This document shows, in pieces, positions 1 through 50,633 of a stretch of 50,633 nt of DNA. The notes under the pieces were generated by a model. It did no database searches, was not told the DNA's origin, and saw nothing but the letters and a program-made list of their open reading frames with translations. A program made the translations under genes and the position numbers. Every line of letters begins with the position of its first letter. The first letter of the stretch is position 1. This DNA is from Bacteroidetes bacterium HGW-Bacteroidetes-17 (GTDB lineage Bacteria; Bacteroidota; Bacteroidia; Bacteroidales; GCA-2711565). The stretch is taken from the NCBI GenBank assembly GCA_002840985.1, contig PHDM01000005.1, positions 1-50,633 of the forward strand. Direction: 5' to 3'.

Positions 1-584
1 AATGCAGTTTGTGCCTCACCTGTGCCAACATAAAAAACATTTGGATTCTGAGGATCGGAAATGATGCAACTTACAACTAAATTGCCCCAAAATTCATCAA
101 CAGGACGCCACGATGATGTTCCACTTTTAAAATTATCATTTACCCAAAGTCCGCCGGTTACTGATCCAGCCCATGCTTTGTTTCCGGATTGATCGTTGGG
201 ATCGATCATAAATGCACGGGTGCGACCGGCCATATTTGAAGGAACCTCCGTCCATACAATATCAGATCCGAATGCACTTGAACTTTTTTGACTACTAATC
301 ATTTTTGTTTTGAGGTATGCGGTATTTAACCTTTCGGTTGGAACTCTCTTTAAGTCTGGATCAAGGGTCATGAAATAATTTTGAATAGCTGCCAAATCAG
401 GTCTGGTCGGCTTCGGGAGATCTTTTAACTGCGATTCACTTATTTGCGGAATTTTCTGATATTCGGCCAAAAGGAATTGTTCATATTCATTTCTGGGATT
501 CTTCTCATTTGGAATGTTTAAAATTAAGAAGGTTCCAATGATCGTTAAAAATAAAATGATTGGTATCCGAAGTATTTTTTTCAT
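1..584 (-). CDS. Secreted BNR/VPS10-like repeat protein (N-terminal part)
   Basis: Partial gene; only the first ~194 codons are in the window and the reading frame runs off the left edge. It starts MKKILRIPIILFLTIIG, a signal peptide or N-terminal anchor. A ~70-residue spacer rich in Glu, Lys and Pro follows. Then comes a segment with NMAGRTRAFMIDP, AGSVTGGLWVN and NPNVFYVGTGE. That spacing of G-R-x-R, GGLW and YVGTGE is typical of the first blades of BNR/sortilin-like propellers in Bacteroidota, which are often large proteins exported by type IX secretion. The C-terminus, where a T9SS sorting domain would sit, is not visible. Substrate is unknown. A perfect TATTTTTG promoter element lies only 4 nt before the ATG. 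Family call is by motif only. Confidence 0.6.
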   Translation of the reverse strand, partial: MKKILRIPIILFLTIIGTFLILNIPNEKNPRNEYEQFLLAEYQKIPQISESQLKDLPKPTRPDLAAIQNYFMTLDPDLKRVPTERLNTAYLKTKMISSQKSSSAFGSDIVWTEVPSNMAGRTRAFMIDPNDQSGNKAWAGSVTGGLWVNDNFKSGTSSWRPVDEFWGNLVVSCIISDPQNPNVFYVGTGEAQTA

Positions 585-588
585 TGGT

Positions 589-596
589 CAAAAATA
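589..596 (-). promoter_or_regulatory. Bacteroidota -7 promoter element (TATTTTTG)
   Basis: Exact match to TAnnTTTG on the minus strand, ending 4 nt before the ATG at 584. If used, transcription would start at or within a base or two of the start codon, giving a leaderless mRNA. No matching -33 TTTG was found. Confidence 0.45.
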
Positions 597-655
597 GGTA
601 ATGTTCAATAAAGCCTGATAAAATGAGAGTTTAAATTTTATGACTAAATAAATGT

Positions 656-1375
656 TTATTTTTTAGGTCGATTAAAAATATTATGATCAATCTTCTTATC
701 ATATTCAACTAGATCAATTTTGATCTTTGCAGATGTCTGTCCATTTGATTTTGTTTCAATGCTAAAAGCCACGGCTGTTCCTTCAATCATTTTATAATTG
801 CTTAAAAACGTTTCGGTTAAAGCATCGGTTCTCATCATCGTAGGGAGGATGGCCTCCGTTTTTATAATCAAATTTGATTCTGCCCCAATAAATATTTTCA
901 CCACATCGTTGTCCTGATATGTTGTCTTGATCTTAAACGCGTCAGCTCCGTTAATTTTTTCAATCCCTTCATATTCAAGCATAATACCTTTTGCTTCATA
1001 ATTATATAATGCACCATCAAAATCTGCTTCTTTTTTCATGATTTTTAATTGGTTGACAGGAATGTCTTGTGGGTCAACCGAACCGGTCCAGGGTGCGATC
1101 ATCCATCCATCGGTTCCATTATATGCCTGAACGAATTTTTGACCCATGATATCAGCCTCCAGATAAAATTTATCCGGTCGTATGCTTATTCGTTTAAAAC
1201 TAAATTCTGAACCCATTTGAAAAATTGTACCAGTTATGGTCATTGTTTTGATTTGATTTATTTTATTCTGACCATTGCTTTTATAATAATTATCAAGTAT
1301 CTCTTTTAAATCCTGTGCCTGCAACGGACTAAAAAAAAAGCCAACGATCACAATAATGGTATATAATTTTTTCAT
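656..1375 (-). CDS. Periplasmic LolA-like protein, 239 aa
   Basis: Begins MKKLYTIIVIVGFFFSPLQAQ, a clear Sec signal peptide ending at Ala-Gln, so the mature protein is periplasmic. The rest fits the outer-membrane lipoprotein-sorting (LolA/LolB-like) fold common in Bacteroidota: an N-terminal helix with YYKSNGQNKINQIKT, then beta strands with FKRISIRPDKFYLEA, GQKFVQAYNGTDGWMIAPW and a C-terminal EYDKKIDHNIFNRP motif. Proteins of this kind are small, standalone and of unknown cargo; lipid or lipoprotein binding is only inferred from the fold. It lies 71 nt upstream of the BNR-type gene on the same strand, which has its own promoter element. No exact TAnnTTTG was found for this gene. Confidence 0.6.
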   Translation of the reverse strand: MKKLYTIIVIVGFFFSPLQAQDLKEILDNYYKSNGQNKINQIKTMTITGTIFQMGSEFSFKRISIRPDKFYLEADIMGQKFVQAYNGTDGWMIAPWTGSVDPQDIPVNQLKIMKKEADFDGALYNYEAKGIMLEYEGIEKINGADAFKIKTTYQDNDVVKIFIGAESNLIIKTEAILPTMMRTDALTETFLSNYKMIEGTAVAFSIETKSNGQTSAKIKIDLVEYDKKIDHNIFNRPKK

Positions 1376-1482
1376 TTGTGGTGTAATTTAGAAAGCTTAA
1401 GAATTTATTGGTTCATTAACCGGTTTCAAAAAATAAATATAAATATATAGATAAATGATCTATGATTTTATGAAAAATAAAA

Positions 1483-1511
1483 AAAGCCTGCGCTAATTTA
1501 GTACAGGCTTT
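1483..1511 (-). terminator. Terminator of tRNA-Phe
   Basis: Minus-strand hairpin with 8-bp arms AAAGCCTG/CAGGCTTT and a short inner CTA/TAG pairing. It is followed on the minus strand by seven T residues (plus-strand A 1479-1485). It lies 9 nt beyond the 3' end of tRNA-Phe. Confidence 0.75.
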
Positions 1512-1519
1512 AATTTGAG

Positions 1520-1592
<73 letters not shown>

Positions 1593-1608
1593 TTCCTCTT
1601 TGGTGGCG

Positions 1609-1616
1609 CAAATTTA
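1609..1616 (-). promoter_or_regulatory. -7 promoter element (TAAATTTG) for tRNA-Phe
   Basis: Exact TAnnTTTG on the minus strand, ending 16 nt upstream of the mature tRNA 5' end. The predicted start is near 1602, leaving a short 5' leader for RNase P. It is divergent from the coaX promoter. Confidence 0.6.
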
Positions 1617-1677
1617 CGAAGTTTTTTTATAATCAGAAATTTTTTTTTAAAAACGACTGATTTTTGCTGTAGATATG

Positions 1678-1685
1678 TATTTTTG
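1678..1685 (+). promoter_or_regulatory. -7 promoter element (TATTTTTG) for coaX
   Basis: Exact TAnnTTTG, 26 nt before the coaX ATG, predicting a leader of about 20 nt. A TTTTTG lies only 11 nt upstream, too close to be a standard -33 box, so only the -7 part is supported. Confidence 0.55.
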
Positions 1686-1711
1686 CATACTTATCTTATT
1701 GATTCACACGA

Positions 1712-2443
1712 ATGAAGTTAATTATTGATTTTGGTAATACTTTTACAAAACTGGCAGTTTTTAGGCAAGACATTATTGTTAAGCAATTTCAGTATAAAGA
1801 CTTAAATGTTAGCGATATAAGTGCAGTTATCGATATGTATCCCCAAATTAGGGCTGTAATAGTTTCGGCGGTTATCAATTATCCCGAAGAGATAACACAA
1901 TTTTTAATTGAAAGATTTGATTTTATTGAGCTTGGAGTCAATACACCTATTCCAATCATAAATAAATATAAAAGCCCTGAAACACTTGGGAAAGATCGAA
2001 TAGCTGCAGTAGTTGCTGCCGCAGAGCTTTATCCCAATAAAAATGTTTTGGTTATCGATGCAGGAACATGCATAACTTATGATTTGATTAATGAGAAAAG
2101 AGAGTATTATGGAGGTTCAATAAGCCCTGGAATAAACATGCGATTAAAAGCGATGCATGAGTTTACCGGCAACCTTCCATATGTTGAAGCTAAAAAAGTT
2201 GACTTTCTGATAGGGTCTACTACTGAAGAATCAATCTTATCTGGGGTCTATAATGGACTAATCAACGAAATTGACGGCATAATAGGGTCGTATAAAGAAA
2301 ATTATGAAAATTTAACAGTTATTTTAGGGGGTGGTGACTATATTTATTTTGATAAAAGACTAAAAAATAACATCTTTGCACTCCCAAATATTGTTATGAT
2401 TGGGCTAAATGTAATACTAAAATTTAATGATAGTAAAAAATAG
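1712..2443 (+). CDS. coaX: Type III pantothenate kinase
   Basis: Phosphorylates pantothenate to 4'-phosphopantothenate, the first step of coenzyme A synthesis; CoaX enzymes are cytosolic ASKHA-fold dimers that need a monovalent cation. Visible motifs are the N-terminal phosphate-binding DFGNTFTKLAV (residues 6-16), the central VIDAGTCITYDLI, and GGSISPGINMRLKAMHEFTGNLP, which holds the pantothenate-binding segment typical of CoaX. The C-terminus has the ILGGGDY loop. Length of 243 aa is normal. It heads a plus-strand run of six envelope or cofactor genes and overlaps the next ORF by 17 nt, so the two are probably co-translated. Confidence 0.95.
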   Translation: MKLIIDFGNTFTKLAVFRQDIIVKQFQYKDLNVSDISAVIDMYPQIRAVIVSAVINYPEEITQFLIERFDFIELGVNTPIPIINKYKSPETLGKDRIAAVVAAAELYPNKNVLVIDAGTCITYDLINEKREYYGGSISPGINMRLKAMHEFTGNLPYVEAKKVDFLIGSTTEESILSGVYNGLINEIDGIIGSYKENYENLTVILGGGDYIYFDKRLKNNIFALPNIVMIGLNVILKFNDSKK

Positions 2444-3710
2444 CGGTTTTCGAAGTCTATTAATTGGGTTGGCATTATTGTTTCCTATTACCTTGTTAGC
2501 GCAAACTAGAACTACTTCTCCTTATTCAATTTATGGATTGGGAGAAATTAATAATACTTTCAATGTAAAGAGCCTTTCAATGGGAGGAATTAGTTATTCC
2601 ATATATGATAATGGGACCATTAATTTTGCTAATCCAGCATCTTATGCAGCTTTCGATACACTTTCTTTTCTTTTTGATGCCGGAATGATGGCTAGTAATG
2701 TTTCACTTAAAAATGCAAGTACCTCTGAGAAAACAAGTTATGCATCATTAAGTTATGTGTCAATGGGGTTCTCCATCAACAGATGGTGGAAAACCAGTAT
2801 TGGACTTGTCCCATTCAGCAATGTTGGTTACAATTATGGCTATGTTGAAAATATTGATCAAATTGGAAATGTGCGGTTCTATGATGAAGGTAGTGGAGGC
2901 ATAAATCAATTATATTGGGGACATGCTTTTAAGATTGGCAAGCATCTATCAGTTGGTGTTAATATGGGTTATTATTTTGGGAGTATAGACAAAGAAAGAT
3001 CTGTTAGTTTTGTCGATTCAGTAAATTTCTTATCCACAAATGTGCTTAATTCAGTTTCTATAAATGATTTTTATTTAAATTACGGGATTGATTATCATAC
3101 AAAAATAAATGATATTGACATTAATGTTGGTGTGGTTTATAGCAGTAAATCAGCATTAAAGGCAAATAAGGATGAATTTACAAGGACATTTATCCCTGTC
3201 TATTCTGATGTAAAAGAATACAGAGATACCATTTCATATATTCTAGATGCTCAAGGAGCAGTGATAATTCCTAAGAATATTGGTTTTGGTTTAATGATCT
3301 CAGAAAAAAATAAATGGAAAATCGGAGCCGAATTTCAAAAACAATATTGGAAAGATTTTAAGTCATTTAATGTTTCCGATTCTTTGAATAACTCTATAAG
3401 GTTAGGGCTTGGCATGGAAATCATCCCTAATTATAATAGTGTAAATTCATACTTTAAAAGAGTAAGTTATCGCTTCGGTTTTAAGTTTGAACAAACTCCA
3501 TTATCCATCAATAATACACGCATCAATGATTTTGGCATAAGTTTTGGAATAGGGTTACCGTTAAGAAATTCAAGATCAACGGTTAATTTGGGAATGGAAT
3601 ATGGCCAACGTGGAACGGTAAAAAATAATTTAATACAGGAAAAATATTTTAAATTTTCGATTGGAATTACAATGCACCAACGATGGTTTAACAAGCCCAA
3701 ATATAATTAA
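2427..3710 (+). CDS. Outer-membrane beta-barrel protein candidate, 427 aa
   Basis: Has a signal peptide (LLIGLALLFPITLLAQ, cleavage after Ala-Gln) followed by SPYSIYGLGEINN and MGGISYSIYDNGTINFANPASYAAF. This N-terminal hatch-like region resembles FadL/OmpP1-type barrels of Bacteroidota. The remainder alternates short amphipathic strands, many ending in aromatic residues, and it ends near KFSIGITMHQRWF, consistent with a barrel C-terminus. Its start overlaps the coaX end in another frame; the ATG at 2427 fits the signal peptide. Function is unknown. Position beside TPR and LptC genes suggests an outer-membrane biogenesis or uptake role, but this is inference. Confidence 0.65.
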   Translation: MIVKNSGFRSLLIGLALLFPITLLAQTRTTSPYSIYGLGEINNTFNVKSLSMGGISYSIYDNGTINFANPASYAAFDTLSFLFDAGMMASNVSLKNASTSEKTSYASLSYVSMGFSINRWWKTSIGLVPFSNVGYNYGYVENIDQIGNVRFYDEGSGGINQLYWGHAFKIGKHLSVGVNMGYYFGSIDKERSVSFVDSVNFLSTNVLNSVSINDFYLNYGIDYHTKINDIDINVGVVYSSKSALKANKDEFTRTFIPVYSDVKEYRDTISYILDAQGAVIIPKNIGFGLMISEKNKWKIGAEFQKQYWKDFKSFNVSDSLNNSIRLGLGMEIIPNYNSVNSYFKRVSYRFGFKFEQTPLSINNTRINDFGISFGIGLPLRNSRSTVNLGMEYGQRGTVKNNLIQEKYFKFSIGITMHQRWFNKPKYN

Positions 3711-3728
3711 CTATAAATTATTACAATT

Positions 3729-5081
3729 ATGAAAGCTAAACTTATATTCATCTTCTTACTAGCGGGGTTAGCCTTAAGCCCTAATATTAATGTAATTGGA
3801 CAAGATGAATCAAAATTTGGAGACAAACCTGATGAATGTAAAATGAACATTTCACTTTACCAGGAATTTTTCAGGCAATGGAAAGAGTCGAATTATAAAA
3901 GTGAAGTAATAAAGGATGCAATAAAGCCATGGAGATGGGTATTTTTAAATTGTCCTGCTGCCCAGGAAACAACTTATGCTAACGGGGTAAGAATTATGAC
4001 TTATCTTATTAACAAGGAAAAAAATGAAGCGTTGAGAGAAAAGTATATCGATACTTTATTTATGGTATACGATAAAAGAATTGAGTATTTTGGCAAAGAA
4101 GGCAGTGTTTTAGCATATAAAGGAAATGATTATTACAAGTACAGGACCCAAAATTTTGCTGAAGCAAATGCTATTTTTAAACGATCAATGGAATTACAAG
4201 GCAATAATACACAAGGTGCTGTATTGAGCTATTATTTCCGTACTGCGGCAAAGATGGTTTCTGAGGAGGTTGTTGAAAAATCTACAATTATTGATGCGTA
4301 TGATAAAGTTAGTGCCATTATTGATTTTAATTTAAAAAAGTATGAAAAGGATGCAAGAAGATTGGAAGAATGGAAAAATATCAAAGGTAACATCGAAGCC
4401 GAATTTGAACCTTTTGCCACTTGTGATGATCTTATTGCCATTTATCAAACAAAGTTCGACGCCAATAAAAATGATCTTGAACTTTTGAAGAAAATTACCG
4501 ACATTCTTGATAAAAAACGATGTAACGATTCACAACTGTTTTTTGATGCAACCGTTCAATTATACAAACTTGAACCTTCGCCTGCTTCAGCATATTTAAT
4601 TGGTAAAATGTATTTAAAATCCGAAAACATCAATGAAGCATTAAAATATTTAACTGAAGCCACTGCATTGCAGGATGAAGAAGATCTGGCATTGATTTAT
4701 TTTTATATGGCAAGATGTAATCAGTCACTTAACAAATTTGTTGAAGCCAGAAAAAATGCATTAAAGGCGATTGAATATAAACCTAATTATGGAGAAGCTT
4801 ATATCTTAATTGGTGATTTGTATGCAGCAACAGCCAAGGATTGTGGAGACAATGAATTAACCGCACGAGTTGGATATTGGTTTGCTGTTGATAAATATGA
4901 AAAAGCAAAACAAGTAGATTCAACTGTTGCAGAAGATGCCAATACCAGAATTAGAAACTATTCAAAATATTTCCCAACAACTGAAACGATCTTTTTCTAT
5001 AACTTACAAGAAGGAGATTCGTATAAAATTGAATGCTGGATAAATGAAACGACTAAAATAAGAGGAAATAAAACAAATTAA
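3729..5081 (+). CDS. Secreted tetratricopeptide-repeat protein, 450 aa
   Basis: Begins MKAKLIFIFLLAGLALSPNINVIGQ, a signal peptide, so the protein is periplasmic or outer-membrane associated. Helical repeats with TPR character run through the sequence. The clearest are at about residues 290-370, with ASAYLIGKMYLKSENINEAL, the A-L-I-Y-F-Y-M-A-R-C-N-Q-S-L repeat and YGEAYILIGDLYAA. TPR proteins act as scaffolds; the partner is not known. A C-D-D-L and a C-G-D motif are present but form no recognised site. It follows the barrel protein by 18 nt and precedes lptC by 6 nt, so it is surely co-transcribed. Confidence 0.7.
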   Translation: MKAKLIFIFLLAGLALSPNINVIGQDESKFGDKPDECKMNISLYQEFFRQWKESNYKSEVIKDAIKPWRWVFLNCPAAQETTYANGVRIMTYLINKEKNEALREKYIDTLFMVYDKRIEYFGKEGSVLAYKGNDYYKYRTQNFAEANAIFKRSMELQGNNTQGAVLSYYFRTAAKMVSEEVVEKSTIIDAYDKVSAIIDFNLKKYEKDARRLEEWKNIKGNIEAEFEPFATCDDLIAIYQTKFDANKNDLELLKKITDILDKKRCNDSQLFFDATVQLYKLEPSPASAYLIGKMYLKSENINEALKYLTEATALQDEEDLALIYFYMARCNQSLNKFVEARKNALKAIEYKPNYGEAYILIGDLYAATAKDCGDNELTARVGYWFAVDKYEKAKQVDSTVAEDANTRIRNYSKYFPTTETIFFYNLQEGDSYKIECWINETTKIRGNKTN

Positions 5082-5087
5082 AATTCG

Positions 5088-5663
5088 TTGAAAATCATTA
5101 AATTAAGCAATTTATTGATCGTTAAAAGCATTGTTTTGCTAATCGGCATAACAATGCTTTCTTCGTGTAAAAATGACATAAAAGAAGTAAATGCGCTCAG
5201 TGCAGGGGATTCTATTCCTGATTTGACAGCAAAAAATTTTGTATACCTCAGAAGTGTCTCTGGACGCATTGTTGCAAAACTACAAAGTCCCAGAATGACT
5301 CAATTCGGAGGTGAGGATCCCTACATGGAATTCCCCGATGGATTCAAAATAGAATTCTATAACAAATTAATGCAGGTTGAATCGGTTCTGACCGCTGAAT
5401 ACGGTATTCAATATGACAAGAGAAAATTAATTATCGCCCGTAAAAATGTCGTCATAGTTAATTTGATCAAAAATGAGCAGTTGAATGCTGAAGAATTGTT
5501 TTGGGATCAACGAAGAAAAAAAATCTATTCAGAATCGAAAATAAAATTTACTACTCCTACTCAAATATTGTTTGGGGCAGGATTCGAATCAGATGAAAAT
5601 TTTAGGGACTATGAAATTTTTAAAGGAAGCGGTGACTTTGAAATTGATGAGGAAATAAAATGA
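5088..5663 (+). CDS. lptC: LPS export lipoprotein LptC-like
   Basis: LptC sits in the inner membrane and hands lipopolysaccharide from LptBFG to LptA. The start is TTG at 5088, which keeps the full signal sequence (MKIIKLSNLLIVKSIVLLIG) and a lipobox ending LSSC; the first internal ATG would remove most of it. The mature part holds NFVYLRSVSGRIVAKLQSP, YMEFPDGFKIEFYN and LTAEYGIQY, beta-jellyroll strands typical of the Bacteroidota LptC/YrbK family, and ends with YSESKIKFTTPTQ and GAGFESDENF. Length of 191 aa is normal. It lies 6 nt after the TPR gene. Assignment is by pattern; the lipid-anchored form is common in this phylum. Confidence 0.8.
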   Translation: MKIIKLSNLLIVKSIVLLIGITMLSSCKNDIKEVNALSAGDSIPDLTAKNFVYLRSVSGRIVAKLQSPRMTQFGGEDPYMEFPDGFKIEFYNKLMQVESVLTAEYGIQYDKRKLIIARKNVVIVNLIKNEQLNAEELFWDQRRKKIYSESKIKFTTPTQILFGAGFESDENFRDYEIFKGSGDFEIDEEIK

Positions 5664-5689
5664 AAAGATTTCTTATTATTGTTTATTAA

Positions 5690-6964
5690 ATGGACAACTG
5701 GACGATCATTATAATCACTTTAATATTCTCCGGATTTTTTTCCGGTATTGAGATTGCTTATGTAAGCTCTAACCGGCTAAAAATTGAATTGGATAAAAGC
5801 AAAGGCCTTTATAATGCACGCATCATTGCTTCATTTGCTACCAAACCATCAAAGTTTATCGGAACACTTTTGCTTGGGAATAATATAGCACTTGTCCTGT
5901 ATGGCATTGCCATGGCAAATATTCTGACTCCCTGGTTCAGTAAAATTTATATGAAGCCATTTAACACAGAATTTTTTATCCTTATTAGCCAAACAATAAT
6001 CGCTACCTTAATTATACTTGTAACTGCCGAATTTCTGCCAAAAATACTTTTTCGAATCAGGCCAAATGCAATCCTAAAATTCTTCGCTTTACCGATAAAG
6101 GTTATTTATTTCATACTTTATCCTTTTGTTTTTCTTTTTATTGGTTTTTCTGAATTTGTTTTAAGAAAACTTTTTCGTGTGATTTTTAATACTGAAGACT
6201 ATAGCTTTAGCCCAATTGACCTGGGTGATTATGTAAAGGAATTTACCCAAGGTGAAAATGATGATAGTGAAATTTCACAAGAGATTCAAATTTTCCAAAA
6301 TGCAATTGATTTTCAAAATATAAAACTCAGGGAATGTATGAGCCCCCGAACAGAAATCATTGCACTGGATGAAAGCGATACTGTTGAACTATTACGTTCA
6401 CGTTTTATCCAAACCGGCCACTCAAAAATTTTAATCTATCGCGAAAACATCGACAATATTATTGGATATACCCACTCCTATGATATGTTTAAAAAACCAA
6501 CCACGATTCGGGAAATTTTACGGTCAATAATTATCGTTCCTGAAACCATGTTGGCAAATAAAGTCCTCTCAATGATGTTGATTGAAAACAAAAGTGTTGC
6601 AGTAGTGGTTGATGAGTTTGGTGGTACTTCCGGAATGATAACCATGGAAGATGTTATTGAAGAAATTTTTGGTGAAATTGAAGACGAACACGATACAGAA
6701 GATCTTATAGAAAAACAAATACAATCTGATGAATTTCTGTTTTCCGGCAGGTTAGAAATTGATTATTTAAATGAAAAATATAATTTAGCTATTCCTACTT
6801 CTGACGAATACGAAACCCTTGCAGGATATATTTTACATCATTATGAAAATATCCCATTGATGAATGAAAGCATGAAGATTAATAATTTTCATTTCAAAAT
6901 TGTACAGGCCGAAAAAAACCGGATAGAACTGGTTAATTTAAAAATTAGTAATCCTGATGTCTAA
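5690..6964 (+). CDS. CNNM/CorC-type (hemolysin family) membrane protein
   Basis: Three-part architecture. Residues 1-165 form a DUF21/CNNM membrane domain with several hydrophobic helices and the FFSGIEIAYVSSNRLKIE opening. Residues about 200-325 form a CBS pair, including MSPRTEIIALDESDTV and VVVDEFGGTSGMITMEDVIEEIFGEI. The C-terminal ~85 residues form a CorC/HlyC transporter-associated domain with GRLEIDYLN and DEYETLAGYILHH. Related proteins transport or regulate Mg2+ and Co2+; haemolysis is a historical label. Bacteroidota relatives include gliding-motility protein GldE, but nothing here shows a gliding cluster. It starts 26 nt after lptC and likely belongs to the same transcript. Confidence 0.85.
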   Translation: MDNWTIIIITLIFSGFFSGIEIAYVSSNRLKIELDKSKGLYNARIIASFATKPSKFIGTLLLGNNIALVLYGIAMANILTPWFSKIYMKPFNTEFFILISQTIIATLIILVTAEFLPKILFRIRPNAILKFFALPIKVIYFILYPFVFLFIGFSEFVLRKLFRVIFNTEDYSFSPIDLGDYVKEFTQGENDDSEISQEIQIFQNAIDFQNIKLRECMSPRTEIIALDESDTVELLRSRFIQTGHSKILIYRENIDNIIGYTHSYDMFKKPTTIREILRSIIIVPETMLANKVLSMMLIENKSVAVVVDEFGGTSGMITMEDVIEEIFGEIEDEHDTEDLIEKQIQSDEFLFSGRLEIDYLNEKYNLAIPTSDEYETLAGYILHHYENIPLMNESMKINNFHFKIVQAEKNRIELVNLKISNPDV

Positions 6965-7133
6965 ATTGTTGATATATCATGGAAATTTTTAAATCGAAAA
7001 ATTTACGGATTACCTGAAAAATTCCTAATAAAATTTCATCTTAGACTAAAATACTAGCTAAGTGTTTGTATTTGTGTAATTTATTACAAGCACCTTTGTG
7101 CCGTATTTTTTTTTAAATATGAACTTTCTGTTG

Positions 7134-7141
7134 TACATTTG
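7134..7141 (+). promoter_or_regulatory. -7 promoter element (TACATTTG) for the PpiD-like gene
   Basis: Exact TAnnTTTG, 26 nt before the ATG at 7168. It indicates the foldase gene has its own promoter in the 203-nt gap after the CNNM gene. No properly spaced -33 TTTG is present. Confidence 0.55.
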
Positions 7142-7167
7142 CAAACTCTAAAAAAAAGTTTAATAAG

Positions 7168-9279
7168 ATGGCAGTAATTGGTAAAATTAGGAAGCACTCA
7201 GGATTATTGGTAATTGTTATTGGAGTTGCATTGGCAGCTTTTGTTTTAGGCGATCTCTCAAAAACTAATACAAAAAGAACAGACACCATAGGTGAGATTA
7301 ATGGCGAAAAAATTTCTTATCGCGAATTTAATAACAGGCTCGATCAAAACCTCGAATACGAAAAACAGCGCTTAGAGAAGCAAAGCCTTAGCGCAAATGA
7401 AAATTTCAACGTAAGGCAGATGACCTGGAATCAGTATCTGAATGATGTGATTATGGGTGAAGAGTATGCAAAAATTGGCCTTGATGTATCTTCAGATGAA
7501 TTATTTGAACTTGTGCAAGGGGCAAATCCTCACCGTTTTATTTTACAATATTTTGCCAATCCAAATACAGGTGAATTTGATCGAAATATTGTATTAAATT
7601 TTTTGCAAAACATAGATAATTTGGATCCGACTGCAACAACACAATGGTTGCAAATTGAAAAAGCGATCAAAAGTGATCAACTTTCACAAAAATTTATAAA
7701 CCTTGTAAAAAAAGGATATTACGTTCCTGCTGAAATTGCCAATTTTGAATTTAAAGCTCAAAACGAAAAAGTTAAAATTGAGTTAATTTCAACTTCATAT
7801 TTTGAAATTGCAGACAGTCTGGTAAGCGTTACCGAAAAAGAAATCGAAAAATACTATTCAGAACACCTTGCCGATTATCAGCAACAAGAAGAACAAAGAG
7901 ATATTGATTATGTAATGTTTGAGGTTAAACCTTCAGTTGAGGATCGTGTTAAAACAACCAATCAGGTGAATACTATTTTTGAAGAGTTTAAAAATACTCT
8001 CAATGTAATGACCTTTGTTAATTCTGTTTCTGATCGTCGTTATGATAGTAACTATTATAAAAAAGAAGAATTACCAGTTCAATTAGCCGAAACCTTGTTC
8101 GATGCAAAAGTTGGAACTTTTGTTGAGCCATATCTCGATAATGACGTGTACTATATGGCCAAATTATTGGATTCACAAGTCAGGGCTGATTCATTAAGCG
8201 CTACCCATGTGCTTATATCATACATCGGAGCTCAATACGCAGGTCCTGAAATCACACGAACACGTGAAGAGGCAAAAGCATTAGCCGATAGTATTTATAA
8301 TGTTGTAAAAGCGAATAAAAATAAAATTAATGAAATCGCGAAAGAAATGTCTGATGATCCGTCTGCCAAAGAAAATGACGGTGACACAGGATGGTTTCCT
8401 GATATGGGAATGGTTTCCTCATTCAATAATGCAATAATGGATAACGCATTGAACGATGTTGTTATCGCAGAAACTGCATTCGGTTATCACGTGATTAGAA
8501 TAATGGGTAAGAAAGGCTTTAATCAAAAAGTAAAGGTTGCTGTGATTGAAAGGGCAATTGAATCAAGCGGACAAACTTATCAGGATACCTATACCGAAGC
8601 AAGTAAATTTGCTGCTTTAGCTACAACTCCCGAAGCATTTGAAAATTCGACTATTGAGCAGGGGCTGAATAAACGCAGTGTTCCTGGATTACGTAAAATG
8701 AGTAATTATATAGCCGGAATTGAAAATCCCAGAAGTATTATCCAATGGGCCTTTAATGAAGAAACTACTGAAGGAATCATTTCACCTATTTTTGATTTAG
8801 ATGGAAAATATGTAGTAGCTCATTTAACCGGACTTCATCCAAAAGGAGATTTAGCTTTAGAAGATGTACGTGAATTAGTAAAAGCTCAGCTAATAAAAGA
8901 TAAGAAATATGAATATTTATTAAGCAGGGTTAACGGGAAAACTGATCTGAATCAAATTGCCTCTGAATTAGGAAAAATTCCGCAGGAAATTGAATTGACT
9001 TTTACTTCCCCAAATATTGAAATATATGGAAGAGAGCCAAAATTAGTTGGTAAAGCTTTTTCAATGCAAATTGGAGAGAATTCATCATTGTTTAAAGGGA
9101 ATAATGGAGTGTATGCTTTCAGTGTTATTGAAACAACTCCAGCTCCTGAAACTGCATTGCTCGATTTTTATAGAAATCAGTTAGTAATGATGTTGGAAAG
9201 CCGATTGGCAAACAACTCCCTTTTTCAGTCATTAGAAACCAATGCGAAAATTGAAGATAGCAGATATTTGTTTTACTAA
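7168..9279 (+). CDS. PpiD/SurA-like periplasmic peptidyl-prolyl isomerase, 703 aa
   Basis: An inner-membrane-anchored periplasmic foldase that helps newly exported proteins fold. Residues 12-29 are one transmembrane helix (GLLVIVIGVALAAFVLGD) after a short cytosolic start. A SurA/PpiD-type N-terminal chaperone domain follows (GEINGEKISYREFNNRL). A parvulin-type rotamase domain covers about residues 345-442, with ATHVLISYIG, AKEMSDDPSAKENDGDTGWFP and ETAFGYHVIRIMGKK. A second, weakly recognisable PPIase-like part and a helical C-terminus complete it. Size and layout match PpiD-like proteins of Bacteroidota (usually about 700 aa). It has its own promoter and ends in a strong hairpin. Confidence 0.88.
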   Translation: MAVIGKIRKHSGLLVIVIGVALAAFVLGDLSKTNTKRTDTIGEINGEKISYREFNNRLDQNLEYEKQRLEKQSLSANENFNVRQMTWNQYLNDVIMGEEYAKIGLDVSSDELFELVQGANPHRFILQYFANPNTGEFDRNIVLNFLQNIDNLDPTATTQWLQIEKAIKSDQLSQKFINLVKKGYYVPAEIANFEFKAQNEKVKIELISTSYFEIADSLVSVTEKEIEKYYSEHLADYQQQEEQRDIDYVMFEVKPSVEDRVKTTNQVNTIFEEFKNTLNVMTFVNSVSDRRYDSNYYKKEELPVQLAETLFDAKVGTFVEPYLDNDVYYMAKLLDSQVRADSLSATHVLISYIGAQYAGPEITRTREEAKALADSIYNVVKANKNKINEIAKEMSDDPSAKENDGDTGWFPDMGMVSSFNNAIMDNALNDVVIAETAFGYHVIRIMGKKGFNQKVKVAVIERAIESSGQTYQDTYTEASKFAALATTPEAFENSTIEQGLNKRSVPGLRKMSNYIAGIENPRSIIQWAFNEETTEGIISPIFDLDGKYVVAHLTGLHPKGDLALEDVRELVKAQLIKDKKYEYLLSRVNGKTDLNQIASELGKIPQEIELTFTSPNIEIYGREPKLVGKAFSMQIGENSSLFKGNNGVYAFSVIETTPAPETALLDFYRNQLVMMLESRLANNSLFQSLETNAKIEDSRYLFY

Positions 9280-9297
9280 GAAAAAATATTAAATATT

Positions 9298-9329
9298 AAA
9301 AGGTGGCAATTTTATTGTCACCTTTTTTT
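9298..9329 (+). terminator. Terminator between the PpiD-like gene and rodA
   Basis: Hairpin GGTGGCAA-TTTTA-TTGTCACC (one G-T pair) flanked by A's on the left and T7 on the right. It serves the plus-strand foldase gene and, through the A run, can also stop the convergent rodA transcript, whose stop codon overlaps its edge. Confidence 0.85.
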
Positions 9330-10587
9330 ATAGGTTTTCAAGGCGTGATGCATCTTGCCTGATAAAGATAAAAAGGAGTATTGTAAATGCCCACAGAGAT
9401 GATCCACCATAGCTCAGGAAAGGTAAAGGGATTCCTATAATTGGAGCAAGCCCAATGGTCATTCCAATATTCACTACAAAATGAAAAAATAAAATAGAGG
9501 CGACTCCATAACCATAAATCCTACTGAAAGCCGAACGCTGTCGCTCGGCAAGGATTATTAACCTTATAATTAACCAAATAAATAAGCTTACTACTACAGT
9601 ACTTCCGAATAAACCCCACTCTTCTCCTACCGTACAAAAAATAAAATCAGTACTTTGCTCAGGTACAAAATTAAATTTGGTTTGAGTACCTTTTAAAAAT
9701 CCTTTACCAAAAAGGCCACCACTTCCTATTGCAATTTTCGACTGATTAACATTGTACCCAGCTCCTTTCGGATCAGATTCCTTTCCTATTAGAACATTGA
9801 TCCTCTTTTTTTGGTGCGGTTCAAGAATGTTGTCAAATGCATAATCAACACTAAGAATATAAGTGGAGCCAACAAGAAGTATTAACAAAACAGCCAAAAT
9901 ACTTTTTTTGCTTTTTCTGATTCTTAAATAGAATAAAATGAGAATCCCGGAAAGAAGGGCGATGACAACATACGTATTCAATAGTAGCGTGATGATAAAC
10001 AAAACTACAGCCATGACTCCAAAAATTAAAAATTTGGATGAAAGCCCTTCCCTGTAAAGTACAATTATTAAAGAGCTAAATACCAGAGCTGAACCCGTTT
10101 CGGGTTGCAGTAATATAAGTATAACAGGAATAGAAATAATAAGACCTGCCTTAAATATACTGTTAAATCGTCGAAGATTTACATTCTGACCACTCAAAAA
10201 TTTAGCAAGAACCAAAGCACAGGTAAATTTTGCAAATTCTGATGGCTGAAGTGCAAATCCTCCAATTTGGAACCACGATCTTGATCCTGATATTTTTGTT
10301 CCAATGACCAGTACGGCCAATAAAAAAATGATCCCAATTACATATAATAAGTAAGAAAAAGCTGAAAACAGCTTTGCATCGATAAGTAAAATAGCAAAAG
10401 CAATAATAAGAGCAGCAGCAATCCAGAGCAATTGTTTACCATAGCGCTGAGAAAGATCAATTATATTGCGATGTGCTTCATCATAAATAGCCGAATAAAT
10501 ACTCAACCATCCAATCATAACCAGTATCAGGTAAAGAAATACGGTTATCCAATCAATATTTAAGAAGGTTCCTGTTCTTGCTCTCAA
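9328..10587 (-). CDS. rodA: Rod shape-determining protein RodA (SEDS glycosyltransferase)
   Basis: A SEDS-family peptidoglycan polymerase that works with PBP2 in cell elongation. The sequence is polytopic with about ten membrane segments and has the family signatures GSRSWFQIGGFALQPSEFAK, the long extracytoplasmic loop with GSGGLFGKGFLKGTQTKFNFVPEQSTDFIF, and the C-terminal IPLPFLSYGGSS. Length of 419 aa is normal. The start is TTG at 10585-10587, overlapping the mrdA stop as TTGA. The alternative later codons would cut into the first helix, and FLNIDWITVFLYLILVM fits the expected N-terminus. It is therefore translationally coupled to PBP2. Confidence 0.95.
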   Translation of the reverse strand: MRARTGTFLNIDWITVFLYLILVMIGWLSIYSAIYDEAHRNIIDLSQRYGKQLLWIAAALIIAFAILLIDAKLFSAFSYLLYVIGIIFLLAVLVIGTKISGSRSWFQIGGFALQPSEFAKFTCALVLAKFLSGQNVNLRRFNSIFKAGLIISIPVILILLQPETGSALVFSSLIIVLYREGLSSKFLIFGVMAVVLFIITLLLNTYVVIALLSGILILFYLRIRKSKKSILAVLLILLVGSTYILSVDYAFDNILEPHQKKRINVLIGKESDPKGAGYNVNQSKIAIGSGGLFGKGFLKGTQTKFNFVPEQSTDFIFCTVGEEWGLFGSTVVVSLFIWLIIRLIILAERQRSAFSRIYGYGVASILFFHFVVNIGMTIGLAPIIGIPLPFLSYGGSSLWAFTILLFIFIRQDASRLENL

Positions 10588-12398
10588 CGTTTGTTTTTTA
10601 TTAAAACCGTGGTTAACATTTTTTCTTCAGTTGCAGTGTGCTTAACAGTTCCATTCAGGTACTTTTCAATCATTAAGCTTGCAATGGGTGCTGCCCAGGT
10701 TGCTCCGAAACCACTATTTTCAACTACAACAGAAATGGCAATTTTCGGATTATCACGAGGAGCAAAAGCAATAAATACGGCATGGTTTTCGCCAAATGGA
10801 TTTTCAGAGGTTCCGGTCTTGCCACACATTTGCAAACTATCAATACGATACCATCTGGCTGATCCGCTTTCGCCCGCGTAAACCAGGGCCATTCCTTCAA
10901 TAACGGTTTCGTAATGCTCTCTTGGAATCTTGTTACGGATAGGTTCATTAAATGCAGCATTGGGATTGCCATCGATGGAAGTTACAAAATGAGGAGGTAA
11001 ATAATAACCCCGGTTTGCAATTAGGGCAGCTTCGTTTGCTAGTTGTAATGGTGTCAACTCAATCTCACCCTGGCCTATCGAAAGTGATCTGATTGTAATG
11101 ACCTTCCATCCGTTTTTACCATAATATTTATCGAAATATGAAAAATCAGGTAAATTACCATTTTTCTGTCCAATGATGTCAGACGACAGTTTTTGACCGA
11201 TCCCAAATTCACTCATTTGGCTACGCCAATTTTCATAAGCTTGCTGAATTGTTGCATACTTCTTTTGTTCAATGATAGATTTAAAAACTTTATAGAAATA
11301 TGGGTTGCACGACTGTTCTATAGCATGATTCAGGTCGAGTGGGGAATAATGATTGTGGCTGCAAACAATGGGAGAGGAATGAACTCCCTGACAAGCATAT
11401 CGCGTATCCGAATTTAATACACCGTCGTTCAATCCGATCAGGGTATTTAATAGTTTAAAGGTTGAACCAGGAGGATACTGCGCCATAATTGCCCTGTTAA
11501 AAAGAGGTTCTAAACTATCACTACTTAGGTTTTTAAAATTAGAACTTCTGATACGCCCGATTAATAAATTAGGATCATAGGCTGGGCTGGATACCATACT
11601 CAAGATTTCACCTGTCGATGGTTCAATGGCTACGATACTGCCCTTTTTGCCATTCATTAAAAGCTCTCCATAAGCTTGCAATTCGGCATCAATAGAAATT
11701 TGTAAATCCTTACCCGTGTTCGACATGGTATCAAATCGGCCTTCCAAGTAAGTGCCTTTCTCCCGATTGAAAACATCAACCAATTTGTACTTAATCCCCT
11801 TCTCTCCCCGAAGTTCTGTTTCATAAAATTTTTCAATTCCATTTTTCCCTATATAATCGCCCGAATTATAGTATGGATTATTGCTTACTTCATTTTGTGT
11901 TACCTCACCAATATATCCTAAAATATGAGCCGCAATAGGTCTGGGATACTTTCTTAAAGTTCTGGACTGAACAAAAAAACCAGGAAATTTATACAATCGT
12001 TCTTCAAGATAACCAAAATCTTCCTTGGAGATTTGTTCAAGAAAAATGGATGGTTTGACGTTGGAGTAGCTTTTCGCTTTGTAAAGCAACTCAAGAAAGG
12101 TATTATTGTCGATCTTTAATAACTTACATAATTCTGCCGTATCAATATCAATTACCTGATTGGGCGTTACAAAAAGGTCATATGAAGCCTCATTGTATAC
12201 TAACAATTCTCCGTTTCTGTCTTTGATCAGCCCCCTTGCAGGATAGATGGTGATCTTTCTCAGAACATTATTTTCGGCAGAAAGCTTATATCTATTATCT
12301 ATCACCTGAAGAAAAAATAATCGAGCCATAAAAATAATCCCAATTATTACGATGATCGTAATGATAACTGTTTTCCTATGGGCGTACGATTTTGTCAT
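10584..12398 (-). CDS. mrdA: Penicillin-binding protein 2 (peptidoglycan transpeptidase)
   Basis: Class B PBP that crosslinks peptidoglycan during elongation, paired with RodA. An N-terminal membrane anchor (residues ~10-31) precedes the dimerisation/pedestal region (ARGLIKDRNGELLVYN, IAAHILGYIGEV). The transpeptidase domain carries S312-TFK as the acylation motif, SCN (in EQSCNPYF) as S-x-N, and KTGTSE as the K-T-G box. At 604 aa it is typical. The pair mrdA-rodA is intact, but mreB, mreC and mreD, which usually precede it in Bacteroidota, are absent from the 131-nt upstream gap and beyond it. Beta-lactam binding is family knowledge. Confidence 0.95.
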   Translation of the reverse strand: MTKSYAHRKTVIITIIVIIGIIFMARLFFLQVIDNRYKLSAENNVLRKITIYPARGLIKDRNGELLVYNEASYDLFVTPNQVIDIDTAELCKLLKIDNNTFLELLYKAKSYSNVKPSIFLEQISKEDFGYLEERLYKFPGFFVQSRTLRKYPRPIAAHILGYIGEVTQNEVSNNPYYNSGDYIGKNGIEKFYETELRGEKGIKYKLVDVFNREKGTYLEGRFDTMSNTGKDLQISIDAELQAYGELLMNGKKGSIVAIEPSTGEILSMVSSPAYDPNLLIGRIRSSNFKNLSSDSLEPLFNRAIMAQYPPGSTFKLLNTLIGLNDGVLNSDTRYACQGVHSSPIVCSHNHYSPLDLNHAIEQSCNPYFYKVFKSIIEQKKYATIQQAYENWRSQMSEFGIGQKLSSDIIGQKNGNLPDFSYFDKYYGKNGWKVITIRSLSIGQGEIELTPLQLANEAALIANRGYYLPPHFVTSIDGNPNAAFNEPIRNKIPREHYETVIEGMALVYAGESGSARWYRIDSLQMCGKTGTSENPFGENHAVFIAFAPRDNPKIAISVVVENSGFGATWAAPIASLMIEKYLNGTVKHTATEEKMLTTVLIKNKR

Positions 12399-12520
12399 TC
12401 AGTTAGTTCAATTTGTAAAGATTTAAATTGCTATTGTGCTATCAGAAATGATGTTATGTATACGACTATTACCATATCTTTAGTTCAATAAAGTTATAAA
12501 TTTATATCCATACAATTGAT

Positions 12521-12528
12521 TAATTTTG
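12521..12528 (+). promoter_or_regulatory. -7 promoter element (TAATTTTG) before the LuxE-family gene
   Basis: Exact TAnnTTTG ending 7 nt before the ATG at 12536. A GTG two nt downstream of it (12530) also opens the frame, but it would lie at or before the transcription start. The ATG is therefore preferred. Confidence 0.5.
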
Positions 12529-12535
12529 TGTGAAG

Positions 12536-13528
12536 ATGGGAGAAATAAATTCATTTACAGATAATATTTTTAAAATTCGTAAAGAAAGAGAATTTGAAGA
12601 TCTGGCTCTGCAAATTTTCAAATATCAATTTCAAAATAATGAAGTTTATCAAATGTATATTGAAACTTTGGGTTTGGATATAACTAAAATTAGAGAAATC
12701 AAAGACATTCCGTTTCTTCCTATTGATTTTTTCAAAACACATATGGTTGTCAGTTCAACCCAAATACCAGAACAAATATTTACAAGTAGTGGAACTGGCG
12801 GTAGTTTGCAAAGCAAACATTTTGTTACTGATATTGAGGTTTATTTTCAATCGTTCTTGAAAGGATTCTCGCACCATTATGGAGAAGTAAACAATTATTG
12901 TCTTCTGGCTTTATTGCCTTCATATCTCGAACGAGAAGGATCTTCATTGGTATTTATGGTCAATGAGCTCATTAAGCAAAGTAATCATGCTGAAAGCGGA
13001 TTTTATTTAGATAATCATGCCGAACTTATTGAGATGCTGAATTCGGAAAATCTCAAAAACAAAAAAGTTCTGCTGATAGGAGTGAGCTATGCACTACTCG
13101 ACTTAGTTGAAAATTTTAGCGTAAGGCATCCAAATTTAATAGTGATGGAAACCGGAGGAATGAAAGGTCGCCGCAAGGAACTCATCAGAGAGGAACTTCA
13201 TGAAATTCTTAAAAAAGGATTTGGGATTGATTTCATTCATTCTGAATATGGTATGACCGAACTGTTGTCTCAGGCATATTCATCCGGCAAAGGCATTTTT
13301 ACCACTCCCCCGTGGATGAAAATATTAGTTCGTGATCCTAATGATCCATTTCAACTATTGGAAAATGGTCAATCCGGAGGCATTAATGTAATTGATTTAG
13401 CAAATCTTAATTCATGTTCTTTTATTATGACACAAGATTTAGGCAGAATTACAAATGGAAATAGATTTGAAGTTTTAGGAAGGTTTGATTCGAGTGATAT
13501 CAGAGGATGTAATTTGCTGGTAGATTGA
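12536..13528 (+). CDS. LuxE-family acyl-protein synthetase/acyltransferase
   Basis: Belongs to the LuxE / adenylate-forming superfamily, which activates acyl groups with ATP or transfers them through a cysteine. Visible are the glycine-rich FTSSGTGGSLQSKHFVTD loop (around residue 83), the conserved METGGMKGRRKELIREELHEIL block, and HSEYGMTELLSQAYS, which matches the YGxTE adenylate-binding motif of acyl-CoA ligases. The small C-terminal lid is present (EVLGRFDSSDIRGCNLLV). No reductase (LuxC) or luciferase genes are nearby, so bioluminescence is not implied; the acyl substrate is unknown. The start at ATG 12536 is chosen over GTG 12530 because of the promoter position. Confidence 0.8.
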   Translation: MGEINSFTDNIFKIRKEREFEDLALQIFKYQFQNNEVYQMYIETLGLDITKIREIKDIPFLPIDFFKTHMVVSSTQIPEQIFTSSGTGGSLQSKHFVTDIEVYFQSFLKGFSHHYGEVNNYCLLALLPSYLEREGSSLVFMVNELIKQSNHAESGFYLDNHAELIEMLNSENLKNKKVLLIGVSYALLDLVENFSVRHPNLIVMETGGMKGRRKELIREELHEILKKGFGIDFIHSEYGMTELLSQAYSSGKGIFTTPPWMKILVRDPNDPFQLLENGQSGGINVIDLANLNSCSFIMTQDLGRITNGNRFEVLGRFDSSDIRGCNLLVD

Positions 13529-13532
13529 TGTT

Positions 13533-13970
13533 TTATGTGTTAAGATTGGGAATCTTTTGAAATGCCACATTCAAAATATGGCCATGATCAAATGCTAACT
13601 CAGGTAACTGAGAAATTTTGAACCAGGCTGCATTTTTTGCATCATCCCCGGCTTCAACTTCCTCTTGTTCATGATGAGTTCCCCAAAATATAATTGAAAT
13701 TGTTCTTCCGCGAGGATCTCTTCCGGGTTTACCAAAAGTTTGCAGTTGAAAAAGCTCTATGTTTTTTAAGCCGGTTTCCTCTGCAAGTTCACGATATGCT
13801 GCTTCGATCAGATCTTCATCCATCTCAACAAATCCACCTGGTAGGGCCCAGATGTCTTTAAAGGGGTCATATTTACGTTGAATTAGCAAAATCTGAAGCT
13901 CAGGCTTTTTTCTGAATATCAGGCAATCAACTGTAACCGCAGGACGGGGATAATCGTAAGTATAACTCAT
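13533..13970 (-). CDS. Nudix hydrolase, 145 aa
   Basis: Hydrolyses a nucleoside diphosphate linked to another moiety. The Nudix box is intact: GGFVEMDEDLIEAAYRELAEETG, matching G-x5-E-x7-REUxEExGU. The start MSYTYDYPRPAVTVDCLIFRKKPELQILLIQRKYDPFKDIWALPGG is typical of the ADP-ribose pyrophosphatase/NrtR-N subgroup, but there is no C-terminal winged helix, so it is an enzyme rather than an NrtR regulator. Exact substrate cannot be told. It converges with the LuxE-family gene with only 4 nt between stops, and a strong hairpin lies just upstream of its start. Confidence 0.9.
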   Translation of the reverse strand: MSYTYDYPRPAVTVDCLIFRKKPELQILLIQRKYDPFKDIWALPGGFVEMDEDLIEAAYRELAEETGLKNIELFQLQTFGKPGRDPRGRTISIIFWGTHHEQEEVEAGDDAKNAAWFKISQLPELAFDHGHILNVAFQKIPNLNT

Positions 13971-13997
13971 TAGATTTCAAATTGAAGTATAAATATA

Positions 13998-14203
13998 CTA
14001 AAAAACCTCCCATTTCTGGGAGGTTTTAATGCACCAAATATTTAACTAACATGAAATTGCAATCACAAAACCAATATAGATTTTGTGAAATCCTTTTTAA
14101 TTATGGTCAACATAACCATCTTTGAGTCTAAACTATAAAGAACCTCGATAATATTAAATTAAAGACGACTCCAGTAAAAAGTAAAGGTTGACGGTTAAAG
14201 TAA
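13998..14203 (-). ncRNA. Candidate small RNA between rsmI and the Nudix gene
   Basis: The 406-nt gap 13971-14376 holds no convincing gene, but on the minus strand a perfect TAAATTTG element (14215-14208) is followed about 200 nt later by a perfect 11-bp hairpin with a T run. Inside the interval are two further stems: TCACAAAA/TTTTGTGA with a 10-nt loop (14063-14088) and ATGGT/ACCAT (14103-14119). The only reading frame seen is an 18-codon one. It could instead be the 3' UTR of rsmI. No known RNA family was recognised. Confidence 0.35.
14002..14027 (-). terminator. Strong terminator downstream of rsmI / candidate sRNA
   Basis: Perfect 11-bp stem AAAACCTCCCA/TGGGAGGTTTT around the tetraloop GAAA (minus-strand reading), with six T's following on the minus strand. 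It ends transcripts coming from rsmI or from the small-RNA candidate before they reach the Nudix gene. Confidence 0.85.
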
Positions 14204-14207
14204 TAAC

Positions 14208-14215
14208 CAAATTTA
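14208..14215 (-). promoter_or_regulatory. -7 promoter element (TAAATTTG) for the candidate sRNA
   Basis: Exact TAnnTTTG on the minus strand inside a gene-free gap, about 190 nt ahead of a strong terminator. No correctly spaced -33 TTTG was seen. Confidence 0.35.
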
Positions 14216-14376
14216 TGCCAAACTTCTATGTGGTTGAATATCAGCAAATCAAACTGTGTTAATTTTCCGAAAAGTGTTCGTTAATTTTGTACGGTTGTAC
14301 ATGAGCGTACACGGATTTACAAATTACAAGGGAAATTTTAGGGTATTATAAGCAATTCCTATTCATCAATATTAAA

Positions 14377-15057
14377 TTACTTTGCCTTGGTTTTACCTTC
14401 GAGGATGATTACAATTTCACCTTTTATGGTTTTATTTTTAAAATGGGTATATACTTCTTCGATGGTCCCCCGGGCATTTTCTTCGAAAACTTTTGTTAAT
14501 TCTCTCGATACGCAAATTTTTCTATCCGCTCCGAAAACCTCCTTAAATTGCTCCAGTGTTTTTAGCAGGCGATGAGGTGATTCATAAAAAATCATCGTAT
14601 AGCTTTGATCAGCCAATTGTTCAAGTTTTGTTTTTCGCCCTTTTTTTACAGGTAAAAATCCTTCAAAAACAAATCGATCAGACGACAGTCCGGATTGGAC
14701 CAATGCGGGAACAAAAGCTGTTGCACCGGGTAAACACTCAACTTCAACACCAGCCTCTATACATGCTCTGACCAAATAAAATCCCGGGTCGGAAATCCCG
14801 GGAGTACCTGCATCGGAAATAAGTGCAATGCTATCGCCATTTATTAATTGCTCAACAATGGATTTGGTAGCCTGATGTTCATTGAACTGATGATGTGAAC
14901 GGATACGGTTGCTTATTTGGTGATGTTTAAGTAGAATCCCTGATTTTCTGGTATCTTCTGCCAAAATCAAATCTACTTCTTTTAATATCCTAATGGCTCG
15001 CAGACTAATGTCTTCAAGATTTCCAATAGGGCTGGGTACAAGATAAAGTTTTGACAT
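14377..15057 (-). CDS. rsmI: 16S rRNA (cytidine1402-2'-O)-methyltransferase RsmI
   Basis: Methylates the 2'-OH of C1402 in 16S rRNA using S-adenosylmethionine, tuning the ribosomal P site. The tetrapyrrole-methylase fold is shown by LYLVPSPIGNLEDISLRA at the start, the LAEDTRKSGILLKHH segment, the SAM-binding LISDAGTPGISDPGFYLVRA, GATAFVPALVQSGL, and the FYESPHRLLKTLEQ block. All are RsmI hallmarks. The C-terminal GEIVIILEG completes the catalytic domain; the extra RsmI C-terminal helical domain of E. coli is absent, as is usual in 220-230-aa Bacteroidota versions. It follows the 264-aa protein by 20 nt on the same strand. Confidence 0.93.
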   Translation of the reverse strand: MSKLYLVPSPIGNLEDISLRAIRILKEVDLILAEDTRKSGILLKHHQISNRIRSHHQFNEHQATKSIVEQLINGDSIALISDAGTPGISDPGFYLVRACIEAGVEVECLPGATAFVPALVQSGLSSDRFVFEGFLPVKKGRKTKLEQLADQSYTMIFYESPHRLLKTLEQFKEVFGADRKICVSRELTKVFEENARGTIEEVYTHFKNKTIKGEIVIILEGKTKAK

Positions 15058-15077
15058 GTTTGTTTTTTTTAATTAAT

Positions 15078-15872
15078 CTAGCTGATTGTATATTTACGGT
15101 TCACAATTGTTTTTAACCTGATGACAACCTCATCTTTTTCATCCCAATCAAATTGTTCCTTAAATTGATTAAAAGCTGAAATTGCTCCATGATAATTGCT
15201 TGCCAAATTTAACTGATCAATCGATTGATTATAATCTTTTAAATTTCCTGCAAATAATTCGTTAATAAACAAAAATTTGTCATTAATCCCGATCGCTGCT
15301 TTTATGTCGCTAATTTTATTTTGCTGAATTCGATCAGCAAGTCTGGGGTCCTGACCTTCACTTAACTTGTCTGCAACGCTTTGCTTTGCTTCCGAAAATA
15401 AATCTGAGTTTGGATGAATAAAAATTTCTTTTTCTTTTGGATCTTCCATTTTTCGATTTAATGAAAAACTAACAACAGGTATTTCATGATCATTCTTGAT
15501 TGCTGGTTCCAGTTTAGGTTTAATTATAGACTCGGTATTTTGAACAATATCTGGTTTCGGGGGTACTGGCTCAGAGGGTTTTATTTCTACAACAGGTTGA
15601 TGTTCCTTTAATTGTGTAACAATTTTATCCTCTTTTACCGATTCGATTACTTTTTCAGGATTCTTCTGTTCAGGTTTTGAAATATCTTCCTCTAAATGTT
15701 TGATCTGATCGAGGATATGGATTGTTTCATAAAGTTTTAACACATTTTTTTTGAGCAAATCAATGTATAGCTGAGGAATTTCACCTTTTTGTGTTTTTAA
15801 CATCTCCGTTTGTTCGTTGATGAGGTCCAGCAGTTCAATCATCGCATTTTTAGAGGTATCTAATTTATCCAT
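15078..15872 (-). CDS. Uncharacterised Bacteroidota protein, 264 aa
   Basis: No signal peptide or membrane segment. Residues 1-65 form a helical, coiled-coil-like N-terminus (NAMIELLDLINEQTEMLKTQ, LKLYETIHILDQIKHLEED). Residues ~70-165 are a low-complexity Lys/Glu/Pro linker. The C-terminal ~90 residues are more ordered, with LADRIQQNKISDIKAAIGINDKFLFINELF, NYHGAISAFNQF and WDEKDEVVIRLKTIVNRKY. The C-terminal block looks like a module I recall from hypothetical proteins of this phylum; no function is known. It is the first gene of a two-gene unit with rsmI and has an upstream TATTTTTG element. Confidence 0.6.
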   Translation of the reverse strand: MDKLDTSKNAMIELLDLINEQTEMLKTQKGEIPQLYIDLLKKNVLKLYETIHILDQIKHLEEDISKPEQKNPEKVIESVKEDKIVTQLKEHQPVVEIKPSEPVPPKPDIVQNTESIIKPKLEPAIKNDHEIPVVSFSLNRKMEDPKEKEIFIHPNSDLFSEAKQSVADKLSEGQDPRLADRIQQNKISDIKAAIGINDKFLFINELFAGNLKDYNQSIDQLNLASNYHGAISAFNQFKEQFDWDEKDEVVIRLKTIVNRKYTIS

Positions 15873-15903
15873 TCCTTAAATATTAAAATTGATTTAAACA
15901 TTG

Positions 15904-15911
15904 CAAAAATA
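15904..15911 (-). promoter_or_regulatory. -7 promoter element (TATTTTTG) for the 264-aa gene and rsmI
   Basis: Exact TAnnTTTG on the minus strand, 31 nt before the ATG at 15872, predicting a leader near 25 nt. Confidence 0.55.
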
Positions 15912-15998
15912 AGCCCGAAAAAATATTAATTTAGCATACGTTGCGATAATAAATAATTGATCTGATAAAGATAAAAAAAGTAAAACTGTTTACATTAA

Positions 15999-16577
15999 AT
16001 GTTTCTGGAAAAAACAGCAAATCCAAAAAAACGAACAGGTTGGATTGAAGTAATTTGTGGTTCGATGTTTTCGGGTAAAACCGAAGAATTAATCCGTCGA
16101 TTAAATCGGGCAAAGATTGCCAAACAAAGAGTTGAAATATTCAAACCTGAGGTAGATAAACGATACGACGAAAAAAATGTTGTATCGCATGATGCCAATG
16201 CGGTTCAATGTACGCCGGTTCAAACGGCTGCCCAAATATTATTGTACGATATTGATGTCGATGTAGTTGGGATTGATGAAGCCCAGTTTTTTGATATGGA
16301 ACTGGTGAACGTTGCCAATGTGCTGGCCGACCGTGGTTTCAGGGTAATTGTGGCCGGACTTGATATGGATTTCAGGGGAATTCCTTTTGGCCCTATTCCC
16401 GGATTAATGGCAACGGCCGAATATGTAACTAAGGTTCATGCTATTTGTATGAAATGTGGCAATTTGGCACAATATTCTCATCGTACCATCAAAAATGAAA
16501 GTCTGGTTGTTCTGGGAGAAAAAGATAGCTACGAACCTTTATGCAGGAGTTGTTTTCTAAAAATCCAGAAGGATTAA
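15999..16577 (+). CDS. tdk: Thymidine kinase (type II)
   Basis: Salvages thymidine to dTMP with ATP. The P-loop is G21-SMFSGKT, and the DEAQFF motif around residues 93-98 carries the catalytic glutamate. The zinc-binding cysteines are in [13 protein letters not shown] and LCRSCF near the C-terminus, which is the tetramer-forming lasso of TK1-like enzymes. Length of 192 aa is normal. The ATG at 15999 leaves a short N-terminal extension before the beta strand [12 protein letters not shown]. Divergent from the 264-aa gene with a 126-nt gap. Confidence 0.95.
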
Positions 16578-16678
16578 AAAAGTCTCAAAAATCTGTTTTT
16601 CTTAAATTCCCCTAATTTTAGTAATATTGCAACTAAATTCTTTTTTAAACTTAGTATTTTAAATTAATTTATACAAAG

Positions 16679-17323
16679 ATGAAAAATCCGGCAAGCCTTT
16701 TATTAATCATCTCGACTCTTATATTGAGTTCGTGTGGCACACCTAAAAAAACTTCAAACGAAAACACCCTTGTAAAGATTAGTACAGAATATGGTGATAT
16801 TACACTGAAACTATATGATGAAACCCCAAAGCATCGGGATAATTTTATTAAGTTGATCCAAGAAGGTTGGTATGAAGGCTCTACTTTTCATCGTGTGATC
16901 AATGAATTTATGATTCAAGGTGGTGGAAGCGCAAAAGGCGAAGATGATCCGGGTTATAAGGTTGATGCAGAAATCCTGCCTCAATTCTTCCATAAAAAAG
17001 GAGTATTGGCGGCTGCTCGTCAGGGTGATAATGTAAATCCTGAACGTGCCTCATCAAGCAGTCAGTTTTATATCGTACAAGGAAAAAAATTTACAGATGA
17101 TGATTTTGCAGCTGTTGAGGCCAGAACCGAAATACCTGTTCCTGAAGAACACAGAGAAGTTTACAGAACTCTTGGTGGAACTCCTCATTTGGATGGTGCA
17201 TATACCGTTTTTGGTGAAGTGACAGAAGGCCTGGATGTAGTGGATAAAATCGCTGCGGTTGAAACCGGACGTGGTGACAAACCGGTTAAAGATGTTAAAA
17301 TGAGCATCAAAATAATTAGATAG
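16679..17323 (+). CDS. Cyclophilin-type peptidyl-prolyl isomerase lipoprotein
   Basis: Signal peptide with lipobox LSSC at residues 16-19, so it is anchored in the cell envelope. The catalytic domain has the cyclophilin core: YDETPKHRDNFIKLIQEGWYEGSTFHRVINEFMIQGG, including the catalytic Arg of FHRV and the F-M-I-Q-G-G strand. Then AAARQGDNVNPERASSSSQFYIVQG and HLDGAYTVFGEVTEGLDVVDKIA follow. An insertion of about 30 residues (FAAVEARTEIPVPEEHREVYRTLGG) before HLDG is common in Bacteroidota members. It likely assists folding of exported proteins. pheS follows 6 nt after its stop. Confidence 0.92.
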   Translation: MKNPASLLLIISTLILSSCGTPKKTSNENTLVKISTEYGDITLKLYDETPKHRDNFIKLIQEGWYEGSTFHRVINEFMIQGGGSAKGEDDPGYKVDAEILPQFFHKKGVLAAARQGDNVNPERASSSSQFYIVQGKKFTDDDFAAVEARTEIPVPEEHREVYRTLGGTPHLDGAYTVFGEVTEGLDVVDKIAAVETGRGDKPVKDVKMSIKIIR

Positions 17324-17329
17324 GATTTA

Positions 17330-18352
17330 ATGAAGGATAAAATAAAACAATTACTGGATGAGATTTCTGTCTTTACGACGGAGAGTAAAGAAGAGTTGGA
17401 TCAGTTTCGAATTAAATATTTGAGCAAAAAAGGATTGATCCCATCTTTGTTCGGCGATTTTAAAAACGTAGAGCCTGAGCTTCGTAAAGAAATTGGTCAG
17501 GCATTGAATGACCTTAAAAATAAAGCTCAGGATAAGTTAAGCTCACTCACAGAAATATTGGATAGTAATATACAGGAATCAAGTGGGGATTTGGATTTAA
17601 GCCTTCCGGTTAATTTTGAAGAATTGGGTACCCGTCATCCGCTTTCTATTGTTCGGAATAAAATAATTGAAATCTTTGCACGATTGGGTTATAATGTATC
17701 TGAGGGTCCTGAAATTGAAGATGATTTTCACAATTTTACGGCTTTAAATTTTCCTGCCGATCATCCGGCACGTGATATGCAGGATACATTCTTTATAGAA
17801 AAAAATCCTGACATTGCCTTACGAACACACACTTCATCGGTTCAGGTGCGTGTAATGCAAAGTCAAAAACCACCGATAAGGACCATTTCTCCCGGCAGGG
17901 TTTTCAGAAATGAGGCCATTTCTGCCCGGGCACATTGTATTTTTCATCAGGTTGAAGGCTTGTACATCAATAAAAATGTATCGTTTGCCGATCTAAAACA
18001 AACCTTGCTTTATTTTGCCCGCGAGTTTTTTGGCGAGCATACCCAAATCCGTTTACGTCCGTCCTATTTCCCGTTTACCGAACCCTCTGCCGAAATGGAT
18101 ATTTCGTGTAATATTTGTGGAGGTAAGGGCTGTAATATTTGTAAGCATTCGGGTTGGGTCGAAATTCTGGGATGCGGAATGGTTGATCCAAACGTATTGG
18201 AAAATTGCGGAATCGACAGCAAGGAATATACCGGATTTGCCTTCGGAATGGGAATTGAACGTATTGCCATGCTTAAATATCAGATCAACGATATCCGCTT
18301 ATTTTTCGAAAACGATAAACGGTTTTTGAAGCAGTTTGTAAGTTCAATCTAG
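17330..18352 (+). CDS. pheS: Phenylalanine--tRNA ligase alpha subunit
   Basis: Catalytic subunit of the alpha2beta2 phenylalanyl-tRNA synthetase. The N-terminal coiled coil (residues 1-85) binds tRNA. Class II motifs are visible: motif 2 in [27 protein letters not shown] and motif 3 in [16 protein letters not shown]. The Cys-rich [28 protein letters not shown] block is standard for PheS. Length of 340 aa is normal. The beta subunit (pheT) is not in the window, which is usual in this phylum. It lies 6 nt after the cyclophilin gene and converges with the IPExxxVDY-like gene. The window also carries tRNA-Phe, 16 kb away. Confidence 0.96.
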
Positions 18353-18366
18353 CCTGATAAACACCA

Positions 18367-18834
18367 TTAAGGAGTTTTCTTTATATTCTTATTTTCAATA
18401 AACTGAAGTTCCAATTCAGCCAGTAAATGGTGAATGTTTTTCACTTTTGCCAAATCCAGTTCGTAAGCTGTAAGAACATTTGGAATTGTTTTTATCTCTT
18501 TTATCAATTCTTTTTTTCTTCCATTAGGAATTTCATTTTCTATCAACAGAAAATAATCTATGGTTCCAATGGTTGGGATTAGTTTTCCGTCAGAATGGTG
18601 ATTTGAGATCAGGCAAAAATTGCTTTGTGTTTCAAGGCATTGATAAAAATAAACCGAATAGTTTAAATCGGTTTTGTCATGCCCCTCCTGAATAAAATCA
18701 TCGATCCTGCTTAAATGCAAATGAAGTTTATTGTTTAAAAAAAAAGTCAGGCGGTAATCCTTTAAATGGCAAGAAATCACGATCAATGTATATTCGGATG
18801 AGAAATCGAGTTTAAGGGTTAGTTTTTTAGCCAT
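18367..18834 (-). CDS. IPExxxVDY-like family protein, 155 aa
   Basis: Small cytosolic protein of a Bacteroidota-only family usually found at the end of acpP-fabF-rnc operons, as here. Family features are the N-terminal KLTLKLDFSSEYTLIVISCHLKDYRLTFFLN and the central motif. The motif reads IPTIGTIDY, so the Glu of IPE is replaced by Thr and the Val by Ile. The C-terminus ends with helical PNVLTAYELDLAKVKNIHHLLAELELQF. Function is not known; the constant linkage to fatty-acid synthesis and RNase III is the only clue. It starts 63 nt after the rnc stop. Confidence 0.8.
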   Translation of the reverse strand: MAKKLTLKLDFSSEYTLIVISCHLKDYRLTFFLNNKLHLHLSRIDDFIQEGHDKTDLNYSVYFYQCLETQSNFCLISNHHSDGKLIPTIGTIDYFLLIENEIPNGRKKELIKEIKTIPNVLTAYELDLAKVKNIHHLLAELELQFIENKNIKKTP

Positions 18835-18897
18835 TTTAAAACACTTTGACGATAAATATAAGAAAATAGCAGCAAATAAGAATAGTTGATGAAATAG

Positions 18898-19620
18898 TTA
18901 GTTTAATTGAAGCTTACTGAAAGCTTTTTCAGAGGCAATTTGTTCGGCCCCTTTAATTGAGAAATCCTGGCCGCTTTCGAACACTTCGCCTTCAATAAAT
19001 ATCCTGACCAGAAATTGTTTCTTGAAACCTTCACCAATTTCCTCAACCACTTTAAAGTCGACTGATTTTTTTTCTTTTTGTCCCCATTCAACCAGTTTAC
19101 TTTTATAGTTCACAATTTGGGTTTCAAGGTCGTCTAAATTAAAATGGATATTGATAATGCGGTTGATGATAATTTTTCGGGTAAATTGATATCCTTTATC
19201 TAAATATAAAGCCCCAATAAATGCTTCAAAAGCATCTCCATTCATTGATTTGCAAACAGATTTGGTATCGTTGGAAGAATTAATTAGTTTGGTAAGTCCC
19301 AATTTTTTCGATAAATTATTAAGCTGCGAACGGCTCACAATTTTCGAACGCATTTCTGTTAAAAAGCCTTCATCTTTATAAGGAAATTTTTTAAAAAGGA
19401 GATCTGCAACAACTGCTCCAAGTATCGCATCTCCTAAGTATTCAAGGCGTTCGTTACTTACCCGAACACCATTTGAAAGTTCTTTTGCAACAGATTTGTG
19501 CCTGAAGGCCAAAAGATATAAAGAAATATTATGAGGATAGTATCCGAAAACGTTCCTTAAACTTAGGAATAGTTTTCTATTGTCGGAAAAATAATTTAGT
19601 ATATACTTATGAAAAATCAA
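18898..19620 (-). CDS. rnc: Ribonuclease III
   Basis: Double-strand-specific endonuclease for rRNA and mRNA processing. The RNase III signature is NERLEYLGDAILGAVVADLLF (E-R-L-E-Y-L-G-D in place of the more common E-F-L-G-D, with the second acidic site in GDAFEAFIGALYLDKG). Acidic residues for two metal ions are present. The C-terminal double-stranded RNA-binding domain is recognisable in YKSKLVEWGQKE and KGAEQIASEKAFSKL. Length of 240 aa is typical. It follows fabF by 9 nt in the acpP-fabF-rnc operon, an arrangement conserved in Bacteroidota. Confidence 0.95.
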   Translation of the reverse strand: MIFHKYILNYFSDNRKLFLSLRNVFGYYPHNISLYLLAFRHKSVAKELSNGVRVSNERLEYLGDAILGAVVADLLFKKFPYKDEGFLTEMRSKIVSRSQLNNLSKKLGLTKLINSSNDTKSVCKSMNGDAFEAFIGALYLDKGYQFTRKIIINRIINIHFNLDDLETQIVNYKSKLVEWGQKEKKSVDFKVVEEIGEGFKKQFLVRIFIEGEVFESGQDFSIKGAEQIASEKAFSKLQLN

Positions 19621-19629
19621 GATGAAAGT

Positions 19630-20883
19630 TTATCTCACAAATTTTTTGAAGATAATGGAGGCATTATGTCCACCAAAACCAAATGTATTGCTTAAAGCCA
19701 CATTAATCACTCTTTTCTGAGCCTTATGAAATGTGAAGTTTAATTTATTGTCAATTTCAGGATCATCAGTAAAATGATTAATCGTTGGGGGTACAATATC
19801 ATTTTGAACCGCAAGTATAGTAGCAATAGCTTCAACAGCACCGGCTGCTCCCAATAAGTGCCCGGTCATTGATTTTGTCGAGTTGATATTGATTTTGTAT
19901 GCATGCTCACCAAATAATCCAACAATAGCTTTTGGTTCGGCGATGTCACCGACCGGAGTAGAAGTTCCATGGGTATTGATATGATCAACATCAGTAAGTT
20001 TTAAACCTGCATCTTCAATGGCATTTTTCATACAATTTTTTGCACCCAATCCATCAGGATGAGGGGCTGTCATATGATGAGCATCGGCTGAAAGGCCGCA
20101 ACCGGCAACTTCAGCATATATTCTTGCGCCTCTTTTTAAGGCATGTTCGAGTTCTTCGAAAATAAGTGCGCATCCACCTTCACCTAATACAAAACCGTCA
20201 CGGTCTTTATCAAATGGACGGGAAGCTGTTTTTGGATCATCATTCAGTGTTGAAATGGCGTGCAAGGCATTAAAACCTCCAACTCCACCTTCAGTTACAG
20301 CTGCTTCGGATCCACCGGTTACAAAAGCGTCAGCTTTTCCCAAACGAATTAAGTTGAAAGCATCGGTTAAAGCATTGGCAGAAGAAGCACATGCAGAAAC
20401 AGTAGCAAAGTTTGGACCCCTGAAACCATATTTAATAGAAATATGACCTGAGGCAATATCGGCAATCATTTTTGGAATAAAGAAAGGATTGAACCGGGGG
20501 GTTCCATCGCCTTTTCCAAATTCAAGAATTTCTTCTTGAAATGTTTTAATTCCGCCAATGCCCGAAGCCCAAATAACACCAATCCGATCCAAATCAATTT
20601 TTTCCATATCAAAACCTGCGTCAGCAATAGCTTGATCGGCAGAAACAAGGGCAAATTGTGAATAACGATCATGCTTTCTTGCCTCTTTGCGATCCATATA
20701 GTTTGTGATGTCAAAATTTTTAACTTCACAAGCAATCTGGGTCTTAAATTTTGATGAGTCAAATTGCGTAATTGGACCGGCACCACTAACTCCATTAACC
20801 AATCCATCCCATAATTCTGGAACTGAATTGCCTAATGGAGTTATGGCTCCAAGACCTGTAACTACTACACGTTTTAATTCCAT
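19630..20883 (-). CDS. fabF: Beta-ketoacyl-ACP synthase II
   Basis: Condenses malonyl-ACP with acyl-ACP during fatty-acid elongation. The thiolase-fold catalytic triad is intact: Cys165 in TVSACASSAN, His305 in NTHGTSTPVGD and His342 in MTGHLLGAAGA. Length of 417 aa is standard, and the ends GLGAITPLGNSVPELWDGL and NTFGFGGHNASIIF match FabF. It lies 13 nt downstream of acpP, its protein partner, and 9 nt upstream of rnc. Confidence 0.97.
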   Translation of the reverse strand: MELKRVVVTGLGAITPLGNSVPELWDGLVNGVSGAGPITQFDSSKFKTQIACEVKNFDITNYMDRKEARKHDRYSQFALVSADQAIADAGFDMEKIDLDRIGVIWASGIGGIKTFQEEILEFGKGDGTPRFNPFFIPKMIADIASGHISIKYGFRGPNFATVSACASSANALTDAFNLIRLGKADAFVTGGSEAAVTEGGVGGFNALHAISTLNDDPKTASRPFDKDRDGFVLGEGGCALIFEELEHALKRGARIYAEVAGCGLSADAHHMTAPHPDGLGAKNCMKNAIEDAGLKLTDVDHINTHGTSTPVGDIAEPKAIVGLFGEHAYKININSTKSMTGHLLGAAGAVEAIATILAVQNDIVPPTINHFTDDPEIDNKLNFTFHKAQKRVINVALSNTFGFGGHNASIIFKKFVR

Positions 20884-20896
20884 GTAATTCGTTTGT

Positions 20897-21133
20897 TTAT
20901 TTTACGTTTGCTTCAATGTAAGAAATAGCATCCCCTACAGTACCAATTTTTTCAGCTTGGTCATCTGGAATTGCCATGTTGAATTCTTTTTCGAATTCCA
21001 TGATCAACTCAACAGTATCAAGTGAATCAGCTCCAAGATCATTTGTGAAGCTTGCTTCAGGAGTTACTTCACTCTCGTCAACACCTAGTTTATCAACGAT
21101 AATTGCTATTACTTTGGATTTAGTATCAGACAT
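20897..21133 (-). CDS. acpP: Acyl carrier protein
   Basis: Carries growing acyl chains on a 4'-phosphopantetheine attached to Ser37 in the DSL motif of [18 protein letters not shown]. Length of 78 aa and strong acidity are typical. It is the first gene of the acpP-fabF-rnc operon and is preceded by the best-formed promoter in the window, with both -33 and -7 boxes. Confidence 0.98.
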
Positions 21134-21161
21134 ATCTTTATTATTTTGGTTAAACAGTGTG

Positions 21162-21193
21162 CAAAGAAATAAAATCTATCATTTAAAAGCAAA
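21162..21193 (-). promoter_or_regulatory. Full Bacteroidota promoter (-33 TTTG, -7 TTTCTTTG) for acpP
   Basis: On the minus strand a TTTG at 21193-21190 is followed by a 20-nt spacer and TTTCTTTG at 21169-21162, one mismatch from TAnnTTTG. Spacing matches the known -33/-7 arrangement. The predicted leader to the ATG at 21133 is about 20-25 nt. Confidence 0.6.
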
Positions 21194-21302
21194 GAAAATC
21201 TGATATATTTAACTTTACTTTTTCATAATGAGCGGATTAACAAATATTTGCAAAGTACGCTATTTTTATAAGATATCATGCTGAAATTGCTAAAATAAAT
21301 AA

Positions 21303-21310
21303 TAAATTTG
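21303..21310 (+). promoter_or_regulatory. -7 promoter element (TAAATTTG) for purN
   Basis: Exact TAnnTTTG, 33 nt before the purN ATG, giving a leader of about 27 nt. Confidence 0.55.
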
Positions 21311-21343
21311 AGCACCATTTGTAATTAGTTCTTATCAGGAAAT

Positions 21344-21904
21344 ATGAAAAAAATTGCCATTTTTGCCTCAGGCAACGGATCAAATGCTCAGAATATATCG
21401 GATTACTTTGCGGGTAATGAGAATATTAAGATCGCCTTGATTTTATCAAACTACAAGGATGCCTATGTGCTGAAAAGGGCTAAAAAGTTAAAAATCCCTG
21501 CAGTTTATTTTGATAGAAAGGACTTTTACCTTTCTGAAAATGTGTTAAATAAACTACAATCATTTCAGATTGACTTCATCGTTTTAGCAGGATTTTTATG
21601 GTTTATCCCTCAAATTTTGATTCAACACTTCCCAAATCGCATTATAAATATCCACCCGGCTTTGCTACCTAAACACGGAGGCAAAGGAATGTATGGCATG
21701 AAAGTACATGAGTCGGTAAAAGAATCGGGAGATACAGAGAGTGGCATAACTATTCATTATGTGAACGACAAGTATGATGAAGGTGAGATTATTTTTCAAG
21801 CTAAGGTAAAAGTTGATCCAAATGATTCACCTGAAGATATAGCCAATAAAATTCACAAACTTGAATATGAGTATTTCCCTAAGGTAATCGAAGGATTACT
21901 TTAA
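21344..21904 (+). CDS. purN: Phosphoribosylglycinamide formyltransferase
   Basis: Transfers formyl from 10-formyltetrahydrofolate to GAR in purine synthesis. The N-terminus IAIFASGNGSNAQNI binds the phosphate; FIVLAGFLWFIPQILI, then NIHPALLPKHGGKGMYGMKVHESV, supply the catalytic Asn and His. ESGDTESGITIHYVNDKYDEGEIIFQ holds the catalytic Asp region. Length of 186 aa is normal. It converges with the nitroreductase gene, with only 18 nt between stops and no visible terminator hairpin. Confidence 0.95.
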   Translation: MKKIAIFASGNGSNAQNISDYFAGNENIKIALILSNYKDAYVLKRAKKLKIPAVYFDRKDFYLSENVLNKLQSFQIDFIVLAGFLWFIPQILIQHFPNRIINIHPALLPKHGGKGMYGMKVHESVKESGDTESGITIHYVNDKYDEGEIIFQAKVKVDPNDSPEDIANKIHKLEYEYFPKVIEGLL

Positions 21905-21922
21905 TGGTAAGATTTACAAAGT

Positions 21923-22468
21923 TTAGTATTGGTTGAACTTACTCATTTCCCCTATTGGCTTTCTGACTTTTGTTCTCAGCTTATAATCTTCAGGAGCATA
22001 ACCTACACTAATTAATAAAGCCAAATCTTTTTCTTTCGGAATTTTCAGCAATTTTTTAATGGCCTTTTCATTGTACCAGCCAATCATACAGGTACCCAAT
22101 CCTTCTTCTTCTGCCTGAAGGCAAAAATGTTCGGCAGCCATTCCCAAATCCATTAATTTCCAGCTTCTCTTTTTTAGCCGACCGCCAATTCGGTTCAGTA
22201 CAGGTGGTTTTTCAAGGGTGATGGCAATAAGAACAGGTGACTCAAGTGTGAATTTGTTGAAATTAACCAAGGTAGAAAAAGTTTCCCTGGCAACTTTGTC
22301 CTTCAAACCGGGTTCATCAATTACGATAAATTTCCAGGGTTGAGAGTTAGATGCAGAAGGTGATAAACGGGCTGCTTCAATGCAACGAAGTAGCTTCTCT
22401 TTATCAACGGGTTTATTCGTATATTTTCTTACGCTTTGACGTTTATTGATTAATTCTAAAAACCCCAT
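21923..22468 (-). CDS. Nitroreductase-family FMN oxidoreductase, 181 aa
   Basis: FMN-dependent reductase using NAD(P)H; substrate unknown. The FMN phosphate-binding start is LINKRQSVRKYTNKPVDKEKLLRCIEAARLSPSASNSQPWKFIVI, and the cofactor-binding end is MDLGMAAEHFCLQAEEEGLGTCMIGWYNEKAIKKLLKIPKEKDLALLISVGYA. A stretch KPPVLNRIGGRLKKRSWKL in the middle is basic and unusual for small nitroreductases. A perfect 14-bp palindrome lies directly upstream of the start, suggesting a dedicated regulator. Confidence 0.88.
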   Translation of the reverse strand: MGFLELINKRQSVRKYTNKPVDKEKLLRCIEAARLSPSASNSQPWKFIVIDEPGLKDKVARETFSTLVNFNKFTLESPVLIAITLEKPPVLNRIGGRLKKRSWKLMDLGMAAEHFCLQAEEEGLGTCMIGWYNEKAIKKLLKIPKEKDLALLISVGYAPEDYKLRTKVRKPIGEMSKFNQY

Positions 22469-22476
22469 TCCTAAAT

Positions 22477-22490
22477 ATTTACATGTAAAT
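22477..22490. promoter_or_regulatory. Candidate operator, 14-bp palindrome ATTTACATGTAAAT
   Basis: Perfect inverted repeat 8 nt upstream of the nitroreductase ATG. It overlaps a one-mismatch -7 element on the minus strand (TAAATTTA at 22493-22486), so a bound dimer would block transcription start. The regulator is not identified. Confidence 0.4.
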
Positions 22491-22549
22491 TTACTTTATT
22501 CCGTTATTTTTAATTTGCACATTAACTAACTAGCAAATCAGCACATTAA

Positions 22550-23887
22550 TTATATCCTTTTTCTGATCGTTTCAGTTTCTTTTTCAAATCCCTTTTTCCC
22601 CAACAAAGCAAACATATTTGATTTATAGGCTTCAACACCGGGTTGATCAAATGGATTTACTTTTAATAAATAGCCACTTAAAGCACATGCAAATTCAAAG
22701 AAGAAAACTAATTGCCCGAGAACAAACTCAGAAATTTCAGGGATGCTGATTTGAATATTTGGAACTCCGCCATCAACATGAGCAAGGGTTGTGCCAATTT
22801 CTGCCATGTGATTAACCGTTGAGATTCTTTTCCCACTGATATAATTTAACTTATCCAAATCGGCATCATTCTTTGGGATTTTAAGTTCCTTATTGCTGTT
22901 TTCAACAGAGACTACGGTCTCGAAAAGATTTCTGATCCCTTCCTGAATATATTGTCCCATCGAATGTAAATCTGTCGTGAAACCTACTCCGGCCGGGAAT
23001 ATTCCTTTGTTTTCTTTTCCTTCGCTTTCACCATATAATTGTTTCCACCATTCTGTAAAATAGAGTAGGCGTGGCTCATAATTTACCATGATCTCATTTG
23101 TATACCCTTTTTGATAAAGGATATTTCTGATAATGGCATATTGGGTGGCCGGATTTGATTCAAAGGAAGTACTTTCGGATAAAAGTTCTTCTTTCATCGA
23201 TTTGGCACCATTTATAAAAGCTTTTATGTCGAAGCCTGCAACAGCAATTGGCAGAAGACCAACCGGCGTAAGAACAGAATAGCGTCCGCCAACATCATCA
23301 GGAATATCATAAGTTTTATACCCTTCAATATTTGCTAACTCATTTAAAGCACCACGATTACTATCGGTAATGGCAAATATTCTTTTTACTGCTGCTTCAC
23401 GGCCATATTTTTTTTCGAGATGCTCTTTTAATAACCTGAATGCAATTGCAGGTTCTGTGGTTGTTCCCGATTTTGAAATAACAACGAGAGAATAATCCTT
23501 TTTATCTAAAATCTCTATTAAATCACACAGGTAGTCTTCACTGATATTCTGTCCTGCATACAGAATAAGAGGCGATTTCCTGTCATCCTGAAGTTGTGCA
23601 AAATGATGGCTTAAGGCATCAATGATAGCACGGGCACCCAAGTAGGACCCTCCAATCCCAATTACAACAAAAATTTCGGAATTTAAACTTATTTTTTTAG
23701 CATGAAGTTGAATATCCTCAATCAATTCAGCACTTATTTGATCTGGCAAATCAATCCAGCCAAGGAAATCATTTCCTTTCCCTGATTTAGATAATAATTC
23801 TTTATACGCGGTTTCTATTTCGGATGAATATTCTTCAATTTGATCTTGATTAAAAATATTCAGGACATTCTTAAGTTCAATTTTCAT
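22550..23887 (-). CDS. pgi: Glucose-6-phosphate isomerase
   Basis: Interconverts glucose-6-phosphate and fructose-6-phosphate. The sugar-phosphate SIS fold shows in VIGIGGSYLGARAIIDAL, VVISKSGTTTEPAIAFRLL and DVGGRYSVLTPVGLLPIAVAGFD. The active-site Glu lies in FTEWWKQLYGESEGKE, and the C-terminal catalytic Lys region is PFDQPGVEAYKSNMFALLGKKG. At 445 aa it is the short form seen in Firmicutes and Bacteroidota, not the ~550-aa enterobacterial type. It is divergent from the histidine kinase gene and has its own TACATTTG promoter element. Confidence 0.96.
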   Translation of the reverse strand: MKIELKNVLNIFNQDQIEEYSSEIETAYKELLSKSGKGNDFLGWIDLPDQISAELIEDIQLHAKKISLNSEIFVVIGIGGSYLGARAIIDALSHHFAQLQDDRKSPLILYAGQNISEDYLCDLIEILDKKDYSLVVISKSGTTTEPAIAFRLLKEHLEKKYGREAAVKRIFAITDSNRGALNELANIEGYKTYDIPDDVGGRYSVLTPVGLLPIAVAGFDIKAFINGAKSMKEELLSESTSFESNPATQYAIIRNILYQKGYTNEIMVNYEPRLLYFTEWWKQLYGESEGKENKGIFPAGVGFTTDLHSMGQYIQEGIRNLFETVVSVENSNKELKIPKNDADLDKLNYISGKRISTVNHMAEIGTTLAHVDGGVPNIQISIPEISEFVLGQLVFFFEFACALSGYLLKVNPFDQPGVEAYKSNMFALLGKKGFEKETETIRKRI

Positions 23888-23909
23888 GATTATGGATCTT
23901 GTTTTTTTA

Positions 23910-23917
23910 CAAATGTA
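23910..23917 (-). promoter_or_regulatory. -7 promoter element (TACATTTG) for pgi
   Basis: Exact TAnnTTTG on the minus strand, 22 nt before the pgi ATG, giving a leader of about 16 nt. Confidence 0.55.
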
Positions 23918-23954
23918 AGGATAATGTCAGCATTTGTAATTCAGAAAATGGCAT

Positions 23955-23986
23955 AAAAAAACAGCCCCCAAAGAGACTGCTTTTTT
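23955..23986. terminator. Possible terminator-like hairpin in the pgi/kinase gap
   Basis: CAG/CTG core flanked by seven A's on the left and six T's on the right, with one mismatch in the stem. It lies upstream of the pgi promoter and belongs to no obvious transcript, so its role is unclear. Confidence 0.3.
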
Positions 23987-24104
23987 CCTATGAAACAAAA
24001 ACCAAATTTTTATTATTAACCTTTTAATTACATAACTACGATACCATGAAATTAACGTTTGCTAAATAACATTACAAAGATATATTGCATTGTTGGGCTC
24101 AATT

Positions 24105-24150
24105 GTTAATGAACTTTAACAAACGTTAAAAAATGTTAAAAGACTGTAAA
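24105..24150 (+). promoter_or_regulatory. 10-bp-phased GTTAA boxes, candidate response-regulator site
   Basis: Hexamers GTTAAT (24105), TTTAAC (24115), GTTAAA (24125), GTTAAA (24135) and TGTAAA (24145) begin exactly 10 bp apart. They end 17 bp before the -7 element of the two-component operon. Such helically phased direct repeats are the usual form of OmpR/PhoB-family binding sites, so autoregulation is likely. Confidence 0.5.
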
Positions 24151-24167
24151 TCATTGAGATCAAAGCA

Positions 24168-24175
24168 TACATTTG
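24168..24175 (+). promoter_or_regulatory. -7 promoter element (TACATTTG) for the two-component operon
   Basis: Exact TAnnTTTG with only 4 nt between its final G and the ATG at 24180. A leaderless transcript is predicted. Confidence 0.55.
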
Positions 24176-24179
24176 CAGC

Positions 24180-25610
24180 ATGAATAAGAGGCTTATAATT
24201 TTCATTATTATTTTAATGTCGGTGGCATTACTTGGATTAATGAGTATTCAGGTTTATTGGATCAGGAATGCCGTGATCGTAAAAGAAGCAGGTTTTGTAC
24301 AAAGTGTTAACGAAGCCATTTCAAATGTTGTGATAAGGCTCGAAAGAATTGAAAAAGTCAAGAATTTTCAAAATCCAATGCTTCGAAATTCAAGTAGATT
24401 ATCATTGAATAAATATTTTGATTCTATCAACAAACAATTTATTGATGAAATGTCGAAAATTACATCACTTCGTGAATATGAGTCCTTTAATCAAAAATCG
24501 ATCGCTACGCAACGTGAGTTCGGAAGTATGTTGCACCCGCCAAAGAAGCAGCCGATTGAAGAAAGAATAAATGAGCATCTATTGGATTCGTTGATCAAGT
24601 TTGAACTTACAAAATATGGAATCAATACGCAATATGAATATGGGGTATATAGCCCCGCTCGCTTTAATATGCTGATCCAAAAAACAGGAATGTATCCAAC
24701 AAAGCTATTGAGTGAAGAAAGCTTTCAGTTTGCACTTTTTCCAAGCGATATTCAAGGAAACCCGGATTTTCTAATGTTATATTTCCCAAATGAACAACGC
24801 TTTTTGATTAGTAAAATGTGGTTATTATTACTTCTCTCGGCTGTACTGATGTTAATCATTATTTTATCATTTTATACTTCTATTAGTACTATTTTCAAGC
24901 AAAAAAGGCTTTCGGTTATGAAGAATGATTTTATCAATAACATGACCCATGAATTTAAAACCCCAATTTCAACCATAGCACTTGTGTGCGAAGCATTAAA
25001 GGATAAGGATATCCAAAAAACAGAAGAGATTTATGATAATTATATAGGCATTATCAATGATGAAAATACACGGCTTAAAGTGATGGCCGAAAAAATATTG
25101 CAAACGGCCATTATCGAAAAAGGAAAACTGCATCTAAAAAAAGAATGGGTAGATATTCATGAGATTATCCTTGAAGATGTAAGAAAAATCATGATACAAG
25201 TTGAGAAAAAGGGAGGGAAAATCTATACTGATTTAAAAGCTGAGAATGTTAAACTTAAAGTTGATCCTTTGCATATTACAAATGTGATATTAAATTTGCT
25301 TGATAATGCCATGAAATATACTATTGAAGAACCTGAAATTTTAATTTCAACAATAGAAACAGATTCTGGCATAAAAATTAGTATTCAGGATAACGGAATT
25401 GGAATAAGTAAAGCAAATCAACGAAAAATATTTGATAAGCTTTATAGGGTTCCAACGGGTAATGTTCATAACTTTAAGGGCTTTGGATTAGGGTTAAGTT
25501 ATGTTAAAGCCGTCATTGACAAGCATGAAGGTAGTATTAAACTCACAAGTGAGTTAAAAAGAGGATCTACCTTTCAGGTTTTTTTACCTTACAGTGATCA
25601 AAATAATTGA
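24180..25610 (+). CDS. Sensor histidine kinase (RprX-like)
   Basis: Inner-membrane sensor with two transmembrane helices (residues ~5-27 and ~210-233) bracketing a ~180-residue periplasmic sensing domain. After a short linker without a clear HAMP domain comes the dimerisation region with phospho-acceptor His257 in MTHEFKTPIS. The ATPase domain shows the N box VILNLLDNAMKYT, the G1 box DNGIGI and the G2 box GFGLGLSYVKAVI. The layout matches RprX of Bacteroides, which pairs with RprY; the signal is unknown. The response regulator begins 3 nt after its stop. The operon is preceded by phased GTTAA boxes and a promoter that points to a leaderless start. Confidence 0.88.
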   Translation: MNKRLIIFIIILMSVALLGLMSIQVYWIRNAVIVKEAGFVQSVNEAISNVVIRLERIEKVKNFQNPMLRNSSRLSLNKYFDSINKQFIDEMSKITSLREYESFNQKSIATQREFGSMLHPPKKQPIEERINEHLLDSLIKFELTKYGINTQYEYGVYSPARFNMLIQKTGMYPTKLLSEESFQFALFPSDIQGNPDFLMLYFPNEQRFLISKMWLLLLLSAVLMLIIILSFYTSISTIFKQKRLSVMKNDFINNMTHEFKTPISTIALVCEALKDKDIQKTEEIYDNYIGIINDENTRLKVMAEKILQTAIIEKGKLHLKKEWVDIHEIILEDVRKIMIQVEKKGGKIYTDLKAENVKLKVDPLHITNVILNLLDNAMKYTIEEPEILISTIETDSGIKISIQDNGIGISKANQRKIFDKLYRVPTGNVHNFKGFGLGLSYVKAVIDKHEGSIKLTSELKRGSTFQVFLPYSDQNN

Positions 25611-25613
25611 TAC

Positions 25614-26306
25614 ATGGAACAACAAAAAGTATTATTAGCAGAGGATGATAAAAACTTAGGTACCATCTTACAATCTTATTTAATTGCAAAAGGCTATCCA
25701 ACTGATTTAAGCGCAGACGGTGAAGAAGCTTTTATCCAATTTAAAAAAAATGAGTATAGTATCTGTATTTTGGATGTAATGATGCCAATAAAGGATGGTT
25801 TCACCCTCGCAAAAGACATTCGCAATATCGATAAAGAAATTCCGATATTATTCCTGACTGCTAAAACTTTGCAGGAGGACAAACTCAAAGGATTTGAATT
25901 GGGTGCCGATGATTATATCAGTAAACCTTTTAGCATGGAAGAATTACTCATGCGAATGAAGGCAATCTTAAGAAGATCAGGCCAGAATGAAAACGTATCA
26001 AAAAATAGTATTTATAAACTTGGAAAATTCACGTTTGACTATAACAGACAGCTTTTGGTAATTGGAGAAGTTGATCAAAAATTGACCTCCAAAGAAGCTG
26101 AACTGCTAAAACTATTAAGTGAAAATTTAAATCAGGTACTTGACAGAAGTGAGGCATTAAATAAGATTTGGTACGACGACAGTTATTTTAATGCCCGTAG
26201 TATGGATGTTTATGTTACCAAACTTAGAAAGTATTTAAAGGCAGATCCAAACGTAGAACTTTTAAATGTACATGGTGTTGGATTTAAGCTGATAATTAAT
26301 AATTAG
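25614..26306 (+). CDS. OmpR-family response regulator (RprY-like)
   Basis: DNA-binding partner of the upstream kinase. The receiver domain (residues 1-120) has the acidic pair in LAEDDKNLG, phospho-acceptor Asp54 in ILDVMMPIKDG, the Thr of LFLTAKT and Lys in YISKPFSMEELLMR. The C-terminal winged helix (about 130-230) has YKLGKFTFDYNRQLL, LTSKEAELLKLLSENLNQVLDR and MDVYVTKLRKYLKADPNVELLNVHGVGFKL, as in OmpR/PhoB. Similar to RprY of Bacteroides/Porphyromonas. The stop overlaps the 3' end of the convergent beta-lactamase-like gene by 4 nt, so no terminator separates them. Confidence 0.93.
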   Translation: MEQQKVLLAEDDKNLGTILQSYLIAKGYPTDLSADGEEAFIQFKKNEYSICILDVMMPIKDGFTLAKDIRNIDKEIPILFLTAKTLQEDKLKGFELGADDYISKPFSMEELLMRMKAILRRSGQNENVSKNSIYKLGKFTFDYNRQLLVIGEVDQKLTSKEAELLKLLSENLNQVLDRSEALNKIWYDDSYFNARSMDVYVTKLRKYLKADPNVELLNVHGVGFKLIINN

Positions 26307-27493
26307 TTTGAATCGTTTAGCAAACTAAATTCACCAAATTCAAAATCTTCTTTATCTATAATGTCCCACAATTCTTTTGATCCGGGACCATTCTCACGGT
26401 TACTTAATACAATGATCGATTTTTGTTGATGCATATCGCGGATATAATATGACCGGAATCCTTTCCACCATCCAAAATGGTAAACTGTATTTTCTCTACC
26501 GTCCTTTATCCTCCATCCAAATCCATAATTATCTTTTCTTTTCTTTGTCTTGGGGCTTCCCGGCATGAATGCCAATTGAAGGGTACTGTCGCCTAAAAGT
26601 TTATTCTGATATAAGGCTTGATCAAACTTAAACATGTCCTCTACGGTGGTATAAACTCCTTTATCGCCCATTACCCCGTTTAAATATTCATTCCTAAGCA
26701 TCCTGGCACCCCTACCATTATAACGGTAACCTGGTACGCCTAATGAAATATAATCCGAAACTTTGCTTTCTCCGTTCATATTATAGACGAAGCTGCTGCT
26801 CATTCCAATAGGGTTAAAAATCTTTTCTTTTATAAATTGGTCGAATTTTTTATGGCTTATACGCTCTATAACATTTGCCAGCATTGCGTAATTAGCGTTA
26901 CAATAATGAAACCCACGATTAGGTAAAAAATAGGGTTTTGGTTTATACTGCACATACAATTTCAGCATATCGTCGTTTGTGAGCGGGATTTCTTTATTTT
27001 TCCATTGCTCGTGTGCAAGTGTCATGTAGCGGGATAATCCCGATCGGTGATTCAGGAGTAATCGGATGCTGATTCCTTCATATGGAAATTCCGGGAGATA
27101 TTTTCTAACGTCTGAATCAAGATCTACCAACCCTTCTTCAACCAGCATTAAAATAGCTGTTGCAGTAAACATTTTAGAAACAGATGCTAACTGGAAGGCA
27201 GAAGTGGTAGTAAGGTTTATTTTTTTTCTGATGTCGCCATAACCAAAAGCTTCTTTATAGATAAGTTTGCCTTTTTCTGCATAAAGTACCGCTCCTGCAA
27301 ATCCTTGCTTTTTGTTCAGTTTATCAAAAATTCCATGTAACCATTCGGCTTTTTGACCCATGGCTTTTTGATCCAGATCAATAAATATTGTATCGGGTAT
27401 TTCCGGAATTTTTGGTGTATCCTTCACTTGATCCTGACAAGCAAATGATATAAGCAGTATAAGTATGAAGTAAGAAAAAATTTTAAAATTCAT
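26303..27493 (-). CDS. Serine beta-lactamase-like lipoprotein (class C/PBP4 family)
   Basis: The start at ATG 27493 gives a lipoprotein signal MNFKIFSYFILILLISFAC with Cys19 as the lipid-anchored residue. An earlier in-frame ATG at 27538 would place 15 charged residues before the signal. The catalytic S-x-x-K is S104-VSK, the second motif is YCN in FHYCNANYAM, and the third K/H-x-G is HFG in VYHFGWWKGFRSYY. This is the Pfam Beta-lactamase fold, used by D-amino-acid peptidases, esterases and transpeptidase-like enzymes; true beta-lactamase activity is not implied. It likely acts in the periplasm. Confidence 0.85.
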   Translation of the reverse strand: MNFKIFSYFILILLISFACQDQVKDTPKIPEIPDTIFIDLDQKAMGQKAEWLHGIFDKLNKKQGFAGAVLYAEKGKLIYKEAFGYGDIRKKINLTTTSAFQLASVSKMFTATAILMLVEEGLVDLDSDVRKYLPEFPYEGISIRLLLNHRSGLSRYMTLAHEQWKNKEIPLTNDDMLKLYVQYKPKPYFLPNRGFHYCNANYAMLANVIERISHKKFDQFIKEKIFNPIGMSSSFVYNMNGESKVSDYISLGVPGYRYNGRGARMLRNEYLNGVMGDKGVYTTVEDMFKFDQALYQNKLLGDSTLQLAFMPGSPKTKKRKDNYGFGWRIKDGRENTVYHFGWWKGFRSYYIRDMHQQKSIIVLSNRENGPGSKELWDIIDKEDFEFGEFSLLNDSN

Positions 27494-27592
27494 TTGCGGA
27501 TTTTTTGCATCAGCAAAGTTATCAGAATCGGTAAACACCTATACTTAAAACAGAAAAATTAACAGTTTTTAACCAAAATAAAGAGATAGGGA

Positions 27593-27979
27593 TTATAATT
27601 TTTCGAAAACCTCTTGAAAATGTTTGTTTACCTCTTCAGCAATTTGAATTAATTCTTTATTTCCTAGTTGCCCCATCATTGAATAGGGATCGATAGCACA
27701 TACTTCAATGCCCGAATCCTGTTCAATCACGATAACATTGCAGGGTAGAAGCACTCCCAACTTATCCTCTAAAGATAATGCTTTATAAGCCGATTGAGGG
27801 TTACATGCACCCAAAATGGTATATCTTTTAAAATCTACATCTATTTTTTTCTTTAAGGTTTCTTTAACATCAATTGTTGTTAAAACTCCAAAGCCATGTT
27901 CTTTTAGCAGGGCGGTCACTCTTTCAATGGCTTCCTCAAAAGTGTAATTAACTGTTTTGTTGATATAGTATTTCATCAT
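27593..27979 (-). CDS. DUF302 domain protein, 128 aa
   Basis: Cytosolic single-domain protein. It has the typical DUF302 run: YTFEEAIERVTALLKEHGFGVLTTIDVKETLKKKI, FKRYTILGACNPQSAYKALSLEDKLGVLLPCNVIVIEQDSGIEVCAIDP. Cys residues in GACNP and LPCNV are commonly seen in this family. Function is unknown; members are often linked to redox or stress genes. The mRNA seems to begin with a long stem-loop (28006-28071), and the gene has a perfect promoter element at 28095-28088. It stands alone between the beta-lactamase-like gene and a 544-nt gene-free gap. Confidence 0.85.
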   Translation of the reverse strand: MMKYYINKTVNYTFEEAIERVTALLKEHGFGVLTTIDVKETLKKKIDVDFKRYTILGACNPQSAYKALSLEDKLGVLLPCNVIVIEQDSGIEVCAIDPYSMMGQLGNKELIQIAEEVNKHFQEVFEKL

Positions 27980-28005
27980 AATAAAATTATTTTTTAATGG
28001 TATAA

Positions 28006-28071
28006 TGGAGCACCCATGTTTTTGATTTTATTATCATTATGTTAGTGTTTTACAAAACATGGGTGTTTCAT
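28006..28071 (-). promoter_or_regulatory. Long 5' leader stem-loop upstream of the DUF302 gene
   Basis: A 12-bp perfect inverted repeat (CACCCATGTTTT at 28011-28022 and AAAACATGGGTG at 28054-28065) extends outward to about 18 pairs if two G-U pairs are allowed, around a 31-nt loop. It lies ~10 nt after the predicted transcription start and 27 nt before the ATG. It may stabilise the mRNA end or act as an operator or attenuator. Confidence 0.45.
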
Positions 28072-28087
28072 AAATTTTTATTTTATC

Positions 28088-28095
28088 CAAATTTA
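28088..28095 (-). promoter_or_regulatory. -7 promoter element (TAAATTTG) for the DUF302 gene
   Basis: Exact TAnnTTTG on the minus strand; the predicted start near 28081 gives a leader of about 100 nt that begins with the stem-loop. Confidence 0.5.
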
Positions 28096-28489
28096 CTTAT
28101 TTTTTTTGTATTCTTTTTTGTTATGATCTATCACATTTGTGGGATAAAAGTTTAAAAATCTTATTAAAACGCTTCAATCTTATAATTTTAGCTGTCAATG
28201 GGTAATAATCGGGGTTAATATATTCATCCAAAATAAGTTTGTAATTAAAATAAAAAATAGACTCATTTGGTTTTGATTTCGTGAATTACAAATTATATCT
28301 TTCAGTTTATAATAAAAGCCTGTAATTAAATTGTTGTAATTCTGATAATTAATCATTTAATATAAAATAGTTTATGTTCAAATCCGTACAACCACTGTAA
28401 CTATATGAACACTCTTTGCGTCAAATGTTTCAAAGGCCGGAATTAATAATATGATACTCATACATTTAAAATTGTGGCATATTTTTAGT

Positions 28490-28497
28490 TACTTTTG
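28490..28497 (+). promoter_or_regulatory. -7 promoter element (TACTTTTG) for the TolC-like gene
   Basis: Exact TAnnTTTG, 26 nt before the ATG at 28524. It supports this start over the internal ATG at 28563. Confidence 0.55.
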
Positions 28498-28523
28498 TTC
28501 ACCAATTAATAAAACAAAAAGAA

Positions 28524-29921
28524 ATGAAACAATTTAATGCATTGAAGCGGATTAATGGAAACATGAAATATGTAATGATTACTTTACTTATTGTTGCAAT
28601 TAGTGGAACAATTTATTCGCAAAAAGTTTGGACATTAAAAGATTGCATAGAATATGCTTTAGATAACAACATTCAAATTAAGAAAAGTGAGTTAACTGCT
28701 GAAGTTAATAAAGCCTCTTTTTTGCAATCAAAATTAAATTTGATTCCCTCAGTTAATGGAACAACAAGTTATACATTTGGTAGTGGCCGTACGGATAATG
28801 GAGAATTCCAATATGTAAACACTAACACAAAAAGTGCTTCTTTTGGTATTTCTTCCGGGGTTACACTTTTTGATGGTTTCCAAAAATACAATACCATTAA
28901 ACAAAATCAATTTAATTATTTAGCAAGTAAATATGATTCGGATAAAATGCGGGATGATATTTCCTTAATGCTTGCCCAAAATTATCTGAATGTATTATTC
29001 AGCATGGAATTAGTTGAAAAGGCTCAAGCTCAGTTGGATGTAACCACACAGCAAATCAGAAACACTCAAAAACTGGTTGATGCCGGCACTTTACCGAAAG
29101 GTAGTTTGTTGGAGATCCAGTCTCAATTTGCATCCGAAGAAGTAACCTTAATTAATGCACAAAATCGGCTTAATCTGGCTTATCTTGATTTACAGCAACT
29201 TTTAGAGCTGCCAGCAGCCGATGACTTTATTATTCAAAAACCGGATCTTAAGTTAGGCAATGAAATGAAAATTTTACCCGCTGAACAGATTTATGGCATT
29301 TCAGTAACCCGTCTTCCTCAAATAAAAAGTGCTGAATTACGTTATCAAAGTGCCAGTAAAGGATTAGCTATCGCGAGAGGTGCCCGAAGCCCCGAAATAG
29401 CAGCTTATACTGGATGGAGAACTAATTATTATGATCAAATCCACCTTTACGATCGTACAACAAACCCACCTAGTGACCTAGGAATTAAACCATTTAAAGA
29501 TCAGTACAAGGATAACCAAAGCAAGTATCTCCAATTTTCATTAAACATTCCTATTTTTAATGGATTTTCTGTTTCAACAAATATCTCAAGGGCAAAAATA
29601 TCGGAAAAAAATGCTGAATATGATTTGCAACTTTCAAAAAACACGGTACGAAAAAATATTGAGCAAGCTTTTTCGGATGCATTAGCTGCGTACAAAACAT
29701 ATAATGCAAGTATGAAATCCGTAGCCTCCTTTAGCGAAGCATTTAAATACATGGAGCAGAAATTTAATGTTGGGTTGGAAAACTCATTAAATTATAATAT
29801 GTCCAAAATGCAGCTTTCAAGAGCACAATCTGATTTATTATCGGCAAAATACGATTACATCTTTAAATCGAAAATATTAGATTTTTACATGGGCAACCCA
29901 CTTGTACTTGATGAAAATTAG
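28524..29921 (+). CDS. TolC-family outer-membrane efflux protein, 465 aa
   Basis: Outer-membrane channel of a tripartite exporter. A signal peptide ends at TIYSQ (residue ~32), followed by the OEP start VWTLKDCIEYALDNNIQIKKSELTAEVNKASFLQSKLNLIPSVNG. Two similar helical repeats follow, with the characteristic AQAQLDVTTQQIRNTQKLVDAGTLPKG and its counterpart YMEQKFNVGLENSLNYNMSKMQLSRAQSDLLSAKYDYIF. A 13-residue N-terminal stretch precedes the first alternative Met; the promoter position favours the longer form. It ends in its own terminator, and the next gene is an HlyD-type adaptor, but no inner-membrane pump gene is adjacent. Confidence 0.93.
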   Translation: MKQFNALKRINGNMKYVMITLLIVAISGTIYSQKVWTLKDCIEYALDNNIQIKKSELTAEVNKASFLQSKLNLIPSVNGTTSYTFGSGRTDNGEFQYVNTNTKSASFGISSGVTLFDGFQKYNTIKQNQFNYLASKYDSDKMRDDISLMLAQNYLNVLFSMELVEKAQAQLDVTTQQIRNTQKLVDAGTLPKGSLLEIQSQFASEEVTLINAQNRLNLAYLDLQQLLELPAADDFIIQKPDLKLGNEMKILPAEQIYGISVTRLPQIKSAELRYQSASKGLAIARGARSPEIAAYTGWRTNYYDQIHLYDRTTNPPSDLGIKPFKDQYKDNQSKYLQFSLNIPIFNGFSVSTNISRAKISEKNAEYDLQLSKNTVRKNIEQAFSDALAAYKTYNASMKSVASFSEAFKYMEQKFNVGLENSLNYNMSKMQLSRAQSDLLSAKYDYIFKSKILDFYMGNPLVLDEN

Positions 29922-29952
29922 GATTTATTAAGAATTTCAACATATATAGTTT

Positions 29953-29977
29953 AAAAGCCCTCCATTAGAGGGCTTTT
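29953..29977 (+). terminator. Terminator after the TolC-like gene
   Basis: Perfect 10-bp stem AAAAGCCCTC/GAGGGCTTTT with loop CATTA, 31 nt after the stop codon. Confidence 0.85.
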
Positions 29978-30061
29978 CTTTAAATAATTCCATTACTTCA
30001 TAATTTATTTTGTAATTTTATGCCTTATTGTAATTCACGATCATTTTAAACATTTTTTTAA

Positions 30062-31417
30062 ATGAAACAAAAAAAGTCAAATACCAAAAAATATCTTATT
30101 TGGATTGGGATCCCACTGGTTATTCTCTTAATCGTATTTGCGGTTAACAAAAAGAGCACTGCTGACGAAACCAAAGTAAGTACAGAACTTGTTACAAAAA
30201 GAACCATCATTGAAACCGTTTCCGCGAATGGAAAAATTCAGCCTGAGATTGATGTTAAAATCAGTCCTTATATCTCGGGCGAGGTTGTTGAACTTTATGT
30301 GAAAGAAGGCGATGAAGTAAAAGAGGGCAAATTATTGGCAAAGATTGATCCCGAAATATATATTTCAAGTTACGAAAGAGCAGAAGCTGCTTTAAATACA
30401 CAAAAGGCAAATCAAGCTAACGCAAAAGCAAGATTAGCTCAGGTGCAGGCACAATTTGTAAATGCTGAACTTTCGTACAACCGAAATAAAACTTTGTTCG
30501 ATCAAAATGTAGTATCAAAATCTGATATCGATGCTGCGCTTGCGGCTTTTAAAGTGGCAGAAGCTGAGGTTGAAGCAGCCAAGGAGAGTCTGAAAGCTGC
30601 AGAATTTTCTGTAGGAAGTACTGTGGCTTCTCTAAAAGAAGCAAAAGAAAACCTTAATAGAACAAGTATTTATGCTCCTAACGATGGTACTGTCTCAAAA
30701 TTAAATGTTGAAAAAGGGGAACGTGTAACAGGTGCTTCACAGTTTTCTTCCGGAACTGAAATTATGACAGTTGCAAATTTGCAAAATATGGAAGTAAATG
30801 TTGAGGTAAACGAAAATGACATTGTAAGGGTTAGTTTATTTGATACTTGCCTGATTGAAGTTGATGCTTACTTGAACAAAAAATTTAAAGGAATTGTAAC
30901 TGAAATAGCAACTTCGGCTAATGTAACCGGGGTCAGTGCAGATCAGGTTACCAACTTTCAGGTTAAAATTAGAATCCTCAGAGAATCTTATGCCGAATAT
31001 GTGAGTGAGGATAATCCCAATTATTCACCATTTCGACCCGGGATGTCTGCAACTGTTGATATTCAAACAGAAACAGCCTTTGAGATTCTGACTTTACCTA
31101 TTCAGGCTGTAACAACTCGTTCAGATTCATCAGGTAAACCAAAAGTAGTTAAAGCTGTTGAGAATAAAGATGAGCCCGAAGTGAAAGTTGATGAGGAAGC
31201 TATTGAATATGTATTCATGTATACAACAGAAGGAATTGCCAAAATGGTTAAGGTGAAAACCGGGATCCAAAATAATACTTATATTCAAATTTTAGAAGGA
31301 TTGAAAGAGGGGGATGAAATTATCGTTGCGCCTTATCGTGCGGTATCTAAAAAATTAAAGGATGGGGATGCAGTTAAAAAAGTTCCCAAAGATGAATTAT
31401 TTGTAACTACTGAATAG
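30062..31417 (+). CDS. HlyD/MacA-type periplasmic adaptor, 451 aa
   Basis: Membrane-fusion protein linking an inner-membrane pump to TolC. One N-terminal helix (residues ~12-25) anchors it. The first lipoyl half is VSANGKIQPEIDVKISPYISGEVVELYVKEGDEVKEGKLLAKIDP. A long alpha hairpin of Ala/Lys/Gln heptads (residues ~105-190) follows, then the second lipoyl half TSIYAPNDGTVSKLNVEKGERVTG. The beta-barrel and membrane-proximal domains complete it. The length and hairpin resemble adaptors of MacAB-type ABC exporters, yet no ABC or RND pump gene follows; the next gene is tsaB. It has its own hairpin terminator. Confidence 0.92.
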   Translation: MKQKKSNTKKYLIWIGIPLVILLIVFAVNKKSTADETKVSTELVTKRTIIETVSANGKIQPEIDVKISPYISGEVVELYVKEGDEVKEGKLLAKIDPEIYISSYERAEAALNTQKANQANAKARLAQVQAQFVNAELSYNRNKTLFDQNVVSKSDIDAALAAFKVAEAEVEAAKESLKAAEFSVGSTVASLKEAKENLNRTSIYAPNDGTVSKLNVEKGERVTGASQFSSGTEIMTVANLQNMEVNVEVNENDIVRVSLFDTCLIEVDAYLNKKFKGIVTEIATSANVTGVSADQVTNFQVKIRILRESYAEYVSEDNPNYSPFRPGMSATVDIQTETAFEILTLPIQAVTTRSDSSGKPKVVKAVENKDEPEVKVDEEAIEYVFMYTTEGIAKMVKVKTGIQNNTYIQILEGLKEGDEIIVAPYRAVSKKLKDGDAVKKVPKDELFVTTE

Positions 31418-31438
31418 AAAGTAAATACTTTTATACTT

Positions 31439-31466
31439 GAGACGCAGTGATGCGTCTCTTCTTTTT
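31439..31466 (+). terminator. Terminator between the HlyD-like gene and tsaB
   Basis: Stem GAGACGCA/TGCGTCTC with tetraloop GTGA, followed by TTCTTTTTTT. It ends about 9 nt before the tsaB ATG, so tsaB probably depends on read-through or an unseen promoter. Confidence 0.8.
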
Positions 31467-31474
31467 TTCTGAAA

Positions 31475-32170
31475 ATGGCTAAATTATTATTTCTGGAAAC
31501 CGCAACACCAATTTGTTCTGTTGCAATTGCTGAAGATGGTGTTTTGCTTTCAATAAAAGAAAGTAATTCAACAAACTCGCATTCTTCGCTTCTAACCAAT
31601 TTTATTCAAAATGTTATCAGTGATGCAAAAATTAAATTGCAAGAGCTTGATGGCATCGTTATAAGTAAAGGACCTGGTTCCTATACCGGTTTGCGTATTG
31701 GTGTTTCAGCTGCGAAAGGATTATGCTACTCGTTGGATAAACCATTAATTGCAGTTAATACGCTTCAAAGTATGGCAATGGGCATGAAAAAAAATGAAAA
31801 TGACGAAAAAGCGATTTTTTGCCCGATGATTGATGCCCGGAGAATGGAGGTTTATACCGCACTGTTTGACCATCAAAATAATGAATTGGAACCTACCTCC
31901 GCTAAAATTATTGATGAGTCGTCATTTATTGATTTATTAAAAGATCACACCATTTATTTTGGGGGCGATGGAGCTGAAAAATGCAAAGGTGTTTTATCAA
32001 TGAATCCAAATGCCAAGTTCGCGGATGGGTTTCGTATTTCATCAAAAGATATGATCGAACTTGCTTTTCAAAAATTTAATGCTCATCAATTTGAAGATGT
32101 GGCCTATTTCGAACCCTATTATTTAAAAGATTTTATTGCCGGGATTCCTAAGGTTAAGGGATTGAAATAA
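31475..32170 (+). CDS. tsaB: tRNA threonylcarbamoyladenosine biosynthesis protein TsaB
   Basis: Partner of TsaD in making t6A37 on tRNAs decoding ANN codons. The ASKHA-type start LFLETATPICSVAIAEDG is followed by the YeaZ hallmark SKGPGSYTGLRIGVSAAKGLCYSLDKPLIAVNTLQSMA. The rest includes CPMIDARRMEVYTALFD, also characteristic. Length of 231 aa is normal. TsaD itself is not in the window. The gene ends within a perfect 48-bp palindrome shared with the convergent cation transporter. The same window carries a tRNA-Thr, one substrate class of t6A. Confidence 0.94.
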   Translation: MAKLLFLETATPICSVAIAEDGVLLSIKESNSTNSHSSLLTNFIQNVISDAKIKLQELDGIVISKGPGSYTGLRIGVSAAKGLCYSLDKPLIAVNTLQSMAMGMKKNENDEKAIFCPMIDARRMEVYTALFDHQNNELEPTSAKIIDESSFIDLLKDHTIYFGGDGAEKCKGVLSMNPNAKFADGFRISSKDMIELAFQKFNAHQFEDVAYFEPYYLKDFIAGIPKVKGLK

Positions 32171-32213
32171 AACAAAAAAGGCATAAATTAATTTATGCCT
32201 TTTTTGTTTTATT
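32166..32213. terminator. Bidirectional terminator, 48-bp perfect palindrome
   Basis: Its core GGCATAAATTAATTTATGCC is flanked by A6CA4/T4GT6 type arms, giving 24 uninterrupted pairs. It spans the tsaB stop codon (32168-32170) and two bases of the stop codon of the cation transporter (32212-32214) and can terminate both convergent genes. Confidence 0.85.
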
Positions 32214-32886
32214 AATGGCAGCCATCATTACAACAACAGCTTAGTGACTCGCTTTTAGATTTATCAAAAGCTTCTTTACCCTCCTTAAACGCAAACCACG
32301 CTACTCCCAGAGAACCTGCAATATCGATGTATCCAATCCCTGTCAGTTCGTACAAAAGACTTGAAGCAAGCAAAATGAACGATAGATAAAAACAGGTTTT
32401 AGTACAATTGGCATCCGCAATGATGGCATCCGAATTGAGTGCTTTTCCAACCTTCAGTTTAAAAGTCATCAATACATACATGGTCAGGATCGAAATCGAA
32501 GAAATGATAATCCCAACTATGGTAGTATCGGGTTTAATATCATTAATGATATTAAAGACAGCACCCACAATTAATCCGGCTGTTAGTAAGTAAAAGGCAA
32601 AACCTGTAATTTTCAATGCTTGACGCTCAAACTGATCCCGCCTGCTTACTGCTGAATATTTCATTCTCCAAACCAGATGAAGAATTCCAATTCCTGAGAT
32701 GACTTCTACAAAGCTATCGACACCAAAACCCAGCAATGCCAAGGTTTCATCTTCCATACCATAATAAATGGAAACCAATCCTTCAAGTATATTGTAAGTA
32801 ATGGTAACAATGGCAAGGATGAATGCAGTTTTTATTAATCTTGATTCTTGTATCATTTGACTTAATATATTAAAAACGTTAAGCAA
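32212..32886 (-). CDS. CDF-like cation transporter with Cys-rich tail, 224 aa
   Basis: Inner-membrane protein with about six hydrophobic helices. The second helix carries FGVDSFVEVISGIGI, where D-x-x-x-E takes the place of the metal-site residues of cation diffusion facilitators. A later helix has SDAIIADANCTKTCFYLSFIL with D-x-x-x-D and two cysteines. The C-terminus is not the usual CDF cytosolic domain but a short tail ending SCCCNDGCH, an obvious soft-metal ligand cluster. The substrate is unknown; the cysteines favour copper, silver, mercury or zinc. It lies 63 nt after the secreted HMA protein and is read in the same direction as both RND pump units. Confidence 0.8.
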   Translation of the reverse strand: MLNVFNILSQMIQESRLIKTAFILAIVTITYNILEGLVSIYYGMEDETLALLGFGVDSFVEVISGIGILHLVWRMKYSAVSRRDQFERQALKITGFAFYLLTAGLIVGAVFNIINDIKPDTTIVGIIISSISILTMYVLMTFKLKVGKALNSDAIIADANCTKTCFYLSFILLASSLLYELTGIGYIDIAGSLGVAWFAFKEGKEAFDKSKSESLSCCCNDGCH

Positions 32887-32949
32887 GCATAAGCACTTGA
32901 TTCATGCTTACTTAAAAAAAAGAATAGTTAAATGTGTGATTCAAGCAAA

Positions 32950-33312
32950 CTATTTAATGTCCATTTTATCTTTAGTTACCGGGCGATCATATAAACAACA
33001 ACCGGGAAGTTTTTCGTAAACTTTGTCATCGGCTTTGTATTTATCTGTATCGTGACCAACTTTTGCAATAGCCTTTTGAATTTCGAGCACATTGGTTTTG
33101 CCGGCGTCAAATGATACTTTAGCCATTTTGGTTGTTTTATCCCATTCGGCCATGCTCACACCATCTATTGTCTTTGCGGCTTTTTCGATACGGGTCTTGC
33201 ACATACCACAATTTCCATAAACTTTAAATTCTTCTGTTTTTGAATCTTGAGCTGATGCTGTAATGCCAATAAATAGCATAACACCTAGTAGTAAATTAAT
33301 TTTAGTTTTCAT
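32950..33312 (-). CDS. Secreted heavy-metal-associated (HMA) domain protein, 120 aa
   Basis: Signal peptide MKTKINLLLGVMLFIGITASAQ, then a single ferredoxin-like HMA domain with the metal-binding C35-GM-C38 in YGNCGMCKTRIEKAAKTIDGVSMAEWDKTTKMAKVSF. This is the MxCxxC-type site of copper chaperones, but it is exported and has Asn in place of Met before the first cysteine. A C-terminal tail KLPGCCLYDRP adds a vicinal Cys pair (105-106). It probably binds Cu+ or another soft cation in the periplasm and passes it to a pump. Its neighbours are the CDF-like transporter downstream and, past tRNA-Thr, the CusB-like adaptor. Confidence 0.87.
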   Translation of the reverse strand: MKTKINLLLGVMLFIGITASAQDSKTEEFKVYGNCGMCKTRIEKAAKTIDGVSMAEWDKTTKMAKVSFDAGKTNVLEIQKAIAKVGHDTDKYKADDKVYEKLPGCCLYDRPVTKDKMDIK

Positions 33313-33382
33313 TTTCGAGTTTATTTAGTTGATAATTGTTTTGTTTATTGTTCTTTTCTTATTCCGGTAATTAAAAATATGA

Positions 33383-33390
33383 TATTTTTG
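33383..33390 (+). promoter_or_regulatory. -7 promoter element (TATTTTTG) for tRNA-Thr
   Basis: Exact TAnnTTTG on the plus strand, 11 nt before the mature tRNA 5' end. Confidence 0.6.
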
Positions 33391-33401
33391 CAGCATTAAT
33401 T

Positions 33402-33474
33402 GCCTCTTTAGCTCAGTTGGTAGAGCAGCTCATTCGTAATGAGCAGGTCGTGGGTTCAAGTCCCATGAGAGGCT
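33402..33474 (+). tRNA. tRNA-Thr (CGT)
   Basis: A 73-nt cloverleaf. Acceptor GCCTCTT/GAGAGGC with discriminator T, D-stem GCTC/GAGC, anticodon stem GCTCA/TGAGC with loop TTCGTAA (anticodon CGT), T-stem GTGGG/CCCAT with TTCAAGT. CCA is not encoded. It sits head-on to the metal genes on the other strand, between the CusB-like and HMA genes. Confidence 0.97.
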
Positions 33475-33506
33475 CAAAATCCTTCGGGTGCAATTTAATC
33501 ATTTGT

Positions 33507-35348
33507 TTATTCTGATTTTATAACTTCTTTGGTTTCACCACATCTGAGCATCGCATCTCCAAAATAAGGATTATTGATTTCTTCATCTGCACTTAACCAA
33601 AATGCACCTTTATTGTCGAATGCCATTGGACAAAATTGAATATAAATTGTACTTTTATTCTTCAACACAAATCCAAAGCTTTTAATTGCGATAGTCAGAT
33701 GATCTGAAACTAGCTCAAAATGGCTTCGTTTCATTTCAATTCCCTGCATCGAAATAATGCCTTTAAGGTTCTCTTCCATAGATTCCATTTCCTTCATCCA
33801 AAGATTATGGGAATCGCCTTTTAAGAGAGACATATCAACTTTCCCAAGTTGCTCTATGGTTAATTTCGCAGAAGCGACAGCAAGTTTCTCATCTGTGGCA
33901 ACAAAGGCATCTTTCAATGTAAGATAGGATTTTACTACTTCGCCTATTTGAGATTTAAAACCGGAAGGTACATTCATCGGTTTCGGATTCATATCCATTT
34001 TTGGCTTGGATTGCTCAGTTTGCTTTTCACTACCGGCATTCATTTTCGACATATCATGAGGTGTTGAACCAGCCTCACCTGTTGGATTCATCATGCTGGT
34101 TTTACCTGCCAACTGGGCAGCAGCGTCAACACTAAAAGTGCCGTTCGTCACAATTTCCTCCCCTTCTGCTAAACCCTCAAGCACCACATAGGTATCCTTC
34201 ATAGCTGCTCCTAATGTAATTTCGCGCAATTTAAAAGAGGCATGTTCCGTTTCCGGTATTTTCACATAAACGACCGAACGGGTTCCGGTCCATAAAACCG
34301 CTGTTTGTGGAATTGTGAGTTGATCAGCATTTCCTTTTAAGGTGGAATGAATGATCCCGTTAATAAACATTTCGGGTTTTAACAGCATCTCCGAATTGTT
34401 CATTTCAATTCTTATTCCGGCAGTTCGGGTTGTTGCATTAATGATTGGATCGATAAAAGTTATTTTTCCGGTAAAAGTTTTTCCGGGAATTACCTGGCTC
34501 GTGAATTCTACATTTTGGTTAGGAGAAATCCAATTCAAGTCTGATTCATATGCATCAAAAATACCCCATACTTTAGATAAGTCAGCCACATCGAACAATA
34601 CAGCTCCTATGTTAATATAATCACCTTCATTTACTTTCCGGCTAACTACAATTCCTGATGTGTTCGCAAAGATTTCGAAAGTAGACGATACGATCCCTGA
34701 TTTTTCAAGCTCACTGATTTGATCTTTTGATAGTTTCCAGTTTCGTAATTTTTCTCGCGCCGCTTCAATTAAAGCAGGATATTTATCTTTTAATGAAAGT
34801 GCTTCGATCAATTCCTTTTGCGCGGTTACCAATTCGGGGGAATAAATTCGAGCGATTAACTGACCTTTCTTTACCTGTTCTCCTGTTACATTTATCAGTA
34901 GTTTTTCGATACGGCCAGGCACATGAGCAGTTTGCGATTGTTTTAAACGTTCATCAATTTGTATTTTACCATACAGAAGAACCTCTTTAGAAGCTTGTCC
35001 GCGGCTCACGATAGATGTTTGAACTTCGGCCAATTTCATGGCCGATTCGCTCATCTCAATTGCCTGATCATCAATTTCAACATTTGAATTTTTTAAAGGG
35101 ATCAGATCCATTCCACAGATAGGGCATGCACCCGGTTTATCCATTCTAATTTGAGGATGCATGGCACAGGTCCAGATTTGATTTATTGATTCGTCAATGT
35201 GTTGATGTGTTGATTCTCCTTGTTCTGCTAATGTAATATTTGGATGGTTTGTTGATTTTCCGATAAAATATCCCAAAACCATTGCTATTAACAATACAGC
35301 AAGGAAAAGCTTAAGATTTTCTTTAATTATTTTTATAATTGTTTTCAT
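33507..35348 (-). CDS. CusB-type RND adaptor with heavy-metal-binding and DUF3347 domains
   Basis: Periplasmic membrane-fusion protein of the copper/silver type. An N-terminal anchor (residues ~12-30) is followed by a heavy-metal-binding segment at 59-85 with C61-AMHP and C76-PIC79-GMDLIPL. The adaptor core has VPGRIEKLLINVTGEQVKKGQLIARIYSPELVTAQKEL, a barrel, and VLWTGTRSVVYVKIPETEHASFKLREITLG. A Met/His-bearing linker (MMNPTGEAGSTPHDMSKMNAG) leads to a C-terminal DUF3347 domain (from about residue 465) with FCPMAFDNKGAFWLSADEEINNPYFGDAMLRCGE, another likely metal site. It is the last gene of the HYC-pump-TolC-adaptor unit. Confidence 0.93.
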   Translation of the reverse strand: MKTIIKIIKENLKLFLAVLLIAMVLGYFIGKSTNHPNITLAEQGESTHQHIDESINQIWTCAMHPQIRMDKPGACPICGMDLIPLKNSNVEIDDQAIEMSESAMKLAEVQTSIVSRGQASKEVLLYGKIQIDERLKQSQTAHVPGRIEKLLINVTGEQVKKGQLIARIYSPELVTAQKELIEALSLKDKYPALIEAAREKLRNWKLSKDQISELEKSGIVSSTFEIFANTSGIVVSRKVNEGDYINIGAVLFDVADLSKVWGIFDAYESDLNWISPNQNVEFTSQVIPGKTFTGKITFIDPIINATTRTAGIRIEMNNSEMLLKPEMFINGIIHSTLKGNADQLTIPQTAVLWTGTRSVVYVKIPETEHASFKLREITLGAAMKDTYVVLEGLAEGEEIVTNGTFSVDAAAQLAGKTSMMNPTGEAGSTPHDMSKMNAGSEKQTEQSKPKMDMNPKPMNVPSGFKSQIGEVVKSYLTLKDAFVATDEKLAVASAKLTIEQLGKVDMSLLKGDSHNLWMKEMESMEENLKGIISMQGIEMKRSHFELVSDHLTIAIKSFGFVLKNKSTIYIQFCPMAFDNKGAFWLSADEEINNPYFGDAMLRCGETKEVIKSE

Positions 35349-35397
35349 ATCTTTTTTTATTTGAATTAATCAGGGAAATAATTTGCTAATGAACAAA

Positions 35398-36840
35398 TCA
35401 CCAAATTATTCTTCCCATTAATTTTTCAGCTAGTGCCACAGACATATTATAATCTGTTATTGCTTCTATGTGTTTAAATCCAAAGTCCAAAACCTTGTAT
35501 TGCATTCGAAGTACTTCTTCATAATTGGTTCCGGATGTTGTAAATCCGGCAAGGAGCAAATCGGTGGTTTTCTGGGCTAATTCTTCTTGCTGTTGGTAAA
35601 GCGTCACACGTCTTTTGGCGTCGTTAAGGTTTTGTACAAAACTTCGGTATTGAACCATCAAATTGTTTTTTAAACCAAGGGTTTGCTGTTTAACTGATTC
35701 CTGCATCAATACCGCTTCGTTTTGCATGGCATTGTATTTCTTTCTGTGGAGGGGAATTGAAACCGAAAACATCGGCATCAGCATATCGGTACCGTTCATC
35801 ATAAAAGTGTTCCCATCCCGTTTTTGGATGAGCATATAATTGAGGCCGACCCCAAGCATGGGCAATCCCATTTTTTTGGCTTTTTGCCCCATAAGTTCAT
35901 ATGATACAGCTTCATTTCCAAGCATGGCCAGCATTGGATTATTGTTAAGAATACTGTCGGCAATAGCTAATTTTTCTGTTGGCAATTGCTGAATACTTAA
36001 CGAATCATTTATTTGAAACCGGGTATTTAAATCTCTATTAAGTAGGGCGTTGAAACTGTTTTCGGTTGTGAATCGTTGGTCCTTAAGCAGTAGCAACTTG
36101 TTTTGTTGTTCCAGAATTTCCATCTTAACGCGAAGTACATCTTGTAATCCACTTTGCTGACCTCCCATTTCTTCCGGCATTGAACTATTTGACATACTGG
36201 TTGCAGCAAGCGGAGCTGATGTCATCTGATTCGTTTTCATGCCACCCATGTCATTTGCTCCTGAATTCATGTTTTCGGTTGAACTTGTATTCATTGAACC
36301 TGATCCTGTAGTTCCGGAAGAACTACTGCCTGAGGCCGGTGCTTGAAATTTAATCATTGCCAGTTTTTCAAGTGATTCGAGTAATTGAATGTTTTCTTCA
36401 ACCAGCATGATTTCGCGGTCGAGTTTAATTAATTGATACCAGTTTGTTTTAACCTGATAAAACAATTCGGCTTTAGCCGCAATAAATACTTGAAATTTTG
36501 CTTTTGCCATTTCAGAAGCCTCGTCTTTAGCAATTTTGAGTGTCCCAAACCAAGGGAACATTTGCATTACCTCAATATTTGCCACCTGACTTCCACCGAG
36601 TATTGCCATCGGTTTCGTAAAAATTCCAAATGAAGATTGCGGATCGGGCAAAGAACCAACCTGGGGTACTTTTTCAAGCGATGCCAAATATTGGTTAAAT
36701 GTTGCCTTTAATTCAGGGTTGTTTTTTGCAGCCATTTCCAAATAACCATCCAGCGAAATATTCTCGGTTTCCTGTGCAAATCCAGGTTTAAGAACCATTA
36801 AAAGGATGATTATAACAATGTATGTTTTTATTTTTTCCAT
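35398..36840 (-). CDS. CusC-like TolC-family protein with Met/Ser-rich insert
   Basis: Outer-membrane channel for the CusA-like pump. The start at 36840 follows the pump stop by 4 nt; an earlier ATG at 36855 would overlap the pump. The signal peptide ends at PGFAQ. OEP halves are visible with AAKNNPELKATFNQYLASL and YEEVLRMQYKVLDFGFKHIEAITDYNMSVALAEK. Between them, at residues ~166-229, lies a low-complexity insertion rich in Ser, Gly, Asn and Met (eight Met), absent from ordinary TolC proteins. It falls in the periplasmic helical region and could bind copper. Confidence 0.9.
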   Translation of the reverse strand: MEKIKTYIVIIILLMVLKPGFAQETENISLDGYLEMAAKNNPELKATFNQYLASLEKVPQVGSLPDPQSSFGIFTKPMAILGGSQVANIEVMQMFPWFGTLKIAKDEASEMAKAKFQVFIAAKAELFYQVKTNWYQLIKLDREIMLVEENIQLLESLEKLAMIKFQAPASGSSSSGTTGSGSMNTSSTENMNSGANDMGGMKTNQMTSAPLAATSMSNSSMPEEMGGQQSGLQDVLRVKMEILEQQNKLLLLKDQRFTTENSFNALLNRDLNTRFQINDSLSIQQLPTEKLAIADSILNNNPMLAMLGNEAVSYELMGQKAKKMGLPMLGVGLNYMLIQKRDGNTFMMNGTDMLMPMFSVSIPLHRKKYNAMQNEAVLMQESVKQQTLGLKNNLMVQYRSFVQNLNDAKRRVTLYQQQEELAQKTTDLLLAGFTTSGTNYEEVLRMQYKVLDFGFKHIEAITDYNMSVALAEKLMGRIIW

Positions 36841-36844
36841 GACT

Positions 36845-39800
36845 CTAGTTTTCAATGGTTAATGCTTTTGTTTCATTTTTTTTGACTTCCCCTTCACGCC
36901 AAAAACACTGAAGGATCGGAACCACAAACATGGTCATGATTTGGATGATCATCCCTCCAAAAGTAGGGATAGCCATTGGCACCATGATATCAGCTCCTTT
37001 TCCGGTCGAAGATAGAACCGGCAATAAGGCAATGATTGCAACTGCTGCAGTCATCATAGCCGGGCGAACCCTTTTTTTGCCAGCAATAACCACGGCTTCA
37101 CGAACTTCATTTATGGTGGATGGTTTCTTTTCTTCAAAAACCTGATGAATATAGGTTCCCATAATAACGCCATCATCAGTGGCGATGCCGAACAAGGCAA
37201 TAAAACCAACCCAAACGGCCACACTTAAGTTAATTGGATGTATTTGAAACAGATGCCTCATATCAACACCCGAAACGGAAAAGTTCAAAAACCAGGGCTG
37301 ACTGTAAAGCCACAACATAATAAATCCACCTGCAAAAGCTACAAACACACCCGAGAAATGGATGGAAGAGGCCGTAACGGTTTTAAACTGAAAATAAAGC
37401 AAGAGAAATACCAGCATCAAACTAATGGGAATTACAATGCTTAACCTTTTAGTTGCCCGAATCTGCTGCTCATAGTTCCCAGCAAACGCATAACTTACAC
37501 CAGCATCCAACACTAATTGGCCCGCAGCAATTTTATCATTCAGAAATTTTTGTGCTTCTTCAACAACATCAACCTCTGCTTTTCCGGCTATTTTATCAAA
37601 AATTACGTACCCATTTAAAAAAGTATTCTCACTACGAATCATTTGAGGCCCTCTTGTATATCCAATATCTACCAATTCGCCTAAAGGTATTTGCGCTCCG
37701 GTCATGGATGGAACCAATATTTTTTTGATTTCTTCGGGTGAGCTACGCAGTTCACGAGCATAGCGGACTCTTACAGGAAATCGTTCTCGGCCTTCAACTG
37801 TGCTTGTAAGTGCCATTCCACCCACTGAAACCTGTAGAATTTCCTGAACATCCTGTACCGTCATTCCGTATCTGGCAATGGACTTGCGGTTCAATTTAAT
37901 TTCAATGTAAGGTGCGCCTACAGCCCGATCGTAAAAAACCGATGATGCTTGAATTGAGGGAATTTCTTTTAATATTGATTCCAATTCAATCCCTGCTTTT
38001 TCAATGGTTTCCAAATCGGGGCCATACACTTTTAATCCCATGGGTGCTCGCATTCCGGTTGATAACATCACCAATCGGGTTTGAATAGGCTGTAACTTGG
38101 GTGCAGAGGTTAACCCCGGAATGTTGGTCACTTTAACAATTTCATTCCAAATATCATCGGGCGATTTAATTTCCGGACGCCACTGTCGCAAATTATCACC
38201 ATTTTTAGCTGGAATTAATTCTTCTGGTTTTATTTTTCTGAACCCATCCCGATCGGCATTATAGGTTGTTTCATCTTTCAGGATAAAACTACCTTCCCGA
38301 TCAACTTTAAAACCCATTCTGTGTCCATCTTCATCAAGGATATACTCTGAAACATAGTTAATGGTGTTTTCGAACATTTGCACAGGTGCTGGGTCAAGGG
38401 CTGAATTAATCCGACCCCATTTACCTACAGCCAGTTCCACTTCCGGAATAGTTGATAATCTTTTATCAAGCAATTCGACATATTCCTGATTCATTTCAAT
38501 ACCGCTGTGAGGCATGCTTGTTGGCATCAGTAAAAATGAACCTTCATCTAAAGCGGGCATAAATTCCTTCCCGATTCCAGGAAAAGCTTTGTCGATGGAT
38601 TGCCAAACTGCAGTTTGTCTTACGCTATCGGGCATGAACCCAAAAATCCGATTTGCTCCTTGCCACGCAAGAATTCCAAACAAAATGGTAATAATGGGTA
38701 GCGCCATAAATTTCCATTTATTTTTAAGCGCCCAACGAAGGATCGGTACATAAAAATGAACAATCATTAATAAAGTTCCCAGTATCAATGCGATCAGGAT
38801 TGCAACAAACAAATAGTTGGTCACATTACTATTGGCTGCGCCAAGTGGCAACCATTCAATGGAAAGGTACCAGACTGCTACCAACAAGGTAATCCCAATA
38901 TTGATATAATTTGTCATTTCTTTCCGGTTCTCCGGCCATCTAGTTTCAAACAAGTTGTTGAGTCCGATGAGAACCAATGCAAGGGCCGGTATTTGACCCC
39001 AGGCAACGGTAAAGAGAATTCCTGCAGCAATTAAGATGGTATTAAATATCCGCCTGATTCTTTTTTTATCAAATTTGATTGAAAATATAATATTCGCCAA
39101 AGTGGGTAGAACAATGATTCCCAAAACAAAAGAAGCTAACAGGGCAAAAGTTTTGGTAAATGCCAGTGGCCTGAATAATTTTCCTTCGGCAGCCTGCATA
39201 GCAAAAACGGGTAAAAAACTAACAACAGTCGTTCCCAAGGCAGTTGTAATTGCCGATGAAACTTCAATTGTAGCCGAGTAAATTACCGAGATTAGGTGTT
39301 TACCTTTGGCATCAATGTTTTCAGGCATTTCGAGATGCCTGATGATATTCTCGACAAATACAATCCCAACATCCACCATTACCCCAATAGCAATGGCGAT
39401 GCCTGAAAGCGCAACGATATTTGCTTCAACACCAACCCATTTCATGACGATAAAGGTCATGAGTACTGCTATCGGTAATAGTGATGAAATTAAGATAGAT
39501 GCTCGTAGATTTAACACCAGAAAAATGATTACGATAATCGCGATTAGAATTTCATGTGTCAAAGCTGATTCAAGGGTTCCAATGGTTTCTTTGATCAAGC
39601 TTGTTCGATCGTAAAAAGGAATCACTGTTACTTTTGAGACCGTACCATCCGGCAATGTTTTTTGTGGAAGGCCGGGTGCAATTTCTTCAATTTTCTTTTT
39701 GACATTATTGATGACTTCCATGGGGTTTGAGCCATAACGGGCAACCACAACTGCACCAACAGCTTCGACCCCATCTTTATCCAAGCCGCCGCGACGGGGT

Positions 39801-40663
39801 GCAGGGCCAAAACTCACTTTGGCCACATCGCTAATGCGAACCGGAACATTGTTTCGAACACTAACTACAGCTTCTTTTAAATCGTCCAAATTTTTGATAT
39901 ATCCTAATCCCCTGATGACATATTCTACTTTGTTAAGTTCGACGGTTTCGGCTCCGATATCCAAGTTACTTTTTTTAACAGCCTGCATGATATCCATCAC
40001 CGAAACACCAAAAGCTTTCATTGCATTGGGATCAATATCGACCTGATATTCTTTAACGAAACCACCAATGGTTGCTACTTCTGAAACTCCATTCGAAGCC
40101 GACAATGAATATTTTACATAGTAATCCTGAATGGTTCTTAATTCCTGGGGATCCCAACCTCCGGTTGGTTTTCCGGTTTGAGGATCACGACCTTCAAGCG
40201 TGTACCAAAATATCTGACCCAAAGCTGTTGCATCAGGCCCAAGCGAGGGTTGAACTTCTTGAGGCAAGGTTCCTGAAGGAAGTGAATTCAACTTTTCGAG
40301 AATTCGTGAACGGCTCCAATAGAATTCAATATTATCTTCAAAAATGATATAGATAAACGACATCCCAAACATGGAAGTACTGCGAATCGTTTTAACACCA
40401 GGGATTCCCAAAAGAGAAGTCGTTAAAGGATAAGTAATTTGATCTTCGATGTCTTTCGGAGATCGCCCCATCCATTCTGTAGCTACAATTTGTTGATTAT
40501 CGCCAATATCGGGAATGGCATCTACAGGAACAGGATCGCGGGGCAATATTCCCGTATGCCAATTAAAAGGAGCATAAACCGTTCCTAATAAGATGAAAAC
40601 AATTAGAATTAAAATTGTAACCATCTTGTTTTCAAGAAAAAATCGGATGAGTTTATTAAGCAT
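36845..40663 (-). CDS. CusA-type heavy-metal RND pump, 1272 aa
   Basis: Proton-driven inner-membrane exporter (HME-RND). The N-terminus LIRFFLENKMVTILILIVFILLGTVYAPFNW and the periplasmic VEYVIRGLGYIKNLDDLKEAVV are CusA-like, as is the TM4 region ALSGIAIAIGVMVDVGIVFVENIIRH. It is ~200 residues longer than E. coli CusA. The extra material is a block of hydrophobic helices between the two halves (roughly residues 530-680) and an added periplasmic loop with DEDGHRMGFKVDREG and DRDGFRKIKPEELIP. Both occur in Bacteroidota homologues. It is followed by its TolC and adaptor genes; an inverted repeat ACTAGG/CCTAGT lies in the 97-nt gap upstream. Confidence 0.94.
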   Translation of the reverse strand: MLNKLIRFFLENKMVTILILIVFILLGTVYAPFNWHTGILPRDPVPVDAIPDIGDNQQIVATEWMGRSPKDIEDQITYPLTTSLLGIPGVKTIRSTSMFGMSFIYIIFEDNIEFYWSRSRILEKLNSLPSGTLPQEVQPSLGPDATALGQIFWYTLEGRDPQTGKPTGGWDPQELRTIQDYYVKYSLSASNGVSEVATIGGFVKEYQVDIDPNAMKAFGVSVMDIMQAVKKSNLDIGAETVELNKVEYVIRGLGYIKNLDDLKEAVVSVRNNVPVRISDVAKVSFGPAPRRGGLDKDGVEAVGAVVVARYGSNPMEVINNVKKKIEEIAPGLPQKTLPDGTVSKVTVIPFYDRTSLIKETIGTLESALTHEILIAIIVIIFLVLNLRASILISSLLPIAVLMTFIVMKWVGVEANIVALSGIAIAIGVMVDVGIVFVENIIRHLEMPENIDAKGKHLISVIYSATIEVSSAITTALGTTVVSFLPVFAMQAAEGKLFRPLAFTKTFALLASFVLGIIVLPTLANIIFSIKFDKKRIRRIFNTILIAAGILFTVAWGQIPALALVLIGLNNLFETRWPENRKEMTNYINIGITLLVAVWYLSIEWLPLGAANSNVTNYLFVAILIALILGTLLMIVHFYVPILRWALKNKWKFMALPIITILFGILAWQGANRIFGFMPDSVRQTAVWQSIDKAFPGIGKEFMPALDEGSFLLMPTSMPHSGIEMNQEYVELLDKRLSTIPEVELAVGKWGRINSALDPAPVQMFENTINYVSEYILDEDGHRMGFKVDREGSFILKDETTYNADRDGFRKIKPEELIPAKNGDNLRQWRPEIKSPDDIWNEIVKVTNIPGLTSAPKLQPIQTRLVMLSTGMRAPMGLKVYGPDLETIEKAGIELESILKEIPSIQASSVFYDRAVGAPYIEIKLNRKSIARYGMTVQDVQEILQVSVGGMALTSTVEGRERFPVRVRYARELRSSPEEIKKILVPSMTGAQIPLGELVDIGYTRGPQMIRSENTFLNGYVIFDKIAGKAEVDVVEEAQKFLNDKIAAGQLVLDAGVSYAFAGNYEQQIRATKRLSIVIPISLMLVFLLLYFQFKTVTASSIHFSGVFVAFAGGFIMLWLYSQPWFLNFSVSGVDMRHLFQIHPINLSVAVWVGFIALFGIATDDGVIMGTYIHQVFEEKKPSTINEVREAVVIAGKKRVRPAMMTAAVAIIALLPVLSSTGKGADIMVPMAIPTFGGMIIQIMTMFVVPILQCFWREGEVKKNETKALTIEN

Positions 40664-40717
40664 ATTGAATGAGGTTTAATTTGAAAAATGTAAGATACAT
40701 CAATACAAAAACGATAG

Positions 40718-40736
40718 ACTAGGTTAATTGCCTAGT
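40718..40736. promoter_or_regulatory. Candidate operator ACTAGG-N7-CCTAGT upstream of cusA-like gene
   Basis: A 6-bp inverted repeat with a 7-nt centre in the 97-nt gap between the HYC gene and the pump. It sits just upstream of a one-mismatch -7 element (TACATTTT, 40692-40685 on minus). It may allow separate control of the pump. Confidence 0.3.
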
Positions 40737-40760
40737 TATCTGTTGTTGTTAATCCAAATG

Positions 40761-41135
40761 CTATAAACGGAAAAATTGAATTTGAGCCAGAAATACTGAT
40801 AAATCGGGTGGCCCAAGGTCATTTTTAAAATAGGAAACAAAAGAAAGTACTTCGTTTGAGTTAATAATGATAAACTCATTAAGGAATAATTGAATGTCAA
40901 ATGAAAAGGCATGATCTAAATCCATTGACTGGATTACAGTCATATCATCCTTTAACTGGAATAATTCACTTTCATTTGAGCAACAACCTTCACCCATATC
41001 ACAACATGATTTAGGAGTTGAATCTATCGCAACATCAACCAAATTCCCACTGCAATAATGCTTTGTAATGGTAAACCCGGTTGTTGTGATTAGGAACAAA
41101 CCTGTGATCAATATGTTAATGAAGCGTTTCATCAT
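40761..41135 (-). CDS. HYC_CC_PP-like small secreted Cys-rich protein, 124 aa
   Basis: N-terminal hydrophobic signal or anchor (FINILITGLFLITTTGF). Metal-ligand motifs are H26-Y-C28 in KHYCSG, then C44-C45 and C51-C52 in SCCDMGEGCCSNES, and a C-terminal G-P109-P110-D region. These define the HYC_CC_PP pattern known only from Bacteroidota, always small and near metal genes. It is the first gene of the pump-TolC-adaptor unit, following a strong terminator. Role is probably metal binding or sensing in the periplasm; this is inferred from cysteines and context. Confidence 0.82.
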   Translation of the reverse strand: MMKRFINILITGLFLITTTGFTITKHYCSGNLVDVAIDSTPKSCCDMGEGCCSNESELFQLKDDMTVIQSMDLDHAFSFDIQLFLNEFIIINSNEVLSFVSYFKNDLGPPDLSVFLAQIQFFRL

Positions 41136-41166
41136 CGAACTTCAATTTCGGTAAAGGTATTGCTAA

Positions 41167-41213
41167 AAAGGCGAAAGTGTTACTTTTTAACAGAAGTTTA
41201 ACACTTTCGCTTT
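41167..41213 (-). terminator. Terminator separating the two RND operons
   Basis: 12-bp perfect stem GCGAAAGTGTTA/TAACACTTTCGC (41171-41182, 41199-41210) extended by A-T pairs and followed by five T's on the minus strand. It ends the upstream operon 7 nt after its last stop codon. Confidence 0.85.
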
Positions 41214-41220
41214 AAGTCTT

Positions 41221-42414
41221 TTACAATAGCCTCAATAGTTCAAATTTGTTTAATTGGCTCAGAAGTAGTTGGTAATCTTTTTCGATATCCAATAAATTGT
41301 CCTTTAGTTCGTACAAGGTTTTCAACTCAAGGAAATATTCGGTTGTCGAAATTTCACCTTCCTCCAGTGCCTTTTCGATATTTTCCAGATAATTAAGTTT
41401 ATTCCATAATCCCTGAAATTTTGAGAGTCGTTCACTGGCTGAAATGTAATCATCATAAATGGATTTAATATGATAGTAATGCTCATTCTCGTGCTGCACG
41501 ATATTGCTTTTCATATGATCCATATTGATTTTGCTAACGGACACTTTATTCTTATTTTGCCACAAAGGAATCGACATTCCAAGAATTACCCCTGAGAACT
41601 TATCTAAAGTGCTTTTTTCTAATTTATAACCTACCTCAAATTCGGGTAAAGAACCGGTCCGGGTAAGTTTTATGTTCAATTCGGCAATTTTGATCTCTAA
41701 TTCAATCAGTTTATTCAGCGGATCAATAGATTCGATATGTTCAAATAAAGCGTTTAAGGACTCTGGAATAGGTTGCTCAGGATATTCAATTACTTTTAAC
41801 TGAATTGCCTGACCACCATTCAGTTCAACTAAATGATCTTCTTTTTTCTGGAGAAGATTTGAAATATCCATATATTCATTCTGGATTATCATTTCGCTAA
41901 TTAGTGCCTTATCCAGTTCAAATTGCGTAGTATAACCATTTTGCAGTTTCGTGCGAATATTATCAACTAATTTCATGGCATAGTTTGCCCTCATGTTGCT
42001 CTCTTCTTTTTTTCTCTTTAGGTAGATGATTTCTGTACAAGCCATTTTCGCCTCTAACAAAACATCGATAGAAAATAACTTACGCCGATCTTCAGTTTTT
42101 TCAATTTCCAAATTCGAAATGATATTTTTATAAGCATAGCTACTTGGAAATTCGAAAGATTGTTTGGCTTCAAATTCTTCAGTATATCCTGTGTTATCAT
42201 TTTGATCCCATAAATGTAAGTATGAGATTGTAGGATTATTCAGAGTCAGGCCGGTTTTAGCCTCCAGATTCAACTTATTTAAATAAGTATTGTTAGCCTG
42301 AATACTTTTATTGTTCAACAAAACCGAATGAAGCACCTCATCCTGGTTTTGGGCATAGGCTGAACCGCAAATGATCAGTGCAAGGAATACATTTAAAATT
42401 TTAATTTTCTTCAT
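41221..42414 (-). CDS. CzcC-like TolC-family protein, 397 aa
   Basis: Outer-membrane channel of the second metal pump. Signal peptide KKIKILNVFLALIICGSAYAQ, then DEVLHSVLLNNKSIQANNTYLNKLNLEAKTGLTLNNP, typical of short CzcC/CusC-like members. Long coiled-coil helices (KIELENLRTKLQ-type heptads, SDYISASERLSKFQGLWNKLNYLENIEKALEEGEISTTEYFLELKTLYELKDNLLD) make the periplasmic barrel. At 397 aa it is shorter than the other two TolC proteins here. It overlaps the pump stop by 14 nt and is followed by the operon terminator. Confidence 0.88.
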   Translation of the reverse strand: MKKIKILNVFLALIICGSAYAQNQDEVLHSVLLNNKSIQANNTYLNKLNLEAKTGLTLNNPTISYLHLWDQNDNTGYTEEFEAKQSFEFPSSYAYKNIISNLEIEKTEDRRKLFSIDVLLEAKMACTEIIYLKRKKEESNMRANYAMKLVDNIRTKLQNGYTTQFELDKALISEMIIQNEYMDISNLLQKKEDHLVELNGGQAIQLKVIEYPEQPIPESLNALFEHIESIDPLNKLIELEIKIAELNIKLTRTGSLPEFEVGYKLEKSTLDKFSGVILGMSIPLWQNKNKVSVSKINMDHMKSNIVQHENEHYYHIKSIYDDYISASERLSKFQGLWNKLNYLENIEKALEEGEISTTEYFLELKTLYELKDNLLDIEKDYQLLLSQLNKFELLRLL

Positions 42415-45400
42415 GTTTATGTTTTTTTAGCATGCGATAAAAAACCAATGGGATGATATACAAATTTAACAAAGTTGAGCTTAATAATCCACCCAGAATT
42501 ACAATTGCCATTGGACTTTGAATTTCGTTACCGGGGCGGTCTCCATTAAAAGCCAATGGAACCAATGCCAATGACGCGGTTAAGGCAGTCATTAAGATAG
42601 GGTTTAACCGATCCAATGAACCTTGCAGAATGACATCGGTTCTGTCTTTTACCGATTTTGCAAGCGCAATATAGCGTGAAACCAATAGGATTCCGTTACG
42701 TGTAGCAATCCCAAACAGGGTTATAAAACCGATGATAGATGGAATACTAATTACCCCTGAAAATAACCAAACAGCAAATACACCACCAATGATTGCAAGA
42801 GGTAAGTTAAGTAAAACAATGCCGGCAATTTTAGAGCTTTTAAATTCCTGATAGAGGATTAAAAAGATGATGAAAATAGCGCCAATGGTAGTTAAGTACA
42901 AGATTCGGGTTGCACTGGCTGCACTTTCGAACTGACCACCATATTCAACATGGTAGCCTTTTGGTAATTTTACGGCTGCTTCGACATGCGAACGAATATC
43001 ATCAGCTACACTTCCCAAATCGCGACCGGCTACATTTGCCGAAATTACAATTTTTCGCTGGATATTTTCACGACTTATGCTATTGGGGCCGGATCCTGAA
43101 ATGACATCTGCAAGTTGCAACAGAGGCACTTTATAACCTTGGGCAACATCAATTTTTGCCGATTTTATGGCTTCCATTTTATCTCGGTAAACATCATCGT
43201 AGCGTAATACCAAATCAAATTTTTGTTCGCCTACAAATACATCCGAAATTTTTTCACCACCTAAAGCATAGTTTACGAATGAGTTAAACTCCTGAAGGCT
43301 GACTCCATATTTTGCGAGCATTTCACGTCGTGGCCTGATTTTAATTTGAGGGGTTTCAACTTGTTGTTCAACAAATAAATCAACCACTCCTTCTACATCT
43401 TCCACCGCTGATTTAATCTCTTGGGCAATCATGTACATACTTTGTAAATCCTGCCCGAAAAGCTTAATCGCTATATTTGAGCGGGTTCCTGAAAGCATAT
43501 GATCAATGCGATGGGTAATGGGTTGACCAACCTCAACAATTATTCCCGCAATACCAGATAATTCTTGTCTTATTTCCTCTAAAAATTCATCTTTTGAACG
43601 GTCAGTTAAAAGATAAGGCACTTCTAGTTCAGAAACATTGACACCAAACGAATGTTCTGCTTGTTCGGCCCTACCGGTTTTTCGTGAAGTTGTTATTACT
43701 TCTGGAATTTCAAGTAAAATTTGTTCGGCATGTTTTCCAATCTCATCCGATTCATCGAGTGATACGCCAGGATAGGTCGCTAAATTTATGGTCAGCGAAC
43801 CTTCATTGAAGGGTGGCAGAAATGTTTTTCCAAATGATAAAAGCAACACGATGGAAGCAATTAATAACGCGGTTGTTATGACCAAAACCATCGTATTAAG
43901 TTTTAATGCCATTTTAAGGGTAGTTTGATATAATGCCTTCAGATTTCTTACCAACCAGTTATCATTTTGAAACTTGCTTAATGATCGTTTATCTGTCAAC
44001 ATTAAACTACATAAAACCGGAGTAAGTGTAAGAGCTACTACCAAAGATGCGAAAAGTGAAACGATGAAGGTAATTCCCAGTGGTCGAAGCATTCGTCCTT
44101 CCATCCCATCTAAAAAGAACAATGGGATAAATGCAACAATAATAATAAATGTTGCATTCAATATGGAAGCCCTGATTTCCAAAGAAGCCTTATAAACGAC
44201 TTTAAGTTTGTTCTTTTGTTTTTCAATGGGTTTAAGGGCATTTTCCTTCAGTCGTTTAAAAACATTTTCAACATCGATGATGGCATCATCCACAATCGAA
44301 CCAATCGCGATTGCCATTCCTCCAAGGCTCATGGTGTTTATCGTTAGCCCCATTAATTTAAGTGTCAGGGCAGCAATGATCAAGGATAATGGAATTGCAA
44401 TGATCGTAATAAACGTAGTTCTTGCGTTCATCAGGAAAACAAAAAGAATGATGACTACCAAAAATGCACCTTCGAATAATGCTTCTTGTACATTCCTGAT
44501 TGCATTATTAATAAAGCCAGCCTGTTCAAAAATATTTTCATGAATTTGTACAGAGGCTGGTAATTCGGTTTTTAATTCGTTTAATGTCAGGTGTAAAACA
44601 TCCGTAAGTTTCAGGGTATTTATTTTAGGCTGTTTACTTAGTGTAACTACAACAGCACTTTTCCCTTCGTACGATCCTTTTCCTATTGCCGGAGCCGCTC
44701 CGATGGCAACTTTAGCAACATCGCTGATTTTAACCGAAACACCATTGATGTATTTCACAACGGTATTTCCGATTACAACAGGGTCATTTGATCGAACCAT
44801 GCCTCTAATCAAATAACGGTTGGAATACTCATCAATAAAACTTCCCGATGAGTTTTGATTGAGTTGATTGCAACTCTCTATCAATTCGGATAAAGTAATC
44901 CCATAATATTCCATTTTATTTGGATTGGCCAGAATTTGGTATTCCTTTGTATCTCCACCTATGATGGTTACTTGTGATATTCCGGGTACTGAAAGTAGTC
45001 TGGGCCGGAATTTCCAGTCGGCTAAAGTTCGCAGTTCCATTTCGCTTAGCGAATCAGAGGTCAAACTAAAAATCATGACCTCACCGAGTAAAGAAGTTTG
45101 TGGCGCGAGTATTGGTTTCTCAACATTTTGAGGTAATACTTCAATGATTGTTGCAAGGCGTTCGTTAATGGTTTGCCTGGCCTGATAGATATCGGTACCC
45201 CAATCAAATTCCGCCCAAACAATTGAAAATCCCATGGATGAAGATGATCGAAGTCGGCGTAAATTATTGGAACCATTGATGGCTGTTTCGATTGGGAAAG
45301 TAACCATTCTTTCCAATTCTTCAGGGGCCATATCATGGGCTTCCGTCATGATAACAACCGTTGGTGCATTCAGGTCGGGGAAAATATCAATTTCCAACGA

Positions 45401-45496
45401 TTTCCAAATATATGCACCCGAAACCAGAACAATTATTGCTGCTGCCAGAATGATTAGCCTGTTTTTAAGTGAAAAATCTATTATTTTATTAATCAT
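42401..45496 (-). CDS. CzcA-type heavy-metal RND pump, 1031 aa
   Basis: Proton-driven inner-membrane exporter. Start INKIIDFSLKNRLIILAAAIIVLVSGAY, then IDIFPDLNAPTVVIMTEAHDMAPEELERMVTFPIETAINGSNNLRRLRSSSSMGFSIVWAEFDWGTDIYQARQ. TM4 region: LGGMAIAIGSIVDDAIIDVENVFKRL, with an Asp-Asp pair. The C-terminal half has LFGIATRNGILLVSRYI. Length is the usual ~1030. Unlike the neighbouring pump, it has no large insertion. The TM4 residues do not settle the metal; cobalt/zinc/cadmium or copper are all possible. Adaptor precedes it by 36 nt and CzcC overlaps its end. Confidence 0.93.
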   Translation of the reverse strand: MINKIIDFSLKNRLIILAAAIIVLVSGAYIWKSLEIDIFPDLNAPTVVIMTEAHDMAPEELERMVTFPIETAINGSNNLRRLRSSSSMGFSIVWAEFDWGTDIYQARQTINERLATIIEVLPQNVEKPILAPQTSLLGEVMIFSLTSDSLSEMELRTLADWKFRPRLLSVPGISQVTIIGGDTKEYQILANPNKMEYYGITLSELIESCNQLNQNSSGSFIDEYSNRYLIRGMVRSNDPVVIGNTVVKYINGVSVKISDVAKVAIGAAPAIGKGSYEGKSAVVVTLSKQPKINTLKLTDVLHLTLNELKTELPASVQIHENIFEQAGFINNAIRNVQEALFEGAFLVVIILFVFLMNARTTFITIIAIPLSLIIAALTLKLMGLTINTMSLGGMAIAIGSIVDDAIIDVENVFKRLKENALKPIEKQKNKLKVVYKASLEIRASILNATFIIIVAFIPLFFLDGMEGRMLRPLGITFIVSLFASLVVALTLTPVLCSLMLTDKRSLSKFQNDNWLVRNLKALYQTTLKMALKLNTMVLVITTALLIASIVLLLSFGKTFLPPFNEGSLTINLATYPGVSLDESDEIGKHAEQILLEIPEVITTSRKTGRAEQAEHSFGVNVSELEVPYLLTDRSKDEFLEEIRQELSGIAGIIVEVGQPITHRIDHMLSGTRSNIAIKLFGQDLQSMYMIAQEIKSAVEDVEGVVDLFVEQQVETPQIKIRPRREMLAKYGVSLQEFNSFVNYALGGEKISDVFVGEQKFDLVLRYDDVYRDKMEAIKSAKIDVAQGYKVPLLQLADVISGSGPNSISRENIQRKIVISANVAGRDLGSVADDIRSHVEAAVKLPKGYHVEYGGQFESAASATRILYLTTIGAIFIIFLILYQEFKSSKIAGIVLLNLPLAIIGGVFAVWLFSGVISIPSIIGFITLFGIATRNGILLVSRYIALAKSVKDRTDVILQGSLDRLNPILMTALTASLALVPLAFNGDRPGNEIQSPMAIVILGGLLSSTLLNLYIIPLVFYRMLKKHKHEEN

Positions 45497-45532
45497 TATT
45501 CAATTTCTTAGATGTAAAGTAAATCTTATTAT

Positions 45533-47044
45533 TTAATGAACATGGCCGTGTGATGGAAGTTCTCCGGCTAGAGATGCGAGTTTTATACGGTAAGCTCCTT
45601 TGGTAACTATCCTGTCACCGATTTCAAGACCTTCCAATATAACAACCATATTACCATTATTACTGCCAATTTTTACATCATGGCTGGTATAACCTTCGCC
45701 ATCTTCCTGAACATAGACATGAAAATGACCTTCACTTTCGATTAAGGCTGAAATAGGAATACTCAATACTTCCTGACTTAATTTTGATTCCAGATATATT
45801 TCGGCAAACAAACCCGGTGTTAAACTCCCCGGATTATCAATTTCGAAGAAAACAGGTAGGTACGCATTATCTGCTGATGGTGTAATAGAATATGAAAGGA
45901 CCTTTCCGTTTAATTTTGTGGTCGAATAAACCTCATTTGAAAAAGTTGTTTTAAAATTTGCGGAGATAATTTTACCTGCTTCATCAAATCGGTTTTGAGG
46001 TAAATTGGCTTTCAGGATTAATCTGTCGGTAAAAATAATCCGGCCCAATTGCTGGCCTTCATCAACAAAATCTCCGGCTTTTATCATTAATTCAGAAATT
46101 ATTCCCGATTGTGTAGCCCTAACCACCTGGCTTCCATTTGAAAAATTTTTGCTTATGGATTCAAAATTTAGCTTCGCATTATCAAAATCAAGCTTTACTT
46201 GCAAGTAATCTTTTTCAGAAATGATATTTTCCTTAACCAGTCTTTCTGCTCTTTCTAAATCAGATTTTGCTTTTTCATAGGCTACTTTTTCCGAATTGTA
46301 TTTTGTATTCAAATTATTGGAGGTTAGTTGACCTGCATCAACTGTAAATAAAATTTCGCCTTTCTTAACCTTTTGGCCCGGCATTAGATTTTGAGCAAAT
46401 TGAATTATCCCCCCTGAAGGCGCGATTACGGAAGTGACATTTTTTGGCAATGCTTCTATTTGCCCTGAAACCGGAATTACGTTATTGAACGGTTGTGCCT
46501 GAAGTTCGACGGTACTGAATTCAATTTCCCAGGCTTGTTCTTTGGTGAAAATGATTTCATCACCTTCATGTTGTTCAGCATTAGTGTCAAAAGCTTTTTC
46601 TGCTTCTTCATCACTGACATAAACTGAAAATTCGCCTAAATTAAAGCTGCTGCTAAATTCTTGTCCTTGGTAACTAATGGTTAATATTACTTTTTCAATA
46701 AATTCTGCGGCAAAATTGGCTTGATAAATACCCGGGCTGGATGGAGTTTGGATTATGGTATTAAAATTTGTTTGAGCCCCTGTGATGCTTACCGTCACTT
46801 GTCCGTTGATGATCGGTTTATAGGTATGTAAATTTGTGAGGTGGATTAAAAAACTGCTGCTATGACCTTTTGTAAAAGCATCTATTTCAGCAAATAATTC
46901 AAGATCATCATTAAATAAAGTATATGATTTTGAAACATGGGTATGAGCCACAGCTGCTTGCTCATCTTCTTCTGTATTATTTTTACAGCCGGAAAAAGTT
47001 AAGATAGCAAATAATGGGATTAAAATAAATCTTGAAAGTTTCAT
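45533..47044 (-). CDS. CzcB-like RND adaptor lipoprotein, 503 aa
   Basis: Periplasmic adaptor anchored by a lipobox ending FSGC (residue 20). It is His-rich at both ends: AHTHVSK near the start and LPSHGHVH at the C-terminus. An extra N-terminal domain of ~130 residues precedes the adaptor core. It has beta-strand character (HSSSFLIHLTNLHTYKPIINGQVTVSITG, FSSSFNLGEFSVYVSDEEAEKA) and is commonly seen in Bacteroidota CzcB proteins. The core has VIAPSGGIIQFAQNLMPGQKVKKGEILFTVDAGQL and the hairpin EKAKSDLERAERLVKENIISEKDYLQVKLDFDNAKLN. The metal is likely soft or divalent. Confidence 0.92.
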   Translation of the reverse strand: MKLSRFILIPLFAILTFSGCKNNTEEDEQAAVAHTHVSKSYTLFNDDLELFAEIDAFTKGHSSSFLIHLTNLHTYKPIINGQVTVSITGAQTNFNTIIQTPSSPGIYQANFAAEFIEKVILTISYQGQEFSSSFNLGEFSVYVSDEEAEKAFDTNAEQHEGDEIIFTKEQAWEIEFSTVELQAQPFNNVIPVSGQIEALPKNVTSVIAPSGGIIQFAQNLMPGQKVKKGEILFTVDAGQLTSNNLNTKYNSEKVAYEKAKSDLERAERLVKENIISEKDYLQVKLDFDNAKLNFESISKNFSNGSQVVRATQSGIISELMIKAGDFVDEGQQLGRIIFTDRLILKANLPQNRFDEAGKIISANFKTTFSNEVYSTTKLNGKVLSYSITPSADNAYLPVFFEIDNPGSLTPGLFAEIYLESKLSQEVLSIPISALIESEGHFHVYVQEDGEGYTSHDVKIGSNNGNMVVILEGLEIGDRIVTKGAYRIKLASLAGELPSHGHVH

Positions 47045-47121
47045 AATTTAAGTAATTAGAAATAAATATTAGATGTTCAGTCAAACTGAAGAACATGAAA
47101 TTTTAAAGGAAATTGAATAGA

Positions 47122-47508
47122 CTAAGCAGTGGGAGGTGCCCTAAGGCCATGTGTCTGAATATTAGCTTCAGCAGAAAATTTAAAGTCGGTAATATAAGTA
47201 TATACTGTTTGTACTTCTTCAGGTTGGGTAATGATGATTTCTTCCTGAAATAAAATATTAAGTGCAAGTACCGGTTCTTTTACAAAGCCCGGATTATTTA
47301 ATTCTTTTTGAAGCTGGTTACAGAAAAGACAATCAGAATGAAGTTCTACACCCTGATGCAAATGGTACTCAGTGCAGCTGCATACTTCCTCATCTTGACA
47401 AAAATGTAAATCAAATGATGAACCCAGCTTATTAAGATGATGGTGGTGAGGAATAAATCCATGGCCGAGATATAATACAAAAATAAGTAACTGAAAATAC
47501 CGTATCAT
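47122..47508 (-). CDS. Small secreted His/Cys-rich protein with PHHHH motif, 128 aa
   Basis: First gene of the CzcB-CzcA-CzcC unit, 77 nt ahead of the adaptor. Start at ATG 47508 is preferred over 47535, since it places the hydrophobic segment (YFQLLIFVLYLGHGFI) at the N-terminus. Four consecutive histidines (21-24) follow the Pro. Five cysteines (37, 43, 45, 60, 63) lie in a His-containing region (CSCTEYHLHQG, HSDCLFCNQL). The C-terminus is LRAPPTA. It resembles small Bacteroidota proteins of unknown function with (I/V)PHHHH. A role in binding or delivering metal to the pump is inferred. Confidence 0.7.
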   Translation of the reverse strand: MIRYFQLLIFVLYLGHGFIPHHHHLNKLGSSFDLHFCQDEEVCSCTEYHLHQGVELHSDCLFCNQLQKELNNPGFVKEPVLALNILFQEEIIITQPEEVQTVYTYITDFKFSAEANIQTHGLRAPPTA

Positions 47509-47672
47509 TTTATGCTTACTTTCTTTGTTGCGCATCGCTCGTTTATAATTCGGCTAAGATATTAAAAATTTCAGGTCAGCATTTTAGAACAATTATAAAT
47601 TGGCTTCAAACTTAGTTGTTAGATGTTTAACAAATACACGTACAAAATGATACCTGATAAATATAAAATTAT

Positions 47673-47680
47673 TATTTTTG
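47673..47680 (+). promoter_or_regulatory. -7 promoter element (TATTTTTG) for the beta-oxidation cluster
   Basis: Exact TAnnTTTG. The TTG at its end (47678-47680) opens a longer reading frame but lies inside the promoter, so it cannot be the start. Confidence 0.6.
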
Positions 47681-47710
47681 AGAAATACACATCTATCAAT
47701 GATTTTCTCT

Positions 47711-48478
47711 ATGAATTATAAAAATTTACAAGTTGAAATAACAGAAGGAATTGCATTACTGACCATCCATCGTCCGGAGGCATTAAATGCATTAAATACA
47801 AATTTTTTTAATGAAATGGATCATTTCATAAGTGAGGTTTCATTGAATAAAAGCATTCAGATCTTAATAATTACAGGAAGTGGAAAAGCATTTGTAGCTG
47901 GTGCTGATATTGCAGAAATGGTTGATAAAACTCCTGCTGATGGTACTAAGTTTTCAAGATTGGGCCAAAATACGTTTAGAAGTCTGGAGAAATTACAAAT
48001 TCCCGTCATCGGTGCCATTAATGGATTTGCGCTGGGTGGCGGATTAGAATTAGCCATGGCCTGCGATTTTCGCATTGCCAGTACGAAAGCTAAATTTGGT
48101 CAGCCTGAAGTAAATTTAGGAATGATTCCGGGATATGCCGGAACCCAACGGTTACCACGCCTGGTTGGATTAGCTGATGCTTTGTATTTATTGATGACTG
48201 CAGAAATGATAGGAGCTGAAGAAGCCCTTCGGATTGGATTGGTGCAAAAAGTAGTTGAGCCCGAAGAGTTGATGAATGAGGTTCTGAAAATTGCAAAATT
48301 GATCCAATCAAAAGGACCTGAGGCAATTAAAAAAGTGAAGCATGTTACAAGAACCGGAATGTTAATGGATTTTGATAAGGCAAATGAATTAGAAGCTGAT
48401 TTTTTTGGAACCCAATTCAAAGCCGAGGGCGAAGAGGGAATGAGAGCGTTTTTGGAAAAAAGGAAGCCGAATTGGTGA
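47711..48478 (+). CDS. Enoyl-CoA hydratase (crotonase family)
   Basis: Adds water to trans-2-enoyl-CoA in beta-oxidation or butyrate-type metabolism. The start at ATG 47711 gives MNYKNLQVEITEGIALLTIHRPEALNAL, as expected; an upstream ATG at 47699 and a TTG at 47678 are in frame, but the latter is within the promoter. The oxyanion hole is formed by AFVAGADIAEM and FALGGGLELA. The two catalytic glutamates lie in GGGLELAMACDF and FGQPEVNLGMIPGYAGTQRL, so this is a true hydratase. Length of 256 aa is standard. It is followed by a repeat element, then the dehydrogenase. Confidence 0.94.
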   Translation: MNYKNLQVEITEGIALLTIHRPEALNALNTNFFNEMDHFISEVSLNKSIQILIITGSGKAFVAGADIAEMVDKTPADGTKFSRLGQNTFRSLEKLQIPVIGAINGFALGGGLELAMACDFRIASTKAKFGQPEVNLGMIPGYAGTQRLPRLVGLADALYLLMTAEMIGAEEALRIGLVQKVVEPEELMNEVLKIAKLIQSKGPEAIKKVKHVTRTGMLMDFDKANELEADFFGTQFKAEGEEGMRAFLEKRKPNW

Positions 48479-48482
48479 AGAT

Positions 48483-48583
48483 GATAGACATTCAGTAGTC
48501 ATTCGATTGACATTCAATAGGAAAAAAATCAACGATTGTCAATGAATGTCGCTTGCGAAGCAAGCGAATGTCTATCGAATAAC
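48483..48583. repeat. Intergenic repeat, copy A
   Basis: Starts 5 nt after the hydratase stop codon with GATAGACAT. It contains arms ATTCGATTGACATTC (48501-48515) and GAATGTCTATCGAAT (48566-48580), complementary but for one base. The inner hairpin GCTTGCGAAGCAAGC (48551-48565) is flanked by AATGTC units. The same order of units recurs at copy B. Confidence 0.7.
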
Positions 48584-48660
48584 CATCGCATGACTAATGT
48601 ATTGAAAGACAAAAACCAATGATAAAATAAATAAACTTTTCAAATAAAATTAAACGAAAT

Positions 48661-50001
48661 ATGAATTACGACGAAAGATTAAGAAACGTAACCGTTCTGG
48701 GTGCTGCAGGTAAAATGGGAAGTGGGATTCTTCTCCTTACTGCTGTTGAGATGGCCGATCTCAGTTTAAAATCTGAGAACAAAGGCATTCCCTATTGTCT
48801 CAATGCCATGGATCTCTCTCAGGAAGGTCTGGCAGGACTTTTACGATATCTGAAAACTCAGGTAACAAAAATTGCCGAGAAAAAAATTGTTTGGCTACGT
48901 AAAATGTATGCTGATCGTGCCGACTTAATCGAAAACGAAGAAATTTTAAATCAGTACGTTTTTGACGTATTGAGCATTGTTCGGCCTGTTACAAAAGTTG
49001 AGGTTGCTTACGAATCAAGTTTGATTTTTGAAGCGGTGAGCGAAAACAAAGATTTAAAAATCAAAATTTTTAAACAGATCGATCAGAACAACCCAAACAA
49101 GCCCTGGTATTTTACCAATACCTCTTCGGTACCTATCAATCTTATCAATGATGGTGCAAATCTGAGCGGACGGGTATTAGGGTTCCATTTTTATAATCCT
49201 CCGGCTGTTCAAAAATTGGTAGAGTTGATTTTACCAAAAAATCCTGTTTCAGGAATGGAAGTTTTTGCTAAAGATTATGCACAAAAACTGGGCAAAATTA
49301 TTGTCCCTTCAAATGATTTTGCCGGATTTATAGGCAACGGCCATTTCATGCGAGATTCGTTATATGCAATTACAGAAGTGGAGCGGATTTCAAAAGAAAT
49401 GTCGTTTGTGGAGGCTGTTTACACCGTAAACAAAGTTGCTCAGGATTATTTGGTTCGTCCGATGGGGATTTTCCAATTGATCGATTATGTGGGGATTGAT
49501 GTGGTTCAGTTTATCATGAATGTGATGAACCCATTCCTTCAAAATGAAGATTTGCATAGCGATTTATTGGATAAAATGATGGGTTTAGCTGTAAAAGGTG
49601 GACAAAATTCAGATGGTTCACAAAAAGATGGTTTTCTGAAATATGAAAAAGGGAAACCGGTTGCGATATATAATCCCGATAAAAAAAATTACATAAATAT
49701 TAGTGAAATTCAGGGAAAATGTGATGCAAAATTAGGCAAACATCCGGATCCGACTGTTAGCTGGAAATCGACCATTCGAAGAAAAGATAAAGACCAGGTA
49801 TTTGCCGAATTTTTCACAACGATGAAATCAATGCCGGATATGGGAGCTAAACTTGCGCTGAATTACGGTAAACGTTCGAATGAAATAGGACGCCATTTGG
49901 TTAGCTCAGGTGTTGCAAATAACGAAGCGGATGTAAACACGGTCATGCTAACCGGATTTTTCCATGCTTACGGACCGATTAATGATTATTTCGTATTTTA
50001 A
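48661..50001 (+). CDS. 3-hydroxyacyl-CoA dehydrogenase, 446 aa
   Basis: Oxidises 3-hydroxyacyl-CoA with NAD+. The Rossmann-like start is VTVLGAAGKMGSGILLLTAVEMA, a G-x-x-G-x-x-G variant of the usual GxGxxG. The catalytic-region motifs ESSLIFEAVSENKDLKIKIFKQI, TNTSSVPIN (substrate-binding Ser/Asn) and GRVLGFHFYNPPAVQKLVELI fit the family. The C-terminal dimerisation domain shows FAGFIGNGHFMRDSLYAI and RPMGIFQLIDYVGIDVVQFIMNVMN. At 446 aa it is longer than typical ~290-aa stand-alone enzymes because of an extended C-terminus, and it is not fused to a hydratase. Confidence 0.88.
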   Translation: MNYDERLRNVTVLGAAGKMGSGILLLTAVEMADLSLKSENKGIPYCLNAMDLSQEGLAGLLRYLKTQVTKIAEKKIVWLRKMYADRADLIENEEILNQYVFDVLSIVRPVTKVEVAYESSLIFEAVSENKDLKIKIFKQIDQNNPNKPWYFTNTSSVPINLINDGANLSGRVLGFHFYNPPAVQKLVELILPKNPVSGMEVFAKDYAQKLGKIIVPSNDFAGFIGNGHFMRDSLYAITEVERISKEMSFVEAVYTVNKVAQDYLVRPMGIFQLIDYVGIDVVQFIMNVMNPFLQNEDLHSDLLDKMMGLAVKGGQNSDGSQKDGFLKYEKGKPVAIYNPDKKNYINISEIQGKCDAKLGKHPDPTVSWKSTIRRKDKDQVFAEFFTTMKSMPDMGAKLALNYGKRSNEIGRHLVSSGVANNEADVNTVMLTGFFHAYGPINDYFVF

Positions 50002-50160
50002 GATAGACATGCGGTAGACATCATGTTGACAATCAATAAACATTCAATGGTAAAATAACTATCTAAAATTTGTTAAAGGATAGCTTTTGGTAAGAATAAA
50101 CGAGGTATGTCAAAAAATGTCGCTTGCGAAGCAAGCAAATGTCAATTGAATGTCCAATTA
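50002..50160. repeat. Intergenic repeat, copy B
   Basis: Starts directly after the dehydrogenase stop with GATAGACAT, then GGTAGACAT, TTGACAATCAATA and ACATTCAAT (50040-50048). The same hairpin GCTTGCGAAGCAAGC (50122-50136) follows between AATGTC units, then ATTGAATGT (50145-50153), complementary to the left arm. Unit order matches copy A but the centre is longer. Confidence 0.7.
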
Positions 50161-50194
50161 GAAAAGTGAATAAAAGAACAATAAAAACAACACC

Positions 50195-50633
50195 ATGAAA
50201 AAATTAAGAAAAAAAGTATACATAACTGCAGGATTTAATACCGTTTCGATGGGTACGGGCCGTAGTGAATTCAATCCCAAAAAAGAACGCCCGGGTTTGG
50301 AATATTATATTGAAACTGCCGGCAAAGGAACCATTGCACAAATCAATGATGCAGCAAATATTGATGAAGGCGTAATCGGAAATTTTATGGCTGCCCGATT
50401 TAATAAACAGGCAAATCTCCCAGGATTTATTCCTACCATCGACGAAAAATTACAATGGAAACCAGCCATTAGTGTTGAAGGAGCTTGTGGTTCGGGTGGA
50501 CTGGCATTGCTTACAGGACTTAAATCGGTATTAGCCGAAACTGCTGATTCAGTTTTAGTTGTTGGCGTTGAAGTTCAAAATACCATGAAGGCTCTTTATG
50601 GTGCCGATGTTTTGGCTGGTGCCGGCTGGTATA
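50195..50633 (+). CDS. Thiolase-family acetyl-CoA acyltransferase (N-terminal part)
   Basis: Partial gene; runs off the right edge after ~146 codons. Cleaves 3-ketoacyl-CoA (or condenses acetyl-CoA). The nucleophilic cysteine is C98 in VEGACGSGGLALLTGLKSVL, followed by SVLVVGVEVQNTM. The start VYITAGFNTVSMGTGRSEF and the SCP-x-like spacing resemble thiolases used with acyl-CoA dehydrogenases in Bacteroidota. The C-terminal Cys and His motifs are outside the window. It completes the hydratase-dehydrogenase-thiolase order. Confidence 0.88.
   Translation, partial: MKKLRKKVYITAGFNTVSMGTGRSEFNPKKERPGLEYYIETAGKGTIAQINDAANIDEGVIGNFMAARFNKQANLPGFIPTIDEKLQWKPAISVEGACGSGGLALLTGLKSVLAETADSVLVVGVEVQNTMKALYGADVLAGAGWY

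Follow-up and report, generated by a model that had tools for sequence, protein, structure and literature searches.

A conserved GTTAA direct-repeat array ahead of an RprXY-like operon: probable autoregulatory operator and predicted envelope quality-control regulon

The array of GTTAA repeats ahead of a kinase–regulator operon in the window (the whole stretch of DNA analysed, 50,633 nt) is most probably the operator through which an RprXY-like two-component system, one with a Cpx-like envelope-quality regulon, regulates itself, and would be bound head-to-tail by the operon's own OmpR/PhoB-type regulator. The conservation of the repeat, its spacing, its distance to the promoter box and its recurrence at other targets were observed directly; from these we infer the binder, the activation and a stress signal. 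The features of the region were as follows:

24105–24114, plus strand: half-site unit 1, GTTAATGAAC (hexamer GTTAAT), distal half of the weaker upstream pair
24115–24124, plus strand: half-site unit 2, TTTAACAAAC (hexamer TTTAAC), degenerate, one mismatch to GTTAA
24125–24134, plus strand: half-site unit 3, GTTAAAAAAT (hexamer GTTAAA), distal half of the conserved core pair
24135–24144, plus strand: half-site unit 4, GTTAAAAGAC (hexamer GTTAAA), proximal half of the conserved core pair
24145–24150, plus strand: TGTAAA, claimed fifth unit, two mismatches to GTTAA, without conservation
24168–24175, plus strand: −7 promoter box TACATTTG, fits the consensus TAnnTTTG
24180–25610, plus strand: RprX-like sensor histidine kinase gene, HisKA and HATPase_c domains
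25614–26306, plus strand: RprY-like OmpR/PhoB-type response regulator gene, presumed binder, receiver and Trans_reg_C (winged-helix) domains

The four units starting at 24105, 24115, 24125 and 24135 each showed at most one mismatch to GTTAA. The core of the array is GTTAA-N5-GTTAA at 24125–24139 (the N5 pair), 28 bp from the −7 box, and 24105–24124 forms a second pair, weaker than the core. The run with a period of 10 comprised four units in the 292-bp intergenic region, other periods from 6 to 15 giving one or two, and a four-unit run of this period was reached in 1 of 5000 Markov-1 shuffles of that region. The initial annotation had described five related hexamers 10 bp apart, ending 17 bp before the −7 element. 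The positions, four of the units and the 17 bp from 24150 to the box were confirmed, but TGTAAA is probably no half-site (IC of at most 0.16 in the fifth-unit columns, 20–24, of an alignment of 55 leaders with the N5 pair). A counterpart of unit 1, an exact GTTAA upstream of the core, was found at 20 bp in 14 of the 55 N5 loci and at 21 bp in eight more (22/55 at either distance), and 19 of the 55 have a counterpart of unit 2, a half-site 10 bp upstream of the core that departs from GTTAA at no more than one position.

The hexamer of unit 2 had been taken as inverted. Because TTAA reads the same on both strands, the orientation of TTTAAC may equally be direct, and in the aligned leaders it was seen as a weak direct unit. 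An inverted repeat of TTTAAC with GTTAAA was therefore not taken as a separate element, TTAAC-N4-GTTAA being present in 7 of 40 leaders vs. 28 of 40 for the direct pair. A further GTTAA-N5-GTTAA, at 25493–25507, lies inside the kinase coding sequence shortly ahead of the regulator gene and is probably due to chance. A terminator-like stretch, AAAAAAACAG...CTGCTTTTTT, was noted at 23957–23986; it is unusual in a divergent intergenic region.

The two genes form one operon, the 292-bp region ahead of which is divergent, and the RprXY arrangement, in which the kinase gene immediately precedes the regulator gene, was present in the window and in 39 of 40 relatives. In Flavobacterium psychrophilum TAnnTTTG is the −7 consensus and sits at −12 to −5, as stated in the available text of PMC9723704. 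With TACATTTG taken as −12 to −5, transcription would begin at the ATG, and the array would span about −75 to −41; since the box ends 4 bp ahead of the ATG, a transcript with little or no leader is predicted. The regulator scored 329.3 bits with the RprY model (NCBIfam NF051850), still the best named model (the next best gave 189.4 bits), but did not reach the cut-off of 370 and is therefore RprY-like, not RprY in the strict sense. The earlier designation of the operon as RprXY-like is right in this wider sense. The score with the CpxR model was 117.0 bits (cut-off 341), and the regulator is not a CpxR orthologue.

The regulator was searched for in 60 genomes, the window's own included, and matches at E ≤ 1e-60 were obtained in 53, of which 40 were taken down the score list (G042 was skipped and added later). 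Scanning of 130 bp in 40 leaders, those of the window and of the 39 relatives with a kinase gene directly upstream, showed GTTAA-N5-GTTAA in 28, so that alignment of orthologous upstream regions, suggested in the initial annotation, found the phased pair kept. In the same 130-bp leaders no GTTAA pair with N0–N4 or N6–N13 was found; N14 was present in one leader and N15, which corresponds to the further upstream unit, in 17. In 500 sets of Markov-1 shuffles of the 40 leaders the mean number with an N5 pair was 0.03 and the maximum was 1.

A larger collection of 169 loci was assembled by regulator similarity from the window, 40 relatives, 48 of 80 named-genome loci (admitted at ≥42% identity) and 80 more loci; 40 of the 169 had been picked from a survey of 296 genomes for different families. 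The 2.6 kb upstream of each regulator was scanned for a pair followed, after 24–31 bp, by TAnnTTTG. This arrangement was present in 82 loci, with N5 in 55 and N6 in 27, and the gap from pair to box was 27–29 bp in 52 of the 55 N5 loci and 26–28 bp in 26 of the 27 N6 loci. Pairs with N13 (one locus) and N15 (seven) were seen within those 82 loci and at no others, and no further spacing from N0 to N15 was found. The 32 other loci of the named-genome scan, with distant regulators, gave no pairs (some kinase starts were poor in that analysis). We regard the array as a genuine operator of a familiar type, conserved and very probably autoregulatory, to which the regulator is predicted to bind. The proposal that it is an autoregulatory site is supported: orthologous operons are preceded by phased pairs with a single exact spacing, and the interval from pair to −7 box is fixed.

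In the window's own genome GTTAA-N5-GTTAA was found at 21 places, 15 of them intergenic. A reversed-pattern control was set aside, as its composition differs and it gave more matches than the pattern, and other spacings were used instead. Over 16 spacings 310 pairs were counted, a mean of 19.4 per spacing vs. 21 at N5, and genome-wide over-representation of N5 pairs was therefore rejected. Their location differed: 3 of 20 control-spacing pairs were intergenic vs. 15 of 21 N5 pairs (Fisher p = 0.0004), the controls (N4, N7–N12) being taken in list order from 100 places listed of the 310. Since the N5 count is unremarkable, number alone gives no support for a regulon; location and conservation support one. 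The genome search for 10-bp pairs proposed earlier was in this way uninformative by count and informative by position.

The intergenic N5 sites include those ahead of this operon, of two other kinase genes (the paralogous one and a third), and of genes for a MoxR ATPase and an HtrA-type protease; further sites precede an S41 protease, signal peptidase I, an HlyD-type protein and outer-membrane proteins. No phosphate genes were among the own-genome N5 sites examined. A second intergenic site in the window is a candidate member of the regulon:

27559–27573, minus strand: second intergenic GTTAA-N5-GTTAA, 66 bp upstream of a minus-strand beta-lactamase-family (serine hydrolase) gene

At the third, different sensor kinase (own genome C8, L301 694–708; also G001, L059) the site GTTAATTAAGGTTAA lies 28 bp ahead of TAnnTTTG, and a similar site was seen at G003:C56:13128.

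HtrA and MoxR also surfaced as pattern matches in other genomes. For each of htrA, moxR, S41 and lepB, loci for 30 of the matches were used; left out of the upstream counts were the query genomes L241 (htrA) and L271 (moxR), the own genome L341 (S41) and L371 (lepB), and L242, L287 and L397, which had no usable upstream region. An N5 pair was found within 250 bp upstream, on either strand, of htrA in 15 of 28 relatives, of moxR in 16 of 28, of S41 in 6 of 29 and of lepB in 5 of 28; five of the six S41 matches and four of the five lepB matches came from the window's own genus. The 15 other spacings combined gave 11 matches over the four sets, and N5 pairs upstream of other genes in the same loci numbered 0 of 137 (1 of 34 in a smaller control set). 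An operator common to the operon and htrA/degP, as in a Cpx-like system, was found in the own genome and in those 15 of 28 relatives. Three moxR leaders (L291, L293 and L299) have two reversed N5 pairs in tandem, 22–23 bp apart.

The moxR pair tracked the operon pair (12/14 vs. 3/9, p = 0.023, with the own genome and the query genome G046 included). For htrA the same trend was seen, 13/19 vs. 2/6 with the own genome included, and was not significant (p = 0.18). In both tables G023 owes its pair-positive score solely to an overlapping N5 found in a leader of subfamily B. These results point to a predicted envelope protein quality-control regulon around the N5 pair, which is newly proposed here, and they strengthen the suggestion that the array would supply a recognition sequence for RprY-like regulators: the 10-bp pair recurs at htrA and moxR, and pair spacing follows the regulator subfamily.

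On a tree of the 169 regulators the N5/N6 split corresponded to one change, vs. a mean of 22.8 changes with shuffled N5/N6 labels and 0 of 500 shuffles as low as one; the deep N5/N6 branch is weakly supported (18), and kinship among the sequences makes any label cluster. Regulator positions 26, 108 and 159 fully separate the N5 and N6 sets and are read as correlates of ancestry. Both kinds of system are present in the own genome, once each: the N5 system of the window and an N6 paralogue at C103 (L161), in whose leader the half-site is also GTTAA. In 16 of the 27 N6 loci exact GTTAA was found 10 and 21 bp further upstream, giving an 11-10-11 tetrad; since this holds a central N5 pair, it argues against complete insulation of the two systems. 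In four Flavobacteriaceae leaders (L108, L109, L112 and L121, 4/4) a third GTTAA, possibly an extra half-site, abuts the −7 box besides the 11-bp pair.

No pair with a −7 box was present in 87 of the 169 loci; in 17 of the 87 the regulator gene is not immediately preceded by a kinase gene, and in 18 the leader does contain an N5 pair, with no box fitting the −7 consensus at the proper distance. In one clade of 13 members, which holds the best RprY matches and includes genome records of Prevotella (L084), Bacteroidaceae (L090) and Porphyromonas (L111), no N5 or N6 pair was found within 2.6 kb. Three members were scored against the RprY model; two were above the cut-off and Porphyromonas was just below. 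The absence of the pair from the clade with the best RprY matches indicates that the arrangement does not extend to all true RprY members; L098 (Carboxylicivirga), above the RprY cut-off, has the pair. An operator remnant in this clade was considered and rejected, since in its N14 pairs (4/13) the first unit is part of a −7-like box (GTTAAttttg or GTTAAatttg) and the second is a further GTTAA after it. In these four leaders (L035, L042, L048 and L050) GTTAA merges into the −7-like box and the next GTTAA lies 19 bp on, possibly a repressor arrangement.

A split between paralogous regulators by 10- or 11-bp spacing is possible from these sequences. The fuller scheme is put forward tentatively: Bacteroidota might have two paralogous RprXY-like systems with one half-site, GTTAA, told apart by 1 bp of spacing, subfamily A with a 10-bp pair and subfamily B with an 11-bp pair in an 11-10-11 tetrad, the interval between the proximal half-site and the −7 box being constant. 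Subfamily A would serve a Cpx-like envelope regulon (htrA, moxR and its own operon), and the Bacteroides/Prevotella/Porphyromonas-type RprY clade would have lost or rewired the autoregulatory site.

The pair runs along the gene at the own operon and is mostly reversed at moxR, htrA, S41 and lepB. Distances from pair to TAnnTTTG fell in helical steps, 28 and 49 bp for forward and 22–23, 32–33, 42–43 and 54–56 bp for reverse pairs. No consensus box lay in range at 14 of 17 htrA sites and at 6 of 6 lepB sites listed, so that the helical stepping is seen chiefly at the operon, moxR and S41. An activator that binds one face of the DNA would require phasing of this kind. The simplest mechanism would be OmpR-like positive autoregulation by one or two head-to-tail dimers of the phosphorylated regulator. 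One dimer of the regulator encoded at 25614–26306 would bind the GTTAA half-sites of the core, and a second would occupy 24105–24124 more weakly. The half-sites, one helical turn apart between about −75 and −41 from the predicted start, would adjoin RNA polymerase, and the phosphorylated regulator would most likely activate its own near-leaderless promoter. Through the 10-bp pair it would also act at htrA and the moxR operon and, in this genus, at the S41 protease and signal peptidase I, the resulting regulon being one of envelope protein quality control that works like Cpx.

That the own regulator binds the array and represses its promoter, and perhaps the targets too, is unlikely but deserves consideration. 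P. gingivalis RprY, which binds its own promoter, is termed a possible repressor in the available part of PMC3646045, and the target sites, mostly reversed and at several distances from the promoter, would suit repression; at the own operon, however, the core ends 28 bp short of the −7 box and leaves it uncovered, and the helically stepped distances are as expected of an activator. We consider it decidedly less probable that the main binder of the array is some other OmpR/PhoB-type regulator, such as the paralogue at C103 or a PhoB-like protein. The paralogue's own leader uses GTTAA and tetrads of its kind contain an N5 pair, and one genome (G054, 96% complete) has pairs at htrA and moxR with no regulator match at E ≤ 1e-60; yet the spacing switches a single time on the tree, in step with the operon's own regulator, and paralogue leaders have N6 beside the −7 box.

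Explanations by chance, by a nucleoid-protein site or by a general AT-rich feature of promoters are strongly disfavoured. TTAA is indeed common (564 occurrences in the window), and N5 pairs are no more numerous genome-wide than those at other spacings, but the pair was nearly absent from the control upstream regions (0/137 and 1/34) and from the shuffled leaders (mean 0.03 of 40), and at these operons the spacing is N5 or N6 only. Activation by the operon's own regulator is the reading preferred here.

The Bacillus subtilis PhoP box, which consists of direct TTAACA repeats with a period of about 11 bp at phosphate genes, resembles the array in its TTAAC-type half-site and direct repeats and differs in period and in the phosphate genes. 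At least two direct-repeat half-sites at 10–11 bp and a regulator with receiver and winged-helix domains, as in OmpR/PhoB-type operators, are present here. OmpR binds two tandem 10-bp half-sites (available text of PMC7380067), and the WalR/VicR site is given as TGTWAH-N5-TGTWAH, on either strand, in the part of PMC4168254 at hand. The array shares with the OmpR, PhoB and WalR/VicR operators the head-to-tail binding on direct repeats (here predicted) and differs in its GTTAA half-site and in the use of 10 and 11 bp by paralogous subfamilies within one phylum. The CpxR box is GTAAA-N5-GTAAA, and degP/htrA was among the first known Cpx targets (PMC12802237, available text). The direct repeat, the 10-bp period and the degP/htrA target (here predicted) are common to both; in contrast, the half-site here is GTTAA, the phylum is another and the kinase sensor is another, and the system would work like Cpx and is not Cpx.

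The likeness to RprXY of Bacteroides fragilis and Porphyromonas gingivalis lies in the best named model, the kinase–regulator operon and the presence of P. gingivalis RprY on its own promoter; the differences are the score below the cut-off and the clade with the best RprY matches, which is without the pair. The available portions of PMC3646045, PMC6032018 and PMC5706477 contain no RprY binding motif or consensus, and searches of open-licence literature yielded no recognition sequence for RprY-like regulators, no report of the pair and no Bacteroidota regulator with such repeats.

RprY-like regulators are widespread in the class, with a match at E ≤ 1e-60 in 242 of 296 genomes. For these regulators the pair provides a concrete candidate operator and a small predicted regulon with envelope protein quality control at its centre. 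Paralogous regulators that would differ by one base pair in half-site spacing offer a natural experiment, and the family at large may be arranged differently from the clade that contains the RprY proteins studied so far.
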